Shown piece after piece: positions 1 through 64,000 of a DNA stretch of 64,000 nucleotides. The first letter of the stretch is position 1. Each line of letters opens with the position of its first letter. The DNA comes from Crocinitomicaceae bacterium (GTDB taxonomy: Bacteria; Bacteroidota; Bacteroidia; Flavobacteriales_D; Crocinitomicaceae): NCBI GenBank assembly GCA_018402525.1, contig JAGYIR010000017.1:62001-126000 (forward strand), written 5' to 3'. The notes under the pieces are model-generated. The model searched no databases, had not been told where the DNA came from, and saw nothing but the letters and a program-made list of their open reading frames with translations. The position numbers and the translations under genes are program-made.

Positions 1-672
1 ATTTTCTCCACGGTATAAAGCCCCAATATTATTTAATGTAGCTGCAAGTCCATTTCTATCACCAATCATTGTCCGCAATTCCACTGCAGTTTTATAATGC
101 CCCAATGCTTTCCTTAAATCGCCTTTTTCTCGATATATCCCAGCTAGATTATTATGGCATAACGCAATTCCAGAAGTATCACCCTCCTTAACAAGTTTCT
201 TTAAAGCCTTATCATAATATTCCTTTGCTTTGTCAAAATCCCCAGCTGATCTATATAAGACGCCTATATTGTTGAGAACCTTAGAAATGCTTTTTACGTC
301 GTTGAGTTGCTCCCAAAGCGCCAATGATTTTCGGTTGTAATGCAATGCTTCAGTCATTTTCCCTTGGACCGAATACGCGAAACCAATATTGTTGAATGCG
401 GTGGCAATAATTTCAGTTCTATCTCTGTTCTGCTTCTTGGTGTACTTCTTCTGAGGTTTATCAACCTCACTTTCAGCTAACTTACAATAAAAAATTACGC
501 TGTCCGGGTGTTTTGTCGAATGCAGTTCTGACATCTTCAGGTACAACCAGCCACGTCCAATAGGATCTTTTGACTTCTGTAATTCTCGATTTAATGAGTC
601 AACAATACCCTGACTACCATAACCAAATATGGGAAACGAAATTAGGACGGTTAACATGAAAATTAGCCTCAA
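1..672 (-). CDS. TPR-repeat secreted protein, C-terminus missing (runs off window edge)
   Basis: The minus-strand frame is open from about 672 to the window start, so the C-terminus lies outside. It encodes consecutive tetratricopeptide repeats with the usual pattern, for example FNNIGFAYSVQGKMTEALHY, LNNIGVLYRSAGDFDKAKEY and HNNLAGIYREKGDLRKALGH. TPR arrays of this kind are protein-interaction scaffolds, and in Bacteroidota they often precede a histidine kinase, a SpoIIE domain or a HTH domain. Which one follows here cannot be seen. Start: an ATG at 657 leaves a signal peptide with no basic residue. A TTG at 672 gives MRLIF before MLTVLISFPIFGYG, a normal Sec signal peptide, so I prefer the TTG. 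Recognition of the repeats is firm; the function is unknown. Confidence 0.75.
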   Translation of the reverse strand, partial: MRLIFMLTVLISFPIFGYGSQGIVDSLNRELQKSKDPIGRGWLYLKMSELHSTKHPDSVIFYCKLAESEVDKPQKKYTKKQNRDRTEIIATAFNNIGFAYSVQGKMTEALHYNRKSLALWEQLNDVKSISKVLNNIGVLYRSAGDFDKAKEYYDKALKKLVKEGDTSGIALCHNNLAGIYREKGDLRKALGHYKTAVELRTMIGDRNGLAATLNNIGALYRGEN

Positions 673-739
673 GAGGTACGTATTTATTAAAACAAAGGTA
701 AGTTATTGAAAATAAACGAGAAATATCAACTTACGTCTT

Positions 740-1681
740 TTACAGTTTATTTTTTTCTTGCCTTCTCAACCGTAAACTGGCGGAAGAAGTAATGTATACC
801 CCTGAGAAAATAATCAACATATACATCACTTTCTCTAAGGTAATCGTTGCAGAATAATCATCTGCTAGACCAATGTAACTAAACAAGAAAGTGAACAGAA
901 TAACCATCATCGGCTGGAAATAAATATAGCTACTAGAAACAGAAGCTGAAAGGTGTTTCAATGCAGTTACAGTCAGTAAATACGCTAGAAATGTCACTCC
1001 CACAATGACATAAATTATTTTCCACCAAACTTCCGCTGGAATTATCGAAAAGTCAGTAACCAACAAATCGCTTATTGTAGGTGGGAAAAGCAAAACATAC
1101 ATGGTTCCAAACGAGAACACATAGGTGATGACTGTTAGTGGCGAGTACCTTTTCATTAGTGGCTTTACGAGTACCAGGTAGATTCCATAACTCAAGGCAT
1201 TGATGAATAGAAATAGATCGCCGAGCACAGAATCGCCGGCTCCAGTACCCGCTGTTAATGTTAACAAAACGGCACCTATCGCACCAAGTATAATTCCAAC
1301 ACTCTTCAACATCGATAAGGGCTCCTTGAGGATAAAATATGCTAGAATTGCCACCATAATTGGATTAAGTGTCATTATGATTCCTGCATTTATCGATGAA
1401 GAAAGGTTGAGTCCATGAAAAAAGAAGAGTTGGTTGTTGGCGACACCAAAAACACCACAAATCGCACACAGAAACAGATCCTTCCTTGCAATTTTTTCTT
1501 TGACTCGAAACGATTTTACAATCCAGAACAAAGCCGTCGCACCAACAACCCTCATGGCGATAAAAACATTGGGAGAAAGGTAAATCGGCATTACACCTTT
1601 AGCAATGATGTGGTTGGCACCATAAAGCGCATTTACAGTAAAAAGTGCGAGATGTGATTTTACCAAAGTAGTTGCCTTCAC
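740..1681 (-). CDS. EamA/DMT-family transporter
   Basis: The 313-residue protein is almost entirely hydrophobic, with about ten membrane segments arranged as two EamA halves (roughly residues 12-142 and 155-300). The motif NPIMVAILAYFILKEPLSM near residue 105 is typical of the drug/metabolite transporter superfamily. These are inner-membrane exporters or exchangers of amino acids, nucleosides or other small metabolites, and the substrate cannot be told from sequence. The length is normal for a complete two-domain member. It lies 15 bp downstream of the secreted 486-residue gene on the same strand, so co-transcription is possible. The C-terminus is basic (RLRRQEKNK), consistent with a cytoplasmic tail. 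Confidence 0.88.
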   Translation of the reverse strand: MKATTLVKSHLALFTVNALYGANHIIAKGVMPIYLSPNVFIAMRVVGATALFWIVKSFRVKEKIARKDLFLCAICGVFGVANNQLFFFHGLNLSSSINAGIIMTLNPIMVAILAYFILKEPLSMLKSVGIILGAIGAVLLTLTAGTGAGDSVLGDLFLFINALSYGIYLVLVKPLMKRYSPLTVITYVFSFGTMYVLLFPPTISDLLVTDFSIIPAEVWWKIIYVIVGVTFLAYLLTVTALKHLSASVSSSYIYFQPMMVILFTFLFSYIGLADDYSATITLEKVMYMLIIFSGVYITSSASLRLRRQEKNKL

Positions 1682-1695
1682 TTCACTCTAAGATT

Positions 1696-3156
1696 TTAAT
1701 GATGCGCAATTTTTTCAAGAAAATATGCCTTTCTCTTGGTAGTCACCCTATTTTCTAAGCTATTTTCATTATGAACTGTATAGATATAAAACGTACCATG
1801 TGAAAGGTAAAACTCATCGTGCCAGAAATTCGTCACTTCGGAGGTTGACGTATCTTCCTCATACTGCGCGTCGATTTTCCCGTCCCTTGAAAGTAGTACC
1901 GTTCTCATTTTCCGACCATACGGATGACGCATAACGAAACCTTCTGGACTTTCCTCTACATTTACATGTAGTTGTTTAGCCGTGGGGCGTGACTCAATGC
2001 TCAACTCAAGTGGAACTTCCCAAAGTAAATTCCCTTCCCAATCGAAACTTAGCATTGCGGCTCCTTCATACCGGTAACCATTAAACCTATACGTTAACAT
2101 CGCTCCAGCCAAACCAAAAAACACGCCAGCAGCAGCACTTGAGGTATACTCGGCTCTATAAAACTCGCTCAAGATATAGTATCCCCTATCATTTACTATA
2201 GATGCATGGTTTGAAACTTCAATGTGCTCTAAAACTTTTCTCAATTTACGAGCTGATTCAGAATCATCGCGCACGTCCTTACCAAAAACTTGAAGTCCAG
2301 CGAATGGTGTTTCATTATAAAATGCAATATCAAATCCATCAAGCATTGTTGAATAAAGCCCAATAGGTGCTTCGACATTATTCAATGCGTAATTTCCAGT
2401 CACCAAGTATTTTTTTGAACCAACAACCTTTACTTTACCTGCATACAAATAATTACTACTGAGTGCACCGATATCGGTAATATGTTTAAATTCTCCTTTG
2501 ATAGAATAACTCGCCAACATTAAATGCCTTCCTTGCTGATCTGTTCCTTCAATCAAAAAAACCAATTCATCTAAATCTCTGTCACAACTCATGCTTCTGA
2601 TCGACACAGCATCTCTTTTGTAACGCGCAGCATTCACAAAAAATTCAGTGTCAGCTTTGGTTTCAAAATCAATTATTTTACATGTGTTATTCTTGGAAGA
2701 ATTATAGAAAATATACACCAGATCTTCGTTTATCAGCAATACTTTTCCTGCTCCCTCCTTAGGTTTAGATCCTTTTATCGTTGACGTACTGTTGGTTTCT
2801 ATATTCACTCTTGCTAGAAAGTATTCGTCCTTAAAATTTTCAAAATAGAAATACACGTGCTTCTCATTCTGAAACTTACTTCGCAAAATAAACCTCTTGG
2901 GAAGCTGAAGTTCCTGAGAGTTCAATAATCTCAGATCCGCTGAGTATTGATCGATTATCCACAAAAAATCTGAACCCTCGGGTTTTAATCCCTTCGAAAG
3001 TAATACAACTCCATTTTCACCCACTTCAACGACTTCTTCAATAGAAATTTCATCCAAGCGATCAATTTCAACTCTTTTAACAACTGAGCTTTGCGTGTTC
3101 CCCCAGGTAGTTAAGAAGATAATCACTGTGAGAGTTAGAAAAAGGTTAATTTTCAT
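1696..3156 (-). CDS. Secreted protein of unknown function
   Basis: The 486-residue product starts with a clear Sec signal peptide (MKINLFLTLTVIIFLTTWG, cleavage near NTQ). The rest is rich in short beta-strand-like stretches separated by turns (LWIIDQYSADLRLLN, VYFYFENFKDEYFLARVN, LVYIFYNSSKNNTCKIID), which suggests a beta-propeller-like or all-beta fold. I recognise no family. There is no T9SS sorting domain and no lipobox, so a periplasmic location is most likely. It follows the ArsC-like gene after an 11-bp gap and precedes the EamA transporter, all on the minus strand. Codon and base use are slightly more AT-rich than in the kynurenine genes upstream. It is clearly a real gene, but no function can be assigned. 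Confidence 0.7.
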   Translation of the reverse strand: MKINLFLTLTVIIFLTTWGNTQSSVVKRVEIDRLDEISIEEVVEVGENGVVLLSKGLKPEGSDFLWIIDQYSADLRLLNSQELQLPKRFILRSKFQNEKHVYFYFENFKDEYFLARVNIETNSTSTIKGSKPKEGAGKVLLINEDLVYIFYNSSKNNTCKIIDFETKADTEFFVNAARYKRDAVSIRSMSCDRDLDELVFLIEGTDQQGRHLMLASYSIKGEFKHITDIGALSSNYLYAGKVKVVGSKKYLVTGNYALNNVEAPIGLYSTMLDGFDIAFYNETPFAGLQVFGKDVRDDSESARKLRKVLEHIEVSNHASIVNDRGYYILSEFYRAEYTSSAAAGVFFGLAGAMLTYRFNGYRYEGAAMLSFDWEGNLLWEVPLELSIESRPTAKQLHVNVEESPEGFVMRHPYGRKMRTVLLSRDGKIDAQYEEDTSTSEVTNFWHDEFYLSHGTFYIYTVHNENSLENRVTTKRKAYFLEKIAHH

Positions 3157-3167
3157 GTATGAGGAAC

Positions 3168-3527
3168 CTATTTAGCAAACGATTTCACCGCTTGTTCAAC
3201 AACGTTTTTAGCATTTCCAATAAATACTTCATCACCGTTGATTATAAAAGGGCGTTTCAAAAAGGTATATTCTTGAAGCATGTATTTTTTGTAATCCGCT
3301 TCAGATAAATTCATTTCATTCAGTCCCATCGAACGATACTTCATTGCCTTTTTCGAAAATAATGCCTCATAAGATCCCACCTTTTCTTTTAAAAAATCCA
3401 AGGTTTTCTCATCAACGTTCTGCTCTTTGATGTTTTGCAAATCAACTCCATCAAGATTCAACTCTTTTAAAATTCGTTGGTTTGTGCTACAACTTGCTAA
3501 ATGATATATTTTTTTCATGGTCTTCAA
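3168..3527 (-). CDS. ArsC/Spx-family thioredoxin-fold protein
   Basis: The 119-residue protein has the layout of the arsenate reductase/Spx family. A thioredoxin-like first strand and turn carry a cysteine at residue 13 (LASCSTNQRILKEL), a central helical region follows, and the C-terminal strand is LKRPFIINGDEVFIG, where family members have a conserved RP(I/F). Classical ArsC uses one cysteine in a CX5R-like loop; here C13 is followed by STNQR, so the reactive arginine is kept. Homologues are thiol reductases, arsenate reductases or RNA-polymerase-binding Spx regulators. With no ars genes nearby I would not call it an arsenate reductase. A start at the internal Met4 (3518) is equally plausible. 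Confidence 0.75.
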   Translation of the reverse strand: MKTMKKIYHLASCSTNQRILKELNLDGVDLQNIKEQNVDEKTLDFLKEKVGSYEALFSKKAMKYRSMGLNEMNLSEADYKKYMLQEYTFLKRPFIINGDEVFIGNAKNVVEQAVKSFAK

Positions 3528-3536
3528 CTTATTGGT

Positions 3537-3776
3537 TTAGCGTCCTTGCTGTGTGTTCCTGTCCTGATCATTAATCTCCGCTGGTGGACATCCTTTCGCT
3601 TTCTTCTCAAACAAATAAATGAATTTGATGTGCGGATAAATTGGCCAGTATTGAGATGAAAACCACTGCAGGGCTGGGTTTCCAAAATAGGGGGCGTTAG
3701 GTGCTCCCTTTACCATTTCCTGCGAGCAGCGGACTAACGCCTTGATATCCCAAGATAGGTGTTCTAACGCCGGGAA
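3537..3776 (-). pseudogene. Out-of-frame C-terminal extension of the upstream outer-membrane-type gene
   Basis: The neighbouring gene ends at a stop at 3697 in its own frame. The frame shifted by one base stays open from just after a TGA at 3777-3779 down to a TAA at 3537-3539. It reads as natural protein: GAPNAPYFGNPALQWFSSQY, then WPIYPHIKFIYLFEKKAKGC. Joining the two frames by removing one base between about 3700 and 3777 gives a 306-residue protein, and the total span (922 nt) is exactly one base more than a multiple of three. This points to a single-base insertion in the genome or a sequencing error. The last part is rich in aromatic residues, as expected for terminal strands of a barrel. 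Confidence 0.6.
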
Positions 3777-4458
3777 TCAAATAGCTTCCTCGCTTCAACT
3801 TTATACCAAAACCGATACTATAGTGCAATTGAACCAGCAAAGGGTTGTACAAACTTCTTCGTCCTGGGAAGACTTCACCTGCGTAGGCTGCTTGTCCGTG
3901 TACAACTTTATAGTCCACATTCAACCCTAAGCCATTGTCAATAAAAAAGGTTTTACCCAGATTGATATTCTTATGTAGCGTAAACCTCCCATACACGTGT
4001 CCGTTGTAGAATTTACCACTGAATTCGTCCGTACCGATGACATTACCAGCAGGGTCGAGCCGATCGAAGTAAGTTGTTTCTGTTCCTCCCAAGTGCTTGT
4101 AACCAACGCCCCAATCGTAATAGCTAACCAAAACTGTTTTTAACCACAAGGATAACTTCGATCGCTTTTTTGGAAAGTGTGCCATGCCAATTTCTGCATA
4201 AAACCCAAATAATCCATTCGGATCATGTGTGTATCTTCCAGTTACACTATCCGCTGGACTAGCAAATGCCGTGTAATTGTTTTTGTCCAAACGGGTAATT
4301 GTATACGTTGGCCCCAACTGAAATTGAATTCCATAGTGATTCAAATTTCTAAAATCTCTTGTCCCAAACGCTTGTTTCCTCTTTGTTGGCGTCAAATCAC
4401 GCTGTGCAACAATTCCAAACGATATAATTAACCCAATCAACAATACAATTCCTCTCAT
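3697..4458 (-). CDS. Outer-membrane-type protein, probably frameshifted near its C-terminus
   Basis: The 253-residue ORF begins with a signal peptide (MRGIVLLIGLIISFGIVAQ). It continues with alternating hydrophobic/polar strands and Gly/aromatic turns (NHYGIQFQLGPTYTITRL, LFGFYAEIGMAHFPKK, LVSYYDWGVGYKHLGG, YNPLLVQLHYSIGFGIKL). This pattern suggests a small outer-membrane beta-barrel, but the family is not recognised. The ATG lies 1 bp from the kmo stop, so it belongs to the kynurenine transcription unit. The natural end of the protein appears to lie in the next frame, down to 3537, so the annotated C-terminus (LLAGNGKGST) is probably not the original one. Confidence 0.7.
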   Translation of the reverse strand: MRGIVLLIGLIISFGIVAQRDLTPTKRKQAFGTRDFRNLNHYGIQFQLGPTYTITRLDKNNYTAFASPADSVTGRYTHDPNGLFGFYAEIGMAHFPKKRSKLSLWLKTVLVSYYDWGVGYKHLGGTETTYFDRLDPAGNVIGTDEFSGKFYNGHVYGRFTLHKNINLGKTFFIDNGLGLNVDYKVVHGQAAYAGEVFPGRRSLYNPLLVQLHYSIGFGIKLKRGSYLIPGVRTPILGYQGVSPLLAGNGKGST

Positions 4459-4459
4459 G

Positions 4460-5806
4460 CTATATCTTTTCTAAAATTCGATTCATTACTTCTTCCGAGT
4501 CCCATTTGGACTCAATATCGGAAATATTCATGACTTCCTTCATAATTTTATCCTGTCGCATTCCATTTTTTAAAGCTTCGCTGTAACGAATCGTACTAAA
4601 CGTGACTTGAGAATATAACGGCATCCACTTGTCTGGGTACAGTTCTGCAAATTTTGCTTCAATCTTCTTCTGCAATAAAAATTTTGGGTCAGCCACAAAA
4701 TCCCGCATAACATGGTAATTGTGCAAGGACAAGTCTTGAAGTGCATCACCGTCTGGCTTTCTTAAAACGCTGTATTCTTCGAACACCTGCTCCCAGTTTT
4801 CACTGTGTTTTTGCATCAATTCCCACATGACAGAACAATCTTCAAAACCTCCATTCATTCCCTGTCCATAAAACGGTACAGTAGCGTGTGCGGCATCACC
4901 CATGAGAGCCACTTTTCCATCGTGCCAAGGGTAAGAACGCATAATTGCCAATGAAGATAATGGGTGATCTTCCCATGCATCTGCCACATTGGGCATCATG
5001 GTATAAAAATCAGGGAAAGTCGATTTGAAAAACGCATCCACTTCTTGCTTTGTGTTGACTTTATCAAACGAATTTTCTCCTCCTTCGTGTGGCATAAACA
5101 GGGTACACGTAAACGAACCGTCTTCATTTGCAAGCGCAATCAACATAAAACGACCTCTAGGCCAGATGTGCAGTGAATTTTTATCCATTGGGTAATCACC
5201 ATTCGGTAAAGCTGGTAAAAGCAATTCCCGGTAACCATCCTCAATAAAATGCTGACTATAATTGAATCGATCTAGTTTCTGTAAGGCATTGTAACGCACA
5301 GCAGAAAATGCTCCATCTGCTGCAAAAACTACATCGGCTTGCTTTTCAAATTCCTCGCCTGTTTTCTTATTCTTAAGTCGAACAATGCCAGCTTTTGTAT
5401 CTGCACCTGTGCATTCTACATTGTAATGAATCGTTGCATTTCCAACATTTTCGGCAATGTCCATCATTCTTGCATTCACACCACCTCTAGAAACGGAGTA
5501 AATGGCTTGACCTTCTTTCCCATACGGTTGATACGTCAAATTCCCTTCCATGTCGTGCATGGTTCTTCCGTACATCGGTATGGCAATTTTTCTGATTTCA
5601 TCTCCAACACCAACAGCGTCTAGTGCTTTCCAACCCCTTACCGAAAGCGCCAAGTTAATTGACTTCCCAGCAGAAATCTCGGCTTTTCGGATATCGTCTC
5701 GTCGCTCATAAATGGTGACTTTATATCCAGCTTTCGAAAGGTATACTGCCCAAAGCGAACCTACCAAACCAGCTCCTACAATTATTGCACTCTTTGATTC
5801 TGCCAT
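4460..5806 (-). CDS. kmo: Kynurenine 3-monooxygenase
   Basis: This FAD/NADPH aromatic hydroxylase converts L-kynurenine to 3-hydroxykynurenine. The N-terminus has the dinucleotide-binding motif IIVGAGLVGSLWAVYLSKAG followed by an acidic strand end (TIYERR). The second FAD motif GDAAHATVPFYGQGMNGGFE lies near residue 305, and KSINLALSVRG is a KMO-type signature. At 448 residues it matches bacterial and eukaryotic KMO, with a moderately hydrophobic C-terminal region. It is 27 bp downstream of a small membrane-protein gene and sits in the same minus-strand unit as kynureninase. The pair supports the tryptophan-to-3-hydroxyanthranilate route for de novo NAD synthesis or tryptophan breakdown. Tryptophan dioxygenase and 3-hydroxyanthranilate dioxygenase are not in the window. 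Confidence 0.95.
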   Translation of the reverse strand: MAESKSAIIVGAGLVGSLWAVYLSKAGYKVTIYERRDDIRKAEISAGKSINLALSVRGWKALDAVGVGDEIRKIAIPMYGRTMHDMEGNLTYQPYGKEGQAIYSVSRGGVNARMMDIAENVGNATIHYNVECTGADTKAGIVRLKNKKTGEEFEKQADVVFAADGAFSAVRYNALQKLDRFNYSQHFIEDGYRELLLPALPNGDYPMDKNSLHIWPRGRFMLIALANEDGSFTCTLFMPHEGGENSFDKVNTKQEVDAFFKSTFPDFYTMMPNVADAWEDHPLSSLAIMRSYPWHDGKVALMGDAAHATVPFYGQGMNGGFEDCSVMWELMQKHSENWEQVFEEYSVLRKPDGDALQDLSLHNYHVMRDFVADPKFLLQKKIEAKFAELYPDKWMPLYSQVTFSTIRYSEALKNGMRQDKIMKEVMNISDIESKWDSEEVMNRILEKI

Positions 5807-5833
5807 ATCTTATAATTTTAAGTAATTAAAATC

Positions 5834-6055
5834 TTATTTTCTTTTCCAGCCTTTTGAGTAGGACGTCTCAAAAAATGATTTTCTAGATCGTTCCGCCAGT
5901 TTTCGCTTGTGTAAAACCGCGCTAGCTCTCCAGAGCACAATTCCACCAATAATGACAGCTGTCGCCTGAAGTGCTAGACTTAAATACGACGACATTTCAC
6001 TGAGTCCACCTGAGTAATTTGCCTTAATGAGTGTTTGAATTGTTAACTCGTCCAT
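5834..6055 (-). CDS. Small single-span membrane protein in kynurenine operon
   Basis: The 73-residue protein has one strong hydrophobic segment (residues about 25-48, YLSLALQATAVIIGGIVLW) followed by a very basic tail (HKRKLAERSRKSFFETSYSK), which predicts a bitopic inner-membrane protein with its C-terminus inside. It sits 7 bp after the kynU stop and 27 bp before kmo, so it is almost certainly co-transcribed with both. No family is recognised. The position between two sequential pathway enzymes suggests a role with KMO, for example membrane anchoring; eukaryotic KMO is membrane-attached, and this soluble-looking bacterial KMO might need a partner. That is inference only. Confidence 0.72.
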   Translation of the reverse strand: MDELTIQTLIKANYSGGLSEMSSYLSLALQATAVIIGGIVLWRASAVLHKRKLAERSRKSFFETSYSKGWKRK

Positions 6056-6062
6056 TTTTCAA

Positions 6063-7340
6063 TTATTGTATTGCACTTTCGAGGTATTGTCCAAATCGGA
6101 AGCAATCCTCAAATGAGTTGTAAAGGGGCGCTGGTGCAATTCGAATCACGTTGGGTTCTCTCCAATCGGCAATCACTCCTTGTTCAAAAAGGGCGTCAAA
6201 TAACGCTTTTCCTTGTCCATGCGCCACAATTGACAACTGTGCTCCACGTTGGTTGATGTCTCTTGGTGTAATGATTTCCAATTTACATTTCTCGTTATTT
6301 CTCTCCGAAATCTCGTCAATAATGAATTCCAAATAAGCCGTCATCACATCTCGTTTCGCTCCGATGCGCTCCATTCCCGCTTCCTCAAAAATATCGAGTG
6401 AAGCCAAGTGCGCTGCCATTCCTAACACTGGTGCATTACTTAGCTGCCATCCTTCTGCACCACGCATTGGGTTGAATCCTGGCTTCATTTGAAAACGCGT
6501 TTCTTTATCATAACCCCACCAACCTGCAAAACGAGGGAGTTCAGGTTTGTACGCATGTCGCTCATGCACAAACATTCCAGAAACTCCGCCTGGTGATGAA
6601 TTCAAATATTTATAACCGCACCAAGCTGCGAAATCAACTCCCCATTCGTGCAATTCCAAGTTAATATTTCCAGCAGCGTGCGCAAGATCAAATCCAACTA
6701 CTGCTCCAACGGAGTGACCTACTTCGGTAATTTTTTTCATCTCGAACAACTGTCCCGTAAAATAGTTGACGCCGCCGATCATCACGAGCGCCAATTCGTC
6801 TCCAGTTTCTTCAATTTTCGACAAAATATCTTCTTCGCGAATTAAATTCTCTCCTTCTCTCGGTGCGACTTCGATCAAATGTACGTTTGGATCCAGTCCG
6901 TGAAACTTCACCTGAGATTCAAGCGCATATTGATCACTTGGAAATGCTTTTGCCTCGCATATAATCTTCGTGCGTTTTCCTTCAGGTCGATAAAAAGAGA
7001 CCATCAACAGATGTAAATTCGTCGTTAGCGAATGAGTGATAACTACCTCCTCCTTTTTCGCTCCGACAATTTTTGCCGCCTTTTCGCTTAAAAATTCATG
7101 GTACGAAAACCAGGGTTTGTCCGCTAAAAAATGTCCTTCTACTCCAAACTTTGCCCAAGCATCCAATTCTTCTTTGATGTACTTTTCTGTCGTCTTGGGT
7201 TGTAAGCCTAGCGAATTCCCCGTAAAATACACAACTTCTTTGGTGTGGAAGTTTGGAAAATGAAAACGATCTCTAAATGACTTTAACGGATCTTTTTCAT
7301 CCATTTCACGTGAAAATTCAAGCGTATTTTGATACTTCAT
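6063..7340 (-). CDS. kynU: Kynureninase
   Basis: This PLP-dependent hydrolase cleaves kynurenine or 3-hydroxykynurenine to (3-hydroxy)anthranilate and alanine. Recognisable family features include YFTGNSLGLQP near the N-terminus, GFDLAHAAGNINLELHEWGV with the PLP-contacting Asp/His, and AAWCGYKYLNSSPGGVSGMF, whose lysine forms the Schiff base. The C-terminal substrate domain carries GAQLSIV and DWREPNVIRIAPAPLYNSFE. At 425 residues it is full length. It is the first gene of the minus-strand unit that continues into the small membrane protein and kmo. A TATCTTTG promoter box lies 31 bp upstream of its ATG. Confidence 0.96.
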   Translation of the reverse strand: MKYQNTLEFSREMDEKDPLKSFRDRFHFPNFHTKEVVYFTGNSLGLQPKTTEKYIKEELDAWAKFGVEGHFLADKPWFSYHEFLSEKAAKIVGAKKEEVVITHSLTTNLHLLMVSFYRPEGKRTKIICEAKAFPSDQYALESQVKFHGLDPNVHLIEVAPREGENLIREEDILSKIEETGDELALVMIGGVNYFTGQLFEMKKITEVGHSVGAVVGFDLAHAAGNINLELHEWGVDFAAWCGYKYLNSSPGGVSGMFVHERHAYKPELPRFAGWWGYDKETRFQMKPGFNPMRGAEGWQLSNAPVLGMAAHLASLDIFEEAGMERIGAKRDVMTAYLEFIIDEISERNNEKCKLEIITPRDINQRGAQLSIVAHGQGKALFDALFEQGVIADWREPNVIRIAPAPLYNSFEDCFRFGQYLESAIQ

Positions 7341-7371
7341 TCGTCTGCTAATTTTGAGTAGAATTTGTTCT

Positions 7372-7379
7372 CAAAGATA
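7372..7379 (-). promoter_or_regulatory. TAnnTTTG -7 promoter box for kynU operon
   Basis: On the minus strand the box reads TATCTTTG, a perfect match to the Bacteroidota sigma-A -7 element TAnnTTTG, ending 31 nt before the kynU ATG. It would drive kynU, the small membrane gene, kmo and perhaps the genes beyond. A convincing -33 TTTG was not seen. No palindromic operator was recognised in the 170-bp gap to hemL. Confidence 0.55.
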
Positions 7380-7482
7380 AAGATATCATTTAAAAACCGA
7401 TCAGTTTGGACAGGAACTGGTATTCCTTTTGTGAAAATTCAATCATATTTCCAGAACGACTTTATAAAAAGTGATAGATTGC

Positions 7483-7490
7483 TAACTTTG
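7483..7490 (+). promoter_or_regulatory. TAnnTTTG -7 promoter box for hemL
   Basis: A perfect TAACTTTG lies 20 nt upstream of the hemL ATG at 7511. Together with the opposite-strand box at 7372-7379 it makes the 170-bp kynU-hemL gap a divergent promoter region. Confidence 0.6.
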
Positions 7491-7510
7491 CATCACTTAA
7501 AAATAATCCA

Positions 7511-8818
7511 ATGAGTGTCAAACAAGCAATTTCCCGAGCAACTTCTGAAAAACTATTTGAAACAGCCAAAACGTACTTTCCAGGTGGTGTAAATTCACCC
7601 GTAAGGGCATTTAAATCTGTTGAAGGAGCACCTTTATTCATCAAAAAAGGGGATGGTTGCACTATCTGGGATGAAGACGGAAATGAATTTGTTGATTTTT
7701 GTTGTAGCTGGGGGCCACTAATTTTGGGACATAATCACCAAGGCATCTACAATAAAGTCTTAGAAACACTGCAAAATGGAACCAGTTTCGGCGCGCCGAC
7801 AGTCTTAGAAAACGAATTGGCGGAATTGATTTTATCGCGCAATCCATACATCGATAAAATTCGTTTTGTCAGCTCAGGCACGGAAGCTGTCATGTCGGCA
7901 TTGCGCCTGGCAAGAGGATATACGGGCAGAAAAAAAGTGGTGAAATTTGAAGGTTGTTATCACGGTCATTCAGATTCGCTATTGGTAAAGGCTGGCAGTG
8001 GGCTTGTGACTTTCGGAGAGTCATCAAGTGCAGGTGTTCCTGCAGAATTTGCGAACGAAACCTTGGTGTTACCGCTGAACGATATTGAAGCATTGAAAAA
8101 TTGTTTTGAAGTTCACGGAAATGATATTGCGTGTGCGATCATCGAGCCAATTCCAGCGAACAACGGATTATTGCTTCAGGAAAAAAGCTTTTTGTTAGCC
8201 CTGCGTGAAATTTGTACGAAATACAATTCACTTCTCTTTTTTGATGAGGTGATTTCTGGGTTCCGAGTAGGATTCAACGGTGCGGCTGAATTGTTAGATA
8301 TCACTCCAGACATCATCACTTATGGAAAAATCATTGGTGGCGGATTGCCTGTCGGAGCTTACGGGGCTAGAAAGGAGATCATGGCGCAAATTTCTCCTGA
8401 CGGTCCGGTTTACCAAGCAGGAACATTGTCTGGAAATCCTGTTGCTATGGCTGCAGGAATTGCACAACTGACCGAATGTGCAAAACCAGGATTTTACGAA
8501 GATCAAGAAAGAAGAACCCGAATTTTTGTGGATGCAATCAATGACTATGCGAAAAGCAAAGAGTACGATTTTGAATTGGTGACGCTCGCCTCCATTTTCT
8601 GGATCTCCTTTGATGGAAAGCGAAACATACATCGGGCGGATGAGATAAACCCTGACATGACCAAATTCAGTCGCCTCCACTGGTCATTACTGAACCATGG
8701 GATTTACATTGGTCCAAGTGGCTATGAGGTAGGATTTATATCGCAAGCGCACACCGAAGAAGTGTTGACAAAAACTGCTCAACTTTTCTGTGCGTGCTTG
8801 GATGAGGTTTTTAATTAA
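7511..8818 (+). CDS. hemL: Glutamate-1-semialdehyde 2,1-aminomutase
   Basis: This PLP enzyme converts glutamate-1-semialdehyde to 5-aminolevulinate, the last step of the C5 route into heme. Its class-III aminotransferase features are YFPGGVNSPVRAFKSVEGAP at the start, GCYHGHSDSLLVKAGSG in the middle, LFFDEVISGFRVG with the PLP-ring Asp, and TYGKIIGGGLPVGAYGA with the Schiff-base lysine near residue 273. At 435 residues it is full length. GTLSGNPVAMAAG near residue 303 is the usual family motif. It stands alone between a divergent promoter region and a convergent minus-strand gene whose stop is 13 bp away. Confidence 0.96.
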   Translation: MSVKQAISRATSEKLFETAKTYFPGGVNSPVRAFKSVEGAPLFIKKGDGCTIWDEDGNEFVDFCCSWGPLILGHNHQGIYNKVLETLQNGTSFGAPTVLENELAELILSRNPYIDKIRFVSSGTEAVMSALRLARGYTGRKKVVKFEGCYHGHSDSLLVKAGSGLVTFGESSSAGVPAEFANETLVLPLNDIEALKNCFEVHGNDIACAIIEPIPANNGLLLQEKSFLLALREICTKYNSLLFFDEVISGFRVGFNGAAELLDITPDIITYGKIIGGGLPVGAYGARKEIMAQISPDGPVYQAGTLSGNPVAMAAGIAQLTECAKPGFYEDQERRTRIFVDAINDYAKSKEYDFELVTLASIFWISFDGKRNIHRADEINPDMTKFSRLHWSLLNHGIYIGPSGYEVGFISQAHTEEVLTKTAQLFCACLDEVFN

Positions 8819-8831
8819 ATATCGTCTCGCT

Positions 8832-9287
8832 TTATTCAAAAGCGTCACTGATTTTTCGTTTTTCAACCTTCGTCTCAATCGTTTTAAAAGTTCTAGTTTG
8901 CTCTAGTTCCTTTATTTTTGCTTCAGCTTCGGCTCCAGTGTATACTTCCTCTTTTACCACATCACCATCAATTGTTTTAATTCTTAACTCACGCTGACCA
9001 TCGACATCCTTGATAGAAATTTCCTCAGAGATTTCGTTGGATGTCACAACCTCTGATGTTGAACCCTTTTCAAACTCTGCCAGTTTTGCTTTCGCTTGTT
9101 CACCTGTATATACTTCGTCAGAAGACATTGTGCCAGTTGAAGTTCTAATTATCAGCTTCATCTCACCATTCTCCTCTTGAATGATTGCTTCCTTTTTCAC
9201 TTCGACGCTGGTCTTTTCCTGCGCCAAAGCGTTCATAGTCAATGTAGACACAAAAATAAATGCTCCTATTGTTAGTGTTTTTTTCAT
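8832..9287 (-). CDS. Exported protein with tandem duplicated motif, unknown function
   Basis: I use the Met at 9287 rather than the in-frame ATG at 9305 because it gives a clean signal peptide (MKKTLTIGAFIFVSTLTMNA, cleavage after ALA). The mature part of about 130 residues contains the same unit twice: LIIRTSTGTMSSDEVYTGEQ plus AKAKLAEFEK, then LRIKTIDGDVVKEEVYTGAE plus AEAKIKELEQ. Each is a beta hairpin ending in the shared EVYTG turn and a short charged helix. The protein is strongly charged and has no lipobox or sorting domain, so it is probably periplasmic. No family name can be given. It converges on hemL and diverges from the aminotransferase gene. Confidence 0.7.
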   Translation of the reverse strand: MKKTLTIGAFIFVSTLTMNALAQEKTSVEVKKEAIIQEENGEMKLIIRTSTGTMSSDEVYTGEQAKAKLAEFEKGSTSEVVTSNEISEEISIKDVDGQRELRIKTIDGDVVKEEVYTGAEAEAKIKELEQTRTFKTIETKVEKRKISDAFE

Positions 9288-9414
9288 GGGGTATTTTTTT
9301 TTCAATAATACAACACTTTTCCATAAGTGCAGAAAATCACCACGTTAAATGATGTTAAGCCCTATAGAATTTACATGATCGTTTTTATTTTTAAATTTAT
9401 CACAAACTAAACAT

Positions 9415-10542
9415 ATGTCAAAACTACCAAATGTTGGTGCAACGATTTTCAGCACGATGTCAAAACTAGCTTATGAACATAATGCGATTAATTTGTCGCA
9501 GGGTTTCCCCAACTTTCCAGTAGATGAAAGGCTTACAACAATTTTAGAAAAAAGTACGAAACAGAACATCCATCAGTATGCCCCAATGGCTGGGAACCCA
9601 ATTTTGATGCAACACATCGCTACGCTTATCGCCTCTAGTTATTCGCGAAACATTTCATTGGAAGATGAACTTCTAATTACAGCAGGGGCGACACAAGCTA
9701 TTTTTACAACCATTGTTGCACTCATTCACCCAGGTGAGGAAGTGATAATTCTAGATCCAAGTTACGACTGCTATGAACCAGCTGTTCTAGTTGCTGGAGG
9801 GATTCCGATACGCATTCCGCTTACCACAGATTTTCTTCCGGACTGGGATCGAATTGAGACTGCTGTTTCATCTAAAACTAAGATGATTATTACCAATAAC
9901 CCACACAATCCTTCTGGACGCGTTTGGAGTGAATCCGATATGTTAGCACTTGAAAATATTACAGAAAAGCACCAACAATTAATTGTTTTATCTGATGAAG
10001 TCTATGAATACATAACCTTTGAAAAAGAGCAAATTTCCGTTCATTCTAGGAAAAAACTGATCGAAAAAAGCATTGTTGTGTCGTCTTTTGGAAAAACGTT
10101 TCACATAACTGGTTGGAAAACTGGCTATTTAGTAGCTCCAAAAAATTTGATGGATGAGATAAAAAAAGTGCACCAATTCAACGTATTCAGTGTTAACAGC
10201 GTTGCGCAATATTGTCTTTCCAAATATATTCCTAGGGTGGATGTGACTTCACTCGGTTCATTTTATCAAGACAAACGGGATTTTTTCAGAAACCGACTCG
10301 TAAACTCCAACTTTAAGTTGCTGCCGTGCGAAGGGACCTATTTTCAATTAGTTGATTATTCTGGAATTTCCAATAAAAATGATGTGGATTTTTGCATTGA
10401 GTTAACCACAGAAACCGGAGTCGCTGCAATACCTGTTTCAGTATTTAATGCCGATAAAAGAGAACAAAAAGTCATTCGTTTCTGTTTTGCAAAGGACGAT
10501 GAAACATTAATTAAAGCGACAGAAAGACTATGCAGAATTTAA
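9415..10542 (+). CDS. Methionine-type (KAT-III/YbdL-like) PLP aminotransferase
   Basis: This fold-type I class-I/II aminotransferase is 375 residues long. Signatures are INLSQGFPNFPVDERL at the N-terminus, ITAGATQAIFTTIVALI, TNNPHNPSGRVWSESDM, VLSDEVYEYITFE, and SSFGKTFHITGWKTGYLVAP with the Schiff-base lysine at residue 227. The subfamily includes E. coli YbdL, which transaminates methionine, and kynurenine aminotransferase III. The gene overlaps the following omega-amidase by 13 bp. That pairing suggests glutamine-dependent transamination of 4-methylthio-2-oxobutyrate in methionine salvage, with the amidase removing the 2-oxoglutaramate product. Given the kynurenine genes 2 kb away, kynurenine transamination is an alternative substrate. 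Confidence 0.88.
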   Translation: MSKLPNVGATIFSTMSKLAYEHNAINLSQGFPNFPVDERLTTILEKSTKQNIHQYAPMAGNPILMQHIATLIASSYSRNISLEDELLITAGATQAIFTTIVALIHPGEEVIILDPSYDCYEPAVLVAGGIPIRIPLTTDFLPDWDRIETAVSSKTKMIITNNPHNPSGRVWSESDMLALENITEKHQQLIVLSDEVYEYITFEKEQISVHSRKKLIEKSIVVSSFGKTFHITGWKTGYLVAPKNLMDEIKKVHQFNVFSVNSVAQYCLSKYIPRVDVTSLGSFYQDKRDFFRNRLVNSNFKLLPCEGTYFQLVDYSGISNKNDVDFCIELTTETGVAAIPVSVFNADKREQKVIRFCFAKDDETLIKATERLCRI

Positions 10543-11300
10543 CAATTTCCCTCGTTCAAGCCAATCAGATTTGGGAAAACAAAGCGGCAAACTTAGCTAA
10601 CTATGAGCGCCTAATACAAAATGTTGATGCAGACATAATCGTTTTACCTGAAATGTTTCAGACAGGATTTAGCATGAACACAGCCGAGCTCGCTGAACAA
10701 TGGAGTGACAGTCCTTCGCTATCCTGGCTCAGAGCTATGGCATCAAAGAAAAGTGCAGCAATTTACACCAGCCTTATGATTATCGAAGATGAACACCACT
10801 ACAATCGAGGGGTTTTTGTGCTTCCATCTGGTGAAGTGTATAAATACGACAAAAGAAAAACATTCAGCCTAGCCTCTGAAAACATCCACTTCAGTTCTGG
10901 AAAGGAACCGACCATTGTAGAATATTTAGATTGGAAATTTCAACTACAGATTTGCTATGATCTACGCTTCCCTGAAATCATGAGAAATCATATTCAACCC
11001 AACCAATTGCCTGCCTACGACGTTCTTCTATTTGTTGCCAACTGGCCTGAGAAGCGTATTTCACACTGGAATGCATTGTTGAAGGCTAGGGCAATAGAAA
11101 ACCAATGCTTTGTTGTTGGGGTGAACCGCGTAGGGGAAGACGCCAAAGGGCTTTCATATAGTGGAGCATCTCAATTAATCAACGCACTAGGAGAGGAAAT
11201 GAATCGTTCAGAACATGAAGAAATTGTTATTTCGCTAATTCTGAATAAAAAAGAGCTCATTGAAACGCAAAAAACATTGCCTTTTTTGAAGGATTGTTAA
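10530..11300 (+). CDS. Nitrilase-family omega-amidase (YafV/Nit2-like)
   Basis: The 256-residue carbon-nitrogen hydrolase has the complete Glu-Lys-Cys catalytic set: E41 in VLPEMFQTGFSMN, a lysine near 108 in YKYDKRKTFSLA, and C142 in LQICYDLRFPE. FVANWPEKRISHWNALLKAR is also typical of the omega-amidase subgroup (E. coli YafV, human NIT2). These enzymes hydrolyse 2-oxoglutaramate or 2-oxosuccinamate to the dicarboxylate and ammonia, making glutamine transamination irreversible. Its start codon lies inside the end of the upstream aminotransferase gene (13-bp overlap), so the two are translationally coupled and very likely work in sequence. Confidence 0.9.
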   Translation: MQNLTISLVQANQIWENKAANLANYERLIQNVDADIIVLPEMFQTGFSMNTAELAEQWSDSPSLSWLRAMASKKSAAIYTSLMIIEDEHHYNRGVFVLPSGEVYKYDKRKTFSLASENIHFSSGKEPTIVEYLDWKFQLQICYDLRFPEIMRNHIQPNQLPAYDVLLFVANWPEKRISHWNALLKARAIENQCFVVGVNRVGEDAKGLSYSGASQLINALGEEMNRSEHEEIVISLILNKKELIETQKTLPFLKDC

Positions 11301-11337
11301 AATTTTGACATTCAATCTGTTCTAATGAAGATTCTAT

Positions 11338-11345
11338 TATATTTG
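11338..11345 (+). promoter_or_regulatory. TAnnTTTG -7 promoter box
   Basis: A perfect TATATTTG lies 23 nt upstream of the ATG of the T9SS protein at 11369 and downstream of the omega-amidase stop. The exported protein therefore probably has its own promoter. Confidence 0.55.
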
Positions 11346-11368
11346 TAACACTTAAAAATAAAATAGAC

Positions 11369-13270
11369 ATGAAAAAAATTTACTTAAGTTTAGTCATCGC
11401 AGGTACATTTAGTGCGGCAATGGCTCAAAGAGCAGAGAGAATGGTTACTGATAAAACGTTCTCAACTGCTAGCCATACTGCACCTGCAGGTGCGTTTCAA
11501 CCTAAAGCAGGAATTGAAATCTGGAGCGATGACTTTAATACCCCTGGTGATTGGGTAATTGATAATGATGGTCAAATGGGAGCTGATTTCGGTTGGACAA
11601 TTGGTACCACTTCTGAAGGTTGGTCTACTGTAACGTCTGGAGGCATCAACTCTACTTCGGGTGGTAACTACGCACAAGTGAACAATGGTAATCCTATTCC
11701 TCCAGCTGGGTCGCCTCCAGGAACACCAGGAACACAAGCTTTCCCAGTAGTTTATACAATGACATTAGCAGCTCCACTTAATATTCCAGCGTTACCCTTG
11801 AATACGCCTAATACGGATATGGTAACTCTACAGTTCCAACAAGCTGGTGCTCATTTCTATGATGCACAGGAGGTTCAAATCAGTACGGATGGAATGATAT
11901 GGGAAACTGTTGGAGATAATTCAGCTGTTCCAATGTTGACTTCAACTGGAGGTGCTGCATATCCAAATCCTGATTTAAAAAGCATTAACCTAGCACCATA
12001 TATTGCTGGAAATGCTGGTTCAGTGTGGATTCGTTTTTCATGGACAAGTGAATTCCCAAATGAGGTTAATCCAAACGCATGGGTAACTTACGGTTGGTTA
12101 ATTGACGATGTTAAATTGTTTACAAACCCTGATGATGACTTAGCGTTATTGTCTGTATGGGCAATGGGAGAAAACAATCAAGGTTCTGAGTACGGTAGAA
12201 CTCCAGCTGACCAAACTGATGCTAACTGGATCTTTGGAGGTCAAGTTTACAACAATGGAAATAACACACAAACCAACGTTGATTTGACTGCAGATTTCAC
12301 ATCGTTTACAGCAAATGCTACACTTGCTTCTTTAGCAACTCTTACTGAGGCAATTGTAGAAACCACTGATCCGTTGACATTAACTCCTGGAGTCTATACT
12401 GGTGACTATACACTTGTTTCTACGGAAGAAACTGGAGGTACAGAATTTGGCAACAACACTGGTTTAAGAGAATTTGAAATCACGCCAGCATCTACTAATC
12501 CAAACTCTGTTTACTCATTGGATGGAATTGGTGTATACACATCTCCAGTTCTAACTTCATTAGGAACGGCTTCTTTTGGAGCTGATAGTCACGATGGACT
12601 TGTATGTGCAACAAGATACCATATTAAAAATACTACAGAGGTTTCTGGTATTCGCGTTATGCTTGCAACTGGAACAGTTGCTGGTGGAGAAATTGTAGGT
12701 AGTTTCATCGATACCGCTAGCTTTTGGTTGGGTAACATGACACCAATACACAGTACAAGTTTAGTTACTATTACTGCAGCGCATATTTCTGCTGGTTTTG
12801 TTGATTTACTTTTCTCTGATGTGGTTAATATGAATGCAAATGCTTATTATGCTGCTGTTGCGATGTACAGTAACGGTGGAACAAGCAACATCAGCATTAG
12901 AGATGATGAAACAGTTGCTCAGCCAGGTGATGCATCTGCAATTTTCATTCCTAATGATCAATCATACGGAAACGGAACTGCATTTGGTATCCGATTGTTA
13001 TTAGGAGATACTTGGGGTGTTGGATTAAACGAAAACACATTAACAGGTGTTTCTGTATACCCAAATCCATCTGAAGGTGTAATTACGGTAACAAATGACA
13101 ACAATTCTACAAATACAATTGAAGTTCTTGACATGTTAGGAAAAGTAGTTTATTCTACTTCAGCTTCTACTTCTACTTCTGTTGATTTATCATCAGCTGG
13201 AACTGGAGTTTACCTCGTGAAAGTTTCTAATGAAACAGGATCAATGGTAGAAAGAGTTGTAATCAAGTAG
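11369..13270 (+). CDS. Large secreted protein with T9SS type A sorting domain
   Basis: The 633-residue protein has a signal peptide (MKKIYLSLVIAGTFSAAMAQ) and a first domain of about 200 residues that starts with IEIWSDDFNTPGDWVIDNDG. This resembles the MAM/choice-of-anchor-J lectin-like domains common in Bacteroidota exoproteins, including VWIRFSWTSE and YGWLIDDVKLF. Two further all-beta regions follow. The last 75 residues are a type IX sorting domain: VSVYPNPSEGVITVTN, IEVLDMLGKVVYS and GVYLVKVSNETGSMVERVVI. It should be exported by the Sec system and then T9SS, and either released or anchored at the cell surface. Ligand and function are unknown. A strong terminator follows immediately. 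Confidence 0.85.
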   Translation: MKKIYLSLVIAGTFSAAMAQRAERMVTDKTFSTASHTAPAGAFQPKAGIEIWSDDFNTPGDWVIDNDGQMGADFGWTIGTTSEGWSTVTSGGINSTSGGNYAQVNNGNPIPPAGSPPGTPGTQAFPVVYTMTLAAPLNIPALPLNTPNTDMVTLQFQQAGAHFYDAQEVQISTDGMIWETVGDNSAVPMLTSTGGAAYPNPDLKSINLAPYIAGNAGSVWIRFSWTSEFPNEVNPNAWVTYGWLIDDVKLFTNPDDDLALLSVWAMGENNQGSEYGRTPADQTDANWIFGGQVYNNGNNTQTNVDLTADFTSFTANATLASLATLTEAIVETTDPLTLTPGVYTGDYTLVSTEETGGTEFGNNTGLREFEITPASTNPNSVYSLDGIGVYTSPVLTSLGTASFGADSHDGLVCATRYHIKNTTEVSGIRVMLATGTVAGGEIVGSFIDTASFWLGNMTPIHSTSLVTITAAHISAGFVDLLFSDVVNMNANAYYAAVAMYSNGGTSNISIRDDETVAQPGDASAIFIPNDQSYGNGTAFGIRLLLGDTWGVGLNENTLTGVSVYPNPSEGVITVTNDNNSTNTIEVLDMLGKVVYSTSASTSTSVDLSSAGTGVYLVKVSNETGSMVERVVIK

Positions 13271-13283
13271 TACTTTATTACCT

Positions 13284-13312
13284 TATCTTTGAAAGGTCGT
13301 CAATTAAATTTG
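13284..13312 (+). promoter_or_regulatory. Two tandem TAnnTTTG boxes interleaved with a terminator
   Basis: Perfect -7 elements occur at 13284-13291 (TATCTTTG) and 13305-13312 (TAAATTTG), 21 bp apart, upstream of the yqaA-like ATG at 13326. The first places the hairpin of the preceding terminator in the 5' leader. The second lies in the loop and descending arm of that hairpin and predicts a start site about 8 nt before the ATG. Confidence 0.45.
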
Positions 13313-13325
13313 ACGACCTTTTTTT
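13292..13325 (+). terminator. Rho-independent terminator of the T9SS gene
   Basis: AAAGGTCGTCAA (13292-13303) pairs perfectly with TTGACGACCTTT (13310-13321) across a 6-nt loop, and the T run continues to 13325. The run abuts the next start codon at 13326. This is a textbook 12-bp terminator hairpin. Confidence 0.85.
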
Positions 13326-13751
13326 ATGGAATACATCGAGCTCGGCTACATTGGACTTTTCATCGTTTGTTTTCTTTCTGCAACGATACTCCCTCTTTCC
13401 TCGGAAGGAGTCCTTCTACTTTTCCTATCTCATGGATTTGATCCATTGTCGTGTTTAATTGTTGCCAGTACAAGTAACACGCTGGGAGGAACAACGAACT
13501 ACTTATTGGGGCTCATCGGAAATCCCACATCAATCAACGCTCTATTCAAGCGAAAAAAACGACTCGATTATTTCCAGTCTCGCATTCAAAAATACGGTGC
13601 TTCACTCGCACTTCTTTCATGGGTTCCCTTCATTGGAGATCCTTTAACCATTGCACTAGGATTCTTCCGTGTTCCATTTGTCCCTGTTCTAATCTTGATG
13701 TTTCTGGCGAAAACTGCCCGATACGCGCTCATTATTTATCTCTGGAGTTAA
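13326..13751 (+). CDS. YqaA/DedA-type membrane protein
   Basis: The 141-residue integral membrane protein belongs to the SNARE-associated/VTT group in the small YqaA form. It has hydrophobic spans at about 7-32, 38-60 and 95-135, the family turn STSNTLGGTTNYLLGLIG near residue 48, and WVPFIGDPLTIALGFFRVP near residue 98. DedA-superfamily proteins act in inner-membrane lipid translocation or proton-coupled transport (C55 lipid carrier recycling is known for some); the specific role of YqaA is unclear. The start codon directly follows the U-tract of the preceding terminator, an unusual arrangement. Confidence 0.85.
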   Translation: MEYIELGYIGLFIVCFLSATILPLSSEGVLLLFLSHGFDPLSCLIVASTSNTLGGTTNYLLGLIGNPTSINALFKRKKRLDYFQSRIQKYGASLALLSWVPFIGDPLTIALGFFRVPFVPVLILMFLAKTARYALIIYLWS

Positions 13752-13818
13752 CACTTTCCTTCTATCCATACCGTTCAACTAATTCATTTTACCGATATTT
13801 GTGGAAAATAATTACAAT

Positions 13819-14823
13819 ATGTCCAAACTTATTACCCTCCATGAATTTATCATGGATCGACAATCAGATTTTCCATACGCATCTGGAGAGCTTTCTCGTT
13901 TACTAAGCGATATTGCTGTTGCCTCGAAAGTAGTAAGTAAAGACGTTCGTCGTGCGGGACTCATGGAAGACATATTAGGCGCACAAGGAAACACAAATAT
14001 TCAAGGTGAGGAACAACAAAAATTAGACGTCATCGCTGACAAACAATTTATCCGCATTTTTCAAGCAGGAGGAGAAGTTTGTGGTATTGCCTCTGAAGAA
14101 AATGACGATTTCATGCCCTTTGATTCTGAGTTTTCTAAACAAGGAAAATATGTCGTGCTTTTTGATCCATTGGACGGTTCTTCCAACATCGATGTGAATG
14201 TTTCAATTGGTAGTATTTTCTCCATCTACAGAAGAAAAAGCGAGAAAGGAACGATGGCGACGCTGGAAGACATGCTTCAAAACGGAGATGATCAAGTTGC
14301 TGCGGGTTACGTGCTTTACGGTTCTTCAACAATGCTTGTTTACACTACGGGAAAGGGTGTGAATGGCTTTACGTTAGACCCTTCTATTGGTGAGTTTTGT
14401 CTATCTCATCCTGACATGAAAATGCCAGAAATGGGGCGAATTTATGCCATGAACGAAGGGAACGTTAACATTTGTGAACCTGGAATTAAAGAATACATCG
14501 AAACCTATTGCCAACAAATCCTCCCAGGAAAAGACAAACCATATTCTGGAAGATACATAGGTTCGTTGGTCGCTGATTTTCACCGCAACCTTATCAAAGG
14601 GGGAATTTATATTTATCCCGATACAACGGTTGATCCGGAAGGAAAATTGCGCCTATTGTATGAGTGTAACCCCTTAGCATTCATTGCAGAACAAGCAGGT
14701 GGATTAGCAACCACAGGCCGAAAGCGCGTTATGGAAATTCAGCCCACACGTCTTCACCAACGCGTGCCTTTCTTTGTCGGATCTAAAAAAATGGTAGAAC
14801 AAGCCATGAGCTTTTTGAAATAA
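13819..14823 (+). CDS. fbp: Fructose-1,6-bisphosphatase class 1
   Basis: This Mg-dependent phosphatase converts fructose-1,6-bisphosphate to fructose-6-phosphate in gluconeogenesis. Key motifs are ASEENDDF with metal-binding acidic residues, [20 protein letters not shown] with the metal/phosphate site, and [20 protein letters not shown] plus [20 protein letters not shown] for the substrate sugar site. I take the ATG at 13819 ([10 protein letters not shown]). The in-frame GTG at 13801 only adds MENNYN and is not needed. At 334 residues it is the standard length. mfd follows after 5 bp, so the two are co-transcribed. Confidence 0.96.
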
Positions 14824-14828
14824 AAAGA

Positions 14829-17800
14829 ATGGATGTTAAAGAATTAAGTGCTTCTTTTTCAAAACTCAGTCAAATTGATGCCACAGCGAACGAACTTCAG
14901 TTGATCGGCACTAAAATTAAATGGACGGGACTTGTCGGTTCTGCTCGTGCACTTTGTGCTTCAAGTGTGATCAATCAAACTCCAGGAAATCATCTATTCA
15001 TTCTTGAGGACAAAGAACAAGCAGCCTATTTTCTTAATGATTTAGAGGGAATAAACAGCAACAATTCAAACGTACTTTTCTATCCTGCTTCGTATCGAGT
15101 TCCTTATGAATTAGAAAAAACCGATAATGCGAACGTTGTTGCTCGAGCCGAGGTTCTCGAACGCATTTCAAAAGGAAGTAACACATGGATTGTTACGTAT
15201 CCAAAGGCGCTGATTGAAAAGATTCCATCAAAAAAGGTTCTCAAGAAAAACACGTTAAAAGTTGAAGTTGGAAAAACGTATTCCATCGACTTTATCAATG
15301 AAACTTTGCTTGAAGTAGGCTTTGATCGCGTGGATTTTGTCTACGAGCCTGGGCAGTTTTCAATTCGAGGTGGCATCATCGATGTGTTTTCATTTGCGAA
15401 CGATCACCCGTACCGAATTGAGTTTTTTGGGGATGATGTCGAAAGCATTCGAACCTTTGATGCAAGCACACAGCTTTCGGTCAACCAGCACAAACATTTC
15501 AACATTGTTCCTAACATTCAAGGATCCATCGGTCAAGAAGAAAACGTTACTTTTTTTGATTTTTTGGGAGAGCATGTTACCGTTTGGGCGTCATCGATTG
15601 AATTGACAATTGACACCGTCAGCAAGGAATATAAGAAGGCAGTTCACATTCATACGCATCTTGAAACCCAAACCACATCAACAATTCCATCAGATTTGTT
15701 TCTTCATCCTTCAGAGGTCGAAAGGTCATTGGAACAAACCTCTGTCATTGAATTTGGTACGGATCAATTTTATAAGCGAGGAAAACTCATTGAATTTGAT
15801 TTCAAACCTCAACCCAGTTTCAATAAAAACTTCGATTTACTGACAAAGGATTTAGTCTTACGAAAAAAAGATGGATATACCAACCTCATCTTTTCCAATC
15901 AGCCCAAACAAATTGACCGTTTGGATCAAATTTTTGCAGATACAGAATCGGAAGTTGAATTTAGCCCCATTTTTATTGCCTTACACGAGGGATTTATTTC
16001 TCCGCAAAACAAGCTTGTTTGTTATACGGATCACCAATTATTTGAGCGCTTCCACCGCTTTAAACTCAAAGAAGGATTTAGACAAGCCAAGCAAGCATTA
16101 ACGCTCAAAGAACTGTATAATTTGCAAAGTGGAGATTACGTCACGCACGTCGATCATGGTGTTGGAAAATTTTCAGGATTGGAAACCATTGACGTGAACG
16201 GAAAACCGCAAGAAGCAATTCGTCTACTATACCGCGACAATGATGTGCTGTACGTTGGAATTCACTCGTTGCATCGCATCGCCAAATTCACTGGTAAGGA
16301 TGGCATTGCGCCAAAAATGAATAAACTTGGTACACAAGCGTGGAGTAACTTAAAGAAGAAAACCAAAGCGAAAATCAAAGAATTGGCGTTTGATTTAATT
16401 CAATTGTATGCCAAACGTAAAAGTCAACCTGGATTTGCTTTTAGTCCTGACACTTACCTACAAAACGAATTAGAGGCGTCTTTCATGTACGAGGACACAC
16501 CTGATCAACTGAAGGCTACCATCGCTGTCAAAGCGGATATGGAGTCAAATACGCCCATGGACCGATTGATTTGTGGCGATGTTGGATTCGGAAAAACCGA
16601 AATTGCCGTTCGAGCTGCGTTTAAAGCTGTTGCCGACAACAAACAAGTCGCCATTTTGGTGCCGACAACCATTCTTTCGTTCCAGCATTACAGAAGTTTT
16701 AAGGAGCGATTGGCAGATTTCCCTTGTCGCGTGGATTACATCAATCGTTTTAAATCTGCCAAGGAGATTACAGCAACCCTTAAAGATTTAGCGCAAGGGA
16801 AAATCGATATTTTAATAGGAACGCATGCCATCGCTTCGGATCGTGTGAAATTCAAAGACCTTGGGTTGATGATCATTGATGAGGAACAAAAATTCGGTGT
16901 TTCTGTCAAAGACAAACTAAAAACCCTCCGTGCCACGGTAGATACACTCACGTTAACGGCGACACCAATTCCTCGAACACTTCAGTTTTCGTTGATGGGA
17001 GCGCGTGATTTAAGCATCATTAACACACCTCCTCCGAACCGTCAACCGGTTTTGACTGAGATCATTCAGTACAACGAAGAAACCATCAGAGACGCCATCG
17101 CTTATGAGGTCAGTCGGGGTGGACAAGTCTTTTTTGTGCACAATCGTTTGCAGAACATTCTGGAAATCTCAGGAATGATTCAGCGGTTATGTCCAGGAGT
17201 TCGTGTTGCGATTGGTCACGGTCAAATGGACGGTGCTAAATTGGAAAAAGTGATGATGGGATTCATCAATCACGAATTTGATGTATTGCTCGCAACGACA
17301 ATCATTGAATCGGGAATAGACATTTCAAATTCGAACACCATTATCATCAATAATGCGCACAATTTTGGATTGAGTGATCTTCACCAATTAAGAGGACGTG
17401 TCGGTCGTTCCAACAAAAAGGGATTCTGCTATTTAATTGCACCTTCAACAAGTGCACTCACTTCTGAAGCACGCAAAAGATTGGAAGCATTGGTTCAATT
17501 CTCCGATTTGGGTTCTGGTTTCAATATCGCAATGAAAGATTTAGATATTCGAGGTGCAGGAAATATGCTGGGTGGTGAACAAAGTGGGTTCATTTCCGAC
17601 ATTGGTTTTGAAATGTATCAGAAAATTTTAAACGAAGCCATTGAAGAACTGCGTGAAGGGGAATTCAAGGAACTGTTCGAAGAACGGAATAGTGATTCTA
17701 TGACTTCTTTCGTTAAGGATTGTATCCTAGAAACGGATTTAGAAGTGCGGATTCCAGATGATTATGTAAACAATGTAGCTGAGCGATTGAGCTTGTATCA

Positions 17801-18170
17801 ACAACTCGACAACATCAAAACGAAGGAAGAATTGGATGAGTTCGTTTCGGAATTGATTGATCGATTTGGACCAATTCCAGCACCTGTCAAAGAATTGATT
17901 TTGTCATTCCGATTGAGATGGTTGGCACAAGAATTGGGCATAGAAAAATTAGTGCTGAAATCAGGTAAAATGATTGGTTATTTTATTGCGAATCCACAAT
18001 CGAAATTTTACGAATCTCCTGTCTTCTCAAAAGTGTTGGACTACATGCAAAAACATCCATCCGAAGCAAAGCTGAGCGAAAAGAACGACCGATTACGGTT
18101 AATTTACGGCGATGTGGAAACGCTGAACAAGGCTTATAATCGCTTCGAAAATATTTTTAGCTTGAATTAA
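14829..18170 (+). CDS. mfd: Transcription-repair coupling factor
   Basis: Mfd removes RNA polymerase stalled at DNA lesions and recruits UvrA. The 1113-residue protein shows the expected order. A UvrB-homology N-terminal part includes YELEKTDNANVVARAEVLE and GFDRVDFVYEPGQFSIRGGI. The RNA-polymerase-interaction domain starts at LQSGDYVTHVDHGVGKFSGL. The helicase module carries Walker A GDVGFGKTEIAVRAAF, MIIDEEQKFGV, LTATPIPRTL and TTIIESGIDISNSNTIIINN, and HQLRGRVGRSNKKGFCYL and the TRCF C-terminal domain follow. It is full length and lies 5 bp after fbp. Confidence 0.97.
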   Translation: MDVKELSASFSKLSQIDATANELQLIGTKIKWTGLVGSARALCASSVINQTPGNHLFILEDKEQAAYFLNDLEGINSNNSNVLFYPASYRVPYELEKTDNANVVARAEVLERISKGSNTWIVTYPKALIEKIPSKKVLKKNTLKVEVGKTYSIDFINETLLEVGFDRVDFVYEPGQFSIRGGIIDVFSFANDHPYRIEFFGDDVESIRTFDASTQLSVNQHKHFNIVPNIQGSIGQEENVTFFDFLGEHVTVWASSIELTIDTVSKEYKKAVHIHTHLETQTTSTIPSDLFLHPSEVERSLEQTSVIEFGTDQFYKRGKLIEFDFKPQPSFNKNFDLLTKDLVLRKKDGYTNLIFSNQPKQIDRLDQIFADTESEVEFSPIFIALHEGFISPQNKLVCYTDHQLFERFHRFKLKEGFRQAKQALTLKELYNLQSGDYVTHVDHGVGKFSGLETIDVNGKPQEAIRLLYRDNDVLYVGIHSLHRIAKFTGKDGIAPKMNKLGTQAWSNLKKKTKAKIKELAFDLIQLYAKRKSQPGFAFSPDTYLQNELEASFMYEDTPDQLKATIAVKADMESNTPMDRLICGDVGFGKTEIAVRAAFKAVADNKQVAILVPTTILSFQHYRSFKERLADFPCRVDYINRFKSAKEITATLKDLAQGKIDILIGTHAIASDRVKFKDLGLMIIDEEQKFGVSVKDKLKTLRATVDTLTLTATPIPRTLQFSLMGARDLSIINTPPPNRQPVLTEIIQYNEETIRDAIAYEVSRGGQVFFVHNRLQNILEISGMIQRLCPGVRVAIGHGQMDGAKLEKVMMGFINHEFDVLLATTIIESGIDISNSNTIIINNAHNFGLSDLHQLRGRVGRSNKKGFCYLIAPSTSALTSEARKRLEALVQFSDLGSGFNIAMKDLDIRGAGNMLGGEQSGFISDIGFEMYQKILNEAIEELREGEFKELFEERNSDSMTSFVKDCILETDLEVRIPDDYVNNVAERLSLYQQLDNIKTKEELDEFVSELIDRFGPIPAPVKELILSFRLRWLAQELGIEKLVLKSGKMIGYFIANPQSKFYESPVFSKVLDYMQKHPSEAKLSEKNDRLRLIYGDVETLNKAYNRFENIFSLN

Positions 18171-18252
18171 TCGTTTTATTTGGTTTATTTTTGCGATTTA
18201 TAGTTGCTCGGAGGGTTCACTATAAAATAGCGTTAATCCAATATCTTTTCTT

Positions 18253-18260
18253 TAAATTTG
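18253..18260 (+). promoter_or_regulatory. TAnnTTTG box 4 nt before ATG (leaderless promoter)
   Basis: A perfect TAAATTTG ends 4 nt before the glycosyltransferase ATG at 18265. With transcription starting a few nucleotides after the box, the mRNA would begin at or very near the start codon. A second, more distal box (TATTTTTG, 18186-18193) could give a leadered transcript. Confidence 0.5.
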
Positions 18261-18264
18261 ACCT

Positions 18265-19392
18265 ATGTCGAAAGCCATACGCGCCATAGTTTCTGTCACC
18301 AACGATTTGTACACCGATCAGCGTGTGCATAAAGTGTGTGTGTTTCTACAAGCACAGGGATATGACGTATTGCTAATTGGGCGCAAACGAAAATCGAGTG
18401 TTGAACTTCCGAAAAGAACGTACTCCACAAAACGCATAAAAATGTTAGTAGAAAATGGGCCACTTTTCTATGCTTTCTTTAATCTTCGTTTGTTTTTTAT
18501 CCTACTTTTTAAACGCGCAGATGTGCTAGTCGCCAACGATTTGGACACGCTACTTGCAAACTATTGGGCTAAAAAGTTTAAGCGCTCGGCGACTTTAGTA
18601 TACGATTCACACGAGTATTTTACAGAAGTTCCTGAACTAACCAGTCGACCGAGCGTACAACGCATTTGGCTCCGAATTGAGCGCAAAATATTTCCTTCGT
18701 TGCAAAAGATTTATACGGTAAATCAATCCATTGCTCAGATCTATTCGCATTTGTACCAAAAGGACGTGAAAGTCGTACGAAATATTTCTCCGCTGTGGAA
18801 ACCGTTAGAGCTGTTGGACAAACAAACGTTGGGCCTTCCAGAAAACAAATCGCTGATTATTTTGCAAGGTGCGGGAATTAATATCGACCGTGGGGCCGAA
18901 GAAGCCGTTGAAGCGATGCAACACGTGGATGCAGTGCTAATGATCGTTGGTGATGGCGATGTAGTCCCTCAGTTGAAGAAACGCGTTACAGCGCTCAACT
19001 TGCAGGGGCGGGTTCTTTTCTTTGGAAAACAGTCGTACGATCGCATGATGAACTATACCCATTTTGCGGATATTGGACTCACACTTGATAAACCCAGCAA
19101 TCTGAACTATAAATTATCCTTGCCCAATAAAGTGTTTGACTACATGCACACTGGAACGGCAATTATTGCAACTAATATTAAAGAAGTCGCCCATGTTGTT
19201 CAAACCCATAAAATAGGCGAAATTATACCAGAGTTAACTATTGCTCTTTTAGCGGAAACACTCAATAATCTGTTGCAAGATCAAGAACGTTTGTCTTCCT
19301 ATAAAATGAATTGCGCTAGTGCTGCACAAATAGAAAACTGGGAAACGGAAACCGAAGTCCTCAAAGAAATTTATCCCTATGTCGGAAGATAA
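18265..19392 (+). CDS. Glycosyltransferase family 4 (GT-B fold)
   Basis: The 375-residue protein has an N-terminal Rossmann domain with the acceptor-side region (SVTNDLYTDQRVHKVCVFLQ, DVLVANDLDTLLANYW). The C-terminal GT4-type nucleotide-sugar domain includes IILQGAGINIDRGAEEAVEA, VLMIVGDGDVVPQLKKRV and LSLPNKVFDYMHTGTAIIAT, whose last part corresponds to the usual EX7E-type donor region. It probably adds a sugar to a cell-surface polysaccharide or lipid on the cytoplasmic face. It overlaps the following glycosyltransferase by 14 bp, so the two act in the same pathway. Donor and acceptor are unknown. Confidence 0.88.
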   Translation: MSKAIRAIVSVTNDLYTDQRVHKVCVFLQAQGYDVLLIGRKRKSSVELPKRTYSTKRIKMLVENGPLFYAFFNLRLFFILLFKRADVLVANDLDTLLANYWAKKFKRSATLVYDSHEYFTEVPELTSRPSVQRIWLRIERKIFPSLQKIYTVNQSIAQIYSHLYQKDVKVVRNISPLWKPLELLDKQTLGLPENKSLIILQGAGINIDRGAEEAVEAMQHVDAVLMIVGDGDVVPQLKKRVTALNLQGRVLFFGKQSYDRMMNYTHFADIGLTLDKPSNLNYKLSLPNKVFDYMHTGTAIIATNIKEVAHVVQTHKIGEIIPELTIALLAETLNNLLQDQERLSSYKMNCASAAQIENWETETEVLKEIYPYVGR

Positions 19393-20497
19393 ACATATCC
19401 ATATCATCTCTTTGGACGTTCCTTATCCAGCGGATTATGGTGGTGCGATCGACATCTTTCACCGCATCGCTGCACTTCACCAACTTGGGTTTAAAATTCA
19501 CCTACACTGCTTTGAGTACGGTCGTGGCGAGCAACCACACCTGAACCAATTTGTAGAAGAAGTGCATTATTACCCGCGCAAAAAGTCGATGCGCTACTTG
19601 TTGAGTAAATTGCCATTTATTGTTGTAAGTCGTCAGTCAAACGAGCTATTTCAGCGAATTCTTCAAGACAACTATCCTATTCTTTTTGAAGGAATTCACA
19701 CCACACTTTTGTTAAGTAATCCACGATTAAAAGAGCGCATCAAACTCGTTCGCATGCACAATATCGAGCACGATTATTATGCGGCTTTGGCTGAAAAATC
19801 GAAAGGATGGAAACGACTGTTTTACAAACGAGAAGCAGAAAAATTAACGCACTACGAGACAGTTTTAACCAACGCTGAACACCTTCTTGCTATTCAAGCA
19901 AACGATAAAAAACATTTCGAAACCTTTCATGGAAGCGTGCATTTATTACCTGCATGTCTACCCGAAATAAGCGTAAATACTTTGTTACCCACAAAAGCCT
20001 ATTGCTTATTCCATGGAAACCTTTCTGTAGAAGAAAACAGCGCTGCCGCTTTTTGGTTGTTAAAGAATGTCATCGCTGAAAACGAATTTGAAATTCCATT
20101 CGTCTTTGCTGGGAAAAATCCATCCGACCAATTAAAAGATAGCTGCAAAGAAAAAGGCGTTCAGCTTTTTGAAAATCCTTCTGAAGATCAAATGAATCAA
20201 CTCATCCAAGAAGCACGTGTACATTTGTTGTATACAGATCAAGCGACAGGAATCAAACTCAAACTTGTCAATTCTCTAAACAGTTCGGGACATGTTTTAG
20301 TAAATCCACTAATGGTCGAAGGAACAGATGTCGCTGATTTATGCACGGTTTATGATTCACCCACGGACTGTCTTTGCTCTATTCAAGAAGCAATGAAACA
20401 TCCTCTAGATCGGGGGCATGTAGAAAATCGGCTGAGTAGGCTGAGTGTACTTTTTAATACCCTTGAAAACTGCAAACTAATTGATCGTCTGGTTTAG
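19379..20497 (+). CDS. Glycosyltransferase (GT-B fold)
   Basis: The 372-residue protein begins IISLDVPYPADYGGAIDIFH, a start typical of GT-B enzymes whose N-terminal domain binds the acceptor. VRMHNIEHDYYAALAEKSKG and a C-terminal domain with YCLFHGNLSVEENSAAAFWL, IPFVFAGKNPSDQLK and IKLKLVNSLNSSGHVLVNPL support this. Similar proteins act in surface glycan synthesis. The ATG lies within the last codons of the upstream GT4 gene (14-bp overlap), indicating translational coupling. It ends 27 bp from a convergent subtilisin gene. Confidence 0.85.
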   Translation: MSEDKHIHIISLDVPYPADYGGAIDIFHRIAALHQLGFKIHLHCFEYGRGEQPHLNQFVEEVHYYPRKKSMRYLLSKLPFIVVSRQSNELFQRILQDNYPILFEGIHTTLLLSNPRLKERIKLVRMHNIEHDYYAALAEKSKGWKRLFYKREAEKLTHYETVLTNAEHLLAIQANDKKHFETFHGSVHLLPACLPEISVNTLLPTKAYCLFHGNLSVEENSAAAFWLLKNVIAENEFEIPFVFAGKNPSDQLKDSCKEKGVQLFENPSEDQMNQLIQEARVHLLYTDQATGIKLKLVNSLNSSGHVLVNPLMVEGTDVADLCTVYDSPTDCLCSIQEAMKHPLDRGHVENRLSRLSVLFNTLENCKLIDRLV

Positions 20498-20523
20498 AGC
20501 TTTGCCTGCAATAACGAAATCTT

Positions 20524-22134
20524 TTACTTAGAAATCACTATTCTTTCCCTTCCCACAACTGTTCCGTTAGCAATTACTTCAACAATATAAACACCAGTTC
20601 TAAGCGACTGAACACCAATAATTGTCGTCCCATTCTTCACTAAGTTTGATTCGCTCAACACGATTTGACCTGTTGTATTGAACACCTTTACTTGCGTTGA
20701 CGCTCCATTTTCAATTCCTTGAATTGTCAGAAACTCATTCGCTGGATTAGGGAAAAACAACAAGGAATTTGATTTTTCCTTTTCACCTATACTGGCATGT
20801 TGAAGAATCTCGTGTGCTACACAAAAATCTGGAATTCCATACCCTTTAAATTCATCTGGGGTGGTATATTGGTCTGCACTTTGTCGAATAGCTTCAAAAA
20901 TATCCATTGGTGACACAGTTGGATTCGCCTGCATGAGGCAAATTGTGGCGCCGCATATGATTGGAGAGGCAAAAGAAGTCCCGTTTCCTGCACCAACGGT
21001 TCCCCATTGACTAACGCCCCATGCCTCTTCTCCAGTTGCCACAACATCTGGTTTTACCTGCCCATCTGCTGCTGGTCCGACAGAAGAAAAACCAGCTATC
21101 ACCCCTGCAGCATTTACCGCTCCAACACATAAAATGCTGTCTGCATCACAAGGCGTAGAAATGGTGTCTGGACCTCTATTTCCAGCAGCCGCAACCACTG
21201 CAATTCCTTTGGAAGCAGCAGTATTGACACCTATGGCAGCCATGGTTGTTTGACCATCCATATCCGAATAAGGATGATCATCAGAAGGATCATCAAAATC
21301 TACATATCCTAAGGAAATATTGGCAATATCGACTCCTTCTGAATCGCACCTTTCCAACGCTAAAACCAAGTAAAACTCTTCCTCAATGTATTCAAAATCA
21401 GCATCCTCTGAACGATATAAGGCAACATCGACATTCACTGCAGTTCCATAGTACTCATCTGGTATAGTTCCTTGCGCAACAATACACGAGGAAACAGCTG
21501 TTCCATGTCCACTAAAACCAAAAACATCGGTGCTGCTTGTCACAAAATCATAGGTGTCTAGCACGCGGTTTTCATCGAAAATAGTATCAAAATAATCGAT
21601 GGAATTCATGTTGGTAAATCCAGCGTCTATTACAGCTAAATAAACTCCTTCTCCTTCATAACCCATATCGTGCAAACAATCTAGGTTCAACTGTTCAATT
21701 TGTCCTTGACTTGCGCCATAAGAAATGTTCTTTTCATCAAACGTATTTAAATCCTTTTCTACCCTTGATTTAGTTTTATTGACCAATTGTACTCGATCAA
21801 TAAAGGAATAACTACTCAAAAGCTCTGATGGTGACAAGTCTGCAGTAAACGATACAGCATTCAGCCATTTGGATGCTGAATTAATCTTTCCGACATTCCT
21901 TAGTTGTGCTTGATACATGCTATTAACGGGGAAATCCTTCGCATCAAATGCAATGTTGTACTTTGCTCGACGCTCAATAGAACGCAAGGTAAACTGTTCG
22001 AAGAATTCATCAGCCCGCTGTTCATCGGTAATTGAAATGTCACCTTTATCTTTAAAAAAGACAATCATTCTATTTTGGCTGTTTGCGCTAATGGCTAAAC
22101 AAACGCTAAAGATGGAGAGTATACCTAGTTTCAT
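20524..22134 (-). CDS. T9SS-exported subtilisin-like serine protease (S8)
   Basis: I choose the Met at 22134 (MKLGILSIFSVCLAISANSQ), which starts a clean signal peptide. Upstream in-frame ATGs only add MMYIVP. The catalytic triad of family S8 is complete: Asp in YLAVIDAGFTNMNS, His in FSGHGTAVSSCIVA, and Ser in GAGNGTSFASPIICG, with VVAAAGNRGPDT as the oxyanion-hole region. The pro-region is short. The last 80 residues are a type IX sorting domain (LLFFPNPANEFLTIQG, VKVFNTTGQIVLSES, GVYIVEVIANG). It should act as an extracellular or surface protease. Homologues occur widely in Bacteroidota exoproteomes. Confidence 0.92.
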   Translation of the reverse strand: MKLGILSIFSVCLAISANSQNRMIVFFKDKGDISITDEQRADEFFEQFTLRSIERRAKYNIAFDAKDFPVNSMYQAQLRNVGKINSASKWLNAVSFTADLSPSELLSSYSFIDRVQLVNKTKSRVEKDLNTFDEKNISYGASQGQIEQLNLDCLHDMGYEGEGVYLAVIDAGFTNMNSIDYFDTIFDENRVLDTYDFVTSSTDVFGFSGHGTAVSSCIVAQGTIPDEYYGTAVNVDVALYRSEDADFEYIEEEFYLVLALERCDSEGVDIANISLGYVDFDDPSDDHPYSDMDGQTTMAAIGVNTAASKGIAVVAAAGNRGPDTISTPCDADSILCVGAVNAAGVIAGFSSVGPAADGQVKPDVVATGEEAWGVSQWGTVGAGNGTSFASPIICGATICLMQANPTVSPMDIFEAIRQSADQYTTPDEFKGYGIPDFCVAHEILQHASIGEKEKSNSLLFFPNPANEFLTIQGIENGASTQVKVFNTTGQIVLSESNLVKNGTTIIGVQSLRTGVYIVEVIANGTVVGRERIVISK

Positions 22135-22209
22135 AGGTACAATATACATCAAAAATCAATTCTTCACCCTATGTTTCAATCCAATTGACTTATCGGTGGT
22201 CTTGGTCGA

Positions 22210-23481
22210 TTATTCGGTATTCTTGTCGTCATCTATTTCATTCTCCTTGAACGCTGAAGGGACAAGGTCAGGAATGATTTTTAAAATCAAAGGTAATAAC
22301 ACGACACCTCCTGGAAGCATGAAAATAGCGAGCGCTGGAACAGATTTTACAATGTCCATGAACTGTGTTTTAACAATTTCCTTTTCCTCTTTTGTTAGGT
22401 CTTCTGTCGCCGATTTCTTTACAAGAAACACCAACTCCTTGCTTTGTCTAATTTCGGCGGTCAGTTTATCTTTGTTTCTCCATAGTACTTTGCCCCATCT
22501 TTTTGATAATCTTGAATAGACACGTTCATATGAAGGCGAATCTTTAATGATTTCCATTTCACCTTGGGTACGCAATAAGAAATTCTCTGTTAAACTTAGA
22601 CTTTCCTCCAACTCCTCCTCTGAAATCTGCAAATAAATACAAAGTTGAAGGAGGTAATCAAACTCTTCGTCTGTCAAGTCTTCATCTGAAATAAGCGTAA
22701 GAATCGAAAGGTCCAATAAAAATCGCTTGAGCAACCAGTGGTCTTTCACAAAAACAGGAATATCAGAAAAGGAAGCGCCCATTTTAAATTGATCTTTAGC
22801 AGCTTCCCTCGCCTCATCTTTTAGGTTTGCCGATGCAAGAAAAATTTTAAACAGGTTCTTCTCCTGACCTTCCAATACACCGTCTGAATTAGCGGCTACA
22901 GAAATTGCGGTCAGACATGCTCTTGCATATTGCGTGTAACTCACCGTAAGGGCATCATCTTCCAAGTGATGTTCAAAATCGTCGAAGAGGATGACATCTA
23001 GGTACGCAAACACGTTACTCAGCGAATTTACCCACCAGCGGTTTTCAAACAAGTTCATTTTTATATCAACGCGACTTGCTAGTATTTTTTCCAATTTTTC
23101 CTCTAGTGACTCTTTTATGAAAAAGCCAAAAATTCGTTGAGTCGAACTTGCTCCGTGATTTTCATAAAATTTCAAAAGTGCAATTAAAAATTGTTCTCTG
23201 TTAAACGTTTGCTTTTTATGAATTTGGGTATACACAAAGAGCAATGACTCAAACAACAATAACTTGAATTTCTCTTCTCTTGTCCACTCGCTTTCATCTA
23301 GATTTTTGGCAAAAATAAGTTGATCGGGAAATCCAAACACCATTCCGCTGTTGGTCAACGTAAAGTGCATGTGGCGTAATTTACTCAAAGCTTTTGGTCG
23401 CTTTTGATCAATTACAATCGCACCACTTTCAACTAAGTGGAGATATTTGTTTATCCAACCTTTCGACCCAGGGGAAATCAT
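22210..23481 (-). CDS. LETM1-related biofilm-associated-type membrane protein
   Basis: The 423-residue protein is mostly helical. A central segment (ARACLTAISVAANSDGVLEG and following) resembles a TerB-type domain. The C-terminus matches the LETM1 core: ELVFLVKKSATEDLTKEEKE, then one membrane span AIFMLPGGVVLLPLILKIIP ending PDLVPSAF. In mitochondria LETM1 affects cation exchange; bacterial relatives in Bacteroidota are usually annotated LETM1-related biofilm-associated protein, with no established activity. It follows the large lamin-tail gene after 12 bp on the same strand, so both are likely one transcript. The cytoplasmic bulk and the single C-terminal span are clear; the role is inferred by family only. 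Confidence 0.78.
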   Translation of the reverse strand: MISPGSKGWINKYLHLVESGAIVIDQKRPKALSKLRHMHFTLTNSGMVFGFPDQLIFAKNLDESEWTREEKFKLLLFESLLFVYTQIHKKQTFNREQFLIALLKFYENHGASSTQRIFGFFIKESLEEKLEKILASRVDIKMNLFENRWWVNSLSNVFAYLDVILFDDFEHHLEDDALTVSYTQYARACLTAISVAANSDGVLEGQEKNLFKIFLASANLKDEAREAAKDQFKMGASFSDIPVFVKDHWLLKRFLLDLSILTLISDEDLTDEEFDYLLQLCIYLQISEEELEESLSLTENFLLRTQGEMEIIKDSPSYERVYSRLSKRWGKVLWRNKDKLTAEIRQSKELVFLVKKSATEDLTKEEKEIVKTQFMDIVKSVPALAIFMLPGGVVLLPLILKIIPDLVPSAFKENEIDDDKNTE

Positions 23482-23493
23482 TTTGATTTGTTT

Positions 23494-26079
23494 TTACAAT
23501 CGTCCTGCAACGACAAATGGCTTTTTTGCAGTAAACACAATGCTTCCATCAATATTGAACGCTTCAAAAACACCAATGTAGATTCCAATGCTTGCCTTTG
23601 TATTGTCTTCTCTTACACCATCCCATATGAAAGTGCCGCGCGAAGCTAGTAATTCGGATTGAAATACGGTTGAAATTTTTCTCCCACGATCGTCATAAAC
23701 GGTAAATGTTCCAACAAGCCCAGCTTCAGCCATTTCATAGTTTATTTGCAGGACATCTTCAAAACCATCGTTATCGGGTGAAATGGTTTCGCTGGTATAA
23801 CTGAACTCTCCGTTAGAAACTACAGGAAAATATTGGGAATTCTTAGCTCCCGGTGTCGCAAATCCAATCGCTTCAGCTGCCGTATGCCAATTGTTTTTAT
23901 CGTCTGATAGCCCATTTGGGTCTATTCGCTCCAATGATTTTCCTTTGGTTCCATCCAACAATCGAAAATGCCAATCGTCCACATAAGAAACTTTGTCCAT
24001 CTGAAATGTTCCTCCAAACGACGATTTTGCCATTAAGTATACCGTGCTTGAATCGTTGGTATAACTTGGGATGTCCATTTCAATGAATTTCCCAGCAACA
24101 GCTGCAGGATAATTTTGGGTGATTTGGGATATGTTCTCCGTCAAGACCACATAATCTTCCGGTGCTAATAAATAGTGTGTTGGAACCACCTTAATGTTAT
24201 CAATAATTCCATCGTCAAAATCTCCCACTTCCCATTCGTACAAATCAATCAGTTTGTCTGATTTATTGTACACTTCCACCCAGTCACTTCCGCCAGTAAA
24301 TGGGTCAAATAGTATTTCATTGATAATTACATCCCCAATATCCGCTAGTTCGGCTAGTGCAAAAGTCCCATTTAAAGTTGTGTTATTGAGCCAACAATCG
24401 GCAACGTTCTGGAGTTCAACAGCATAGTTTTGAGACCCAACGAGATTTTCATTAAACACAATCGATAGCTGAGCTGGAAAATCGCCAACTACGGACTGAT
24501 TCTGAACTGTCAATGCTGGATTTGTTAGAATTGTTGCGCCCAGCAATGAAGAAGCATCCATTCCTTCGTTAAAGTAAACTTCTACTAAATTGGGGTCTGT
24601 TGCAATAATTTGTGTGATTTGCGGAGCTGTATCATCTGAAGTTGGATCAAAAACAGAATTAATCACACCAGGGGTTCCTCCAGAAGCATTGTTACTCGCT
24701 GCCCAATCGGAAATATCGGTACATGGATCGTTGGGGTTGATGCGTTCTATTGTATAACCTCCGTCATCTTTGCTTGTGTCGTGGTACCACGTTATATCGT
24801 AGTAGATGGAGTCTAAAAAATTTCCATTATCATCATAAACAACAATGGCATCGCCGGAATTATTTAGACTAGGAAAGCTTGTCACACCAGTCGCGACAGC
24901 AAATGAATCAACACTAGCTGTTGGTGTTAACACAATATACTCTCCTGGCATCAACCATCCATCTTGCATCGTTCCAAACGTCGCATTATCGCCCAGCTTC
25001 CAGCCATTCACATTAAAGATCTTTGAACTTCTATTGTACAATTCTACAAATTCAGCATCTGGCAATCCCACCACTGGTGTTGGGTCGCACATAAATTCAT
25101 TAATGACGACATCTCCTTGCACTGGCGCTTCGGCAATTAAGAATGAAAAATTGGTTGATTGAGATCCAGAAGCATTTCCCACCAAATCTTCAATTAGATT
25201 AGTGAAAAGTGTATATGTATTTCCATTCGTCAACGGAAACGCTGGAACAATGTGTACCAATGCGGGATTTACCCCATCCAAGGTTGCTGTTACGGCTGAC
25301 TGAAAAGGTTGAATGTCGTAATTGTTAATGTCCTCTGCCGTTATCTGATCGAGTGGTTCATTGAAGAGCACATCAATTAAGTTGGCGTTGATCACAGTTG
25401 CTGAAACTAAGATTGGTGGTGCAAGATCAACTATTTCATCTCCCACATAAATGTTGTCGTAATAAAATTTGTTGGCATTGCTCAAGGTATAGACTTGGGT
25501 CATTCCAAAATGCGTCCCAAGTAATGCGGTTGCATCATTCACTGTGCCTGCAAGCGTATAAGCTGTCCCCCCAGCGCCATCGATGTACAAAGACCAATTA
25601 GCAGTATTGTCTCGAATTACTCGAATTCCGACTTGAAAACTGTTAGCAATTTGTCCAAGCGGTCCAGCTAATAACTCGGTATGAACGCTTCCAACTACCT
25701 TGAATAAACGGACAGCATCATCCGCTCCAGCCTCACCCAATTGAATATAAAACCCATCTGGATCTGTGGTTAAATCGGCTGAACTTGAAGTCAGATATAC
25801 CCGTCCATAATTGCTACCCGACGGGGCAAACGTTTGTCGCGTCCAAAATGTCCATTCTTTTGTGTCTAGTGTTGCTAGATTGTGCGCTGTGGACAGATAT
25901 GACACACCCGCGACAGTGTTGTTCAATTGAAGTTGTTCAGATACATTGACGATAAAGTCAGCATCCGTTCCAGACCAAGTTGGAGCGTTGGTGAAGTCTC
26001 CGTCCGAGAAATCATCAAATATCTGCGCGAATAGTGCTGATTGAGTTAAAATAACAACACCCAATAAAAATTGCTTCAT
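23494..26079 (-). CDS. Lamin-tail-domain secreted protein with gliding-motility-type C-terminus
   Basis: The 861-residue exoprotein has a signal peptide (MKQFLLGVVILTQSALFAQ). A lectin-like N-terminal region (FDDFSDGDFTNAPTWSGTD) is followed by a Big/Ig-type domain ending TNFSFLIAEAPVQG. Two lamin-tail domains come next: VVINEFMCDPTPVVGLPDAE with VELYNRSSKIFNVNGWKLGD, and DVIINEILFDPFTGGSDWVE with VYNKSDKLIDLYEWEVGDF. An Ig-like domain separates them. The end (ETISPDNDGFEDVLQINYEM, GTFTVYDDRGRKIST, GTFIWDG) is a FlgD-like/gliding-motility C-terminal module used as a T9SS signal. It is probably a surface adhesin or structural exoprotein. Function is unproven. Confidence 0.85.
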   Translation of the reverse strand: MKQFLLGVVILTQSALFAQIFDDFSDGDFTNAPTWSGTDADFIVNVSEQLQLNNTVAGVSYLSTAHNLATLDTKEWTFWTRQTFAPSGSNYGRVYLTSSSADLTTDPDGFYIQLGEAGADDAVRLFKVVGSVHTELLAGPLGQIANSFQVGIRVIRDNTANWSLYIDGAGGTAYTLAGTVNDATALLGTHFGMTQVYTLSNANKFYYDNIYVGDEIVDLAPPILVSATVINANLIDVLFNEPLDQITAEDINNYDIQPFQSAVTATLDGVNPALVHIVPAFPLTNGNTYTLFTNLIEDLVGNASGSQSTNFSFLIAEAPVQGDVVINEFMCDPTPVVGLPDAEFVELYNRSSKIFNVNGWKLGDNATFGTMQDGWLMPGEYIVLTPTASVDSFAVATGVTSFPSLNNSGDAIVVYDDNGNFLDSIYYDITWYHDTSKDDGGYTIERINPNDPCTDISDWAASNNASGGTPGVINSVFDPTSDDTAPQITQIIATDPNLVEVYFNEGMDASSLLGATILTNPALTVQNQSVVGDFPAQLSIVFNENLVGSQNYAVELQNVADCWLNNTTLNGTFALAELADIGDVIINEILFDPFTGGSDWVEVYNKSDKLIDLYEWEVGDFDDGIIDNIKVVPTHYLLAPEDYVVLTENISQITQNYPAAVAGKFIEMDIPSYTNDSSTVYLMAKSSFGGTFQMDKVSYVDDWHFRLLDGTKGKSLERIDPNGLSDDKNNWHTAAEAIGFATPGAKNSQYFPVVSNGEFSYTSETISPDNDGFEDVLQINYEMAEAGLVGTFTVYDDRGRKISTVFQSELLASRGTFIWDGVREDNTKASIGIYIGVFEAFNIDGSIVFTAKKPFVVAGRL

Positions 26080-26108
26080 AGTTCATCATTCAGTGCAGCT
26101 AAATATAG

Positions 26109-26116
26109 TAAATTTG
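26109..26116 (+). promoter_or_regulatory. TAnnTTTG -7 promoter box for asd
   Basis: A perfect TAAATTTG ends 28 nt before the asd ATG, in the 65-bp divergent gap shared with the lamin-tail gene. Confidence 0.55.
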
Positions 26117-26144
26117 ACAATTCATTTAAAATAAAATTTTCGTT

Positions 26145-27167
26145 ATGAGGGTTGCTGTTGTTGGTGCTACTGGAATGGTTGGTGGAATTATGTTCAAAGT
26201 ATTGCGGGAAATGAATTTTCCGATTACCGAAATAATTCCTGTCGCTTCTGAAAAATCTGTGGGTAAACTCATCGATTTTGGTGGAATTAGTGCTTCAGTG
26301 GTTGACCTTCAAACTGCGGTTGATATGGTTCCAGACATCGCTATTTTTTCTGCTGGGGGACAAACTTCCTTGGATTGGGCACCTAAATTTGCGGAAAAAG
26401 GAACAGTTGTAATTGATAATTCATCCGCTTGGCGCATGGATCCATCGAAAAAATTGATTGTTCCAGAAATCAATGGTCACTTGCTAACCGCTGATGATAA
26501 AATCATTGCGAATCCAAATTGCAGTACTATTCAATTGGTTCTTGCATTAAAACCGTTGCACGATAAATACCGAGTGAAGCGCGTGGTTGTTTCCACATAT
26601 CAATCGATTACTGGAACAGGCATGAAAGCAATGGAACAACTCACCAATGAACGGAATGGAGTTGAAGGAGAAATGGCATACCACTATAAAATTGATCAAA
26701 ATTGCATTCCACAATGCGATGATTTTACCGAAAATGGTTACACCAAAGAGGAAATGAAGCTGACCAATGAAACAAAGAAAATTTTAGATCCTTCAATAAA
26801 TGTCACTGCGACAGCTGTTCGTGTGCCTGTCATGGGTGGACACTCAGAAGCAGTTAACATTGAGTTTGAATCAGATTTTGATTTGAATGAAGTGCGTTCG
26901 CTTTTACACAATCAGGAAGGAATTACGTTGAAAGATGACCCAACAACCAATACGTATCCAATGCCATTGTATGGTGAGGGGAAAAATGATGTATTTGTAG
27001 GGCGAATCCGTCGTGATGAATCACAACCAAACACACTAAACATGTGGATTGTTGCAGACAACTTGCGCAAAGGAGCTGCGACAAACGCTGTTCAAATTGC
27101 TCAGTTATTGGTGGAAAAAGGTATAGTTAGTTCAAAGTTAGAAAGTTCAAGTAGTTCAAAGATTTGA
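26145..27167 (+). CDS. asd: Aspartate-semialdehyde dehydrogenase
   Basis: This enzyme reduces aspartyl phosphate to aspartate-4-semialdehyde, the branch point for lysine/diaminopimelate, threonine and methionine. The NADP-binding start is VAVVGATGMVGGIMFKVL. The active-site cysteine is residue 126 in IIANPNCSTIQLVLAL, and VVVSTYQSITGTGMKAMEQL and RVPVMGGHSEAVNIEFES carry the substrate-binding Arg and catalytic His. At 340 residues it is complete. The last dozen residues (SSKLESSSSSKI) are not family-like. They are encoded by a simple AGTTCAAAG repeat that forms the intergenic terminator region. Confidence 0.95.
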   Translation: MRVAVVGATGMVGGIMFKVLREMNFPITEIIPVASEKSVGKLIDFGGISASVVDLQTAVDMVPDIAIFSAGGQTSLDWAPKFAEKGTVVIDNSSAWRMDPSKKLIVPEINGHLLTADDKIIANPNCSTIQLVLALKPLHDKYRVKRVVVSTYQSITGTGMKAMEQLTNERNGVEGEMAYHYKIDQNCIPQCDDFTENGYTKEEMKLTNETKKILDPSINVTATAVRVPVMGGHSEAVNIEFESDFDLNEVRSLLHNQEGITLKDDPTTNTYPMPLYGEGKNDVFVGRIRRDESQPNTLNMWIVADNLRKGAATNAVQIAQLLVEKGIVSSKLESSSSSKI

Positions 27168-27230
27168 TATTGACTTTTTAAAATTTTTGATAGAACTCCA
27201 TTGAACCTTGAACTTCTTAAACTTTAAACT
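27126..27230. repeat. AGTTCAA-type repeat and imperfect inverted repeat between convergent genes
   Basis: On the left, AGTTCAAAG, AGTTCAAGT and AGTTCAAAG follow one another within the end of asd (27128-27151). On the right, TTGAACCTTGAACTT at 27201-27215 is the near-reverse complement of AAGTTCAAG-ta-GTTCAA at 27133-27149. The transcript from either side could fold into a long imperfect hairpin, so this is probably a shared bidirectional terminator. The stop codon of the SUFU gene also lies at the edge of the right arm. Confidence 0.55.
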
Positions 27231-27832
27231 CGCCTAAGTCTCCATTTGCTTTTTAGCACAGAACTTCTGAAGTCGTCGAGTTTTTCTGTTACCCCCTTGT
27301 TCACAAGTTTTTGCACAAATTTGAATGGACCCTTGCTTTGCTTGTAGTCCATTTCATCCTTAAATATGGGAATTACTCCCAAAAAATTGACTGTTTTACC
27401 ATCCACATCGATTGATGCCATTTCATCCTCAAGTAGCATCGGATCGGATAAGAAAAAATAGTTCTGTTTCATTGTGTTTGAAAGTGGTTGGGGATCTTTT
27501 TCGCAGGGGATGGTGTGTCCGTGACCAAACCACGTTTCTTTTTCAACTACATGTGTTGCTAGCCGCTGAATCCACTCAAACACCCAGTTGGTGTTAGGAT
27601 TGTTCAGATCTTCCCATTCCCAATAACTTGGCAGACAAAAATAAAGTTCGTTGTAGGTTCTATCCTGCCATTTTTCGGGAACAGGCATTTTATAGTCACG
27701 TAGACCGTTAGTGACAATTACCGTCACTGGTGATTTTAGTTCCAAATCCAATACGAGGAGCGGAACACCTTCAAAAAAAGGAGCATCAGATACACGATGC
27801 TCCCCAAATCTGTCAATAAATGCTTGTTTCAA
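27224..27832 (-). CDS. Suppressor-of-fused (SUFU) domain protein
   Basis: The 202-residue cytoplasmic protein matches the bacterial SUFU family (PF05076). Recognisable parts are DAPFFEGVPLLVLDLELKSP, VTVIVTNGLRDYKMPVPEKW, YNELYFCLPSYWEW and HVVEKETWFGHGHTIPCEKD, the last giving the conserved WxxxGHTI core. In animals SUFU binds Gli factors. Bacterial versions are often linked with polymorphic-toxin immunity or have no known role. No toxin gene is adjacent here. It follows the DUF2911 gene after 15 bp on the same strand, probably one transcript. Its stop codon falls in the repeat shared with the end of asd. Confidence 0.82.
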   Translation of the reverse strand: MKQAFIDRFGEHRVSDAPFFEGVPLLVLDLELKSPVTVIVTNGLRDYKMPVPEKWQDRTYNELYFCLPSYWEWEDLNNPNTNWVFEWIQRLATHVVEKETWFGHGHTIPCEKDPQPLSNTMKQNYFFLSDPMLLEDEMASIDVDGKTVNFLGVIPIFKDEMDYKQSKGPFKFVQKLVNKGVTEKLDDFRSSVLKSKWRLRRV

Positions 27833-27847
27833 TGTAGCTTGTACAAA

Positions 27848-28693
27848 TTATTTTTTCGACCACTCTTTGATGGACGCTTCATTCATTTTAACGTAATTGT
27901 CATTTCCAGCTTTTTTTGCGGCCTCCATTGATGCTTTCGCCGTTTCGATTGCTCCTTTGAAATCACCCATTTCTGCTTGAATCAATGCTTTTTTACGCAA
28001 CACGTAGAAAGGAACACTTTCTCCACTCATTTCGATCGACTTATTGATCCAAGCTAGTGCATCTTTCAAATCTGTTTTTTCAGCGTACTTGTAATCCGCA
28101 GCGCGGTAATAGTCTGCTACTGAAGGCCCGGCCATTACTTTAGTTATATTCTCATCCATTTTTGCACGCGTTGGTACCATGAATTTTGTTGCGACTTTTG
28201 TTTTGTCCCATGCAAACGAAAGCACAGCATCGTTCAAAGAAATAGACTCAATTGAAATCGTAAATGTCTCAACAACATCGTTCAATTTTTGCGTTTTTGC
28301 TTTTACGTCAAGTACAACGTTCTCGGCTTTCCATTCCTCCGGCGTTCCCCAGTTTTCAGTTTCTGAATACAAATAAATGTTCCATTCTGCTTCGCCTGGT
28401 TTAACGAAAATCGCATACTTTCCAGCTTTAACCGTGTCTTTTCCGAACACCACTGCATCGCTAAATTCAATCGTTGAATTTTTATTTGCTCCAGTTCTCC
28501 AAACTTCGTTCATTGGGACAACATCTCCAAAAACGACACGATCACGTTTGCTTGGACGCGAATATTCGATCGTAATATCTGTCAATCCAACTTGTTGGCT
28601 AATTTTTGCTTCTGGGCTTAAACGCGGAGACGCTATTTGCGAAAATGACACGGATGCAAATGCACATGCCATCACTACTACTAAATTTTTCAT
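27848..28693 (-). CDS. Exported DUF2911-domain protein with TPR-like C-terminus
   Basis: The 281-residue protein has a signal peptide (MKNLVVVMACAFASVSFSQ) and the DUF2911 domain (about residues 22-165). Characteristic stretches are ARPSKRDRV-like EYSRPSKRDRVVFGDVVPMN, EVWRTGANKNSTIEFSDAVV and VKAGKYAIFVKPGEAEWNIY. The C-terminal third is helical, with a TPR-like repeat (AADYKYAEKTDLKDALAWIN, YVLRKKALIQAEMGDFKGAI). DUF2911 proteins are common periplasmic proteins of Bacteroidota with no known activity. It lies upstream of the SUFU gene in the same orientation. Confidence 0.88.
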   Translation of the reverse strand: MKNLVVVMACAFASVSFSQIASPRLSPEAKISQQVGLTDITIEYSRPSKRDRVVFGDVVPMNEVWRTGANKNSTIEFSDAVVFGKDTVKAGKYAIFVKPGEAEWNIYLYSETENWGTPEEWKAENVVLDVKAKTQKLNDVVETFTISIESISLNDAVLSFAWDKTKVATKFMVPTRAKMDENITKVMAGPSVADYYRAADYKYAEKTDLKDALAWINKSIEMSGESVPFYVLRKKALIQAEMGDFKGAIETAKASMEAAKKAGNDNYVKMNEASIKEWSKK

Positions 28694-28773
28694 TTGTTAC
28701 TGTTTTTTTCGCTAAGATACAAAACCGAAAGGAACCAGCAGTGCGTTTTCGAGATTACTAATGCAACGTCGTT

Positions 28774-29241
28774 CTAAACCAGTTTCACGAGTGCTTGCCA
28801 AAAGCTTTCTGTGGAATTGACACAACCCTGTTCCAGCATTTGATGGATTTCCAGTTCTCGCTCTTTTGTATAGGGTTTAGACGTTTTGAATACAGTCAAT
28901 TCTGATGGTTGATTTACCAGTGCCTCATGGATTGACTCAGGTGTCGAAAGGTCAACGGCGCTTTCTGGCTTTGCATTCAGAGAAATCATCTCTACCTCAT
29001 CTGATTTTAAATGAAATACCAGACACGAAGTCGCTGAACGGTGTTCAATGAATTTTATCTTTTCATAAACGATTTGCAACACGGTGTCCGAAAACAATTC
29101 AACGAGTTGCACTGCCTTTTCAGGGTTCACCTTGTTCATTTCCTCCCATTCTTCCCCATGCACTCCGTTGACAATTAGGAAATGTTTCAAATCTTCGGCA
29201 AACACCTCCAATTCCTCATCAGATAGTATTCTGTATTTCAT
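28774..29241 (-). CDS. DUF6495-like cytoplasmic protein
   Basis: The 155-residue soluble protein begins MKYRILSDEELEVFAEDLKH and contains LFSDTVLQIVYEKIKFIEHR followed by a strand LVFHLKSDEVEMISLNAK. It resembles a Bacteroidota-restricted family that I believe is DUF6495; the family name is from memory and moderately sure. There is no signal peptide or membrane span. It stands between the DUF2911 gene and an exported unknown, all on the minus strand. A TACTTTTG box lies 4 nt before its ATG, so the mRNA is likely leaderless. Confidence 0.72.
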   Translation of the reverse strand: MKYRILSDEELEVFAEDLKHFLIVNGVHGEEWEEMNKVNPEKAVQLVELFSDTVLQIVYEKIKFIEHRSATSCLVFHLKSDEVEMISLNAKPESAVDLSTPESIHEALVNQPSELTVFKTSKPYTKERELEIHQMLEQGCVNSTESFWQALVKLV

Positions 29242-29245
29242 AATG

Positions 29246-29253
29246 CAAAAGTA
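29246..29253 (-). promoter_or_regulatory. TAnnTTTG box 4 nt before ATG (leaderless promoter)
   Basis: On the minus strand TACTTTTG is followed by CATT and then the ATG of the 155-residue gene. It is a perfect -7 element at a distance that leaves essentially no 5' leader. Confidence 0.5.
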
Positions 29254-29280
29254 GGAGAATTAAGCAAAAAGTTCTCTTGG

Positions 29281-30330
29281 TTACTCGAAATACGCATATT
29301 CATAGGTGCTGTTTCGCTGTAATTTCCCCTTTCTGAAATACTCGTGTGCTATAATCAAGCCGTTCTCTCCATGGATATAGCCATTGGAAGATGTACATTT
29401 TTTTCTTTTGCCTTGGTATATTTCTTGTCGTATTTTTTGCTTAGCGTCATTTAGTTCTGTTCTATACCCATGGTCAAACTTTCCCTTTTTAAAATAACTT
29501 ATCATTGTTGCATTTCCTTGAACTATAGTCGAACTTACCAATATACTGTCCTGGATGTACCTATGATTTGAAATAAAAACTGAGTCTTTGTCATATGCTG
29601 AAACGGATAGGTAGGGTTTTCCCTTTTCAATCGTAACTGTGTATTTTTTGTAACTTCCATCTGCGCTCTCCTCAGCATATTGACAATAACTACCTATATC
29701 GTTAGAAGTAGATGCTAAGAGATCAGAACCTTCAGGCTTGCACGAATAATCCCATTTGTTTTTAACCTTTCCATTCTTAAAAAATGTTGATTCGATGAGT
29801 TTTCCCTCTTCATTGTACTTTTTCTCCAGTACAGTGACCTTTTTTAAATTCCGTCCTTCCTTAAATGTCTGTTTCACTATTTTTCCATCTTCTAATTCAA
29901 AGGTTCTTTTTGAGCTCACTTTACCTTTCGTATAAACAGTTTCAGCAGTTACTGCGTAGGTTGAATCATGCTCAAAGATTGTTCTTCTAGTCCATTTCTT
30001 GTTCTTTACCACAATCTCCGTGGGAATTGAATCTTGAATATACATGAAGTTTGTTGTTGCGTATTTTGATTTAGAATAAACAACATTCCCACTGGAATTG
30101 AAGTGATAGGTTGTTGTATATGTCTTGTTTTTTGGTGATTTTGACGTAATTTCCAGTGATTTAATTTTCTTTTCGCTGATAGTTTCCGCTTCCAAGGTTT
30201 GTACGAAAAAATACAGTTGACTAAGGTTCTTATTTTCAAGGTTATATTCGTAATAACGCATCTGTCCAGGAGTTTGTGCATTAACGGAACCGAACACCAA
30301 TAGTATCAAAGTGGAAATAATTATTTTCAT
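29281..30330 (-). CDS. Exported protein of unknown function
   Basis: The start is placed at 30330 because it gives a normal signal peptide (MKIIISTLILLVFGSVNAQ). The upstream ATG at 30369 would add 13 residues before it. The mature protein of about 330 residues is rich in Lys, Thr and Tyr and consists of repeating short strands (TYTTTYHFNSSGNVVYSKSK, YNEEGKLIESTFFKNGKVKN, KGKPYLSVSAYDKDSVFISN). This recalls MORN/YD-like antiparallel repeats of the YwqK kind. No catalytic motif or T9SS signal is visible, so it is probably periplasmic or outer-membrane-associated. Function unknown. Confidence 0.68.
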   Translation of the reverse strand: MKIIISTLILLVFGSVNAQTPGQMRYYEYNLENKNLSQLYFFVQTLEAETISEKKIKSLEITSKSPKNKTYTTTYHFNSSGNVVYSKSKYATTNFMYIQDSIPTEIVVKNKKWTRRTIFEHDSTYAVTAETVYTKGKVSSKRTFELEDGKIVKQTFKEGRNLKKVTVLEKKYNEEGKLIESTFFKNGKVKNKWDYSCKPEGSDLLASTSNDIGSYCQYAEESADGSYKKYTVTIEKGKPYLSVSAYDKDSVFISNHRYIQDSILVSSTIVQGNATMISYFKKGKFDHGYRTELNDAKQKIRQEIYQGKRKKCTSSNGYIHGENGLIIAHEYFRKGKLQRNSTYEYAYFE

Positions 30331-30417
30331 AAGGTAGTATTTATAATTTTGAATATATAATCGAAACATCGGTAAAAGGTTACGCAGAAATTTTCAACCT
30401 GAACCAATTCTATCTAG

Positions 30418-30425
30418 TATCTTTG
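30418..30425 (+). promoter_or_regulatory. TAnnTTTG box 4 nt before dxr ATG (leaderless promoter)
   Basis: A perfect TATCTTTG, then TTCA, then the dxr ATG at 30430. The spacing predicts an mRNA that starts at or next to the start codon. Confidence 0.55.
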
Positions 30426-30429
30426 TTCA

Positions 30430-31596
30430 ATGACATCAAAAAAAGGAATCGCCATCTTAGGCTCAACAGGTTCGATTGGAACACAAGCGCTGCAAGTAAT
30501 TGAAGCGTATCCAGAACAGTTTGATCTGCAGGTTATCACTGCACATAAGAATGTCGACCTATTGATTGAACAAGCGAAAAAACACCTCCCAAATACCGTT
30601 GTAATTGGCGACGAAACACAGTTCGAACGTCTAAAGTCAGCGTTGTGGGATTTGGACATCCATGTGTATTGTGGTGAAGATTCTTTAGCGCAAGTCGTTG
30701 AGTCGACAGAAATTGACACGGTGCTTACCGCGATGGTTGGTTATGCAGGACTAAAACCTACGCTTGCAGCGATTCGTGCTAAAAAAAATATTGCGCTTGC
30801 GAATAAAGAAACCTTGGTCGTTGCAGGTGAACTCGTTACACGTGAAGCGTTTGAAAACGGTGTGAATATTTACCCTGTAGATTCAGAACATTCCGCTATT
30901 TTTCAGTGTTTGGTGGGCGAATTTCACAATCCCATTGAAAAAATATATTTAACCGCTTCGGGCGGACCGTTTCGTGGATTTACACCAGAGCAGCTGAGCA
31001 AAGTCACCAAAGCACAAGCGTTGAACCACCCTAATTGGGACATGGGAGCAAAGATTACCATTGATTCTGCTTCAATGATGAACAAAGGATTAGAAGTGAT
31101 TGAAGCCAAATGGTTATTTAACTTAAAGTCCGATCAAGTCGATGTCATCGTTCACCCACAGTCGATTGTTCATTCGCTAGTGCAGTTTGAGGATGGAAGC
31201 ATGAAGGCGCAAATGGGACTTCCTGACATGAAGCTCCCGATTCAGTATGCGTTGACCTATCCAGATCGACTCAAGACTGATTACACACGTTTCAATTTCA
31301 TGGACTACCCTGAGTTGACATTTGAAAAAGCCGATTTGACAACATTCCCGAATTTGCAATTGGCCTATGATGCACTCAACGCTGGTGGAACGCTTGCGTG
31401 CACACTCAACGCCGCCAATGAAATAGCCGTGGAAGCCTTTTTGGCAGATAAAATTGCATTTGTTCAAATTGCTACCATCAATGCAAAAACGATGGAACGC
31501 GTAAAGAATATTATGCGACCAACGCTAGAGGACTATATCGCTGTCGATAAAGAGTCGCGAAAAATTGCAATCGAACTAGTTGGGGATTCCAAATAA
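30430..31596 (+). CDS. dxr: 1-deoxy-D-xylulose-5-phosphate reductoisomerase
   Basis: This is the second enzyme of the MEP isoprenoid pathway, making 2-C-methyl-D-erythritol 4-phosphate with NADPH. The N-terminal Rossmann motif is IAILGSTGSIGTQALQVIE. The metal/substrate site is in VDSEHSAIFQCLVGE, followed by LTASGGPFRGFT (flexible loop and phosphate contacts) and MGAKITIDSASMMNKGLEVIEA. The C-terminal domain is present (NAANEIAVEAFLADKIAF). At 388 residues it is full length. Its last 21 bp overlap the convergent marC gene. Confidence 0.96.
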   Translation: MTSKKGIAILGSTGSIGTQALQVIEAYPEQFDLQVITAHKNVDLLIEQAKKHLPNTVVIGDETQFERLKSALWDLDIHVYCGEDSLAQVVESTEIDTVLTAMVGYAGLKPTLAAIRAKKNIALANKETLVVAGELVTREAFENGVNIYPVDSEHSAIFQCLVGEFHNPIEKIYLTASGGPFRGFTPEQLSKVTKAQALNHPNWDMGAKITIDSASMMNKGLEVIEAKWLFNLKSDQVDVIVHPQSIVHSLVQFEDGSMKAQMGLPDMKLPIQYALTYPDRLKTDYTRFNFMDYPELTFEKADLTTFPNLQLAYDALNAGGTLACTLNAANEIAVEAFLADKIAFVQIATINAKTMERVKNIMRPTLEDYIAVDKESRKIAIELVGDSK

Positions 31597-32202
31597 CACA
31601 ACTACGACACTCAAAATATACTGAACGCCAATCGCAATTACAATGAAGCCGATTATTCGCGAAAGTGCGTTAATTCCCGATGCTCCCATCAGTTTCACAA
31701 TGTAGTGAGCACCCTTCAAAATAAAGTAGATTCCCACACTCACACATAAGATCGCACCGATGATAAACAACTGTTGTGAAATATCAGCATAAGTTTGCTG
31801 GTAAGAAATGAGTAAACTGATCGTACCAGGTCCTGCAAGCATAGGAATTGCTAACGGAGTAAGTGATATTTCTGATCGATTAAACGCATCGTCCTTTTCG
31901 CGTTGTTTCATTCCCTTGTGTTCAGAAAACTTCCCTGTCAAAAGCGCAAATCCTGACGATGCAATAATCAAGCCCCCTGCGATTTTCAGAGCATCCAGGC
32001 TAATTCCAAAGAAGGAAAGAATGTACTGCCCAAGGTAAAAGGAAAGCAAGAGAATAGTGAGCACATAAATTGCGGTAAAAAAAGCGATCACGTTTCGCTC
32101 TTTGATTGTATTTTCTTGTGTCAATCCAACAAATATTGGAACGGTTCCAAGTGGATTAATGACTGAAAACAGAGCGGCAAAACTGAGTATAAAAATTTCC
32201 AT
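31576..32202 (-). CDS. MarC-family integral membrane protein
   Basis: The 208-residue protein has six hydrophobic spans and starts FILSFAALFSVINPLGTVPI, the hallmark of the MarC/UPF0056 family. SLTPLAIPMLAGPGTISLLI near residue 112 is the second conserved region with the repeated NPxG/AGPG signature. Despite the name, MarC is not shown to act in multiple antibiotic resistance; transport of small molecules has been suggested. The 3' end overlaps dxr on the other strand by 21 bp, so the two transcripts can base-pair at their ends. Confidence 0.92.
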   Translation of the reverse strand: MEIFILSFAALFSVINPLGTVPIFVGLTQENTIKERNVIAFFTAIYVLTILLLSFYLGQYILSFFGISLDALKIAGGLIIASSGFALLTGKFSEHKGMKQREKDDAFNRSEISLTPLAIPMLAGPGTISLLISYQQTYADISQQLFIIGAILCVSVGIYFILKGAHYIVKLMGASGINALSRIIGFIVIAIGVQYILSVVVVLFGIPN

Positions 32203-32277
32203 TTTTTCCGCAAAGGAATCGACTTTTCAGATGCCGAAAGTTACGCTCAGGTTATGTTTGCGTTAAAACAAACTGCG

Positions 32278-33183
32278 CTATTTTTTGAGGGAATTCTCAA
32301 GCGCTTTTTCAATTTCTGTGTAGTGAAATTTAAACCCTTGATCTTGAATTTTTTGTGAAGAAACACGACTTCCTTTGAGCAACAAAACAGCCATTTCACC
32401 TAAATAGAGATTCAATATGAATCCTGGCACATTTGGCAACCTTATCTTTTTTGCTAGACATTTTGCCAATGCTTCACTAAACTCTCGGTTGGTAATGTGA
32501 TTAGGCGCAACTGCATTGTACGCTCCTTTCACTGTGTCATTTTGTAGCGCAAACAAGTACATTTCGCACAAATCATCGATATGAATCCACGGAAGGTATT
32601 GTTTTCCTGACCCGATTGCAGCGCCGAACCCCATCTTAAAAGGTTTCGCCATTCTTTCCAATCCTCCTCCAAAAGAGGAAAGTACTAAACCCGTCCTCAA
32701 TTTAACCGTGCGTATGTTCTTTTCTTTATACGTGTCAATCGCTGTTTCCCATTGCATGCAAACATCGCCTAAAAAATCATTGGCTGAATCATCTTGCTCG
32801 GTAAAAATTCGATCGCTTGTCACAGCACCATAATATCCGGCACCCGATGCAGAGACAATCGCCTTTACTTTATGGTTCTCTGGTAATTGGTCGTAGATCA
32901 ATTTTGCCGAATCAACACGACTGGAAATAATTTCTCGTTTTCGCTGAGCTGTCCAATTTTTATCGGCAACACCCGCTCCTGCCAAATGTATGATGTAATT
33001 TACATTTTCTAAAGCGCTATCGTCTATGGTCTGATGTTCAACATCCCAAATGAAATAGGAAATCTCTTTGTTCATTTTTTCGGAGCGACTCAAAACTGCA
33101 ACTTCGTATCCATTTGCCTGCAATTTATCTGTCAGGTGTCTACCCACCAATCCGTCTCCACCTGTTATAAGCACCTTTTCCAT
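32278..33183 (-). CDS. TIGR01777-type NAD-dependent epimerase (YfcH/SulA-like)
   Basis: The 301-residue protein is an extended short-chain dehydrogenase with the NAD-binding start VLITGGDGLVGRHLTDKLQ and VNYIIHLAGAGVADKNWTAQ. ASGAGYYGAVTSDRIFTEQ carries the YxxxK-region tyrosine of this subgroup, and RTGLVLSSFGGGLERMAKPF and LPWIHIDDLCEMYLFALQND follow. The C-terminal domain of unknown function characteristic of TIGR01777 (NVPGFILNLYLGEMAVLLLK, SSQKIQDQGFKFHY) is present. The substrate is unknown for the family. It follows the PLP-racemase gene on the same strand after 39 bp. Confidence 0.9.
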   Translation of the reverse strand: MEKVLITGGDGLVGRHLTDKLQANGYEVAVLSRSEKMNKEISYFIWDVEHQTIDDSALENVNYIIHLAGAGVADKNWTAQRKREIISSRVDSAKLIYDQLPENHKVKAIVSASGAGYYGAVTSDRIFTEQDDSANDFLGDVCMQWETAIDTYKEKNIRTVKLRTGLVLSSFGGGLERMAKPFKMGFGAAIGSGKQYLPWIHIDDLCEMYLFALQNDTVKGAYNAVAPNHITNREFSEALAKCLAKKIRLPNVPGFILNLYLGEMAVLLLKGSRVSSQKIQDQGFKFHYTEIEKALENSLKK

Positions 33184-33222
33184 GGTATAATGTTAAGTCA
33201 AAAATGGATGAAATCAAAAGAA

Positions 33223-34293
33223 CTACTTGATTCTTTTTTCAATGTATTGTGAGTTCATAATTCTTAAGATACCCATGTAATCCATTTTAAACTCAATAAG
33301 GTCACCTACCTGAAGCTTTTCCCTGTTTTCACCCAAGTCGATGACCAGCATGTCGGAAGATGCTCCTACGATTTCGTGTTCCGGATTATTCAGTCGAATA
33401 TGATCTTCGTCGATATCCAGCAGTCCAAAATCAATAATTGCACGGTAGGATAAATCGGATTGATCCGTCGATTCGAACGAAAGTGATTCTCCAGTTAGGT
33501 TGGTTCCCATTTCACCCATGGGATTTCCTGGTTTTTCGGTGAGTTCTATGATTTCAGCGTGCAATTGAAACACATCACTTTCCATCGCCTCAAAGGTCGT
33601 GTCATTATAGACATCTGTTCCTAAATACAAGGTTTCTCCGACACGAAAGTGGTTAATACCCATTGGAAGAAGTCCTTTAAAAATAAGCGGAATGGTAACG
33701 GAAGATCCTCCAGAGACATAATCGATTTCACGGTCGAATTTTGCTTCAATGAGTTGTTCGTACAAACAAAGCTGAATGAGTTTGTCGTGGCTCGGCAACA
33801 CGCCATACATGCATGTGAGGTTCGTTCCTAAGCCTACTACTTTAATATTTGGTAACTTGAATACCTCTGAATAAAATTCCAATAAATCTTCTCGAAGCAC
33901 TCCTTCACGCAATTCACCCAGCTCAATCATGATCAAAATTTTGTGAATCTTTCCTTGCCTTTTAGCTTCATCGGAAAGCATTTTGATTGTTTCAATTTCC
34001 GTATTGAAACTAATATCGGCATATTTTACAATTGCCTCTATCGACTGTTTGGGAGGAGGTTTAATGTAAATTGTTTCGACGTCCTCAGACAGAGATTTAA
34101 TCATCTCAAGATTAGAAACCCTTGAATCGCACAGCTGTTTCACCCCCATATTTATGAGCTCCTTCAAGTAGATTTTGTTTCCACAGAGCATTTTGGACAC
34201 AACTGCCCAGTCCATATTGTTCTCCTTGAATGTGTGGTCAAGAAACTGATAGTTCTTCTTTAGTTTTTCTACATTCAGTGTAATAAACGCCAT
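33223..34293 (-). CDS. Fold-type III PLP enzyme, alanine/ornithine-racemase-like (YhfX/Orr group)
   Basis: The 356-residue protein has the N-terminal TIM-barrel of the alanine racemase family. LKKNYQFLDHTFKENNMDWA leads into VVSKMLCGNKIYLKELINMG, whose SK lysine is the PLP Schiff-base residue. ILIMIELGELREGVLREDLL, VGLGTNLTCMYGVLPSHDKL and VSGGSSVTIPLIFKGLLPMG match ornithine racemase and YhfX-like proteins rather than Alr, as does the N-terminal barrel with a short C-terminal beta domain. It likely racemises or otherwise acts on an amino acid other than alanine. It begins 2 bp after the stop of a GNAT gene, so the pair is translationally linked. Confidence 0.82.
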   Translation of the reverse strand: MAFITLNVEKLKKNYQFLDHTFKENNMDWAVVSKMLCGNKIYLKELINMGVKQLCDSRVSNLEMIKSLSEDVETIYIKPPPKQSIEAIVKYADISFNTEIETIKMLSDEAKRQGKIHKILIMIELGELREGVLREDLLEFYSEVFKLPNIKVVGLGTNLTCMYGVLPSHDKLIQLCLYEQLIEAKFDREIDYVSGGSSVTIPLIFKGLLPMGINHFRVGETLYLGTDVYNDTTFEAMESDVFQLHAEIIELTEKPGNPMGEMGTNLTGESLSFESTDQSDLSYRAIIDFGLLDIDEDHIRLNNPEHEIVGASSDMLVIDLGENREKLQVGDLIEFKMDYMGILRIMNSQYIEKRIK

Positions 34294-34295
34294 GG

Positions 34296-34742
34296 CTATG
34301 TTTTTCTTTTCAATCGCATTTCCAAGTACGGGTTGGTGAATTCAAATTTCTCATATAACCTCTTGGCAGGATTATTTTCTTCAACGTGAAGCGCAATATC
34401 ACCTTTGGCGTGACTAATGACCGTTTCCATCAATTTTTTCCCAATCCCTTCACCACGATGATTGCCATGCGTTGCAATGTACACGAGAATATTTTCTGGA
34501 ATATAACCACTCATTCCTGTAGCATTAACCACCACTACTCCTTTCAAAACATCCCCTTCGGATATTGTAGCAGTAAAACCACCAAACGATGCAAACTCCT
34601 TTACCGAATAATTAATCGCTTTTCGAATGTCTGGTTCTGGATCTCCATATTCACCTAAATGTTCTCGAAGGAATTTGACCATTTTTCCCTTTTCTATTTC
34701 TGTTGGTCGATTCAGTGTATTATACACTTTAATTGTCATCAT
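34296..34742 (-). CDS. GNAT-family N-acetyltransferase
   Basis: The 148-residue protein has the GNAT fold with the acetyl-CoA pyrophosphate loop HGNHRGEGIGKKLMETVISH (Q/RxxGxG/A type) preceded by the strand ENILVYIAT and followed by DIALHVEENNPAKRLYEKFE. The substrate is unknown. It is immediately upstream of the racemase-like gene with 2 bp between stop and start, so the pair may modify the same amino acid, racemisation by one and N-acetylation by the other (inference). A start at the second Met is equally possible. Confidence 0.87.
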   Translation of the reverse strand: MMTIKVYNTLNRPTEIEKGKMVKFLREHLGEYGDPEPDIRKAINYSVKEFASFGGFTATISEGDVLKGVVVVNATGMSGYIPENILVYIATHGNHRGEGIGKKLMETVISHAKGDIALHVEENNPAKRLYEKFEFTNPYLEMRLKRKT

Positions 34743-34856
34743 AAAATAGTTTTACCTACAGTATAGCAGAATCTGTGGAAAATCCAAATTATTGATAGAA
34801 CAAAATATTTATTTAAATTTATGAGCTAAGAATTAATAAACGATAACTACATTGAA

Positions 34857-35750
34857 ATGAAACCGATACACTATTTAGTAACACTAATTTTACTAGTATT
34901 AGTAAACTGCTCGGAAGAGCCAAACCATTCCGCACTTGAACAAATGCTTAAGGAAGAAGCGTTAGAAAAATCAAAAATTTCTGGTGACCCTAAAAGTGTA
35001 TCGCTCGAGGACCTGTTTGAAAAGGAATATGATCGAAGCGAAACCCTTGTGTTTGAAGGGTACATTGGTGAGGTACCTACTACGGTCAGCATGACAGGTG
35101 GAAAAATGAGTGTCAGGATTTTTGCACGTAGGAATCAATCCGTAGGTAGCTACGTGAATGTAGATCTTCCAATCGGTAGAGACCCGAACCAGGTGAAGAG
35201 TTTACCTGCAAAATATACACAATCCGATTTGCACGTAACGGCAGACGACAGAACTCAATTGGGTGTAGGAGATAAGATCAAAATTACTGCGAACGATTTT
35301 TACTCGTCTACCAATTATTGCAGTTTGAAAGGTCTTAAAATAGAAAAGGTAGAGGATGTCTTTGATGATGCCGTTTTTAAAGACGCAGTTGCTTTAACGA
35401 ATGATTTAGTAAACGACACAGCGGTTAAGGAGGTTTATGGCTATATGGATGGTGTTCTTTCCATTCCTAGAGTGTTTTACACCATGGATAATTTCCTTGC
35501 TTTAAGCTTCGACAATGCAACAAACAAAGAATTTGAAAAAGTGGACGTGCGCATAGGAAGTGGCCCTAGCTCGATGAACGCATTACCTTCCAATTACACT
35601 CCAAAGGATTTAGTTATCCGTGACTTTAAAGGAGACGAGGTGAAGGGACTCAAAAAGGTACGTGTTTACGGCACATGGAAACGATACAGTTTTGTTACGT
35701 CTTCAGGACCTGGAGGTCAATACAAAGTAGAAGAGATCGTTGTTCTGTAA
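34857..35750 (+). CDS. Lipoprotein with two tandem OB-like domains
   Basis: The 297-residue protein starts with a lipoprotein signal (ILLVLVNCSEE, lipidation cysteine at residue 19). It contains two copies of a domain of roughly 100 residues, each probably an OB-like barrel of the tRNA_anti-like kind. The first runs from LVFEGYIGEVPTTVSM through VKSLPAKYTQSDLHVTADD to YCSLKGLKIEKVED. The second runs from VKEVYGYMDGVLSIPRVF through MNALPSNYTPKDLVIRDFKG to GQYKVEEIVVL. The match LP-YT--DL shows internal duplication. It is membrane-anchored, facing the periplasm or surface. No function is known and neighbours give no hint. Confidence 0.72.
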   Translation: MKPIHYLVTLILLVLVNCSEEPNHSALEQMLKEEALEKSKISGDPKSVSLEDLFEKEYDRSETLVFEGYIGEVPTTVSMTGGKMSVRIFARRNQSVGSYVNVDLPIGRDPNQVKSLPAKYTQSDLHVTADDRTQLGVGDKIKITANDFYSSTNYCSLKGLKIEKVEDVFDDAVFKDAVALTNDLVNDTAVKEVYGYMDGVLSIPRVFYTMDNFLALSFDNATNKEFEKVDVRIGSGPSSMNALPSNYTPKDLVIRDFKGDEVKGLKKVRVYGTWKRYSFVTSSGPGGQYKVEEIVVL

Positions 35751-35869
35751 ACTAAGCGCAGGACTTACTTTTTAGGACATTCAAGTTTATACTTTATAAG
35801 GACAGCTTCTAGCGATTTGTAATACTCGTTTTAGTCGTAATAGCTACAAAACCGCCTCTAGCTGAAATA

Positions 35870-36559
35870 TTAATTTTTCACACTTCCTATTAGTTCCTTA
35901 ATGATTCCCATGTCTACGCGCTCAAATGGGTGAGGCTGACCCAGCAGCTTTTCTAAACGGGCGTTTGGAATCAACGAGGATATCTGTTCCGACTCATGAA
36001 CTGTCACCATAGTGTCGTCCAAGCCTATTGCTATAGTTACATCGTTTATAACTTGAGCAAATTCAGCTTCTGAAATTTTAGCTCCACTTCCTAAATTAAC
36101 CATCATCTGTGCCGTCTTGTTCATTACTCTTTTCCAATCCGATGGAAAGTGATCATTCTTCAATTTCTCCGCAAACTTCGGAACTTTCTCTTCAATTTTC
36201 TCTGGGTTCAACATCTTAACCTCTCTTGCCGCTGACGTCTCAGTCCAGTCGAATTTAGTGCCATAAGTGACTATTCGATCTACCAAGTCTGGTTGCCTTA
36301 ACGCTAAATTCAACGCAACATACCCTCCCATACTGTATCCAAAAATGGAAACACATGGTAAATTGTTTGCGGACATAAAGTCGATTACATTCTGTGTAAA
36401 TAGATCAATAGAAAAGGCCTCATTGGATTCATCTCCACCATGCCCCGAAAAGTTGAACGCATGTACATCAAATTCCTCCATTAATAATTTCTTGATAGGT
36501 TCCATTTGAACTTTACTCCCCAGGGCTCCGTGTAAGAGCAGTATGCTTGGTTTTTCCAT
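35870..36559 (-). CDS. Alpha/beta hydrolase
   Basis: I start at Met 36559 (MEKPSILLLHGALGSKVQME). The upstream 19 in-frame codons from 36616 are not family-like. The protein of about 229 residues shows the oxyanion-hole motif LLLHGALGS, the nucleophile elbow VSIFGYSMGGYVALNLAL with the catalytic serine, and a terminal His in LLGQPHPFERVDM. Family members are esterases, lipases, or C-C hydrolases; the substrate cannot be told. It is a single gene, divergent from the CrtI-like flavoprotein with about 100 bp between the starts. Confidence 0.88.
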   Translation of the reverse strand: MEKPSILLLHGALGSKVQMEPIKKLLMEEFDVHAFNFSGHGGDESNEAFSIDLFTQNVIDFMSANNLPCVSIFGYSMGGYVALNLALRQPDLVDRIVTYGTKFDWTETSAAREVKMLNPEKIEEKVPKFAEKLKNDHFPSDWKRVMNKTAQMMVNLGSGAKISEAEFAQVINDVTIAIGLDDTMVTVHESEQISSLIPNARLEKLLGQPHPFERVDMGIIKELIGSVKN

Positions 36560-36665
36560 TTTGCACTTGCTTAATACTTGAGCATAAAAATAACCATTTT
36601 GAATACTTTCAAGCACCGCATTAATTCAGTAATTCTTTTTACCTTGTCACGCAATATTTCTATGC

Positions 36666-38375
36666 ATGAGAGAAATTAACCCAAAAGAGCACTACGAAGT
36701 GGTGATTATTGGTGGTGGAATCAGTGGTTTGACCTCAGCTGCGCTTTTCAGTAAGGTCGGTATTTCTTGTTGCGTTATTGAAATGGACAATCGGCCTGGT
36801 GGTTATTTAGCAGGATTTAGAAGACATGATTTTCGTTTTGATTCAGCAATTCACTGGCTCAACAATTGTGGTCCCAATGGTTTGGTGACCAAAATTTTCA
36901 AAATTATTGGGGATGATTACCCCAAATGTCGTGATCAACACCACATTCGCCGCTTTGTCAGCGATGAATTCGACTACCTAGTGACAAACAACCCAGACGA
37001 ATTGCGTGACCAGTGGATCAAAGAATTTCCTCACGAAAAAAAGGGTATTCTTCGCTTTTTCAAAGACGCTAAAAAAATTGGAAAATCGTTTGATCGATAT
37101 GAGAAGTTAAGTCGAACAATGAACAGCATGAAGTGGTACGAATATCCAGTACACGGAATTAAAATGCTCCGCTTTGCGATGCCGTTCATTCCACATGTGC
37201 GCTTTACTGGAAATGAAGGATTAAAAAAAGGATTGAACCGTTATTTCAAAGACGAGAAATTGCACCGTGTTTTTTGTTCAGAACCTGACGTACTTTCCTG
37301 CCTCATTCCAATTTCATGGGCATACATCAAAGATTTTCAGCTTCCTCCAGATGGAGGAAGTCAAAGTTTTCCTGAATGGCTTATGTATGCGACGGAAAAA
37401 ATGGGTGGAGACATTTTCTTCAAATCAAAAGTGAAAGAAGTAATTGTTCAGGATAACAAGGCGCGCGGTGTTCGTTTGGATCATCGTGGAAAGGAATATG
37501 AAATCAAAAGCGACTTCGTCGTGGCAGCGTGTGATGCTGAAACACTGTTCGAAAAAATGTTGCCCAGCAAGGCTATTCCGGAAAAAATGATTGATAAATT
37601 AAAAGGCGCTCCATTGTATGCCTCTGCACTCACAGTTGCGTTAGGAATTGATTGTCCCGCGGAGGAATTAGGCCTAGGAGAAGAAATCGTTTTCCTTGCC
37701 GACCCTTCTGTTCCAAGGGATGAATTAGGAAAGGGTGACCCTCACAACAGCGGAATTCACATCTTAGCTTCTACTGTGCGTGATAAATCATTGTCTTTGC
37801 CAGAACATGGGACAATTACCCTTTTTATTCCCGCATGGATGGATAATAACAACAATTGGGAGTGTGAAATCGACAAGAATGGCAACTACATCCGAGGGGA
37901 AAAATACAATGCACTGAAACAAAAGTACGCCGACATTCTCATTGATCGCGTTGAGGAAAAATTGATTCCCAACCTACGCAAACACATTCTTTATTGTGAT
38001 GTCGCAACACCAATTACGCACCATCGCTATACTGGCAATAAGAACGGAACAATGATGGCGCAAAAACCGGGAAAAGAAAATTACCAAGGAAAAGTGGCAT
38101 CGTACTTAACCCCTGTCGACAATTTATTTTTGAGTGGACATTGGGCTGATTTAGGAGGTGGAATTCCAATCGCAATAAAATCTTCGATCAACACAACATT
38201 GCTTGTCCTTCAGAAGAGAGACAAAAAGCGCTTCAAATTGCTCGCTAAGTACATGGATGGGAAATTGAGCCACGAAAAATTGAAATCTTCCGATTTACTC
38301 GTTTCTTACGACAATTCCTGGGTAAAAGACCCAACTCCAGCACAGAAAAAAATGAAACGACGAGAAGAGGAGTAA
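36666..38375 (+). CDS. CrtI/retinol-saturase-like FAD-dependent oxidoreductase
   Basis: The 569-residue protein starts with the FAD-binding motif VVIIGGGISGLTSAALFSKV and DNRPGGYLAGFRRHDFRFDS, typical of the phytoene desaturase/NAD(P)-FAD amine-oxidase superfamily. LPPDGGSQSFPEWLMYATEK GGD-type and KEVIVQDNKARGVRLD correspond to the central region, and LFLSGHWADLGGGIPIAIKS near residue 480 is the C-terminal FAD motif. It may desaturate or isomerise a carotenoid or other lipid. Without crtB nearby the substrate is unknown. It precedes the TPR-SpoIIE gene by 66 bp. Confidence 0.86.
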   Translation: MREINPKEHYEVVIIGGGISGLTSAALFSKVGISCCVIEMDNRPGGYLAGFRRHDFRFDSAIHWLNNCGPNGLVTKIFKIIGDDYPKCRDQHHIRRFVSDEFDYLVTNNPDELRDQWIKEFPHEKKGILRFFKDAKKIGKSFDRYEKLSRTMNSMKWYEYPVHGIKMLRFAMPFIPHVRFTGNEGLKKGLNRYFKDEKLHRVFCSEPDVLSCLIPISWAYIKDFQLPPDGGSQSFPEWLMYATEKMGGDIFFKSKVKEVIVQDNKARGVRLDHRGKEYEIKSDFVVAACDAETLFEKMLPSKAIPEKMIDKLKGAPLYASALTVALGIDCPAEELGLGEEIVFLADPSVPRDELGKGDPHNSGIHILASTVRDKSLSLPEHGTITLFIPAWMDNNNNWECEIDKNGNYIRGEKYNALKQKYADILIDRVEEKLIPNLRKHILYCDVATPITHHRYTGNKNGTMMAQKPGKENYQGKVASYLTPVDNLFLSGHWADLGGGIPIAIKSSINTTLLVLQKRDKKRFKLLAKYMDGKLSHEKLKSSDLLVSYDNSWVKDPTPAQKKMKRREEE

Positions 38376-38430
38376 TCGAAATAAACATTACGTTCTAAAG
38401 CGAATTGCATCCAACTTTCAATTACTTTTC

Positions 38431-38438
38431 TATTTTTG
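38431..38438 (+). promoter_or_regulatory. TAnnTTTG box 3 nt before ATG (leaderless promoter)
   Basis: A perfect TATTTTTG is followed by AGT and then the ATG at 38442. The last bases of the box could be read as a TTG start, but the position of the box argues that translation starts at the ATG. Confidence 0.5.
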
Positions 38439-38441
38439 AGT

Positions 38442-40379
38442 ATGAAACAGCTTGTTTTTCTGATACTTCTGCTTTTCTCTTGTACTCTCTTCGCTCAGAA
38501 AGAAGAACCTGACACCTGTGTTGCGCGCGTAGAGACTATTCTTGATCTGCGAAAAAAAGCAGTAGCATACGACAACGCCGCGGCCCTAGCATGGCAAACG
38601 GGACAATACGCGCAGACCTTGGAATATACCAAGCGTGGACTTAAAATTGCCGAAGAAAACAACTACAAAGACTTGCAAGCTGGTTTGCTAAACAACCGTG
38701 GTATTGCGTACGACTATTTGGGTGATTATACCGCTTCACTCACCAATTATTTCAAAGCCTTACGTATTCAAGAAACATTGGATGATCCAGACATGGAGGC
38801 TAAAATATTGAGCAACATTGGGCTGATATACTCCAACCAGGAATTGAATGAAAAAGCGTTGGATTATCATAAAAAAGCGTTGGAAATCAACACTGAATTG
38901 AACGACATGCGAGGTGTTTCGGTCGCTCTCAACAACATTGCCATTGTCTATATCAAACAAAATGACTTTGAAAAAGCCATTGAGAATTATTTGGAGTGCA
39001 TCCGAATTGATAAAATTATTAAAGATGAACGTGGACTAGGAGATGATTACAACAACATCGGTATTTGCTACATGGAACTTCAGCAGTTTGATAAGGCAAT
39101 GACCTATTTTATGAATGCGCTGGAGATTCGTAAAAAAATGAATAATCCACACGGCGTTTCTGAAACCTACACAAATATCGCTACCAACTATTTGAAACAG
39201 AAAAATTACCAGAAAGCACGTGAATACTTTCTACTTGCCATTCCAATTTGTGAAGAAATTGGCAGCAAAGAATCATTAAAATACGTATACGAAAACTTGT
39301 ACGAACTTGAACAAACGTTGAATAACACCGCTGCCGCATTTGACTATTATAAATTGTACATTTCCTACAAAGACAGTATTGACAATACCGATCACGCGCG
39401 GATGCAAACCGAGTTAGAACTCAATTACAACTACGATAAAGAAAAGGAACGCACACGCCTACTCCAAGAGAAAAAAGAAGAGCGCGCTATGATAATTCTG
39501 TATTCAGTGATTGCCGTTTTGCTGTTAATTCTTGTGTTTTCTTTCTTACTTTTCAAACGATGGAAATATGCGCAACAACAGCAAGTAATTATCGAAGAGA
39601 AAAATGAATTGGTGCAACAGAAAAACGATGAAATTCTAGACTCCATCAACTATGCAAAACGGATTCAAACTGCTATTTTGCCTTCATCGGAACAAATCAC
39701 CGCACTCATCCCGAATCACTTTGTCACATATTTTCCAAAAGACATCGTTGCTGGAGATTTTTACTGGATCGAAGAAACACCTCGTCATATCTTTATTGCG
39801 GCAGCAGATTGTACAGGACACGGAGTTCCTGGAGCCATGATGAGCGTGGTTTGTCACAATGCCCTGAACCGCTCCGTCAAAGAGTTTCAAATGACCTTGC
39901 CCGGAGAAATTTTAGACAAAACCCGAGAAATTATCATCGAAGAACTTTCTAAAAGTGAACAACAAGTTAAAGATGGAATGGACATTTCGCTGTGCGTGAT
40001 TGAGCGTCAGAAAAAGGAAATGCAATGGGCGGGAGCAAATAATCCACTCTGGGTATATCGTGCGGGGAAAACGGTACTCGAAGAGTGGAAGGGCGACAAA
40101 CAGCCGATTGGAAGTCATTGGGAGCTGAAACCATTTACATCACATCCCATTCCTGTCAGCTCCGAAGATCGTTTCTATCTATTTACCGATGGATTTGTGG
40201 ATCAATTTGGGGGACCAAACGGCAAGAAATTGATGAGCAAAGTGTTTAAACAGCTCCTTTTAGATTCGGCGCACATGGATTTAGTCGCTCAGCAACACTA
40301 CTTGGAGGCGTACTTCAACGACTGGAAAGGCGACTTGCCACAAGTCGATGATGTATGTGTTCTTTGCATTATGCTCTAA
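38442..40379 (+). CDS. TPR-SpoIIE PP2C-type phosphatase (signalling protein)
   Basis: The 645-residue protein has a signal peptide or N-terminal anchor (LVFLILLLFSCTLFAQKEE). About seven tetratricopeptide repeats (residues 40-340) follow, for example NNRGIAYDYLGDYTASLTNY and NNIGICYMELQQFDKAMTYF. A membrane span comes next (MIILYSVIAVLLLILVFSFL, near 350-370), then a short coiled coil and a C-terminal SpoIIE-type PP2C domain: FPKDIVAGDFYWIEET with metal-binding Asp, ADCTGHGVPGAMMSVVCHNA, and GDLPQVDDVCVLCI at the end. The TPRs face the periplasm and the phosphatase the cytoplasm. Such proteins dephosphorylate anti-anti-sigma or regulator proteins; the target here is unknown. Confidence 0.9.
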   Translation: MKQLVFLILLLFSCTLFAQKEEPDTCVARVETILDLRKKAVAYDNAAALAWQTGQYAQTLEYTKRGLKIAEENNYKDLQAGLLNNRGIAYDYLGDYTASLTNYFKALRIQETLDDPDMEAKILSNIGLIYSNQELNEKALDYHKKALEINTELNDMRGVSVALNNIAIVYIKQNDFEKAIENYLECIRIDKIIKDERGLGDDYNNIGICYMELQQFDKAMTYFMNALEIRKKMNNPHGVSETYTNIATNYLKQKNYQKAREYFLLAIPICEEIGSKESLKYVYENLYELEQTLNNTAAAFDYYKLYISYKDSIDNTDHARMQTELELNYNYDKEKERTRLLQEKKEERAMIILYSVIAVLLLILVFSFLLFKRWKYAQQQQVIIEEKNELVQQKNDEILDSINYAKRIQTAILPSSEQITALIPNHFVTYFPKDIVAGDFYWIEETPRHIFIAAADCTGHGVPGAMMSVVCHNALNRSVKEFQMTLPGEILDKTREIIIEELSKSEQQVKDGMDISLCVIERQKKEMQWAGANNPLWVYRAGKTVLEEWKGDKQPIGSHWELKPFTSHPIPVSSEDRFYLFTDGFVDQFGGPNGKKLMSKVFKQLLLDSAHMDLVAQQHYLEAYFNDWKGDLPQVDDVCVLCIML

Positions 40380-40419
40380 ATCATCCCGTTCAGCAATTTT
40401 CTCTTCGAATAAATAATAC

Positions 40420-40427
40420 TAAGTTTG
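40420..40427 (+). promoter_or_regulatory. TAnnTTTG -7 promoter box for FKBP gene
   Basis: A perfect TAAGTTTG ends 22 nt before the FKBP ATG at 40450. Confidence 0.55.
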
Positions 40428-40449
40428 TAAGCTTAAAACATATTTAAGC

Positions 40450-40956
40450 ATGACGATTAAAGAAAACATGGTGGTTTCATTGAGCTACAAGCTGACCAAT
40501 CACAAAACAGGTGAAACAATTGAAGAAACGTCAAACGACAATCCAATGGTATTTTTGACAGGCGTTGGAGGGGTAATTCCACAGTTTGAAGAAAACATCG
40601 ACGGGAAAAAAGTGGGCGATGCTTTTGCGTTTCACATTGAAGCGGATATGGCGTATGGATCTCCAAGTGAAGAGAAGGTTGCCATGATTCCAATCGATGT
40701 ATTCAGAGATGAAAAGGGTGTTTTTGACGAAGCATATTTTGTTCCAGGCGCATTAATCCCAATGTCAGACAACGAAGGAAATCACTTGCGTGGAAAAATT
40801 TTAGAGGTGACATCAGACTCGATCAAAATGGATTTCAATCATCCTTTAGCGGGAATGGATTTACAATTTGAAGGAAGTATCCTAAATGTACGCGAAGCAA
40901 CTAAAGATGAGTTGGATCACGGACATGTGCATGGAGAAGGTGGACATCAGCATTAA
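40450..40956 (+). CDS. SlyD-like FKBP-type peptidyl-prolyl cis-trans isomerase
   Basis: The 168-residue cytoplasmic protein has the SlyD layout: an N-terminal half of the FKBP fold (MVVSLSYKLTNHKTGETIEE, FLTGVGGVIPQFEENIDGKK, DAFAFHIEADMAYG), an insert-in-flap chaperone domain (residues about 70-125), and the C-terminal strand DFNHPLAGMDLQFEGSILNV. The tail is histidine-rich (DELDHGHVHGEGGHQH), as in SlyD, where it binds nickel. It catalyses proline isomerisation and acts as a folding chaperone. It has its own TAAGTTTG promoter. Confidence 0.93.
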   Translation: MTIKENMVVSLSYKLTNHKTGETIEETSNDNPMVFLTGVGGVIPQFEENIDGKKVGDAFAFHIEADMAYGSPSEEKVAMIPIDVFRDEKGVFDEAYFVPGALIPMSDNEGNHLRGKILEVTSDSIKMDFNHPLAGMDLQFEGSILNVREATKDELDHGHVHGEGGHQH

Positions 40957-41035
40957 AATAGTTGAATTACAATACAGGTTTTAAACGCTATGGGCGCTAG
41001 GTAAGGGGAAGTGGTTATTGGCGAAATAAGAACAC

Positions 41036-41080
41036 CCTGTCTGCCGACAGGCAGGAAAGGCATCAACATCGTTGATGTTG
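41036..41080. repeat. Paired intergenic hairpins (CCTGTC/GACAGG and CAACATC/GATGTTG)
   Basis: A 20-nt imperfect palindrome at 41036-41055 can fold two ways: CCTGTC with GACAGG around TGCC, or TGCC with GGCA around GACA. Ten bases later CAACATC-GTT-GATGTTG (41064-41080) forms another perfect 7-bp hairpin. Words of this CTGTCTGCC/GGCAGG type recur between genes in Bacteroidota genomes. Position after the FKBP gene suggests a 3' end element. I see no gene in 40957-41182. Confidence 0.5.
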
Positions 41081-41142
41081 GGATGAATAATTAATTCTCA
41101 CCAATTCAACCAAAATAATCCGTGTAAACAAAAATAAACTTA

Positions 41143-41150
41143 TACTTTTG
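41143..41150 (+). promoter_or_regulatory. TAnnTTTG -7 promoter box
   Basis: A perfect TACTTTTG ends 32 nt before the ATG of the small basic exported protein at 41183. Confidence 0.55.
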
Positions 41151-41182
41151 TCGTTCAGTTAATTAACAAAACACAAACATTC

Positions 41183-41386
41183 ATGAAGTTTTTAATTTTA
41201 TTCCTTGTCATCTCATGTTCTTTTGGAGCGGCTGCAACCACTATGGATGGAGCATCAAAAAAAGAAATCACTACTGAATTTTCAATTGGAGGTGACAAAG
41301 GAAAGAAGGCGCGCAAGAACAAGCGCATCAACAAAAAGAGAAAGCGTAAATGTCAGAAGTTCGGTAGACGTTCGTTTGCTGGATAA
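41183..41386 (+). CDS. Small secreted, strongly basic protein
   Basis: The 67-residue protein has a signal peptide (MKFLILFLVISCSFGAAAT). The short mature part is dominated by Lys/Arg (DKGKKARKNKRINKKRKRKC) and ends QKFGRRSFAG. With its own TACTTTTG promoter and its own strong terminator it is a single-gene unit, probably well expressed. I do not recognise the family. The charge suggests binding to anionic surface glycans, lipid A or nucleic acid, or an antimicrobial-type peptide (inference). The overlapping ORF in another frame (41205-41396) is a shadow. Confidence 0.7.
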   Translation: MKFLILFLVISCSFGAAATTMDGASKKEITTEFSIGGDKGKKARKNKRINKKRKRKCQKFGRRSFAG

Positions 41387-41416
41387 CATCTGCTGAATGG
41401 GAAACCCAACCAAGAG

Positions 41417-41491
41417 AAGGACTTGCTTGTTCCGGATGGTTCGAAATCAATTTTGGTTTTGTGCAATCACTGAAAAAGCAAGTCCTTTTTT
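41417..41491 (+). terminator. Long-stem terminator after small basic protein gene
   Basis: AAGGACTTGCTT (41417-41428) pairs perfectly over 12 bp with AAGCAAGTCCTT (41476-41487), and T residues continue to 41491. The intervening 47 nt can hold an inner structure. The long base-paired ends and U tract indicate an intrinsic terminator. Confidence 0.75.
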
Positions 41492-41548
41492 ATTACTTCA
41501 CTGGTATAAACGACGAATTCATTTATCTTTAGTCTCTCAGTAATTCGT

Positions 41549-42913
41549 ATGGCTAAAGTAAAATCAGCTTTTTTTTGTCAAAATTGTGGGTTTGACACCC
41601 CAAAATGGCTCGGAAAATGTCCTTCTTGCAACGAATGGAACACGTTTGTGGAGGAAGTAGTACAAAAACAACTTCCGCAGCAAATCGTTGCATTTTCTAA
41701 ATCAGGAAAAGCGGCCAAATCGCAATCGCTGCAGTCCATCGAAAAACAAGAACACCGTAGAACCATCTTGAGTGACAAAGAACTGAACCGCGTTTTAGGA
41801 GGAGGATTGGTCGCCGGATCACTGATCTTATTCGGTGGCGAACCAGGAATTGGTAAGTCGACCTTGTTATTGCAACTAGCCGTTACGACGCCCAACCTGA
41901 AAGTGCTGTATGTTTCTGGAGAAGAAAGCGATCAGCAAATAAAAATGCGCTCCGAACGCATCGGGGTTGCGAATGAAAATTGTTTTATTCTCACCGAGAC
42001 CAATATTGAAAACATTTTTAAACAAGCCGAAGACGTACAACCGCAACTTGTGGTCATTGACTCCATTCAAACTTTGTATTCTTCGCACATTGAAAGTTCA
42101 CCGGGCAGTATTTCACAAGTGAGGGAATGCACCGCACAACTGTTGCGTTACGCCAAACTTTCAAATATTCCCGTTTTTCTGATTGGACACATTACCAAGG
42201 AAGGCTCACTTGCGGGACCAAAAGTCCTCGAACACATGGTCGATGCTGTGTTGCAGTTTGAAGGAGATAGAAATCACGTCTACCGCTTGCTCCGATCGAT
42301 TAAAAACCGTTTTGGAAGCACGAACGAACTCGGCATTTATGAAATGTTGGGGACAGGATTGCGACAGGTTGAAAATCCTTCAGAGATCTTAATTACGAAC
42401 ACGGACAGTTCGTTGAGTGGAATTTCCATTGGTGCTACACTCGAAGGCATGCGTCCGATGTTGATTGAAGTCCAAGCGTTGGTAAGTTCCGCGGCATATG
42501 GAACACCTCAGCGCTCTTCTACTGGTTTTGATGGAAAACGCTTGAACATGCTATTAGCGGTGATGGAAAAGCGCTGTGGGTTTAAACTCGGTGCAAAAGA
42601 CGTCTTCCTCAACATTGCAGGTGGAATTAAAGTCGACGATCCAGCACTAGACTTGGCGGTTGTCGCTTCTGTGCTGTCTTCCAATACAGACTTACCCATT
42701 TCCAACAAGATTTGTCTTTCTGCAGAAGTCGGTTTGTCTGGAGAAGTCCGCCCTGTAAACAGAATTGACCAACGCATTTACGAAGCAGAAAAATTGGGCT
42801 TTGAAAAAATCATTATCTCCAAGTACAACAAGGGCATTCACCAAAAGGATTTTAACATCACACTCGTGCAGTGCGGCAAGATGGAAGAAGTGGTGCGTGC
42901 GTTGTTTGGATAA
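41549..42913 (+). CDS. radA: DNA repair protein RadA
   Basis: RadA (Sms) is a RecA-like helicase that extends recombination intermediates. The 454-residue protein shows an N-terminal zinc finger with cysteines 10, 13, 24 and 27 (FCQNCGFDTPKWLGKCPSC), and Walker A LFGGEPGIGKSTLLLQLA. The RadA-specific motif KNRFGSTNELGIYEM follows, and a C-terminal Lon-protease-like domain includes GGIKVDDPALDLAVVASVLS and AEVGLSGEVRPV. It is complete. A near-consensus TATCTTTA lies about 20 nt upstream. Confidence 0.96.
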   Translation: MAKVKSAFFCQNCGFDTPKWLGKCPSCNEWNTFVEEVVQKQLPQQIVAFSKSGKAAKSQSLQSIEKQEHRRTILSDKELNRVLGGGLVAGSLILFGGEPGIGKSTLLLQLAVTTPNLKVLYVSGEESDQQIKMRSERIGVANENCFILTETNIENIFKQAEDVQPQLVVIDSIQTLYSSHIESSPGSISQVRECTAQLLRYAKLSNIPVFLIGHITKEGSLAGPKVLEHMVDAVLQFEGDRNHVYRLLRSIKNRFGSTNELGIYEMLGTGLRQVENPSEILITNTDSSLSGISIGATLEGMRPMLIEVQALVSSAAYGTPQRSSTGFDGKRLNMLLAVMEKRCGFKLGAKDVFLNIAGGIKVDDPALDLAVVASVLSSNTDLPISNKICLSAEVGLSGEVRPVNRIDQRIYEAEKLGFEKIIISKYNKGIHQKDFNITLVQCGKMEEVVRALFG

Positions 42914-42940
42914 TTATATTTTTAACCTAAACAATTCATT

Positions 42941-43351
42941 ATGAAAGCATTTTTCATTCTCGCCCTCGGTTTTTTGGTGTACGCGTGCGGTTCCACACAA
43001 GAAGCAACCCCAGTTAAAAACAAAACAGCAGACACTCCCACCGAAGACGGAAGATACATTATCACCGCACCTATTGTTCTCAAGAACTTTGTTCTCAAAA
43101 ACGCAAAAGTCTCCGAGCATTCCGAATACTACGTACAGCGTTCCATTCAAGATTACTTCATCAAGTTCTGCGAAGGAAACGTAACCGTTGCCGAATTGGA
43201 AAAGCACCTCAACAAACAAAAAGGCGACATCAAATCCTTAACCCTAGAAATTGAAATCAAAGACGGACTGTGGGACAGCTGCGATCATTCTGAAATGGTA
43301 CAGAGCCGAACAGGGCCGTATATTGTGATTTATAGGATTTTGGAGGAGTAG
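42941..43351 (+). CDS. Lipoprotein of unknown function
   Basis: The 136-residue protein has a lipobox (LGFLVYACGST, lipidation cysteine at residue 16), a short Thr/Pro linker, and a compact mixed alpha/beta domain (YVQRSIQDYFIKFCEGNVTV, KSLTLEIEIKDGLWDSCDHS). No family is recognised. It lies 27 bp after radA on the same strand and may share its transcript. It is the last gene before the AT-rich accessory block. Confidence 0.68.
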   Translation: MKAFFILALGFLVYACGSTQEATPVKNKTADTPTEDGRYIITAPIVLKNFVLKNAKVSEHSEYYVQRSIQDYFIKFCEGNVTVAELEKHLNKQKGDIKSLTLEIEIKDGLWDSCDHSEMVQSRTGPYIVIYRILEE

Positions 43352-43466
43352 GCATTTGGTGAATAAAACACCAACACAATTTTATTTTTTCAACATGTAT
43401 TATCTTTAATACAAATAATATTTACCAAAGGTGTACATATAAACAAGTTAGTAGCAATAGAATATT

Positions 43467-43474
43467 TAAATTTG
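43467..43474 (+). promoter_or_regulatory. TAnnTTTG -7 promoter box
   Basis: A perfect TAAATTTG ends 16 nt before the ATG at 43491. Confidence 0.55.
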
Positions 43475-43490
43475 CGCAAAAAAATAAAAA

Positions 43491-44324
43491 ATGAGACTTA
43501 TTACATTTCTTCTCTTCTCAGTCATTACCTTCTTAATTACTTCAAATGCTAATGCTGGAAGAATTGCTATTGAACACATCACCTTTGATCTTGAAAAACT
43601 AGATGCGAAAAACTTAGGAATTATAATTTGGGATCAACGTGAAATGGTCTCAGATAGATCTCAGCCAGAATCTTTTTTGGGATACCATCGAAGCATCACA
43701 GGAATTGCATATGGTCATATTACAAAAAGTCAAAAATCTTTTGCGGGAATCCTTGAAACTAAAATAAACCAAGCTTATGCTCAAAACGATTCGAAAGTTG
43801 GTTTTATTAGCATGAGTCCCTACGAGAACGAGGGAGATTTATTACATAAAATAAATACTTCATCCTTTGACAAAGTTTTGGTTTTACGCATGAACAAGTT
43901 CATTTTCGACGGTGTAGCAAAGGTGGAATTCGTTGTTGATGTCGAAACAATAATATATAATGGACAAGGTGAAGTATTATACCAAAACAATGTTAGTAAT
44001 AAAACACCAATGGGCTCTGCAGGAAAAATAAAAAAAACAGTTCCCGCAAACATTAAATCAAATATTGAAGGAATTATGAACGACAATGCTCTGCATAGTG
44101 CACTGAGAAAAAGCTACTCAAATAATACACCTTCAGTCGAAATGGATGTTATCCTTACCAAAGAAGGGGAAGAAATAGAAGGGAAAATTATTGAAATTAC
44201 CGAAACTTCCATTAAATATAAATCGGCAACTCAACTTAGCGGTCCTATACGTAACATCACGGCTGACAAGGTGTTTATGATCAAGTATGGAGATGGAACA
44301 AAAGAGGTTATAAGCAAACCCTAA
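43491..44324 (+). CDS. Exported protein with C-terminal small beta domain, unknown function
   Basis: The 277-residue protein has a signal peptide (FLLFSVITFLITSNANA). The first domain of about 190 residues (GIIIWDQREMVSDRSQPESF, SFAGILETKINQAYAQNDSK) is unrecognised. The last 60 residues (VILTKEGEEIEGKIIEITET, SIKYKSATQLSGPIRNITAD, KVFMIKYGDGTKEVIS) match a small all-beta module seen at the end of many Bacteroidota exported proteins. It has no T9SS signal. It starts an AT-rich accessory block, and its TAAATTTG promoter points to independent expression. Confidence 0.7.
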   Translation: MRLITFLLFSVITFLITSNANAGRIAIEHITFDLEKLDAKNLGIIIWDQREMVSDRSQPESFLGYHRSITGIAYGHITKSQKSFAGILETKINQAYAQNDSKVGFISMSPYENEGDLLHKINTSSFDKVLVLRMNKFIFDGVAKVEFVVDVETIIYNGQGEVLYQNNVSNKTPMGSAGKIKKTVPANIKSNIEGIMNDNALHSALRKSYSNNTPSVEMDVILTKEGEEIEGKIIEITETSIKYKSATQLSGPIRNITADKVFMIKYGDGTKEVISKP

Positions 44325-44486
44325 TAGATAGGGGCATTACGAACAGCACCTAAAAACCTTAAAGGGGTTATGCTTCGAATGATAAATTTTAGCTGCAAAA
44401 ACAATATATCTTCAAAAAACAATCTTTGTTAAGGAGCCTTAAGTTTCCTGACCTCGAGACGTTGCTGTAATTTTAAGCAAACCCAT

Positions 44487-44696
44487 TCAAACATTGAGCG
44501 AATTAAGAATCTGTCGATATCTATTTTGAACACACTCTGTAACTTTTATTTTGTCTTGATTGAACCCTACTTCTGCAATGGAATACATATAAACATTTTG
44601 ACTCCTTACATTTTTATCGCTCCACAAAATGATTTCAGTAATCACAGGAGCCCATCTATCCGTTTTTCAGTCAATAAATAAATATTTTCCATTTAG
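44487..44696 (-). pseudogene. Decayed gene fragment
   Basis: On the minus strand one frame reads KLNGKYLFID, a TGA stop, then KTDRWAPVITEIILWSDKNV followed by RSQNVYMYSIAEVGFNQDKI, ending at a TGA at 44487-44489. Amino-acid composition and codon use are those of real protein, but there is no start codon in range and there is one internal stop, so it is a remnant C-terminus. The rest of 44325-44745 holds no gene that I can see. The source family is not recognised. Confidence 0.55.
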
Positions 44697-44745
44697 TTTG
44701 CGGCGCGAAGGCGTAGCTAAGGACAGTTAAAACAGTTCATTTTAG

Positions 44746-44775
44746 TAAATTTGATGTTTACCGAGATTAAATTTG
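44746..44775 (+). promoter_or_regulatory. Tandem TAAATTTG promoter boxes
   Basis: Identical TAAATTTG elements at 44746-44753 and 44768-44775 precede the ATG at 44783. The second ends 7 nt before it. Only one may be used, or the first may serve as part of an upstream element of the second. Confidence 0.5.
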
Positions 44776-44782
44776 GCAAAAT

Positions 44783-45688
44783 ATGATGAGATTTAAATTG
44801 ATTTTGTTGTTGACCGGGTTCGCTGCTAACTATACTTATGGACAGGGCTGTAGTGACGCGGGCTTTTGCACTATTAACAGTTTTAAGCCGAATGGTACAG
44901 ACAGTACCGAAGCTGTTAATAACCAATTCAAAGTGGGTGCTTTCGTAGGAAAGGGCGACAACTCTGTTTCTGTTTATGGTGGCTATTTAGAATATAACCG
45001 ACAATTAAGTGAAAAATTTGGAATTGATGCTAAAGTGACAACGCTTGGTCAAAATGGAAATGGAATCTCTGTTTTCGGTCTTTCCGATGTTTTTTTAAAT
45101 GCCAATTATAAGGCAAGTGAAAAAATCAAACTTACATTAGGTGCAAAAATACCTTTGTCAAAAGCCAACAGAACCAATAACAATCTTCCTCTTCCAATGG
45201 ACTATCAGGCTACTTTGGGAACTTTGGATTTAATCTTTGGAATTGGCTACGAAATCAAGAAATTTCAGTTAATAGCGGCCATGCAGCAACCTCTAACCCA
45301 AAATGACAATCAATTTATTGCGAATGCTTATCCCGAAAACTCCACGCTGAGAACATTTCAATCAACTAATAAATTTCAAAGAGGCGGGGATGTTTTATTA
45401 CGAGTATCTTACCCTCTAAATTTAAACTCCAAATTTAAATTGACCCCCAGTGTTTTACCAATCTATCACTTGAAAAACGACAAATACACTGACGCGTTCA
45501 ATGTTGAAAAAGAAATTAACGGCTCGCAGGGACTTACGCTAAATGGTAATGTTTATTTAGACTATGAAGTGAGCAGCAAAAGTGTCATTCAATTAAATGT
45601 GGGAATGCCATTTATTGTTAGAGAGGCACGACCAGACGGATTAACCAGAAGTTTTATTGTGAACTTAGAGTGCCGAATAAAATTTTAA
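44783..45688 (+). CDS. Outer-membrane beta-barrel protein
   Basis: The 301-residue protein has a signal peptide (LILLLTGFAANYTYG) and a mature part made of amphipathic strands with aromatic ends (FKVGAFVGKGDNSVSVYGGY, FGLSDVFLNANYKASEKIKL, ATLGTLDLIFGIGYEIKKFQ, FKLTPSVLPIYHLKNDKYTD). It ends SFIVNLECRIKF, a terminal strand with C-terminal Phe as required for barrel insertion. It resembles the transporter-type barrels of Bacteroidota. It is 25 bp upstream of the exported amidohydrolase homologue, so both are likely one transcription unit. No substrate can be named. Confidence 0.75.
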   Translation: MMRFKLILLLTGFAANYTYGQGCSDAGFCTINSFKPNGTDSTEAVNNQFKVGAFVGKGDNSVSVYGGYLEYNRQLSEKFGIDAKVTTLGQNGNGISVFGLSDVFLNANYKASEKIKLTLGAKIPLSKANRTNNNLPLPMDYQATLGTLDLIFGIGYEIKKFQLIAAMQQPLTQNDNQFIANAYPENSTLRTFQSTNKFQRGGDVLLRVSYPLNLNSKFKLTPSVLPIYHLKNDKYTDAFNVEKEINGSQGLTLNGNVYLDYEVSSKSVIQLNVGMPFIVREARPDGLTRSFIVNLECRIKF

Positions 45689-45713
45689 CTGCCATACCTA
45701 AGAAAACATTGGG

Positions 45714-46892
45714 ATGATAAAAAGAAATAGAAGCTTCATTTTACTTTTGACTTTTGTGGTATCATACACAAATGCACAAGAAGTAATTTTTGGGACAAAT
45801 AACTATGTTGAATATCAAGTTGGAACTCTTCCAATGGTTATTTCTGTTCCGCATGGTGGCAGTGCAGAACCAAGTTCAATCCCTGATAGAACCTGCAATA
45901 ATCCTGTTTATGCAGTGGACGCCTTCACTATTGAAACTGCCCTGGAAATTAAGGAAAGACTCTACAATGTAACGGGGTGCTACCCACATATGATTATTTC
46001 TCACTTGAAGCGAAATAAACTAGACCCCAATCGTAATTTAACAGATGGAGCCTGTGGTAATCCAGAAGCCGCGCTCGCTTGGAATGAATTTCATGATTTT
46101 ATAGCTGATGCACGTAACACGGCGAATCAAAACTATAGTAATCAAACATTTTTCGTGGATTTACATGGACATGGTAATTCCATTCAAAGGATTGAATTAG
46201 GATATTTGCTATATGATTATGAGTTAGAATTGTCAGATAACACCTTGAATACAACAGAATATATCAATTACAGCTCTATAAAAAATTTGGCGTTGAGTAA
46301 TGTTAACAATTACACGCACGCCCAATTATTAAAGGGACCACACGCTTTTGGTACATTTTTAACCAACAATAACTTCCCTTCGGTACCTAGTGAAAGTATT
46401 CCTTTTCCAGGTACTTCTTCCAATTATTTTAGTGGAGGCTACATAACTGCAAATCACACCTGCTACAACCCTAGTGCTCCTATAAACGGGGTTCAGATGG
46501 AACTAAATTTTAGCAATGTTAGAGATACTCCAGCGAACAGAACAGCATTTGCCAATGCTTTTACTCAAGCGATGATTGAATATATGAATGTTCATTTTAA
46601 TCAAAACTGGAACACGTGTAACCCTATTTTGACAATTAACTCAGTATTAGAAACAAACTTTTCGGTATATCCGAACCCTGTCACTAAAGGCCATCTGATG
46701 CATTTTAATTTACCAGAAAACACAATTTATGAATATCAAATTTTTAATGTTTTTGGACAATTAGTTGCGCATGGAGAGCTAAATTCTGCTAAAACAGTGA
46801 GTTCAGAAAAACTAAATTCAGGCATGTACATTCTGAAAATATCTAATAATAGTACTGTTGAATTAATAAACGAAAAAATTATTATCGAATAA
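45714..46892 (+). CDS. T9SS-exported N-formylglutamate amidohydrolase family protein
   Basis: The 392-residue protein has a signal peptide (SFILLLTFVVSYTNAQ). A domain of the N-formylglutamate amidohydrolase family (PF05013) spans about residues 25-290, with MVISVPHGGSAEPSSIPDRT, SHLKRNKLDPNRNLTDG and TFFVDLHGHGNSIQRIELGY. The HGG and DLHGHG histidines/aspartate are the expected zinc site. The end is a type IX sorting domain (FSVYPNPVTKGHLMHFNL, YQIFNVFGQLVAHG, GMYILKISNNS). Canonical HutG enzymes are cytoplasmic and lack these signals, so this version should act outside the cell on an unknown amide. It follows the barrel gene by 25 bp. Confidence 0.85.
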   Translation: MIKRNRSFILLLTFVVSYTNAQEVIFGTNNYVEYQVGTLPMVISVPHGGSAEPSSIPDRTCNNPVYAVDAFTIETALEIKERLYNVTGCYPHMIISHLKRNKLDPNRNLTDGACGNPEAALAWNEFHDFIADARNTANQNYSNQTFFVDLHGHGNSIQRIELGYLLYDYELELSDNTLNTTEYINYSSIKNLALSNVNNYTHAQLLKGPHAFGTFLTNNNFPSVPSESIPFPGTSSNYFSGGYITANHTCYNPSAPINGVQMELNFSNVRDTPANRTAFANAFTQAMIEYMNVHFNQNWNTCNPILTINSVLETNFSVYPNPVTKGHLMHFNLPENTIYEYQIFNVFGQLVAHGELNSAKTVSSEKLNSGMYILKISNNSTVELINEKIIIE

Positions 46893-46926
46893 AAAAAAGT
46901 TGCGCTTCAGTTGCTGAAATAGATAA

Positions 46927-47100
46927 TTGGATTGGAAAATTAATTTCAAAAATGGTTCAATCACAATTACGAAAGACTTAGGAAGCGTTAAAAACATGGC
47001 TTATTCTTATAGTGTCAAAGACCAGACAGGTTGGGAGTATTGGTCCGGTGTGTTAAATTTTACTACAAATACGTGTCAAAATACCGAGCTGACTTGGTGA
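46927..47100 (+). pseudogene. C-terminal gene remnant
   Basis: A 57-codon plus-strand frame without an ATG start reads LDWKINFKNGSITITKDLGS, VKNMAYSYSVKDQTGWEYWS and GVLNFTTNTCQNTELTW before a TGA at 47098-47100. The reading is protein-like, but the frame begins after stop codons at 46915 and 46924. It looks like the end of a former secreted protein. The rest of 46893-47181 shows nothing else. Confidence 0.5.
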
Positions 47101-47181
47101 AAATAGTAAGTACCTAGGAAAATATCAGGCGGACGGGAAAGTACTCCGAAAAAACCCCATGTTTCTTCTCTTAAACCTAAC

Positions 47182-47976
47182 CTATCCCCCATAAAAATAA
47201 CTAACTCCCAGCAGCAATATCGCTCCATCAATCCAGCCAGCGCAGTAAAAGTCAGAGCGTTCCTCGTTCATGCGCACCACCAAATAGATTTGTAGAAGTA
47301 CTGCGAAGTAAAAAATGGGGTTTGTTAACAAGCTTTCTTGATTCCATACCATGATGGCAGCAAATAGGAGCAACAGGAACGCTCCCATCGTTTTAGCGCC
47401 ATTAACACCAAGGACTTGTGGTATTGTTCTTTGAGAGGGGAGATCGTGCTTTAAGTCGCGAATATCAAAGGGAATCGTCACCGCCAACACATAGATGTAA
47501 TGCGCTATAATTAACCACCAGGGCGCTTCTTTTTGCTCGTTGATCAAAGGAAACGCAATAAGTACCACCGTCCATGTAAACGCGATTAAATGGATTTTCA
47601 AATAGGGGATTTCACGCGCGTTTCGGTTTCCAATACGCAATACATATGCTATAGCGACAAGAACTGTAATGCCCAGCAAAACGTATGACATTGAACTATT
47701 GATGAGTTCTATGAATAAAATAATTGACGCAAGAAGGGATAAAACAATAAACGCATAGATTACCCGAGTATTTCGCTTCACCCACGCCAACCAAGGATTT
47801 GTCCCAAGTACCTGAGCTTTAACCAAACGTTGCCCGTTGTAGACAATCAGGGTAGAAAAGAAAGCGAACAATCCGTAGAGTAACCAGTTCTCACAACCAA
47901 AAGCGAAAGCAATTCCACCTGACAACACAGCTGTGGAAAGCGCAACAACACTGTTGGCGTAAATAAAATATGTCAC
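47182..47976 (-). CDS. Divergent UbiA-like membrane prenyltransferase homologue
   Basis: The 264-residue protein has about eight to nine membrane spans in the UbiA arrangement. The second aspartate motif is visible as VTIPFDIRDLKHDLPSQRTI, with PQVLGVNGAKTMG after it. Where UbiA enzymes have the first NDxxD motif, this protein reads LIVYNGQRLVKAQ, so the first Mg/diphosphate site is altered. It may bind a different substrate or have lost catalysis. Translation starts at a GTG at 47976. It lies 21 bp downstream of the GT9 gene, at the end of an envelope-biogenesis cluster on the minus strand. Confidence 0.75.
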   Translation of the reverse strand: MTYFIYANSVVALSTAVLSGGIAFAFGCENWLLYGLFAFFSTLIVYNGQRLVKAQVLGTNPWLAWVKRNTRVIYAFIVLSLLASIILFIELINSSMSYVLLGITVLVAIAYVLRIGNRNAREIPYLKIHLIAFTWTVVLIAFPLINEQKEAPWWLIIAHYIYVLAVTIPFDIRDLKHDLPSQRTIPQVLGVNGAKTMGAFLLLLFAAIMVWNQESLLTNPIFYFAVLLQIYLVVRMNEERSDFYCAGWIDGAILLLGVSYFYGG

Positions 47977-47997
47977 CCACCTTTCGATGGAAAAAAG

Positions 47998-48993
47998 TTA
48001 CTTAATTTTTTCGAGAACAGCATCAACTGGAATGTCTTTTATGCACGAACATTCCTTTTTTTGAGCGCAGGCCGGACATTTTTCGTCAAACACCAAAGTT
48101 GAAACACCAGTGCCCAATGCTTTCCATCGTCCAGGGTGGATCGGTCGTTTTGGAGAAAATAAGCCAATCGTATTTACACCATAATATCCCGCAATGTGCA
48201 GCGGGCCTGTAGAACAAGCCACTAAATTTGTTGCTTGCGAAATCAATACCATGAGCTGTTCTAGCGTCAACTGACCTGTACTATCTACCATGTTCTTGTC
48301 TCCGGGGATGTGACTTCTAAATTGTGCCCCTTCCTCTTCGGTTCCTGTAAAAACAACTATTTGTCCTTTGTCTGAAAGCACTTTTGCCAATTCCATGTAC
48401 TTTTCAATCGGCCACTCTTTGGCGCTTCCCTGAGATTTCGGATGTAAAATTGTGTAGTTCTTCAACTTGGTAAATGCTGGTGGCAATGATTCCACTGGCA
48501 CTTTCAAAAATAACGTGTACTTGATGATCCTTTCCAACGAAGGCAGCTCTTTCACACCAAATGGTTTTAATAATTCGAAATTCAATTGAGCTTCATGAAA
48601 ATCTGATCGTTTTCTCGTAAAGTTTAATCGATGTGTACAAGTCAACAAATGATAGGCGCGGTGAGACGTTCCAATCCGCATAGGTACTCTCACTTTTTTC
48701 GCTAATGCAGCTATTTCTTTGTTAGGAAACACATGAATGATCACATCTGCGTTCAACGCTCTAAACGCTTGAGCGCGTTCCGTTTTCGGTGCATTTAGTA
48801 AATCATCCCAATTAATGAATTTATCCACTTTCTCGTACGCCTCTACAATAGCGCGCGTATAACCACGCCCCAAAAATACAATTTCAACGCTCGGAAACTG
48901 TTCTTTCAACCATCCGCACATTGGTAAAGAAAGCATTACATCTCCAATGCTATCCGTACGACTAATAATTACTCTTTTCCCCTCTAAATTCAT
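47998..48993 (-). CDS. Glycosyltransferase family 9 (heptosyltransferase-like)
   Basis: The 331-residue protein matches ADP-heptose:LPS heptosyltransferases. Signatures are VIISRTDSIGDVMLSLPMCG at the start, ADVIIHVFPNKEIAALAKKV, YTILHPKSQGSAKEWPIEKY, and the donor-binding ATNLVACSTGPLHIAGYYGV followed by FSPKRPIHPGRWKALG. It likely adds a heptose or hexose to lipopolysaccharide core in the inner-membrane leaflet. It overlaps the GT2 gene by 4 bp, so the pair is co-translated. The C-terminus carries a small Cys cluster (KCPACAQKKECSC), an uncommon extra. Confidence 0.92.
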   Translation of the reverse strand: MNLEGKRVIISRTDSIGDVMLSLPMCGWLKEQFPSVEIVFLGRGYTRAIVEAYEKVDKFINWDDLLNAPKTERAQAFRALNADVIIHVFPNKEIAALAKKVRVPMRIGTSHRAYHLLTCTHRLNFTRKRSDFHEAQLNFELLKPFGVKELPSLERIIKYTLFLKVPVESLPPAFTKLKNYTILHPKSQGSAKEWPIEKYMELAKVLSDKGQIVVFTGTEEEGAQFRSHIPGDKNMVDSTGQLTLEQLMVLISQATNLVACSTGPLHIAGYYGVNTIGLFSPKRPIHPGRWKALGTGVSTLVFDEKCPACAQKKECSCIKDIPVDAVLEKIK

Positions 48994-49745
48994 TGTGCTT
49001 CTTGCGTAATTCTTCTTAATTCCTTGTATTTAAATACATTCGATTGACAACTAATTTGTGCAATTTTAAAGCCCATTTTACCGTCCAAATAGCCCTTTTG
49101 TAAAATGTACATCTTCACAAAACGCATCAAGCCGCTAAGGTAAGGTTTAATCCATGATGATCGCTGTCCAGCCTCGTACATTTTACGAGCTGTCAATGTT
49201 GAATATTTGTCTGCACGTTCGCGGTGTTCCTTAAACGAATAATAAGAATAGTGTTCCAAATGTCCATTCAACTGTTTTACAGGAATTGTCGCTGGAAAGA
49301 CCAATTCTTCATGGACAAATTCACCACTCCAGTAGCTGTCCTTTTTTGGAAATAAGCGCACTTTAATATCAGGATACCATCCCGAGTGTTTGATCCATTT
49401 CCCACAGTAATTTGTCAATCTGTTCACACTGTAGATTTCTGGCTCATTTAAGTGTTTCAATGCCAAGATTTCCTCTTTCAATACACTATCTACAGCTTCG
49501 TCTGCATCAAGAGACAAAATATAATCGCAGTGCGCTAAACTGTTTAGGTAATTTTTTGTGGAAGCGTATCCTTCCCATTTCCGCTGTTCAAAACGAACGC
49601 CCAAACCCTGACATATTGCGGGTGTGTTGTCGGTAGAAAACGCATCCAACACGATGATCTCATCTGCAACTTCTTGCACAGAACGAATACATCGCTCAAT
49701 GTTGCGTTCCTCATTCAGCGTTATAATGACGACCGAAATTTTCAT
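48990..49745 (-). CDS. Glycosyltransferase family 2 (WaaE/KdtX-like)
   Basis: The 251-residue GT-A enzyme starts ISVVIITLNEERNIERCIRS, with EIIVLDAFSTDNTPAICQGL and the metal/nucleotide site DYILSLDADEAVDSVLKEEI. SGEFVHEELVFP and the C-terminal basic helix (KPYLSGLMRFVKMYILQKGY) match the LPS core glucosyltransferase WaaE group. It acts at the cytoplasmic face on lipopolysaccharide or a related glycan. It overlaps both neighbours by 4 bp (DUF4837 upstream, GT9 downstream). Confidence 0.92.
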   Translation of the reverse strand: MKISVVIITLNEERNIERCIRSVQEVADEIIVLDAFSTDNTPAICQGLGVRFEQRKWEGYASTKNYLNSLAHCDYILSLDADEAVDSVLKEEILALKHLNEPEIYSVNRLTNYCGKWIKHSGWYPDIKVRLFPKKDSYWSGEFVHEELVFPATIPVKQLNGHLEHYSYYSFKEHRERADKYSTLTARKMYEAGQRSSWIKPYLSGLMRFVKMYILQKGYLDGKMGFKIAQISCQSNVFKYKELRRITQEAQ

Positions 49746-50815
49746 TTTACAAGTTCAATGCTCTTTAAAATTGCCTGAACTTCCCTCAAGGGATGGGTCC
49801 AACTGGTAGTAGGTGGTGCGTCGACATATCCACTCACACACACCAACTTATTCGTGTACTTGTTCACAAAATGAAACGCCCAAAATGCGCCACCTGTAGA
49901 GTGTTTTGGAAGTCCAGTAAACATAAACATTCCGCGCATTTCGAACCCTGTAAGTTCACCATTACCGGTCCACATTTTATTTCCTTCCGGATAGACAAAA
50001 TCAGAATACTGTGTGCCCATGTACATTCCTTCTACTTCATATGGCACGTTGTATTTAAGCATCGTATCTCTATCCTGCAACAAGCGTTTTAAATCAAATT
50101 GGGACGAGTCAATATAATCATAATGGTACACCATAATTCCTGAAAAGACATCTCCTGCATCTTGCGTTCCCGTTCCAACAAACTCGAGTGGACGAGCAGC
50201 TGGTGGAAATTCAATGCGGTAAAAATTTGTACGCTTCGTTACGATCTTTGCATTCGACGGAAGTACCATGTCGCAACCAAAATTTTCCTTGATTTCATCA
50301 CGTATGCGTTGATTTTTGTTTCTAGAAAACTGATTGATTAAACGTCTCCATTCAATTTCATCAAACTCCTTGTGTACCTCACCAAGTCCCAGTTTGCACG
50401 TTTCAATCAATTGATTAAAATCCTTTCCGGTCACATCAATCACCAGCTGATCTTTTGCCCACACATCCTTTCGTTTGACAATCGTGCCATTCTCGCCCTT
50501 ATGCGAGGGATCAATGTTTAAAAAAAGTGTGTTTCGGTAACGTTTGACCCCTTGCGTGAAATGATTGGGCGTTTTATGTGTCAATTGAAAAGTAGCAACA
50601 TCGGGTAAATAGGGTAAAATCCATTGGGTCAAGTTTGAGTCTAAGACTTGCTGAATTGGTGAATCCCAAATTCCTTGTTCGCAAACGACTAAAATCTCTC
50701 CCACCTTACCTGTTACGCTTAAACCTGAGCTCATGGAATTAGAAGAATTCGACTCACACCCTGACAACAGGATAAAAGCAGAACTAATTACAATGGCAAA
50801 ATTTTTCACTTTCAT
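49742..50815 (-). CDS. DUF4837-family lipoprotein
   Basis: The 357-residue protein starts with a lipoprotein signal (FAIVISSAFILLSGCESNSS). Recognisable stretches of this Bacteroidota-specific family are VTGKVGEILVVCEQGIWDSP, HFTQGVKRYRNTLFLNIDPS, MVLPSNAKIVTKRTNFYRIE and FTGLPKHSTGGAFWAFHFVN. DUF4837 proteins have no known activity. The gene overlaps the GT2 gene by 4 bp and follows the MltD-like gene by 40 bp, so it belongs to an envelope operon. The family name is given from memory with good confidence. Confidence 0.85.
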   Translation of the reverse strand: MKVKNFAIVISSAFILLSGCESNSSNSMSSGLSVTGKVGEILVVCEQGIWDSPIQQVLDSNLTQWILPYLPDVATFQLTHKTPNHFTQGVKRYRNTLFLNIDPSHKGENGTIVKRKDVWAKDQLVIDVTGKDFNQLIETCKLGLGEVHKEFDEIEWRRLINQFSRNKNQRIRDEIKENFGCDMVLPSNAKIVTKRTNFYRIEFPPAARPLEFVGTGTQDAGDVFSGIMVYHYDYIDSSQFDLKRLLQDRDTMLKYNVPYEVEGMYMGTQYSDFVYPEGNKMWTGNGELTGFEMRGMFMFTGLPKHSTGGAFWAFHFVNKYTNKLVCVSGYVDAPPTTSWTHPLREVQAILKSIELVK

Positions 50816-50855
50816 ACTTTAGATTTAAAGAAAACCGTACAAAAATCGAGCAAAT

Positions 50856-52346
50856 CTATTTTACTCTGAGTCGCTGACCCACATTGATTCTATCGACATT
50901 AACCGATGGGTTTAGCCTTTTCAACTGTGAGATAGACAAACGGTGTCGTTGTGCAATTTTACCAAAGGTATCCCCAGAACGCACCGTATAGTATGATTTT
51001 GTTTCGGCCGGAGGTTGGGGGCTTGTTTGAGGTTGCGTTGTAGGATTTGTTGGTGTAATTAACGTCGTTCCCGTTTTTACCTTCAAGCGTTGACCTACAT
51101 AAATTTTTGTTGAATTCAGCCCATTGTCGCGTTGGATTTCAGCAACAGTCGTTCCGTAACGCGTAGCAATCGTTCCTAACGTTTCCCCGCTTCCTACCTT
51201 GTGATACTGGAAAGTGGGTTTCGTTTCAACCACTGGTGTTTCTTCAACGTTCGTTACTGGAGCAGGAACCTTTGGAGCATCAGCGGAGTATTTAGAAAAC
51301 TCAAGTTCATATAATTTTTCCTCTTGCGCCACCAGTTTTCCAACAACCGTGAGTGGCAAAGTAATGCATTGATTTGGAACTGTTTTAGGAATGAATGATT
51401 TCTTATAAATAGGATTTAATCGCTCAATTTCAGCCTGATCAAAAGCTAACAGCTCACTGATTGTTTCCATGTGAACCCCCTTTGAAAGGCACATCGTATC
51501 CAATTGAGGGTAGCGCATTTCTGCTTCCATTGGAATGATGTTGTGCTCGGCATGGTAGGTCAACAAATACGCTGCAGCAATAAAATTTGGCACGTATCCT
51601 TGTGTTTCCTTTGGTAAAAACGGCCGAACCTCCCAATATGTCAGCTTGTTTCCAGATCTTCTGATTGCCTTATTCACATTTCCTGGTCCCGCATTGTATG
51701 CAGCTAGCGCTAAATTCCAGTCGTTGTAAATATCGTATAGCTTTGCCAAATACTTACACGCTGCTTCCGTAGCCAATTCAGGATCCATGCGCTCATCGAT
51801 GTATGAGTTTTCTTGCAATCCAAACATTCGACCTGTTCCGTACATAAATTGCCAAAGACCGAGAGCACCGGCTCTTGATTTAACCTGAGGGCGCAATCCG
51901 CTTTCAATCACCGCCAAATACTTCAATTCTAAGGGCAAATTGTGTTCAGCAAGTTTGGATTCAAACATGTCAAAGTACAACTTTGATCTCCCTAATACAA
52001 CACGCGCAAAACCACGTCTCTTTTGAACAAAAAAACGAATGGTCGATAACGTCGCTTCGTTACAATCGAGGTGAAAAGGACTCATTTCATTCATTACGCC
52101 CAAACGCTTGCAATACACCTCATCTGAAAACTCAGGAATGTCATTTTGCTCATAGTTCAGCGCATCAATAATAGAATCGTAGTTTCCTTCTGGACTATAC
52201 TCAGCATAGAACAGATTCAAACTTTGCTCAATGGTACTGATAAGTGCTACCCCTTTTAATGAGTCCTCTTTCGTCCACTTTCCGGTGGACTGAGCCAACG
52301 AAAGCGTTAAAGAAATTACGGCGATGATTGTACTTAAAACCTTCAT
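50856..52346 (-). CDS. mltD: Membrane-bound lytic murein transglycosylase D-like, SLT plus two LysM
   Basis: The 496-residue exported enzyme has a signal peptide (VLSTIIAVISLTLSLAQ). The SLT catalytic domain runs from ELKYLAVIESGLRPQVKSRA (catalytic Glu in IESG) to GALGLWQFM, NLALAAYNAGPGNVNKAIRR and FIAAAYLL. Two LysM peptidoglycan-binding modules are at the C-terminus (YHKVGSGETLGTIATRYG, YYTVRSGDTFGKIAQRHRLS). A Pro/Thr-rich linker separates the LysMs. It cleaves peptidoglycan glycan strands with formation of 1,6-anhydro-MurNAc ends. Its start overlaps the gatA stop by 1 bp, so it is part of the tatA-gatA operon. Confidence 0.93.
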   Translation of the reverse strand: MKVLSTIIAVISLTLSLAQSTGKWTKEDSLKGVALISTIEQSLNLFYAEYSPEGNYDSIIDALNYEQNDIPEFSDEVYCKRLGVMNEMSPFHLDCNEATLSTIRFFVQKRRGFARVVLGRSKLYFDMFESKLAEHNLPLELKYLAVIESGLRPQVKSRAGALGLWQFMYGTGRMFGLQENSYIDERMDPELATEAACKYLAKLYDIYNDWNLALAAYNAGPGNVNKAIRRSGNKLTYWEVRPFLPKETQGYVPNFIAAAYLLTYHAEHNIIPMEAEMRYPQLDTMCLSKGVHMETISELLAFDQAEIERLNPIYKKSFIPKTVPNQCITLPLTVVGKLVAQEEKLYELEFSKYSADAPKVPAPVTNVEETPVVETKPTFQYHKVGSGETLGTIATRYGTTVAEIQRDNGLNSTKIYVGQRLKVKTGTTLITPTNPTTQPQTSPQPPAETKSYYTVRSGDTFGKIAQRHRLSISQLKRLNPSVNVDRINVGQRLRVK

Positions 52347-53761
52347 TAATCTAGGGCTATTTTTTCCAGTTGTTTAGAGAAACTCAACATTTCCTTCTCT
52401 TTGAAATGGTTTCCAATGACTTGCACACCAAACGGCAATCCATTGCTGTGTTTTCCGAGCGGTAAAGAAATTGCAGGATTCCCACTCAAGTTCGCGTGAA
52501 CCGTATAAATATCTTGCAAATACATCGCAATTGGGTCTGTAACGGCATTTAACTCGAAAGCCGTGGTCGGTGTAGTGGGTAGTAAAATCAGGTCGAACTG
52601 ACTTAAAATTTCGTTTGTCTTATCCTGTAAAACTCTACGCACTTTCTGTCCTTTTGTATAGTAGGCATCGTAATAACCATGAGAAAGAACAAATGTTCCC
52701 GCCATGATTCTACGTTGCACTTCTGGACCAAATCCTTCGCTGCGCGATTTTTTATACGTTTGCTCCACGCCCTTAGCAAGAGCACTTCTATGTCCAAAAT
52801 GAACTCCGTCAAAGCGCGACAAATTAGAAGAGGCTTCTGCAGTAGTAAGCACATAATACGTTGGCACCATGTACTCCAAATAGGGGAAAGAAACAAAGTC
52901 AACGGTGTGACCTTCGGCTTTCAGCTTTTCGATGATTCCGTCCAACGATTGCTTAATTTCCTCATCTATTCCATCAACCTCATAACTTTCTTGAATAACT
53001 GCAATTTTTCGTTTTTGCGTTGTATCAAAATCAGAATATGCTTCCACTGGTTGAGTTGAAACCGTTGCGTCGAACTCATCCTGACCTGCCATTACTTCTA
53101 AAAGTAACGCGGCGTCTTCAAGTGAGTTGGTGAATGGTCCAATTTGATCAAAAGATGACGCATAGGCAATTAATCCGTGACGACTGATTCGTCCATACGT
53201 CGGTTTTAAACCGTAGGTTCCTGTAAAACTAGCAGGTTGACGAATGGATCCACCCGTATCACTCCCTAATGCTGCTGTGCATAGTCCCGCTGCAACTGCT
53301 GCCGCTGAACCACCCGAAGAACCACCAGGAACTTTCGTTTTATCAATTGGATTCAGTACTGGTCCAAACGCGGATTTTTCGTTGGAACTTCCCATGGCAA
53401 ACTCGTCACAGTTCAGCCGACCGATGATCACTGCATCTTCGGCAATCAAGCGCTCTACAGCTGTTCCTGTAAAAAGGGATTCGAAATTTTCTAATATTTT
53501 GGAACCAGCTGAGACCTTGTGTCCTTTATAGCACATGTTGTCTTTCAGTCCAATTACCATTCCTGCCAATCGGCATGCGGTTCCATTCTTAATTTTTTGA
53601 TCTACTTTTTCCGCTTGAATACGTGCGGATTCTTCAAACACTTCCAAAAAAGCATTTAACTCTTTGTTGTCTTCAATTGCCGAGAGATACCCTTCAAGGA
53701 TACTCATAACTGTATCGCCTGAAGAAATCGCTTGTTTCACTTCAGCATACGTTCGCAACAT
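52346..53761 (-). CDS. gatA: Asp-tRNA(Asn)/Glu-tRNA(Gln) amidotransferase subunit A
   Basis: GatA releases ammonia from glutamine for the amidation of misacylated tRNA. The 471-residue amidase has the Ser-cisSer-Lys catalytic triad: the lysine in MVIGLKDNMCYKG, the cis-Ser in PGGSSGGSAAAVAAGL, and the nucleophile in GSDTGGSIRQPASFTGTYGL. RIMAGTFVLSHGYYDAYYTK is another GatA-typical region. gatB and gatC are not adjacent, which is usual in Bacteroidota. It sits 10 bp after tatA and overlaps the MltD start. Confidence 0.95.
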   Translation of the reverse strand: MLRTYAEVKQAISSGDTVMSILEGYLSAIEDNKELNAFLEVFEESARIQAEKVDQKIKNGTACRLAGMVIGLKDNMCYKGHKVSAGSKILENFESLFTGTAVERLIAEDAVIIGRLNCDEFAMGSSNEKSAFGPVLNPIDKTKVPGGSSGGSAAAVAAGLCTAALGSDTGGSIRQPASFTGTYGLKPTYGRISRHGLIAYASSFDQIGPFTNSLEDAALLLEVMAGQDEFDATVSTQPVEAYSDFDTTQKRKIAVIQESYEVDGIDEEIKQSLDGIIEKLKAEGHTVDFVSFPYLEYMVPTYYVLTTAEASSNLSRFDGVHFGHRSALAKGVEQTYKKSRSEGFGPEVQRRIMAGTFVLSHGYYDAYYTKGQKVRRVLQDKTNEILSQFDLILLPTTPTTAFELNAVTDPIAMYLQDIYTVHANLSGNPAISLPLGKHSNGLPFGVQVIGNHFKEKEMLSFSKQLEKIALD

Positions 53762-53771
53762 GCGTTGATTT

Positions 53772-53951
53772 TTAAGATTTTTTTTCTTTAGACTCAGTGT
53801 CCTCTTCTGGTTTTGCAGAAGCGTCCTTGAATTCTTTCACTCCTCTACCCAATCCCTTCATTAACTCTGGGATTTTTTTACCACCAAACAACAACAACGC
53901 AACAACCAATATTGCGATTACTTGCCAAGGACCGAAAATTCCTAATACCAT
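53772..53951 (-). CDS. tatA: Twin-arginine translocase subunit TatA
   Basis: The 59-residue TatA/E protein has an N-terminal membrane span with the conserved [20 protein letters not shown] segment, the amphipathic helix [18 protein letters not shown] and an acidic tail. It forms the Tat pore that exports folded proteins. I choose the ATG at 53951; the longer reading would use a GTG one codon upstream. It has its own TAACTTTG box and starts the tatA-gatA-mltD-DUF4837-glycosyltransferase series. Confidence 0.93.
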
Positions 53952-53974
53952 CACTATTCAATTTAAAGTTGTAA

Positions 53975-53982
53975 CAAAGTTA
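53975..53982 (-). promoter_or_regulatory. TAnnTTTG -7 promoter box for tatA operon
   Basis: On the minus strand a perfect TAACTTTG ends 23 nt before the tatA ATG, within the 85-bp gap downstream of infB. Confidence 0.6.
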
Positions 53983-54036
53983 ACAAATAAGACTTCAAGT
54001 ATCTATTGTAATGCAATAAAAGATGTTAATGTAGCT

Positions 54037-56730
54037 TTACTTCAATTTTCTTGCTACTTCTACCTCTTCAAATGCTTCGACAATATCACCCTCCTTAATA
54101 TCGTTGTACTTTTCTATGTTCAATCCACATTCGTAATTGTTTTTCACCTCTTTCACGTCGTCTTTGAATCGTTTCAATGATCCTAAAGTACCTGTGTGAA
54201 TTACAATTCCATCACGAATTACTCGAATGTTTGACGTACGCTTGATCAAGCCGCTCGTAACGAAACAACCTGCAATTGTACCAATTTTCGTAATGTTGAA
54301 CGTTTCTCTGATTTCCGCTGTTCCGATGATTTTCTCTTCAATATCTGGAGACAACATTCCTTCCATTGCCGCTTTGATTTCGTCAATCGCCTTATAAATA
54401 ATAGAGTACAATCGAATATCGATTTGTTCTGTATCTGCCAATTTACGAGCACTTGCCGATGGTCTTACCTGGAATCCAATGATAATTGCTTCAGATGCCG
54501 ATGCCAAGTTAACGTCTGCCTCAGAAATCGCCCCAACACCTTTGTGTACGATGTTGATTTGGATTTCCTCTGTTGAAAGTCGTTGCAATGAATCCGAAAG
54601 TGCTTCGATCGATCCATCAACGTCACCCTTAATAATCAAGTTCAACTCTTTAAAGTCACCAATCGCCAAACGACGTCCGATCTCATCAAGTGTAATGTGT
54701 TTCGTTGTACGCAAACCTTGTTCACGGTACAATTGTTCTCTTTTAAGCGCAATAGATTTTGCTTCTCGCTCATCATCCATCACGTGGAATTTATCTCCAG
54801 CCGATGGTGCTCCGTTGATACCAAGAATGGCAACCGGTTTAGCTGGACCCACCTCTTTCACACTTTTACCGTGCTCATCGTGCATTGCCTTTACTTTACC
54901 GTGGTTTCTTCCCACAAGCACATAATCCCCCACACGCAAGGTTCCGTTTTCTACCAAAATATTGGTCACATATCCCTTTCCAATGTCCAACGATGATTCA
55001 ATTACAGTTCCAACCGCTTTTCTGTTTGGATTTGCTTTCAAATCAAGTAATTCCGCCTCTAACAATACTTTTTCTAACAATGCGTCAATGTTGACGTTTT
55101 GCTTTGCCGAAATTTCTTGACACTGATATTTTCCACCCCAGTCTTCCACCAAAATATTCATTTGCGAAAGCTGTTCCTTAATTTTATCCGGGTTTGCACC
55201 AGGTTTATCTACCTTATTGATGGCGAATACCATTGGAACCTCTGCCGCCTGAGCGTGAGAAATTGCCTCTTTGGTTTGTGGCATGACATCATCATCAGCT
55301 GCGATAATAATAATCGCAACATCAGTTACTTTTGCTCCACGTGCACGCATTGCGGTAAAGGCTTCGTGACCAGGAGTATCAAGGAAGGTCATTCTACGAC
55401 CGTCTTTCAACTTAACGTTATATGCTCCAATGTGCTGTGTAATTCCACCAGCCTCGCCATCAGTTACGTTTGCATTTCTGATTTTATCCAACAACGATGT
55501 TTTACCATGGTCGACGTGACCCATGACCGTAATAATTGGCGCTCTTGGCAATAAATCCTCCTCGTTATCAGCCTCGTCTGGAATAGCATCTTGTACCTCT
55601 GCGCTCACAAATTCAGCCTCAAAGCCAAATTCTTCCGCTATAATCTGAATCGTTTCAGCATCCAATCGTTGATTGATTGAAGCAAAAATTCCGAGAGACA
55701 TACAAGCAGAAATTACTTCTGTAGATCCAACCCCCATCATTGATGCAAGTTCAGAAACAGAAACAAACTCTGTTAATTTTAATACTTTCTCTTCAAGCTC
55801 TGCTTGAATTTCTTCTTCTTGTCTACGCTGCGCAACCGTATCACGTTTTGCTCTTCTGTTCTTAGAACCTTTAGATTTACCTCCCTTGCTTGATAATCGC
55901 GCAAGTGTTTCCTTGATTTCCTTTTGGATATCTTGTTCAGTAATTTCTGGTTTATCAACCTTAGGCTTGTTCTTATTAAATCCTCCTTTGTTCGGTTGAC
56001 TTGTTCCCTGATTTTGATTTCCTGCTTGACTTTGTTGTCCCGCCGCCTTATCTGCATCAACTTTACGAACTCGCTTTCTCTTCTTTCTATCAGCGTGAGA
56101 CGTTCGCTCTCTTTCTACTGGTAAAACTATTTTTCCAACGACATTCGGACCCGTAAGCCTTGCTCCTTGAGCGCGAATAGTTTCGGTTTCTTTCTTTTCT
56201 TCTGGAACAACAGGGGTTTCCTCCTTCTTCGGAGGTGTAACCTCTTCTGCTTTTGCTTCTTCCTTCTTAGGGGATTCTTCTTTTACAGGTGGTTTTACCT
56301 CTTCTTTTTCCTTTTTATCAGGTCGCGTTTTAGTGTTCAGCTTGTCCAAATCGATTTTACCAACCACCTGAACTCCTCTTGTCGGTTCTTCCTTAGGCGG
56401 AGTCGGTTCCACCTTTTCCGGTGTTACTTCTGGTGCTTTGGCAACTTCTTCCTTCGCCGGGGCCTCTTCCTTAACAGGAGCTGGCTCGTTTTTATCGCGC
56501 AAAGAAATGGTTTCTCTCTTCTCGTGAGAAACTGTTGTGTTCTTCGCTTTTTCCTTCAACGTTTGATCCGCAGCAAATTCAGTGCGCAACATATCATAAT
56601 GCTCCGGCTCAAGTTTTGTGTTCGGGCTAGCATCGATCGTTACTCCTTTCTTTTCAAGAAATTCGACAAGGGTAGACATACCCACGTTGAGTTCACCTGC
56701 TGCTTTTCCTAATCTAATTGGTTTGGCCAT
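54037..56730 (-). CDS. infB: Translation initiation factor IF-2
   Basis: IF-2 is the GTPase that brings fMet-tRNA to the 30S subunit and promotes subunit joining. The 897-residue protein has an N-terminal IF2N motif ([20 protein letters not shown]) and a long acidic/basic low-complexity linker rich in Pro, Glu and Lys. The G domain follows: G1 [17 protein letters not shown] near residue 400, [31 protein letters not shown] and [16 protein letters not shown]. Domains II-IV end with the fMet-tRNA-binding C2 domain. It is third in the rimP-nusA-infB order conserved across bacteria. Confidence 0.97.
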
Positions 56731-56817
56731 AAAACTATGCGTCCTTTAACTTTATTCACCTTGATTTATCAAGGTTGTTTTTTATTTGATGCCCTAAATA
56801 TACTTATTTGCGGGGAT

Positions 56818-58053
56818 TTACTCGAATTCCGCCTTTAGAATTTTAAACACCTCTTCTATTGTTTCTTGTTCCAAGTCGGTTCTTTTTACCAACTCTTCAA
56901 CTCCTAGATCTAACACAGATTTCGCTGTATCACAACCGATTGCCTTCAATTCATCCAAAATCCAGCTATCAATTTCATCTCCAAATTCTTCCAAGTCAAC
57001 GTCTTCAACGTCTACCTCACCTTCACGGTAAACATCCAGTTCGTAACCCGTTAATCGACCACCCAATTTAATGTTGTGACCTCCTCTACCAATTGCCAAT
57101 GACACTTGATCTGGTTTTAAAAACACTTTCGCGCGTTTTTGTTCTTCGTCAATCTCGATCGTTGTAATTTTTGCTGGTGAAAGTGCACGTTGAATGTACA
57201 ATTGTGGGTTGTTTGTATAGTTGATTACGTCGATGTTTTCGTTTTTCAACTCACGAACAATTCCGTGAATACGCGAACCTTTCATACCAACACACGCACC
57301 AACTGGATCTACACGATCATCGTACGATTCTACAGCTACTTTTGCTCTTTCTCCTGGCTCACGTACAATTTTCTTGATGGTGATTAAACCGTCAAACACT
57401 TCTGGAACCTCTAGTTCGAAAAGACGCTCCAAAAATTCTGGTGCTGTTCGTGATAAAATAATAACAGGACTGCTGTTTCGCATATCTACTTTTGCAACTA
57501 CCGCACGAATTGACTCTCCTTTTCTGAAGTAATCCGAAGGAATTTGCTCTGATTTTGGTAAAATCAACTCGTTTCCTTCGTCATCCAATACCATGATCTC
57601 TTTCTTCCACACTTGATATACTTCACCCGTAACGATTTCTCCTACGCGCTCTTTGTACAATTTATACAGGTGATCTTTCTCCAACTCCATGATACGAGAA
57701 ATCAAGTTTTGACGTAACGAAAGCACATTTCTTCTTCCGAAATCCAAAAACTTAAACTCTTCTGTTACTTCCTCTCCAATTTCAAAATCAGGTTCAATTT
57801 TAATTGCATCTGAATACGCAATTTCCGTATTTGGATCTTCTACTTCTCCGTCATCTACAATTTCTTTGTTCAAGAAAATTTGAACATCACCCTTGTCAAT
57901 ATTTACAATCACATCAATGTGTTCGTCTGTGTTGAATTTTTTCTTCAACATGGCACGAAAAACGTCTTCTAAGACGTGTTGCATTGTTTGTTTATCGATG
58001 TTTTTCAGTTCTTTAAACTCTGAAAACGAGTCTATCAATTCTAAACTATCCAT
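56818..58053 (-). CDS. nusA: Transcription termination/antitermination protein NusA
   Basis: NusA binds RNA polymerase and nascent RNA and controls pausing, termination and antitermination. The 411-residue protein shows the RNAP-binding N-terminal domain (SFSEFKELKNIDKQTMQHVL), the S1 domain (GEIVTGEVYQVWKKEIMVLD) and two KH domains. Typical NusA stretches are YDDRVDPVGACVGMKGSRIH, FLKPDQVSLAIGRGGHNIKL and GRLTGYELDVYRE. It ends with a short helical region. The length is normal for Bacteroidota, which lack the E. coli acidic repeats. It follows rimP by 6 bp. Confidence 0.96.
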   Translation of the reverse strand: MDSLELIDSFSEFKELKNIDKQTMQHVLEDVFRAMLKKKFNTDEHIDVIVNIDKGDVQIFLNKEIVDDGEVEDPNTEIAYSDAIKIEPDFEIGEEVTEEFKFLDFGRRNVLSLRQNLISRIMELEKDHLYKLYKERVGEIVTGEVYQVWKKEIMVLDDEGNELILPKSEQIPSDYFRKGESIRAVVAKVDMRNSSPVIILSRTAPEFLERLFELEVPEVFDGLITIKKIVREPGERAKVAVESYDDRVDPVGACVGMKGSRIHGIVRELKNENIDVINYTNNPQLYIQRALSPAKITTIEIDEEQKRAKVFLKPDQVSLAIGRGGHNIKLGGRLTGYELDVYREGEVDVEDVDLEEFGDEIDSWILDELKAIGCDTAKSVLDLGVEELVKRTDLEQETIEEVFKILKAEFE

Positions 58054-58059
58054 ACTTGT

Positions 58060-58536
58060 TTATTTAAATGATATTACAATTTTTGTTTCCTTTATTTGAT
58101 CCATTGCGAAGACATGATCTTCCACAATTGTTTCTTTCTTTTTCTTTCCTTCAATGCGTTCCTTTCGTTCCGTTTGAAGTGTAATTTGCTCAGGAGTTGC
58201 GTCGATCATTAATCCTGTGATAGCTGTTCCATCTTCCAGTTTGACATCAACCTCTCTCCCAATATTTTTTTTGTACTGTGCAAATACACGCAGACCTTTG
58301 TCCAATCCAGCAGAAGTAACGCTCAACTCAAAATCTTCTTCTTCTCGATCTAAGTTGTGCTCAATATTTCGTGATACAGACATGCAATCTTTTACCGAAA
58401 CACCACCTTCGTGTTTGTCCAGTTCCACCACAATGACGTTGCTTGGCGAAACAGTTAAAGAAACCACAAACAAGCCATTGTCCAGTTCGGCAATGCGTTC
58501 ATCTATCAATTCTGTTATTCGCGTTTTACTAATCAT
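58060..58536 (-). CDS. rimP: Ribosome maturation factor RimP
   Basis: RimP is required for 30S subunit maturation. The 158-residue protein has the N-terminal alpha/beta domain (ELIDERIAELDNGLFVVSLT, VSVKDCMSVSRNIEHNLDRE, FELSVTSAGLDKGLRVFAQY) and the SH3-like C-terminal domain. It is first in the rimP-nusA-infB order. Its ATG overlaps the stop of a 17-codon leader ORF as ATGA, and the leader contains a terminator-like hairpin, so expression is probably controlled in the leader. Confidence 0.95.
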   Translation of the reverse strand: MISKTRITELIDERIAELDNGLFVVSLTVSPSNVIVVELDKHEGGVSVKDCMSVSRNIEHNLDREEEDFELSVTSAGLDKGLRVFAQYKKNIGREVDVKLEDGTAITGLMIDATPEQITLQTERKERIEGKKKKETIVEDHVFAMDQIKETKIVISFK

Positions 58537-58586
58537 TGTGTATAAAAAGAGGGGACTTTCGTCCCCTCATTCGTGTAATTATTCAT
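58533..58586 (-). CDS. Putative 17-residue leader peptide overlapping rimP
   Basis: On the minus strand ATG at 58586 opens a frame encoding MNNYTNEGTKVPSFYTQ and stopping at TGA 58533-58535, which overlaps the rimP ATG as ATGA. The leader ATG lies 11 nt after a perfect TACATTTG promoter box, so it is the first start codon in the mRNA. The codons GAG GGG ACG AAA GTC CCC TC span the terminator-like hairpin. Translation would therefore melt the hairpin and hand ribosomes to rimP. Coding status is unproven; the ATGA overlap and placement are the evidence. Confidence 0.4.
   Translation of the reverse strand: MNNYTNEGTKVPSFYTQ
58544..58568 (-). terminator. Terminator-like hairpin in rimP leader (candidate attenuator)
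   Basis: On the minus strand GAGGGGAC and GTCCCCTC form a perfect 8-bp, GC-rich stem closed by a GAAA tetraloop and followed by TTTTT (58548-58544). It lies between the TACATTTG promoter and the rimP start, with no gene upstream on this strand that it could terminate. It is therefore a leader terminator or a ribosome-access hairpin. Confidence 0.7.
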
Positions 58587-58597
58587 AAAGTACGGTG

Positions 58598-58605
58598 CAA
58601 ATGTA
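58598..58605 (-). promoter_or_regulatory. TAnnTTTG -7 promoter box for rimP-nusA-infB
   Basis: On the minus strand a perfect TACATTTG lies 61 nt before the rimP ATG and 11 nt before the leader-ORF ATG. Confidence 0.6.
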
Positions 58606-58684
58606 GCACTTTTTTTCTAAATCACAATAAAATCTTCTGGTGTATAGACAATTTTTCGAACTTTGCAGTCAAAATTAGCCGTGC

Positions 58685-59263
58685 ATGTTAATCGAAATTG
58701 AAGATAAAGTCGTTTCCACACAAATATTTGAAAACAAGTTTGTGTGTGACCTGAACGCTTGCAAGGGAGCGTGTTGCGTTGAGGGCGATGCTGGGGCACC
58801 GCTTACGTTTGAAGAAGTTTCCATTCTAGAAGACGAACTGGAAGCGATTAAACCTTACATGCGCAAAGAGGGAATTGAAGCGGTTGAAAAGCAAGGCGTT
58901 TTTTACATGGATCAGGATAACGAACCTGTTACAACCCTCGTAAATGATAGCGAATGTGCCTTTGTGTTTTTCGATGAAACGGGAATTACAAAATGTGCCG
59001 TTGAACAAGCGCACAGAGAGGGAAAAACGGAATTTAAAAAACCCATATCATGTCACCTCTACCCCATTCGCGTAAAACAATTTGATAATTTTCAAGCGCT
59101 GAATTATGATAAGTGGAGTATTTGTGCTCCAGCCTGCGCTTGCGGAGATCAACTCGATGTCCCCGTGTTCAAGTTTTTAAAAGAACCGCTGATTCGCGCC
59201 TTCGGGGAATCCTTTTTCAATGAGTTATTGATTGTAGATAAGGAATTGAAGGCGGGGAAGTAA
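58685..59263 (+). CDS. DUF3109-family cysteine-rich protein
   Basis: The 192-residue cytoplasmic protein has a run of conserved cysteines: C21, C26, C30 and C31 (FVCDLNACKGACCVEGDAG), CAFVFFDETGITKCAVEQAH, ISCHLYPIRV and CAPACACGDQ. This matches the Bacteroidota family DUF3109, related to the YkgJ/UPF0153 CxxxCxxCC group believed to bind a metal or Fe-S cluster. No activity is known. Its stop codon directly abuts the convergent miaE stop, with no base between them. Confidence 0.9.
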   Translation: MLIEIEDKVVSTQIFENKFVCDLNACKGACCVEGDAGAPLTFEEVSILEDELEAIKPYMRKEGIEAVEKQGVFYMDQDNEPVTTLVNDSECAFVFFDETGITKCAVEQAHREGKTEFKKPISCHLYPIRVKQFDNFQALNYDKWSICAPACACGDQLDVPVFKFLKEPLIRAFGESFFNELLIVDKELKAGK

Positions 59264-59845
59264 CTACCCGTGCACCGTTTCTGACTTCCCGTAATTTTGA
59301 ATGACAATCGCCTCGTGGGCTAACCATTCTTTCCAGCGTTTATCAACATCAACTCGTTCAGTGACGTTTTTTGCATGACGCAGAAACATGGTGTAATGGC
59401 CTGCTTCGCTTACCATTAAATCGTAATAAAACGCTGCTAGTTCCTTGTCCTCAATATTCTCAGAAAGTGTTTTGAATCGTTCACATGACCGGGCCTCAAT
59501 CATGGCTGAAAACAACAATCGATCTACCAATTGGTCGTTTCGACTTCCTCCTTTGATCATGAATTTGTAGAGTTCATTTACATAGCTGTCTTTCCTTTCT
59601 CTTCCGAGTTCGTATCCCCGTTTTTTGATGACTTCATGTACCAATTCAAAGTGCTCAATTTCCTCTTTAGCCAAGGCCAGCATATCGCTCACCAGTTCTG
59701 TACGGTCGGGATTGCTCACAACAATAGAAATGGCATTCGTAGCGGCTTTCTGCTCACACCACGCATGGTCAGTCAAAATTTCAGGAAGGTTTGATTCTAC
59801 GATGTTGACCCATCTCGGGTCTGTAGGAAGTTTTAATCCGAGCAT
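59264..59845 (-). CDS. miaE: tRNA-(ms2io6A) hydroxylase-type diiron protein
   Basis: MiaE is a ferritin-like diiron monooxygenase that hydroxylates the isopentenyl group of 2-methylthio-N6-isopentenyl-A37 in tRNA. The 193-residue all-helical protein shows EQKAATNAISIVV, LALAKEEIEHFELVHEVIKK (ExxH), FSAMIEARSCERFKTLSENI and YDLMVSEAGHYTMFLRHAKN (ExxH), the expected iron ligands. The length is typical. It has its own TACCTTTG promoter box. Confidence 0.92.
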   Translation of the reverse strand: MLGLKLPTDPRWVNIVESNLPEILTDHAWCEQKAATNAISIVVSNPDRTELVSDMLALAKEEIEHFELVHEVIKKRGYELGRERKDSYVNELYKFMIKGGSRNDQLVDRLLFSAMIEARSCERFKTLSENIEDKELAAFYYDLMVSEAGHYTMFLRHAKNVTERVDVDKRWKEWLAHEAIVIQNYGKSETVHG

Positions 59846-59861
59846 TTCAATACATTTTTTG

Positions 59862-59869
59862 CAAAGGTA
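59862..59869 (-). promoter_or_regulatory. TAnnTTTG -7 promoter box for miaE
   Basis: On the minus strand a perfect TACCTTTG ends 16 nt before the miaE ATG at 59845. Confidence 0.55.
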
Positions 59870-59907
59870 GGGAATAAAACAAAAGTGAATAGTGTTTTGT
59901 TAATCTG

Positions 59908-59940
59908 AGGCTATCGCACGATTGAATCGTGCGATAGCCT
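59908..59940. terminator. Perfect 16-bp inverted repeat downstream of GNAT gene
   Basis: AGGCTATCGCACGATT and AATCGTGCGATAGCCT are exact reverse complements around a single G. The hairpin begins 5 bp after the stop codon of the minus-strand GNAT gene and lies upstream of the miaE promoter. It is a strong stem but lacks a long U run, so it may stop transcription weakly or protect the 3' end of the mRNA. Confidence 0.6.
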
Positions 59941-59945
59941 TGAAT

Positions 59946-60500
59946 TTAATCGTGTATCAGCTCTTTTCTATAGCAATCAAACACCGCTGGGGTGATGAGC
60001 TGCTTTGCTTTTTCAGTTTTTGTGGGCTTCAATTCCAAAAAATCAGCCGAATGCGTAAATACATATCCTTGTCTTTCGTACCACTCTGCCAATTGTTGTT
60101 TGAACTGAACAAATTGATTTTTAGGTCGTAATATTTCCAGGGTCATCTCTGTTGCGCCTAGTTTCATTGCCTCTTGCTCGGCGTGATACACCAACTTTCT
60201 TCCAATTCCCAATCCCTTATTTGAAAAATCGACCGCTAGGAGTCCGAAAGAAAAAATGGTCTCACTTAGCTGCGAAAGTAAAATTGTACCAACCACTTCA
60301 TTGTTCAAAAAAGCAGTAAAAACATGTTCTTGTTCTATTAACTGTTGGTATTCTTCCTTAGAAATGCGGACATAGTTTTCACCCCAAATTTCCCGCTCAG
60401 TTTGAGCATAAGCATTCACAAGAATTTCATACTGTGAATCAATCTCGGATACCTTCTTAGAAGATAGAATGTCACATGAATTATTCAACAAACTTTTCAT
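59946..60500 (-). CDS. GNAT-family N-acetyltransferase
   Basis: The 184-residue protein has the GNAT core: HVFTAFLNNEVVGTILLSQL, the strand FGLLAVDFSNKGLGIGRKLV with the acetyl-CoA loop (SNKGLGIGR), EAMKLGATEMTLEILRP and LAEWYERQGYVFTHSADFLE. The substrate is unknown. Its start overlaps the end of the large membrane glycosyltransferase-like gene by 20 bp, so the two are co-translated. A perfect inverted repeat follows its stop. Confidence 0.88.
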   Translation of the reverse strand: MKSLLNNSCDILSSKKVSEIDSQYEILVNAYAQTEREIWGENYVRISKEEYQQLIEQEHVFTAFLNNEVVGTILLSQLSETIFSFGLLAVDFSNKGLGIGRKLVYHAEQEAMKLGATEMTLEILRPKNQFVQFKQQLAEWYERQGYVFTHSADFLELKPTKTEKAKQLITPAVFDCYRKELIHD

Positions 60501-62280
60501 GGGTTAAAATAAATTTAATGTCGTCTATGTAGGCATCATTTCTGTTTATTTTCCAGACAAAAAACAACAATTTCTGACCTTGAACGGTGTTAGGGATTTC
60601 TGAATACAACTCTATTTTCTCCCACCCATCTCGACGGTCAACTATGGCACCAGAGTGAGCTGAAAACTGAAGACTGTCGTACTTTAAACAAAGTGCAAAC
60701 TCTTCGGGATTTCTGACCCATGCTGTTATATGTATCCTATTGGCATTTTTCACGTCAATCGTGTCTCCCAATGCATATTCAATGTAGCTCGGGAGAAACA
60801 TAGCCATACGACCATTAAAAACAGTTCCCTTTTGAATCAATTCGGCATGTGTTGTGTCAAACGAGGTAACATCTTCAAAGTCTACCCTTTTAATAGCAAT
60901 AGTATCTATCACCCGCTTATAAACATCGGTTTTTCCATGCTTGGCCTTCTCCATATTTGGTATTTCAAGGTAAGTATGAAACAAGGGTGTTGGTTCCCAC
61001 TTTAAAAATGATGCGGTATACGCCCTTTTAGACATGTGACCCCAGTGAATTGTTCCCTTTTTAAACTGTATTGTTTGAAATACCGAAAGCGACAAGCCCG
61101 CCAAAACAACTGTGCCGAAAACTAATTTCCACCACCATTTTCTTGTCCAGACAAACGCTATAAATCCTGCCAGGGGAATGCTTAAAAAGGGATATAAATT
61201 TATAAAAGCCCTATTGCCAAAACCAACGTACCACCAACACCACCAGGAAGAAATAATAAATACATAGATCGCGGTGACAACGATTAGTGGCAAAAATAAT
61301 CCTGCATTTCTTTTTCTAATAAAAATAAATCCAACTAAGGCAAACACCATAAGTGGACTATAAATCAACCACCCATTTCTAAAACTAAACATGGCCTCAA
61401 GTACTTTGGGATTCGTAAAGAAAAACGATTCATCGGAATAGGAATAAAATAACCACTCTCCAGAGATGTACTTGAAATAAATCAATTGTGGCATTACACA
61501 AGCTGTCGCGACTAGCAGCATTACAAGTAATTGTGTTCTCTGCCTGTAGAACAGGCGCCATCTTTCTTTAAAGTCGTCCCAAGAACGAACAAATAAAAGC
61601 GGAATAAAAAGGATAAAAACGATATCAATCGGTCTAATTAAAGTCATTAGTCCCGCTGAAATCCCCACCCACAGTACATATTTATAGCGCATGGTTTCAG
61701 TCCATTTTATCACACCATATATAAAAAATGTAATGACTGAAAAGCTATATGAATGAGAAAAGCCAGCATCGAACGTAAAGTAGTTTCCTGCATTTGTTCC
61801 TATAAAAACCACAACAATCGTTAGTGCCGTTACGGTTTCAGAAAAATAAATCCGTAATATTTTCCTTAGGAATACCAGTGCGAGCAGCAGATAGAACAGT
61901 GCACTCATGGATAACGCAAACATATAGGGCGTAGAAAAACCATCTTGCGCTTCACCTGTGACTCCAGCATAGACATGTGCTAATCCAAAAAATGGAGCGT
62001 ATAAAATAGCCGTTCCCATCGGGTACTTGATGTACCTAATTCCATTTTCGGATGTGTTGAACCATATTTTTAGGGGTCCTTCACCTTCATAAACAGTAAC
62101 ATCGTCTAGTTTTAAGTCATTGTGAATAAACAATGCAGGTAAATAGGCATAGTAGCCTCTGATGTCAGATTTAACCACTCCATCATTTCTGCTCCATGGT
62201 GAATCAACCAACTGTGTTAGAACAAACAAACACATAATGATTAGGCAGGCTGTTTTTGATAGGGGAAAATTGCGTTTCAT
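60481..62280 (-). CDS. Polytopic GT-C-like membrane protein (possible glycosyltransferase)
   Basis: The 599-residue protein has about ten to eleven membrane spans in the first 400 residues and a C-terminal periplasmic domain of about 170 residues that looks beta-rich (MFLPSYIEYALGDTIDVKNA). The first loop (SRNDGVVKSDIRGYYAYLPA) carries an Asp in the position where GT-C enzymes have their catalytic acidic residue. The YPMGTAILYAPFF and HSYSFSVITFFIYG segments are also GT-C-like. These enzymes use polyprenyl-linked sugars on the periplasmic side. It may modify a surface glycan or protein. It is 20 bp overlapped with the GNAT gene. Confidence 0.7.
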   Translation of the reverse strand: MKRNFPLSKTACLIIMCLFVLTQLVDSPWSRNDGVVKSDIRGYYAYLPALFIHNDLKLDDVTVYEGEGPLKIWFNTSENGIRYIKYPMGTAILYAPFFGLAHVYAGVTGEAQDGFSTPYMFALSMSALFYLLLALVFLRKILRIYFSETVTALTIVVVFIGTNAGNYFTFDAGFSHSYSFSVITFFIYGVIKWTETMRYKYVLWVGISAGLMTLIRPIDIVFILFIPLLFVRSWDDFKERWRLFYRQRTQLLVMLLVATACVMPQLIYFKYISGEWLFYSYSDESFFFTNPKVLEAMFSFRNGWLIYSPLMVFALVGFIFIRKRNAGLFLPLIVVTAIYVFIISSWWCWWYVGFGNRAFINLYPFLSIPLAGFIAFVWTRKWWWKLVFGTVVLAGLSLSVFQTIQFKKGTIHWGHMSKRAYTASFLKWEPTPLFHTYLEIPNMEKAKHGKTDVYKRVIDTIAIKRVDFEDVTSFDTTHAELIQKGTVFNGRMAMFLPSYIEYALGDTIDVKNANRIHITAWVRNPEEFALCLKYDSLQFSAHSGAIVDRRDGWEKIELYSEIPNTVQGQKLLFFVWKINRNDAYIDDIKFILTHEKFVE

Positions 62281-62297
62281 ACCGCAACGAATGTAAC

Positions 62298-62331
62298 AAA
62301 AAAAGGCTTCAGTGTTTTACATGAAGCCTTT
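62298..62331 (-). terminator. Rho-independent terminator on minus strand
   Basis: AAAGGCTTCA and TGAAGCCTTT pair perfectly over 10 bp across a 10-nt loop, followed on the minus strand by a run of T (62301-62298). It ends whatever transcript reads through the small ORF at 62384-62488 and shields the gene at 62280 from read-through. Confidence 0.8.
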
Positions 62332-62339
62332 AACTTAGT

Positions 62340-62353
62340 GGTAATCGATTACC
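62340..62353. promoter_or_regulatory. Perfect 14-bp palindrome of LacI-operator type
   Basis: GGTAATCGATTACC is a perfect palindrome with a central CG flanked by AT, the layout of LacI/GalR-family operators. It lies between a small minus-strand ORF and its terminator. No LacI regulator is in the window, so the site may be incidental or serve a distant factor. Confidence 0.4.
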
Positions 62354-62383
62354 GTCGTGGTTAAAATAATACCTATTCATACA

Positions 62384-62488
62384 TTAACTTGTTTTTAGCG
62401 CTAGTGATTTGATATACATTAAGTACTCTTCCAAAGTAGCGTTCAACATAAGCTTTACGGCTGTTGCTTTTTTTCTGTTCTTTTTCAT
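62384..62488 (-). CDS. Possible 34-residue small basic protein (short transcript with terminator)
   Basis: In the 315-bp gap between two minus-strand genes, an ATG at 62488 opens a 34-codon frame (MKKNRKKATAVKLMLNATLE then EYLMYIKSLALKTS). Its transcript would end at the terminator at 62298-62331. A different frame of the same strand (62373 to about 62540, TTG start) reads HEKEQKKSNSRKAYVERYFG followed by RVLNVYQITSAKNKLMYE and looks equally protein-like. Either one is a small gene, or the whole is a remnant or a small RNA. The terminator shows that the region is transcribed on the minus strand. Confidence 0.4.
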   Translation of the reverse strand: MKKNRKKATAVKLMLNATLEEYLMYIKSLALKTS

Positions 62489-62595
62489 GGTTTCTACGTT
62501 TTAATAAGTTGTAACTACCACTTTTCAAACGCTGTGCCAAAAAACATGTAAGTTGCTCAAACTATTGCTACGGCTGCTTATAAGTCCATGATTAG

Positions 62596-62991
62596 TTACG
62601 GTAATTTATCAAACTCCTTTCGCATTGTTTCAAGCGTTTCGCGTGAAATGAGGACATATCCGCCTTCTTTGTTCTGTAACCGCAGGGTGTTTTTGTTTAC
62701 TTTGTTTCGGTACAGGTTGTACTTTGATGTAATAATTCCGGCATCTGTTGCTAGCACTTTTTCGGCTTTATCAAAAAACTCGTTAACTTCTTGTTTGTTC
62801 TTAAAAATGAGCTCTCTCGTTTCTTTCACGTGTTTTAAGTCGCGGTAAAAAAACGAATAATGTGTTTTCTCGGGTGTGCTTATTTGCACAAATTTATTCG
62901 TGTTACTAATGATGTAAATTTTTAAAGTGTCAGATTGCGCATCTAGTTGGGTGCTCAAAAAAAGTAAGGAAAAGAGTGCTAAAAACTTCAT
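62596..62991 (-). CDS. Small exported protein of unknown function
   Basis: The 131-residue protein has a signal peptide (MKFLALFSLLFLSTQLDAQ) and a charged mature part (SDTLKIYIISNTNKFVQIST, FYRDLKHVKETRELIFKNKQ, EGGYVLISRETLETMRKEFD). No family, lipobox or sorting domain is recognised, so it is probably periplasmic. It is the last intact gene before the repeat-rich junction. The small transcript at about 62300-62540 lies downstream on the same strand. Confidence 0.65.
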   Translation of the reverse strand: MKFLALFSLLFLSTQLDAQSDTLKIYIISNTNKFVQISTPEKTHYSFFYRDLKHVKETRELIFKNKQEVNEFFDKAEKVLATDAGIITSKYNLYRNKVNKNTLRLQNKEGGYVLISRETLETMRKEFDKLP

Positions 62992-63115
62992 TTTGTATAG
63001 TCGTTTTGATTTAGCACAAAGTAACTAAAAAAGGAATTTGCCACTAACGACCTATGGAAAATGTAATTAACACATTGCTAACGCCCAACTTTTTGACTTG
63101 ATTCCTTGATCCTCA

Positions 63116-63199
63116 CTCAGGGCATCGCTCGCCCAGATTAATTCATAAAAAAACGAATATGTCGCTTTCACACTACACACTCGCTCTGTTATTTTGCTC
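63116..63199. repeat. 84-bp direct repeat, copy 1
   Basis: This 84-bp segment recurs at 63290-63373 with only three mismatches (about 96% identity). It begins CTCAGGGCATCGCTCGCCCA and ends CTCTGTTATTTTGCTC. The spacer of 90 bp contains further words (GTTCGGGACAAGCTC, TTCGACTCCTTCGTCGCTCA) of the kind found in dispersed intergenic repeats of Bacteroidota. I see no gene in 62992-63375. Confidence 0.85.
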
Positions 63200-63289
63200 T
63201 CCCCCGAAGGTTCGGGACAAGCTCTCTTGGGCTTACTTCGACTTCACTACGTTCTGCTCAGTATAAACTTCCCTTCGACTCCTTCGTCG

Positions 63290-63373
63290 CTCAGGGCATC
63301 GCTCGCCCAGTTTACTTCATAAAAAAACGAGTATGTCGCTTTCACACTACACACTCGCTCTGTTATTTTGCTC
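63290..63373. repeat. 84-bp direct repeat, copy 2
   Basis: This is the second copy of the repeat at 63116-63199; the differences are two bases at 63311-63315 and one at 63331. It ends exactly where a plus-strand gene remnant begins, as if the repeat replaced the gene's 5' part. Confidence 0.85.
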
Positions 63374-63375
63374 CC

Positions 63376-63468
63376 GTAATTATTATTTTGTCGAACCAAT
63401 TCATTGAAGATTTAAAAAGATTAGATTACTTAGGAAAACAATTAAAAAAGCAAAAATTCATGAAATAA
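63376..63468 (+). pseudogene. Gene remnant (C-terminal 30 codons)
   Basis: A plus-strand frame reads VIIILSNQFIEDLKRLDYLG then KQLKKQKFMK before a TAA at 63466-63468. There is no start codon upstream in that frame other than within the direct repeat. Composition is protein-like and helical. It is probably the tail of a gene truncated by the repeat. Confidence 0.4.
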
Positions 63469-63490
63469 GGATAGCTATCACTTTTTCTCC

Positions 63491-63631
63491 TCAATACAAA
63501 ATCATGGGTAATTTGAGTGCTAAATCTTTAAGCCAAAACCATCCAAAATCTTCACTTTCAATATTAGTGAATATTTTAAAATCCGCCACATCCCTTATAA
63601 ACACTGATGTTTTAACACTAAACTCTTTCTT
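63491..63631 (-). pseudogene. Gene remnant (C-terminal 46 codons)
   Basis: A minus-strand frame reads KKEFSVKTSVFIRDVADFKI, FTNIESEDFGWFWLKDLALK and LPMILY before a TGA at 63491-63493. Two stop codons (TGA TAA) precede it and there is no ATG start, so it is the end of a lost gene. The source is not recognised. Confidence 0.45.
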
Positions 63632-63644
63632 TTATCATAAATAA

Positions 63645-63681
63645 TATTCAATAATATATTAAATTATAGTATTATTGAATA
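63645..63681. repeat. 12-bp inverted repeat in AT-rich recombinase upstream region
   Basis: TATTCAATAATA at 63645-63656 and TATTATTGAATA at 63670-63681 are exact reverse complements, 13 bp apart. A third partial copy (ATTTTTGAATATTC) follows near 63691. The sites lie 39-75 bp before the recombinase ATG and could bind the recombinase or a repressor. Confidence 0.55.
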
Positions 63682-63719
63682 TATTATATTATTTTTGAAT
63701 ATTCTAAAATTTTTGGGTC

Positions 63720-64000
63720 ATGAGTGCAAAAGGTTTAAAAACAACAGCAGATTATTTGGATTACGAAAAAATGATGTTCAAGGCGTCAAATATGCTAAAC
63801 GACGAAAAAAGCAAAGTCATCGGGGCATATATCATCGTGGCAATTAATACAGGATTGCGATGTGGAGATGTAATTAAATTAACGCTGAATGACTTACGCC
63901 AAGATACATTGACGATTACCGAAGGAAAAACTAAAAAGACCAAAACCATTGCCATCAATGATAAGATAAAGGATATGGTAAACAAGATTGGTAAGTATCA
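63720..64000 (+). CDS. Tyrosine recombinase/integrase, N-terminal part (runs off window edge)
   Basis: The ATG at 63720 opens a frame to the window end (93 residues). It reads DYEKMMFKASNMLNDEKSKV, IGAYIIVAINTGLRCGDVIK and LTLNDLRQDTLTITEGKTKK. TGLRCGDV is the catalytic Arg-I box of tyrosine recombinases (consensus TGLRxxEl), and the strand/lysine hairpin TITEGKTKKTKTIAIN holds the active-site lysine. No core-binding N-terminal domain precedes it, so this is a short catalytic-domain-only recombinase, as found in some mobile elements and xer-like relatives. The Arg-II/His/Tyr end is outside the window. Confidence 0.82.
   Translation, partial: MSAKGLKTTADYLDYEKMMFKASNMLNDEKSKVIGAYIIVAINTGLRCGDVIKLTLNDLRQDTLTITEGKTKKTKTIAINDKIKDMVNKIGKY

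Follow-up and report, generated by a model that had tools for sequence, protein, structure and literature searches.

A conserved, promoter-proximal terminator-like hairpin in the leader of the rimP-nusA-infB operon of Crocinitomicaceae

The window analysed here, a stretch of 64,000 nucleotides from a Crocinitomicaceae bacterium, carries the operon rimP-nusA-infB on its minus strand; features are described in the minus-strand reading with forward-strand coordinates. RimP (58060-58536; NF002531, 166.3 bits, cut-off 123), NusA (56818-58053; TIGR01953, 377.6 bits, cut-off 253.4) and IF-2, the product of infB (54037-56730; TIGR00487, 814.6 bits, cut-off 424.4), were assigned by scores above the curated NCBIfam cut-offs. 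NusA is the second product of the operon. A tRNA scan found no tRNA genes near these three genes. The product of the minus-strand gene at 59264-59845 partially matches the model of the tRNA hydroxylase MiaE, scoring 104.6 bits and thus below the 320-bit cut-off.

The leader of rimP is short and densely packed. A TTG at 58627-58625, a candidate -33 promoter element, lies 19 nt upstream of the -7 promoter box TACATTTG (58598-58605). The box is of the TAnnTTTG type, i.e. the -7 consensus of the Bacteroidota as quoted in PMC9723704. It is followed by a terminator-like hairpin (58549-58568) with an 8-bp stem, GAGGGGAC/GTCCCCTC, and a GAAA loop, and by the U-tract TTTTT (58544-58548), the predicted 3' end of a terminated RNA, after which comes an A. 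An ORF of 17 sense codons (MNNYTNEGTKVPSFYTQ, 58533-58586) runs from ATG to TGA through the hairpin, and its TGA overlaps the rimP ATG (58536) in the tetranucleotide ATGA. It is overlapped by a second short ORF of 13 codons (58529-58570; ATG at -34, end at +8), whose ATG overlaps the stem foot and uses the first G of the hairpin stem; both ORFs are judged incidental. This geometry of box, 17-codon ORF, hairpin within the ORF and five T had been described, with correct coordinates, in a sequence-only reading of the locus, which does not list the second ORF.

The hairpin has a predicted stability of -15.7 kcal/mol (z -5.1), with 1 of 200 shuffles equally good, and the leader including the U-tract, compared with dinucleotide shuffles, reaches z -4.3. 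Among the terminator-like sites from a scan of 14 kb the hairpin ranks first; the total of 16 sites is not clearly above the chance level of 12.1 (sd 3.7) found in shuffles. With three mismatches permitted it occurs once in the window, at an expectation of 0.00. An Rfam search of the window returned six listings up to E = 10, including sraA, a group I intron and STnc50; all score far below the respective gathering thresholds and were taken as chance.

To follow the element in the family of the window, RimP was sought in 100 genomes, the genome of the window included, and matched in 99. The leaders used number 98, leaving out one genome without a RimP match (G066) and one with a RimP fragment only (G044). 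The hairpin precedes rimP in all 98. A strict TAnnTTTG box ends 20-35 nt before it in 94 leaders, compared to 0-2 at five control offsets, which places the hairpin inside the predicted transcript, and in 78 of these 94 leaders a TTG precedes the box by 15-21 nt. The spacing is conserved on both sides: the gap from box to hairpin is 25-30 nt in 89 of the 98 leaders and that from hairpin to rimP start 10-16 nt in 92, with four leaders showing a longer gap of 38-40 nt. If transcription starts 6 nt past the box, as we assume, the predicted RNA up to the fifth U measures about 48 nt (42-50 in 90 family leaders), of which about 22 nt lie between the start site and the stem.

The arms of the hairpin are nearly invariant in the family. 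Among 87 distinct sequences five of the eight pairs are constant, one varies by G-U and two are changed on both sides (8 cells). Paired cells make up 99.6% of the stem, while slid controls reach 45.6-75.8%, and the mean stem energy is -14.8 kcal/mol. The U-tract has T at its first three positions in every leader and at position 5 in 84, with an interruption at position 6 in 76 of 98. In contrast, the loops vary freely, with 40 distinct forms. The GAAA loop of the window is indeed of the GNRA type emphasized by the sequence-only reading; only 42 of the 98 family loops are, and we rejected GNRA as a defining feature. That reading had also proposed to look in relatives for covariation in the stem and for conservation of the ORF and ATGA. 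As most pairs are invariant, covariation within the family says little for or against the structure. Relatives lacking both hairpin and ORF, named there as contrary evidence, were not encountered, solely on account of the hairpin, which all 98 family leaders carry; most of them lack the ORF.

The motif is also closely tied to rimP. The pattern GAGGGGR-N3-9-YCCCCTCTTT is found in 97 of the 100 family genomes and is nearly unique to rimP in each. Sorted by eye against the RimP places, its 115 matches comprise 97 in the rimP leader, 8 opposite-strand readings of the palindrome and 10 elsewhere; the same pattern read backward, as a control, gives 2 matches. Seven of the 10 matches elsewhere sit terminator-like 14-29 nt past the stop of a same-strand ORF of at least 80 codons, and four of these seven precede the same response-regulator-like gene in one genus. 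In those four loci (L336, L337, L338 and L340) a near-identical hairpin lies 14-19 nt past the gene stop and is probably an ordinary terminator that has grown to resemble the rimP hairpin.

A scan of named genomes, one per species, found a stricter form of the motif in at least 118 stretches. Among the matches listed, 112 of 122 occurrences have RimP at most 150 nt downstream on the same strand, four non-RimP occurrences are the opposite-strand reading of the palindrome before RimP (L246, L262, L297, L310), one (L251) is truncated where its stretch ends, and five lie in stretches without RimP (L221, L247, L253 and, twice, L305). The stretches without RimP include records labelled as MAGs of Clostridia (L221) and Rhodospirillaceae (L247) and as Geomonas oryzae (L253).

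We then used a sequence-blind hairpin finder (stem of at least 6 pairs, at least 4 of them G-C, and a T-rich tail) on wider samples. For the order, 60 genomes were taken and 47 used, leaving out 11 that were the window's own or family genomes, one without a RimP match (G226) and one with a fragment (G225). The class sample holds all 26 other class genomes with a RimP match, and the rest of the phylum is represented by the leaders of 38 of 88 genomes with a RimP match, 26 of them loci returned by the search and 12 picked by hand. The finder reports a hairpin for 97 of 98 leaders of the family (0.3% of dinucleotide shuffles), for 47 of 47 of the order (0.6%), for 22 of 26 of the class (0.4%) and for 23 of 38 from the rest of the phylum (0.9%). 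It covers 110-130 nt before the start or the Pfam match and so misses hairpins farther away, e.g. in L130, where a loose motif lies further upstream. By eye, the missed leaders L102, L109 and L131 have a stem with a longer loop, and in L132 no T run follows the stem.

A covariance model built on the family hairpin (R1) matches 40 of 118 phylum genomes at E <= 0.1. Compared by eye with the RimP places, all nine matches with E <= 2e-5 lie at rimP; a match at rimP is present in 13 of the 26 other class genomes, and many weaker matches lie elsewhere. The letters of the arms change between lineages. Inside one class genus they are GAGGGGAC/GTCCCCTC in L133, L203 and L204 and GAGGCACGC/GCGTGCCTC in L139 and L149, and GGGGC...GCCCC stems are seen in some relatives of the order. 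Outside the class every lineage shows a rimP hairpin of its own, of the form GTGGGG-CCCCAC in one set of leaders (L104, L105, L107, L114, L119, L123, L208) and, with the C-rich arm first, TCGCCC-GGGCGA in a second set (L101, L116, L118, L125, L126, L128, L211). As the arms change and yet stay complementary, it is the terminator shape that persists between lineages and the exact letters that persist within them. An alignment of 69 hairpins from the 73 order and class leaders (A2; the four leaders without a found hairpin omitted) does not keep register from one lineage to the next and gives a weak consensus fold, in which both partners differ in 2 of 6 pairs. Because of this weak fold, and because the finder itself selects paired arms, the wider structural argument rests on the frequency of the hairpin relative to shuffles.

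The sequence-only reading had interpreted the layout as attenuation by a leader peptide, in which translation of the 17-codon ORF disrupts the terminator and the ribosomes pass on to rimP via the ATGA overlap. ORF, enclosed hairpin and overlap do exist in the window, and leader ORFs near gene starts are held to aid reinitiation in many bacteria including Bacteroidetes (PMC4833913). Across the family, however, an ATG ORF that begins downstream of the box and stops within the ATGA overlap is present in 6 of 98 leaders. Shuffling the spacers yields 7.2 (sd 2.5), and 724 of 1000 shuffles reach six. Of nine leaders from the genus of the window, two have such an ORF. The frame of the ORF is open from the start site to rimP in 36 of 92 family leaders. 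The overlap itself is largely a consequence of the second codon of rimP, as 85 of the 98 relatives start ATGA, and its presence in the window thus carries less weight. The sole result to favour the leader-peptide model is the number of ATG ORFs that pass through the hairpin in any frame, 38 of 98 (36 or 38 depending on a slightly different search range) compared to 27.4 (sd 4.4), a count reached by 12 of 1000 shuffles; the leaders are related and not independent, and this excess is therefore not read as selection. The triplet at the stem foot is ATG in 31, ACG in 27 and AAG in 11 of the 98 leaders. As no conserved leader-peptide ORF overlapping the terminator was found in the 98 family leaders, the 17-codon ORF appears most likely accidental. 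What survives of the attenuation layout is the conserved terminator-like hairpin; control by a leader peptide with ribosome hand-over is very unlikely. That the hairpin terminates an upstream gene, as the matches past stop codons elsewhere in the family might suggest, is practically negligible in probability: in 94 of 98 leaders the promoter box separates the hairpin from that gene, and in 20 of 30 family loci, among them that of the window, the nearest upstream ORF of at least 90 codons is divergently oriented. On these two grounds we rejected an upstream-gene terminator, and a chance palindrome is equally remote given a conservation far beyond chance.

Two further readings keep the hairpin functional in the leader. 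It could act in the mature mRNA rather than as a terminator, shielding the 5' end from nucleases or limiting access of ribosomes to rimP. Protection of the mRNA by a stable 5' stem is conceivable, and the usual 10-16 nt between hairpin and ATG are near enough to hinder initiation, against which stand the four family leaders with gaps of 38-40 nt. Moreover, the T run is as conserved as the stem and other lineages combine a T-rich tail with different arms, neither of which is needed for such a role; we consider this reading unlikely. Alternatively, the hairpin could be a sequence-specific site at which a protein other than NusA, e.g. RimP or a ribosomal protein, switches termination. The near-invariant family arms, and one sequence common to many lineages of the class, would agree with this, but the arms change with complementarity kept even inside one class genus (GAGGGGAC versus GAGGCACGC), which argues that a strict reading of the sequence is not universal. 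Such a site seems to us rather improbable.

By layout, the element is a Bacteroidota member of the known rimP-leader kind. The rimP-leader described by Naville and Gautheret (PMC2965389) likewise has a G-rich 5' arm, a C-rich 3' arm and a T stretch in the 5' UTR of rimP-nusA-infB, and the hairpin and T stretch that it requires are present at this position in the window as judged from the sequence. The general form described there shows no visible antiterminator, as is the case in the family of the window. Its signature is GGGc(...)gCCC, while the window has GGGGAC(...)GTCCCC: the runs of G and of C are there, and the stem is longer by one pair towards the loop, with an A-T pair preceding the C-G pair. 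The main text of that paper does not name Bacteroidetes or Flavobacteria. The Rfam family RF01770 (rimP), a model of 102 positions, is by name the same kind of element at the same gene and misses the window element: it gives no match in the window's genome at E <= 0.001 and none in the window at the gathering score of 47 bits. In a control search with RF01770, E. coli was the sole match among 14 control genomes.

A comparable case is the structured element 5' of rimP in Flavobacterium psychrophilum, described as common to other genera of Flavobacteriaceae and without an Rfam hit (PMC9723704). The section on this element gives no sequence, mechanism, range beyond the Flavobacteriaceae or genome-wide specificity; compared by description, it is likely a hairpin of the window type. 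Other counterparts are the leader terminator of the nusA operon in B. subtilis (PMC12288461) and the very short leader (31 nt) of S. agalactiae (PMC4448216), both described as intrinsic and not in need of an antiterminator. The window element would, from its predicted features, equally be an intrinsic terminator in the leader of a NusA-encoding operon, in a different phylum and behind a different promoter type. Termination has been measured in B. subtilis and S. agalactiae, and NusA dependence in B. subtilis, according to these reports, while the window element is predicted from its sequence. To this known kind of element we add, claiming no priority, the promoter-fixed anatomy, the near-invariance in the family, the near-exclusive tie to rimP, the range in Bacteroidota and the negative result for a leader peptide.

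Taken together, we favour a promoter-proximal intrinsic terminator that attenuates rimP-nusA-infB and is most likely tuned by NusA itself, a reading to which we assign a probability of roughly 0.6. RNA polymerase would start a few nucleotides past the TACATTTG box and, after about 48 nt, either stop at the U-tract, releasing an unproductive RNA about 50 nt long, or continue into rimP. The terminating fraction would set the output of rimP-nusA-infB, and abundant NusA would stimulate termination, giving negative feedback on its own operon. The sequences themselves establish the hairpin, the U-tract and the promoter box with their spacing and conservation, as well as the absence of a conserved ORF or antiterminator; we infer use of this promoter, termination at the hairpin and tuning by NusA. 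A mutually exclusive antiterminator hairpin was not found in the 98 family leaders: pairing of at least 6 bp between spacer and 5' arm is seen in 2 of 98 leaders and in 3.7% of shuffles, not beyond chance, and a riboswitch-like alternative pairing was rejected for lack of any excess over shuffles. With no room or sequence for an antiterminator, sensing most likely falls to a protein that acts on the polymerase, namely NusA; since no ORF is conserved, a translating ribosome is not available as a signal.

This reading has precedents. B. subtilis nusA is reported to be controlled by a NusA-dependent terminator in its leader (Mondal et al. 2016, as cited in PMC12288461; a second-hand mention, on NusA and the ylxS promoter, is found in PMC6504816). 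For S. agalactiae, RNA-seq revealed a short form that stops 31 nt past the operon start, for which NusA feedback was proposed (PMC4448216), and Naville and Gautheret proposed NusA as the effector of the rimP-leader (PMC2965389). Interruption of the distal U-tract has been described for NusA- and NusG-dependent terminators (PMC8060035), so that the frequent interruption at position 6 (76 of 98) is a sign of NusA dependence that, by analogy, is only suggestive.

Several observations count against the favoured reading. NusA is said to help suboptimal hairpins (PMC8060035), and the strong stem of the family speaks against a simple NusA dependence. The near-invariant arms, with five of eight pairs constant, exceed the needs of a generic terminator, and in the rest of the phylum a hairpin that passes the finder is present in 23 of 38 leaders only. 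Furthermore, an E. coli fusion of the rimP 5' UTR and ORF was lowered, not raised, in a Rho mutant, which its authors leave open (PMC7815308); we count this result against the reading, though it concerns Rho and not a hairpin of the window type. A more speculative idea, which we regard as doubtful, is that the GAGGGG/CCCCTC arms are themselves a recognition site for the RNA-binding domains of NusA or for RimP. Differences such as that between GAGGGGAC and GAGGCACGC inside one genus would then reflect a lineage-specific code in which regulator and hairpin co-evolve, forming a minimal pair that regulates itself through a sensor RNA some 50 nt long.

In NusA-tuned attenuation of rimP-nusA-infB, as we favour it, the hairpin probably lets the cell limit its own supply of NusA. 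The level of NusA influences pausing and termination genome-wide. The element is tiny, keeps an almost constant spacing to its promoter, is nearly confined to rimP and escapes Rfam's rimP model, and thus offers a clean test of NusA autoregulation by attenuation across phyla; the covariance model R1 can be used to annotate the rimP hairpin. If the favoured explanation is true, this hairpin would be the switch that fixes the NusA level in a large part of the Bacteroidota.
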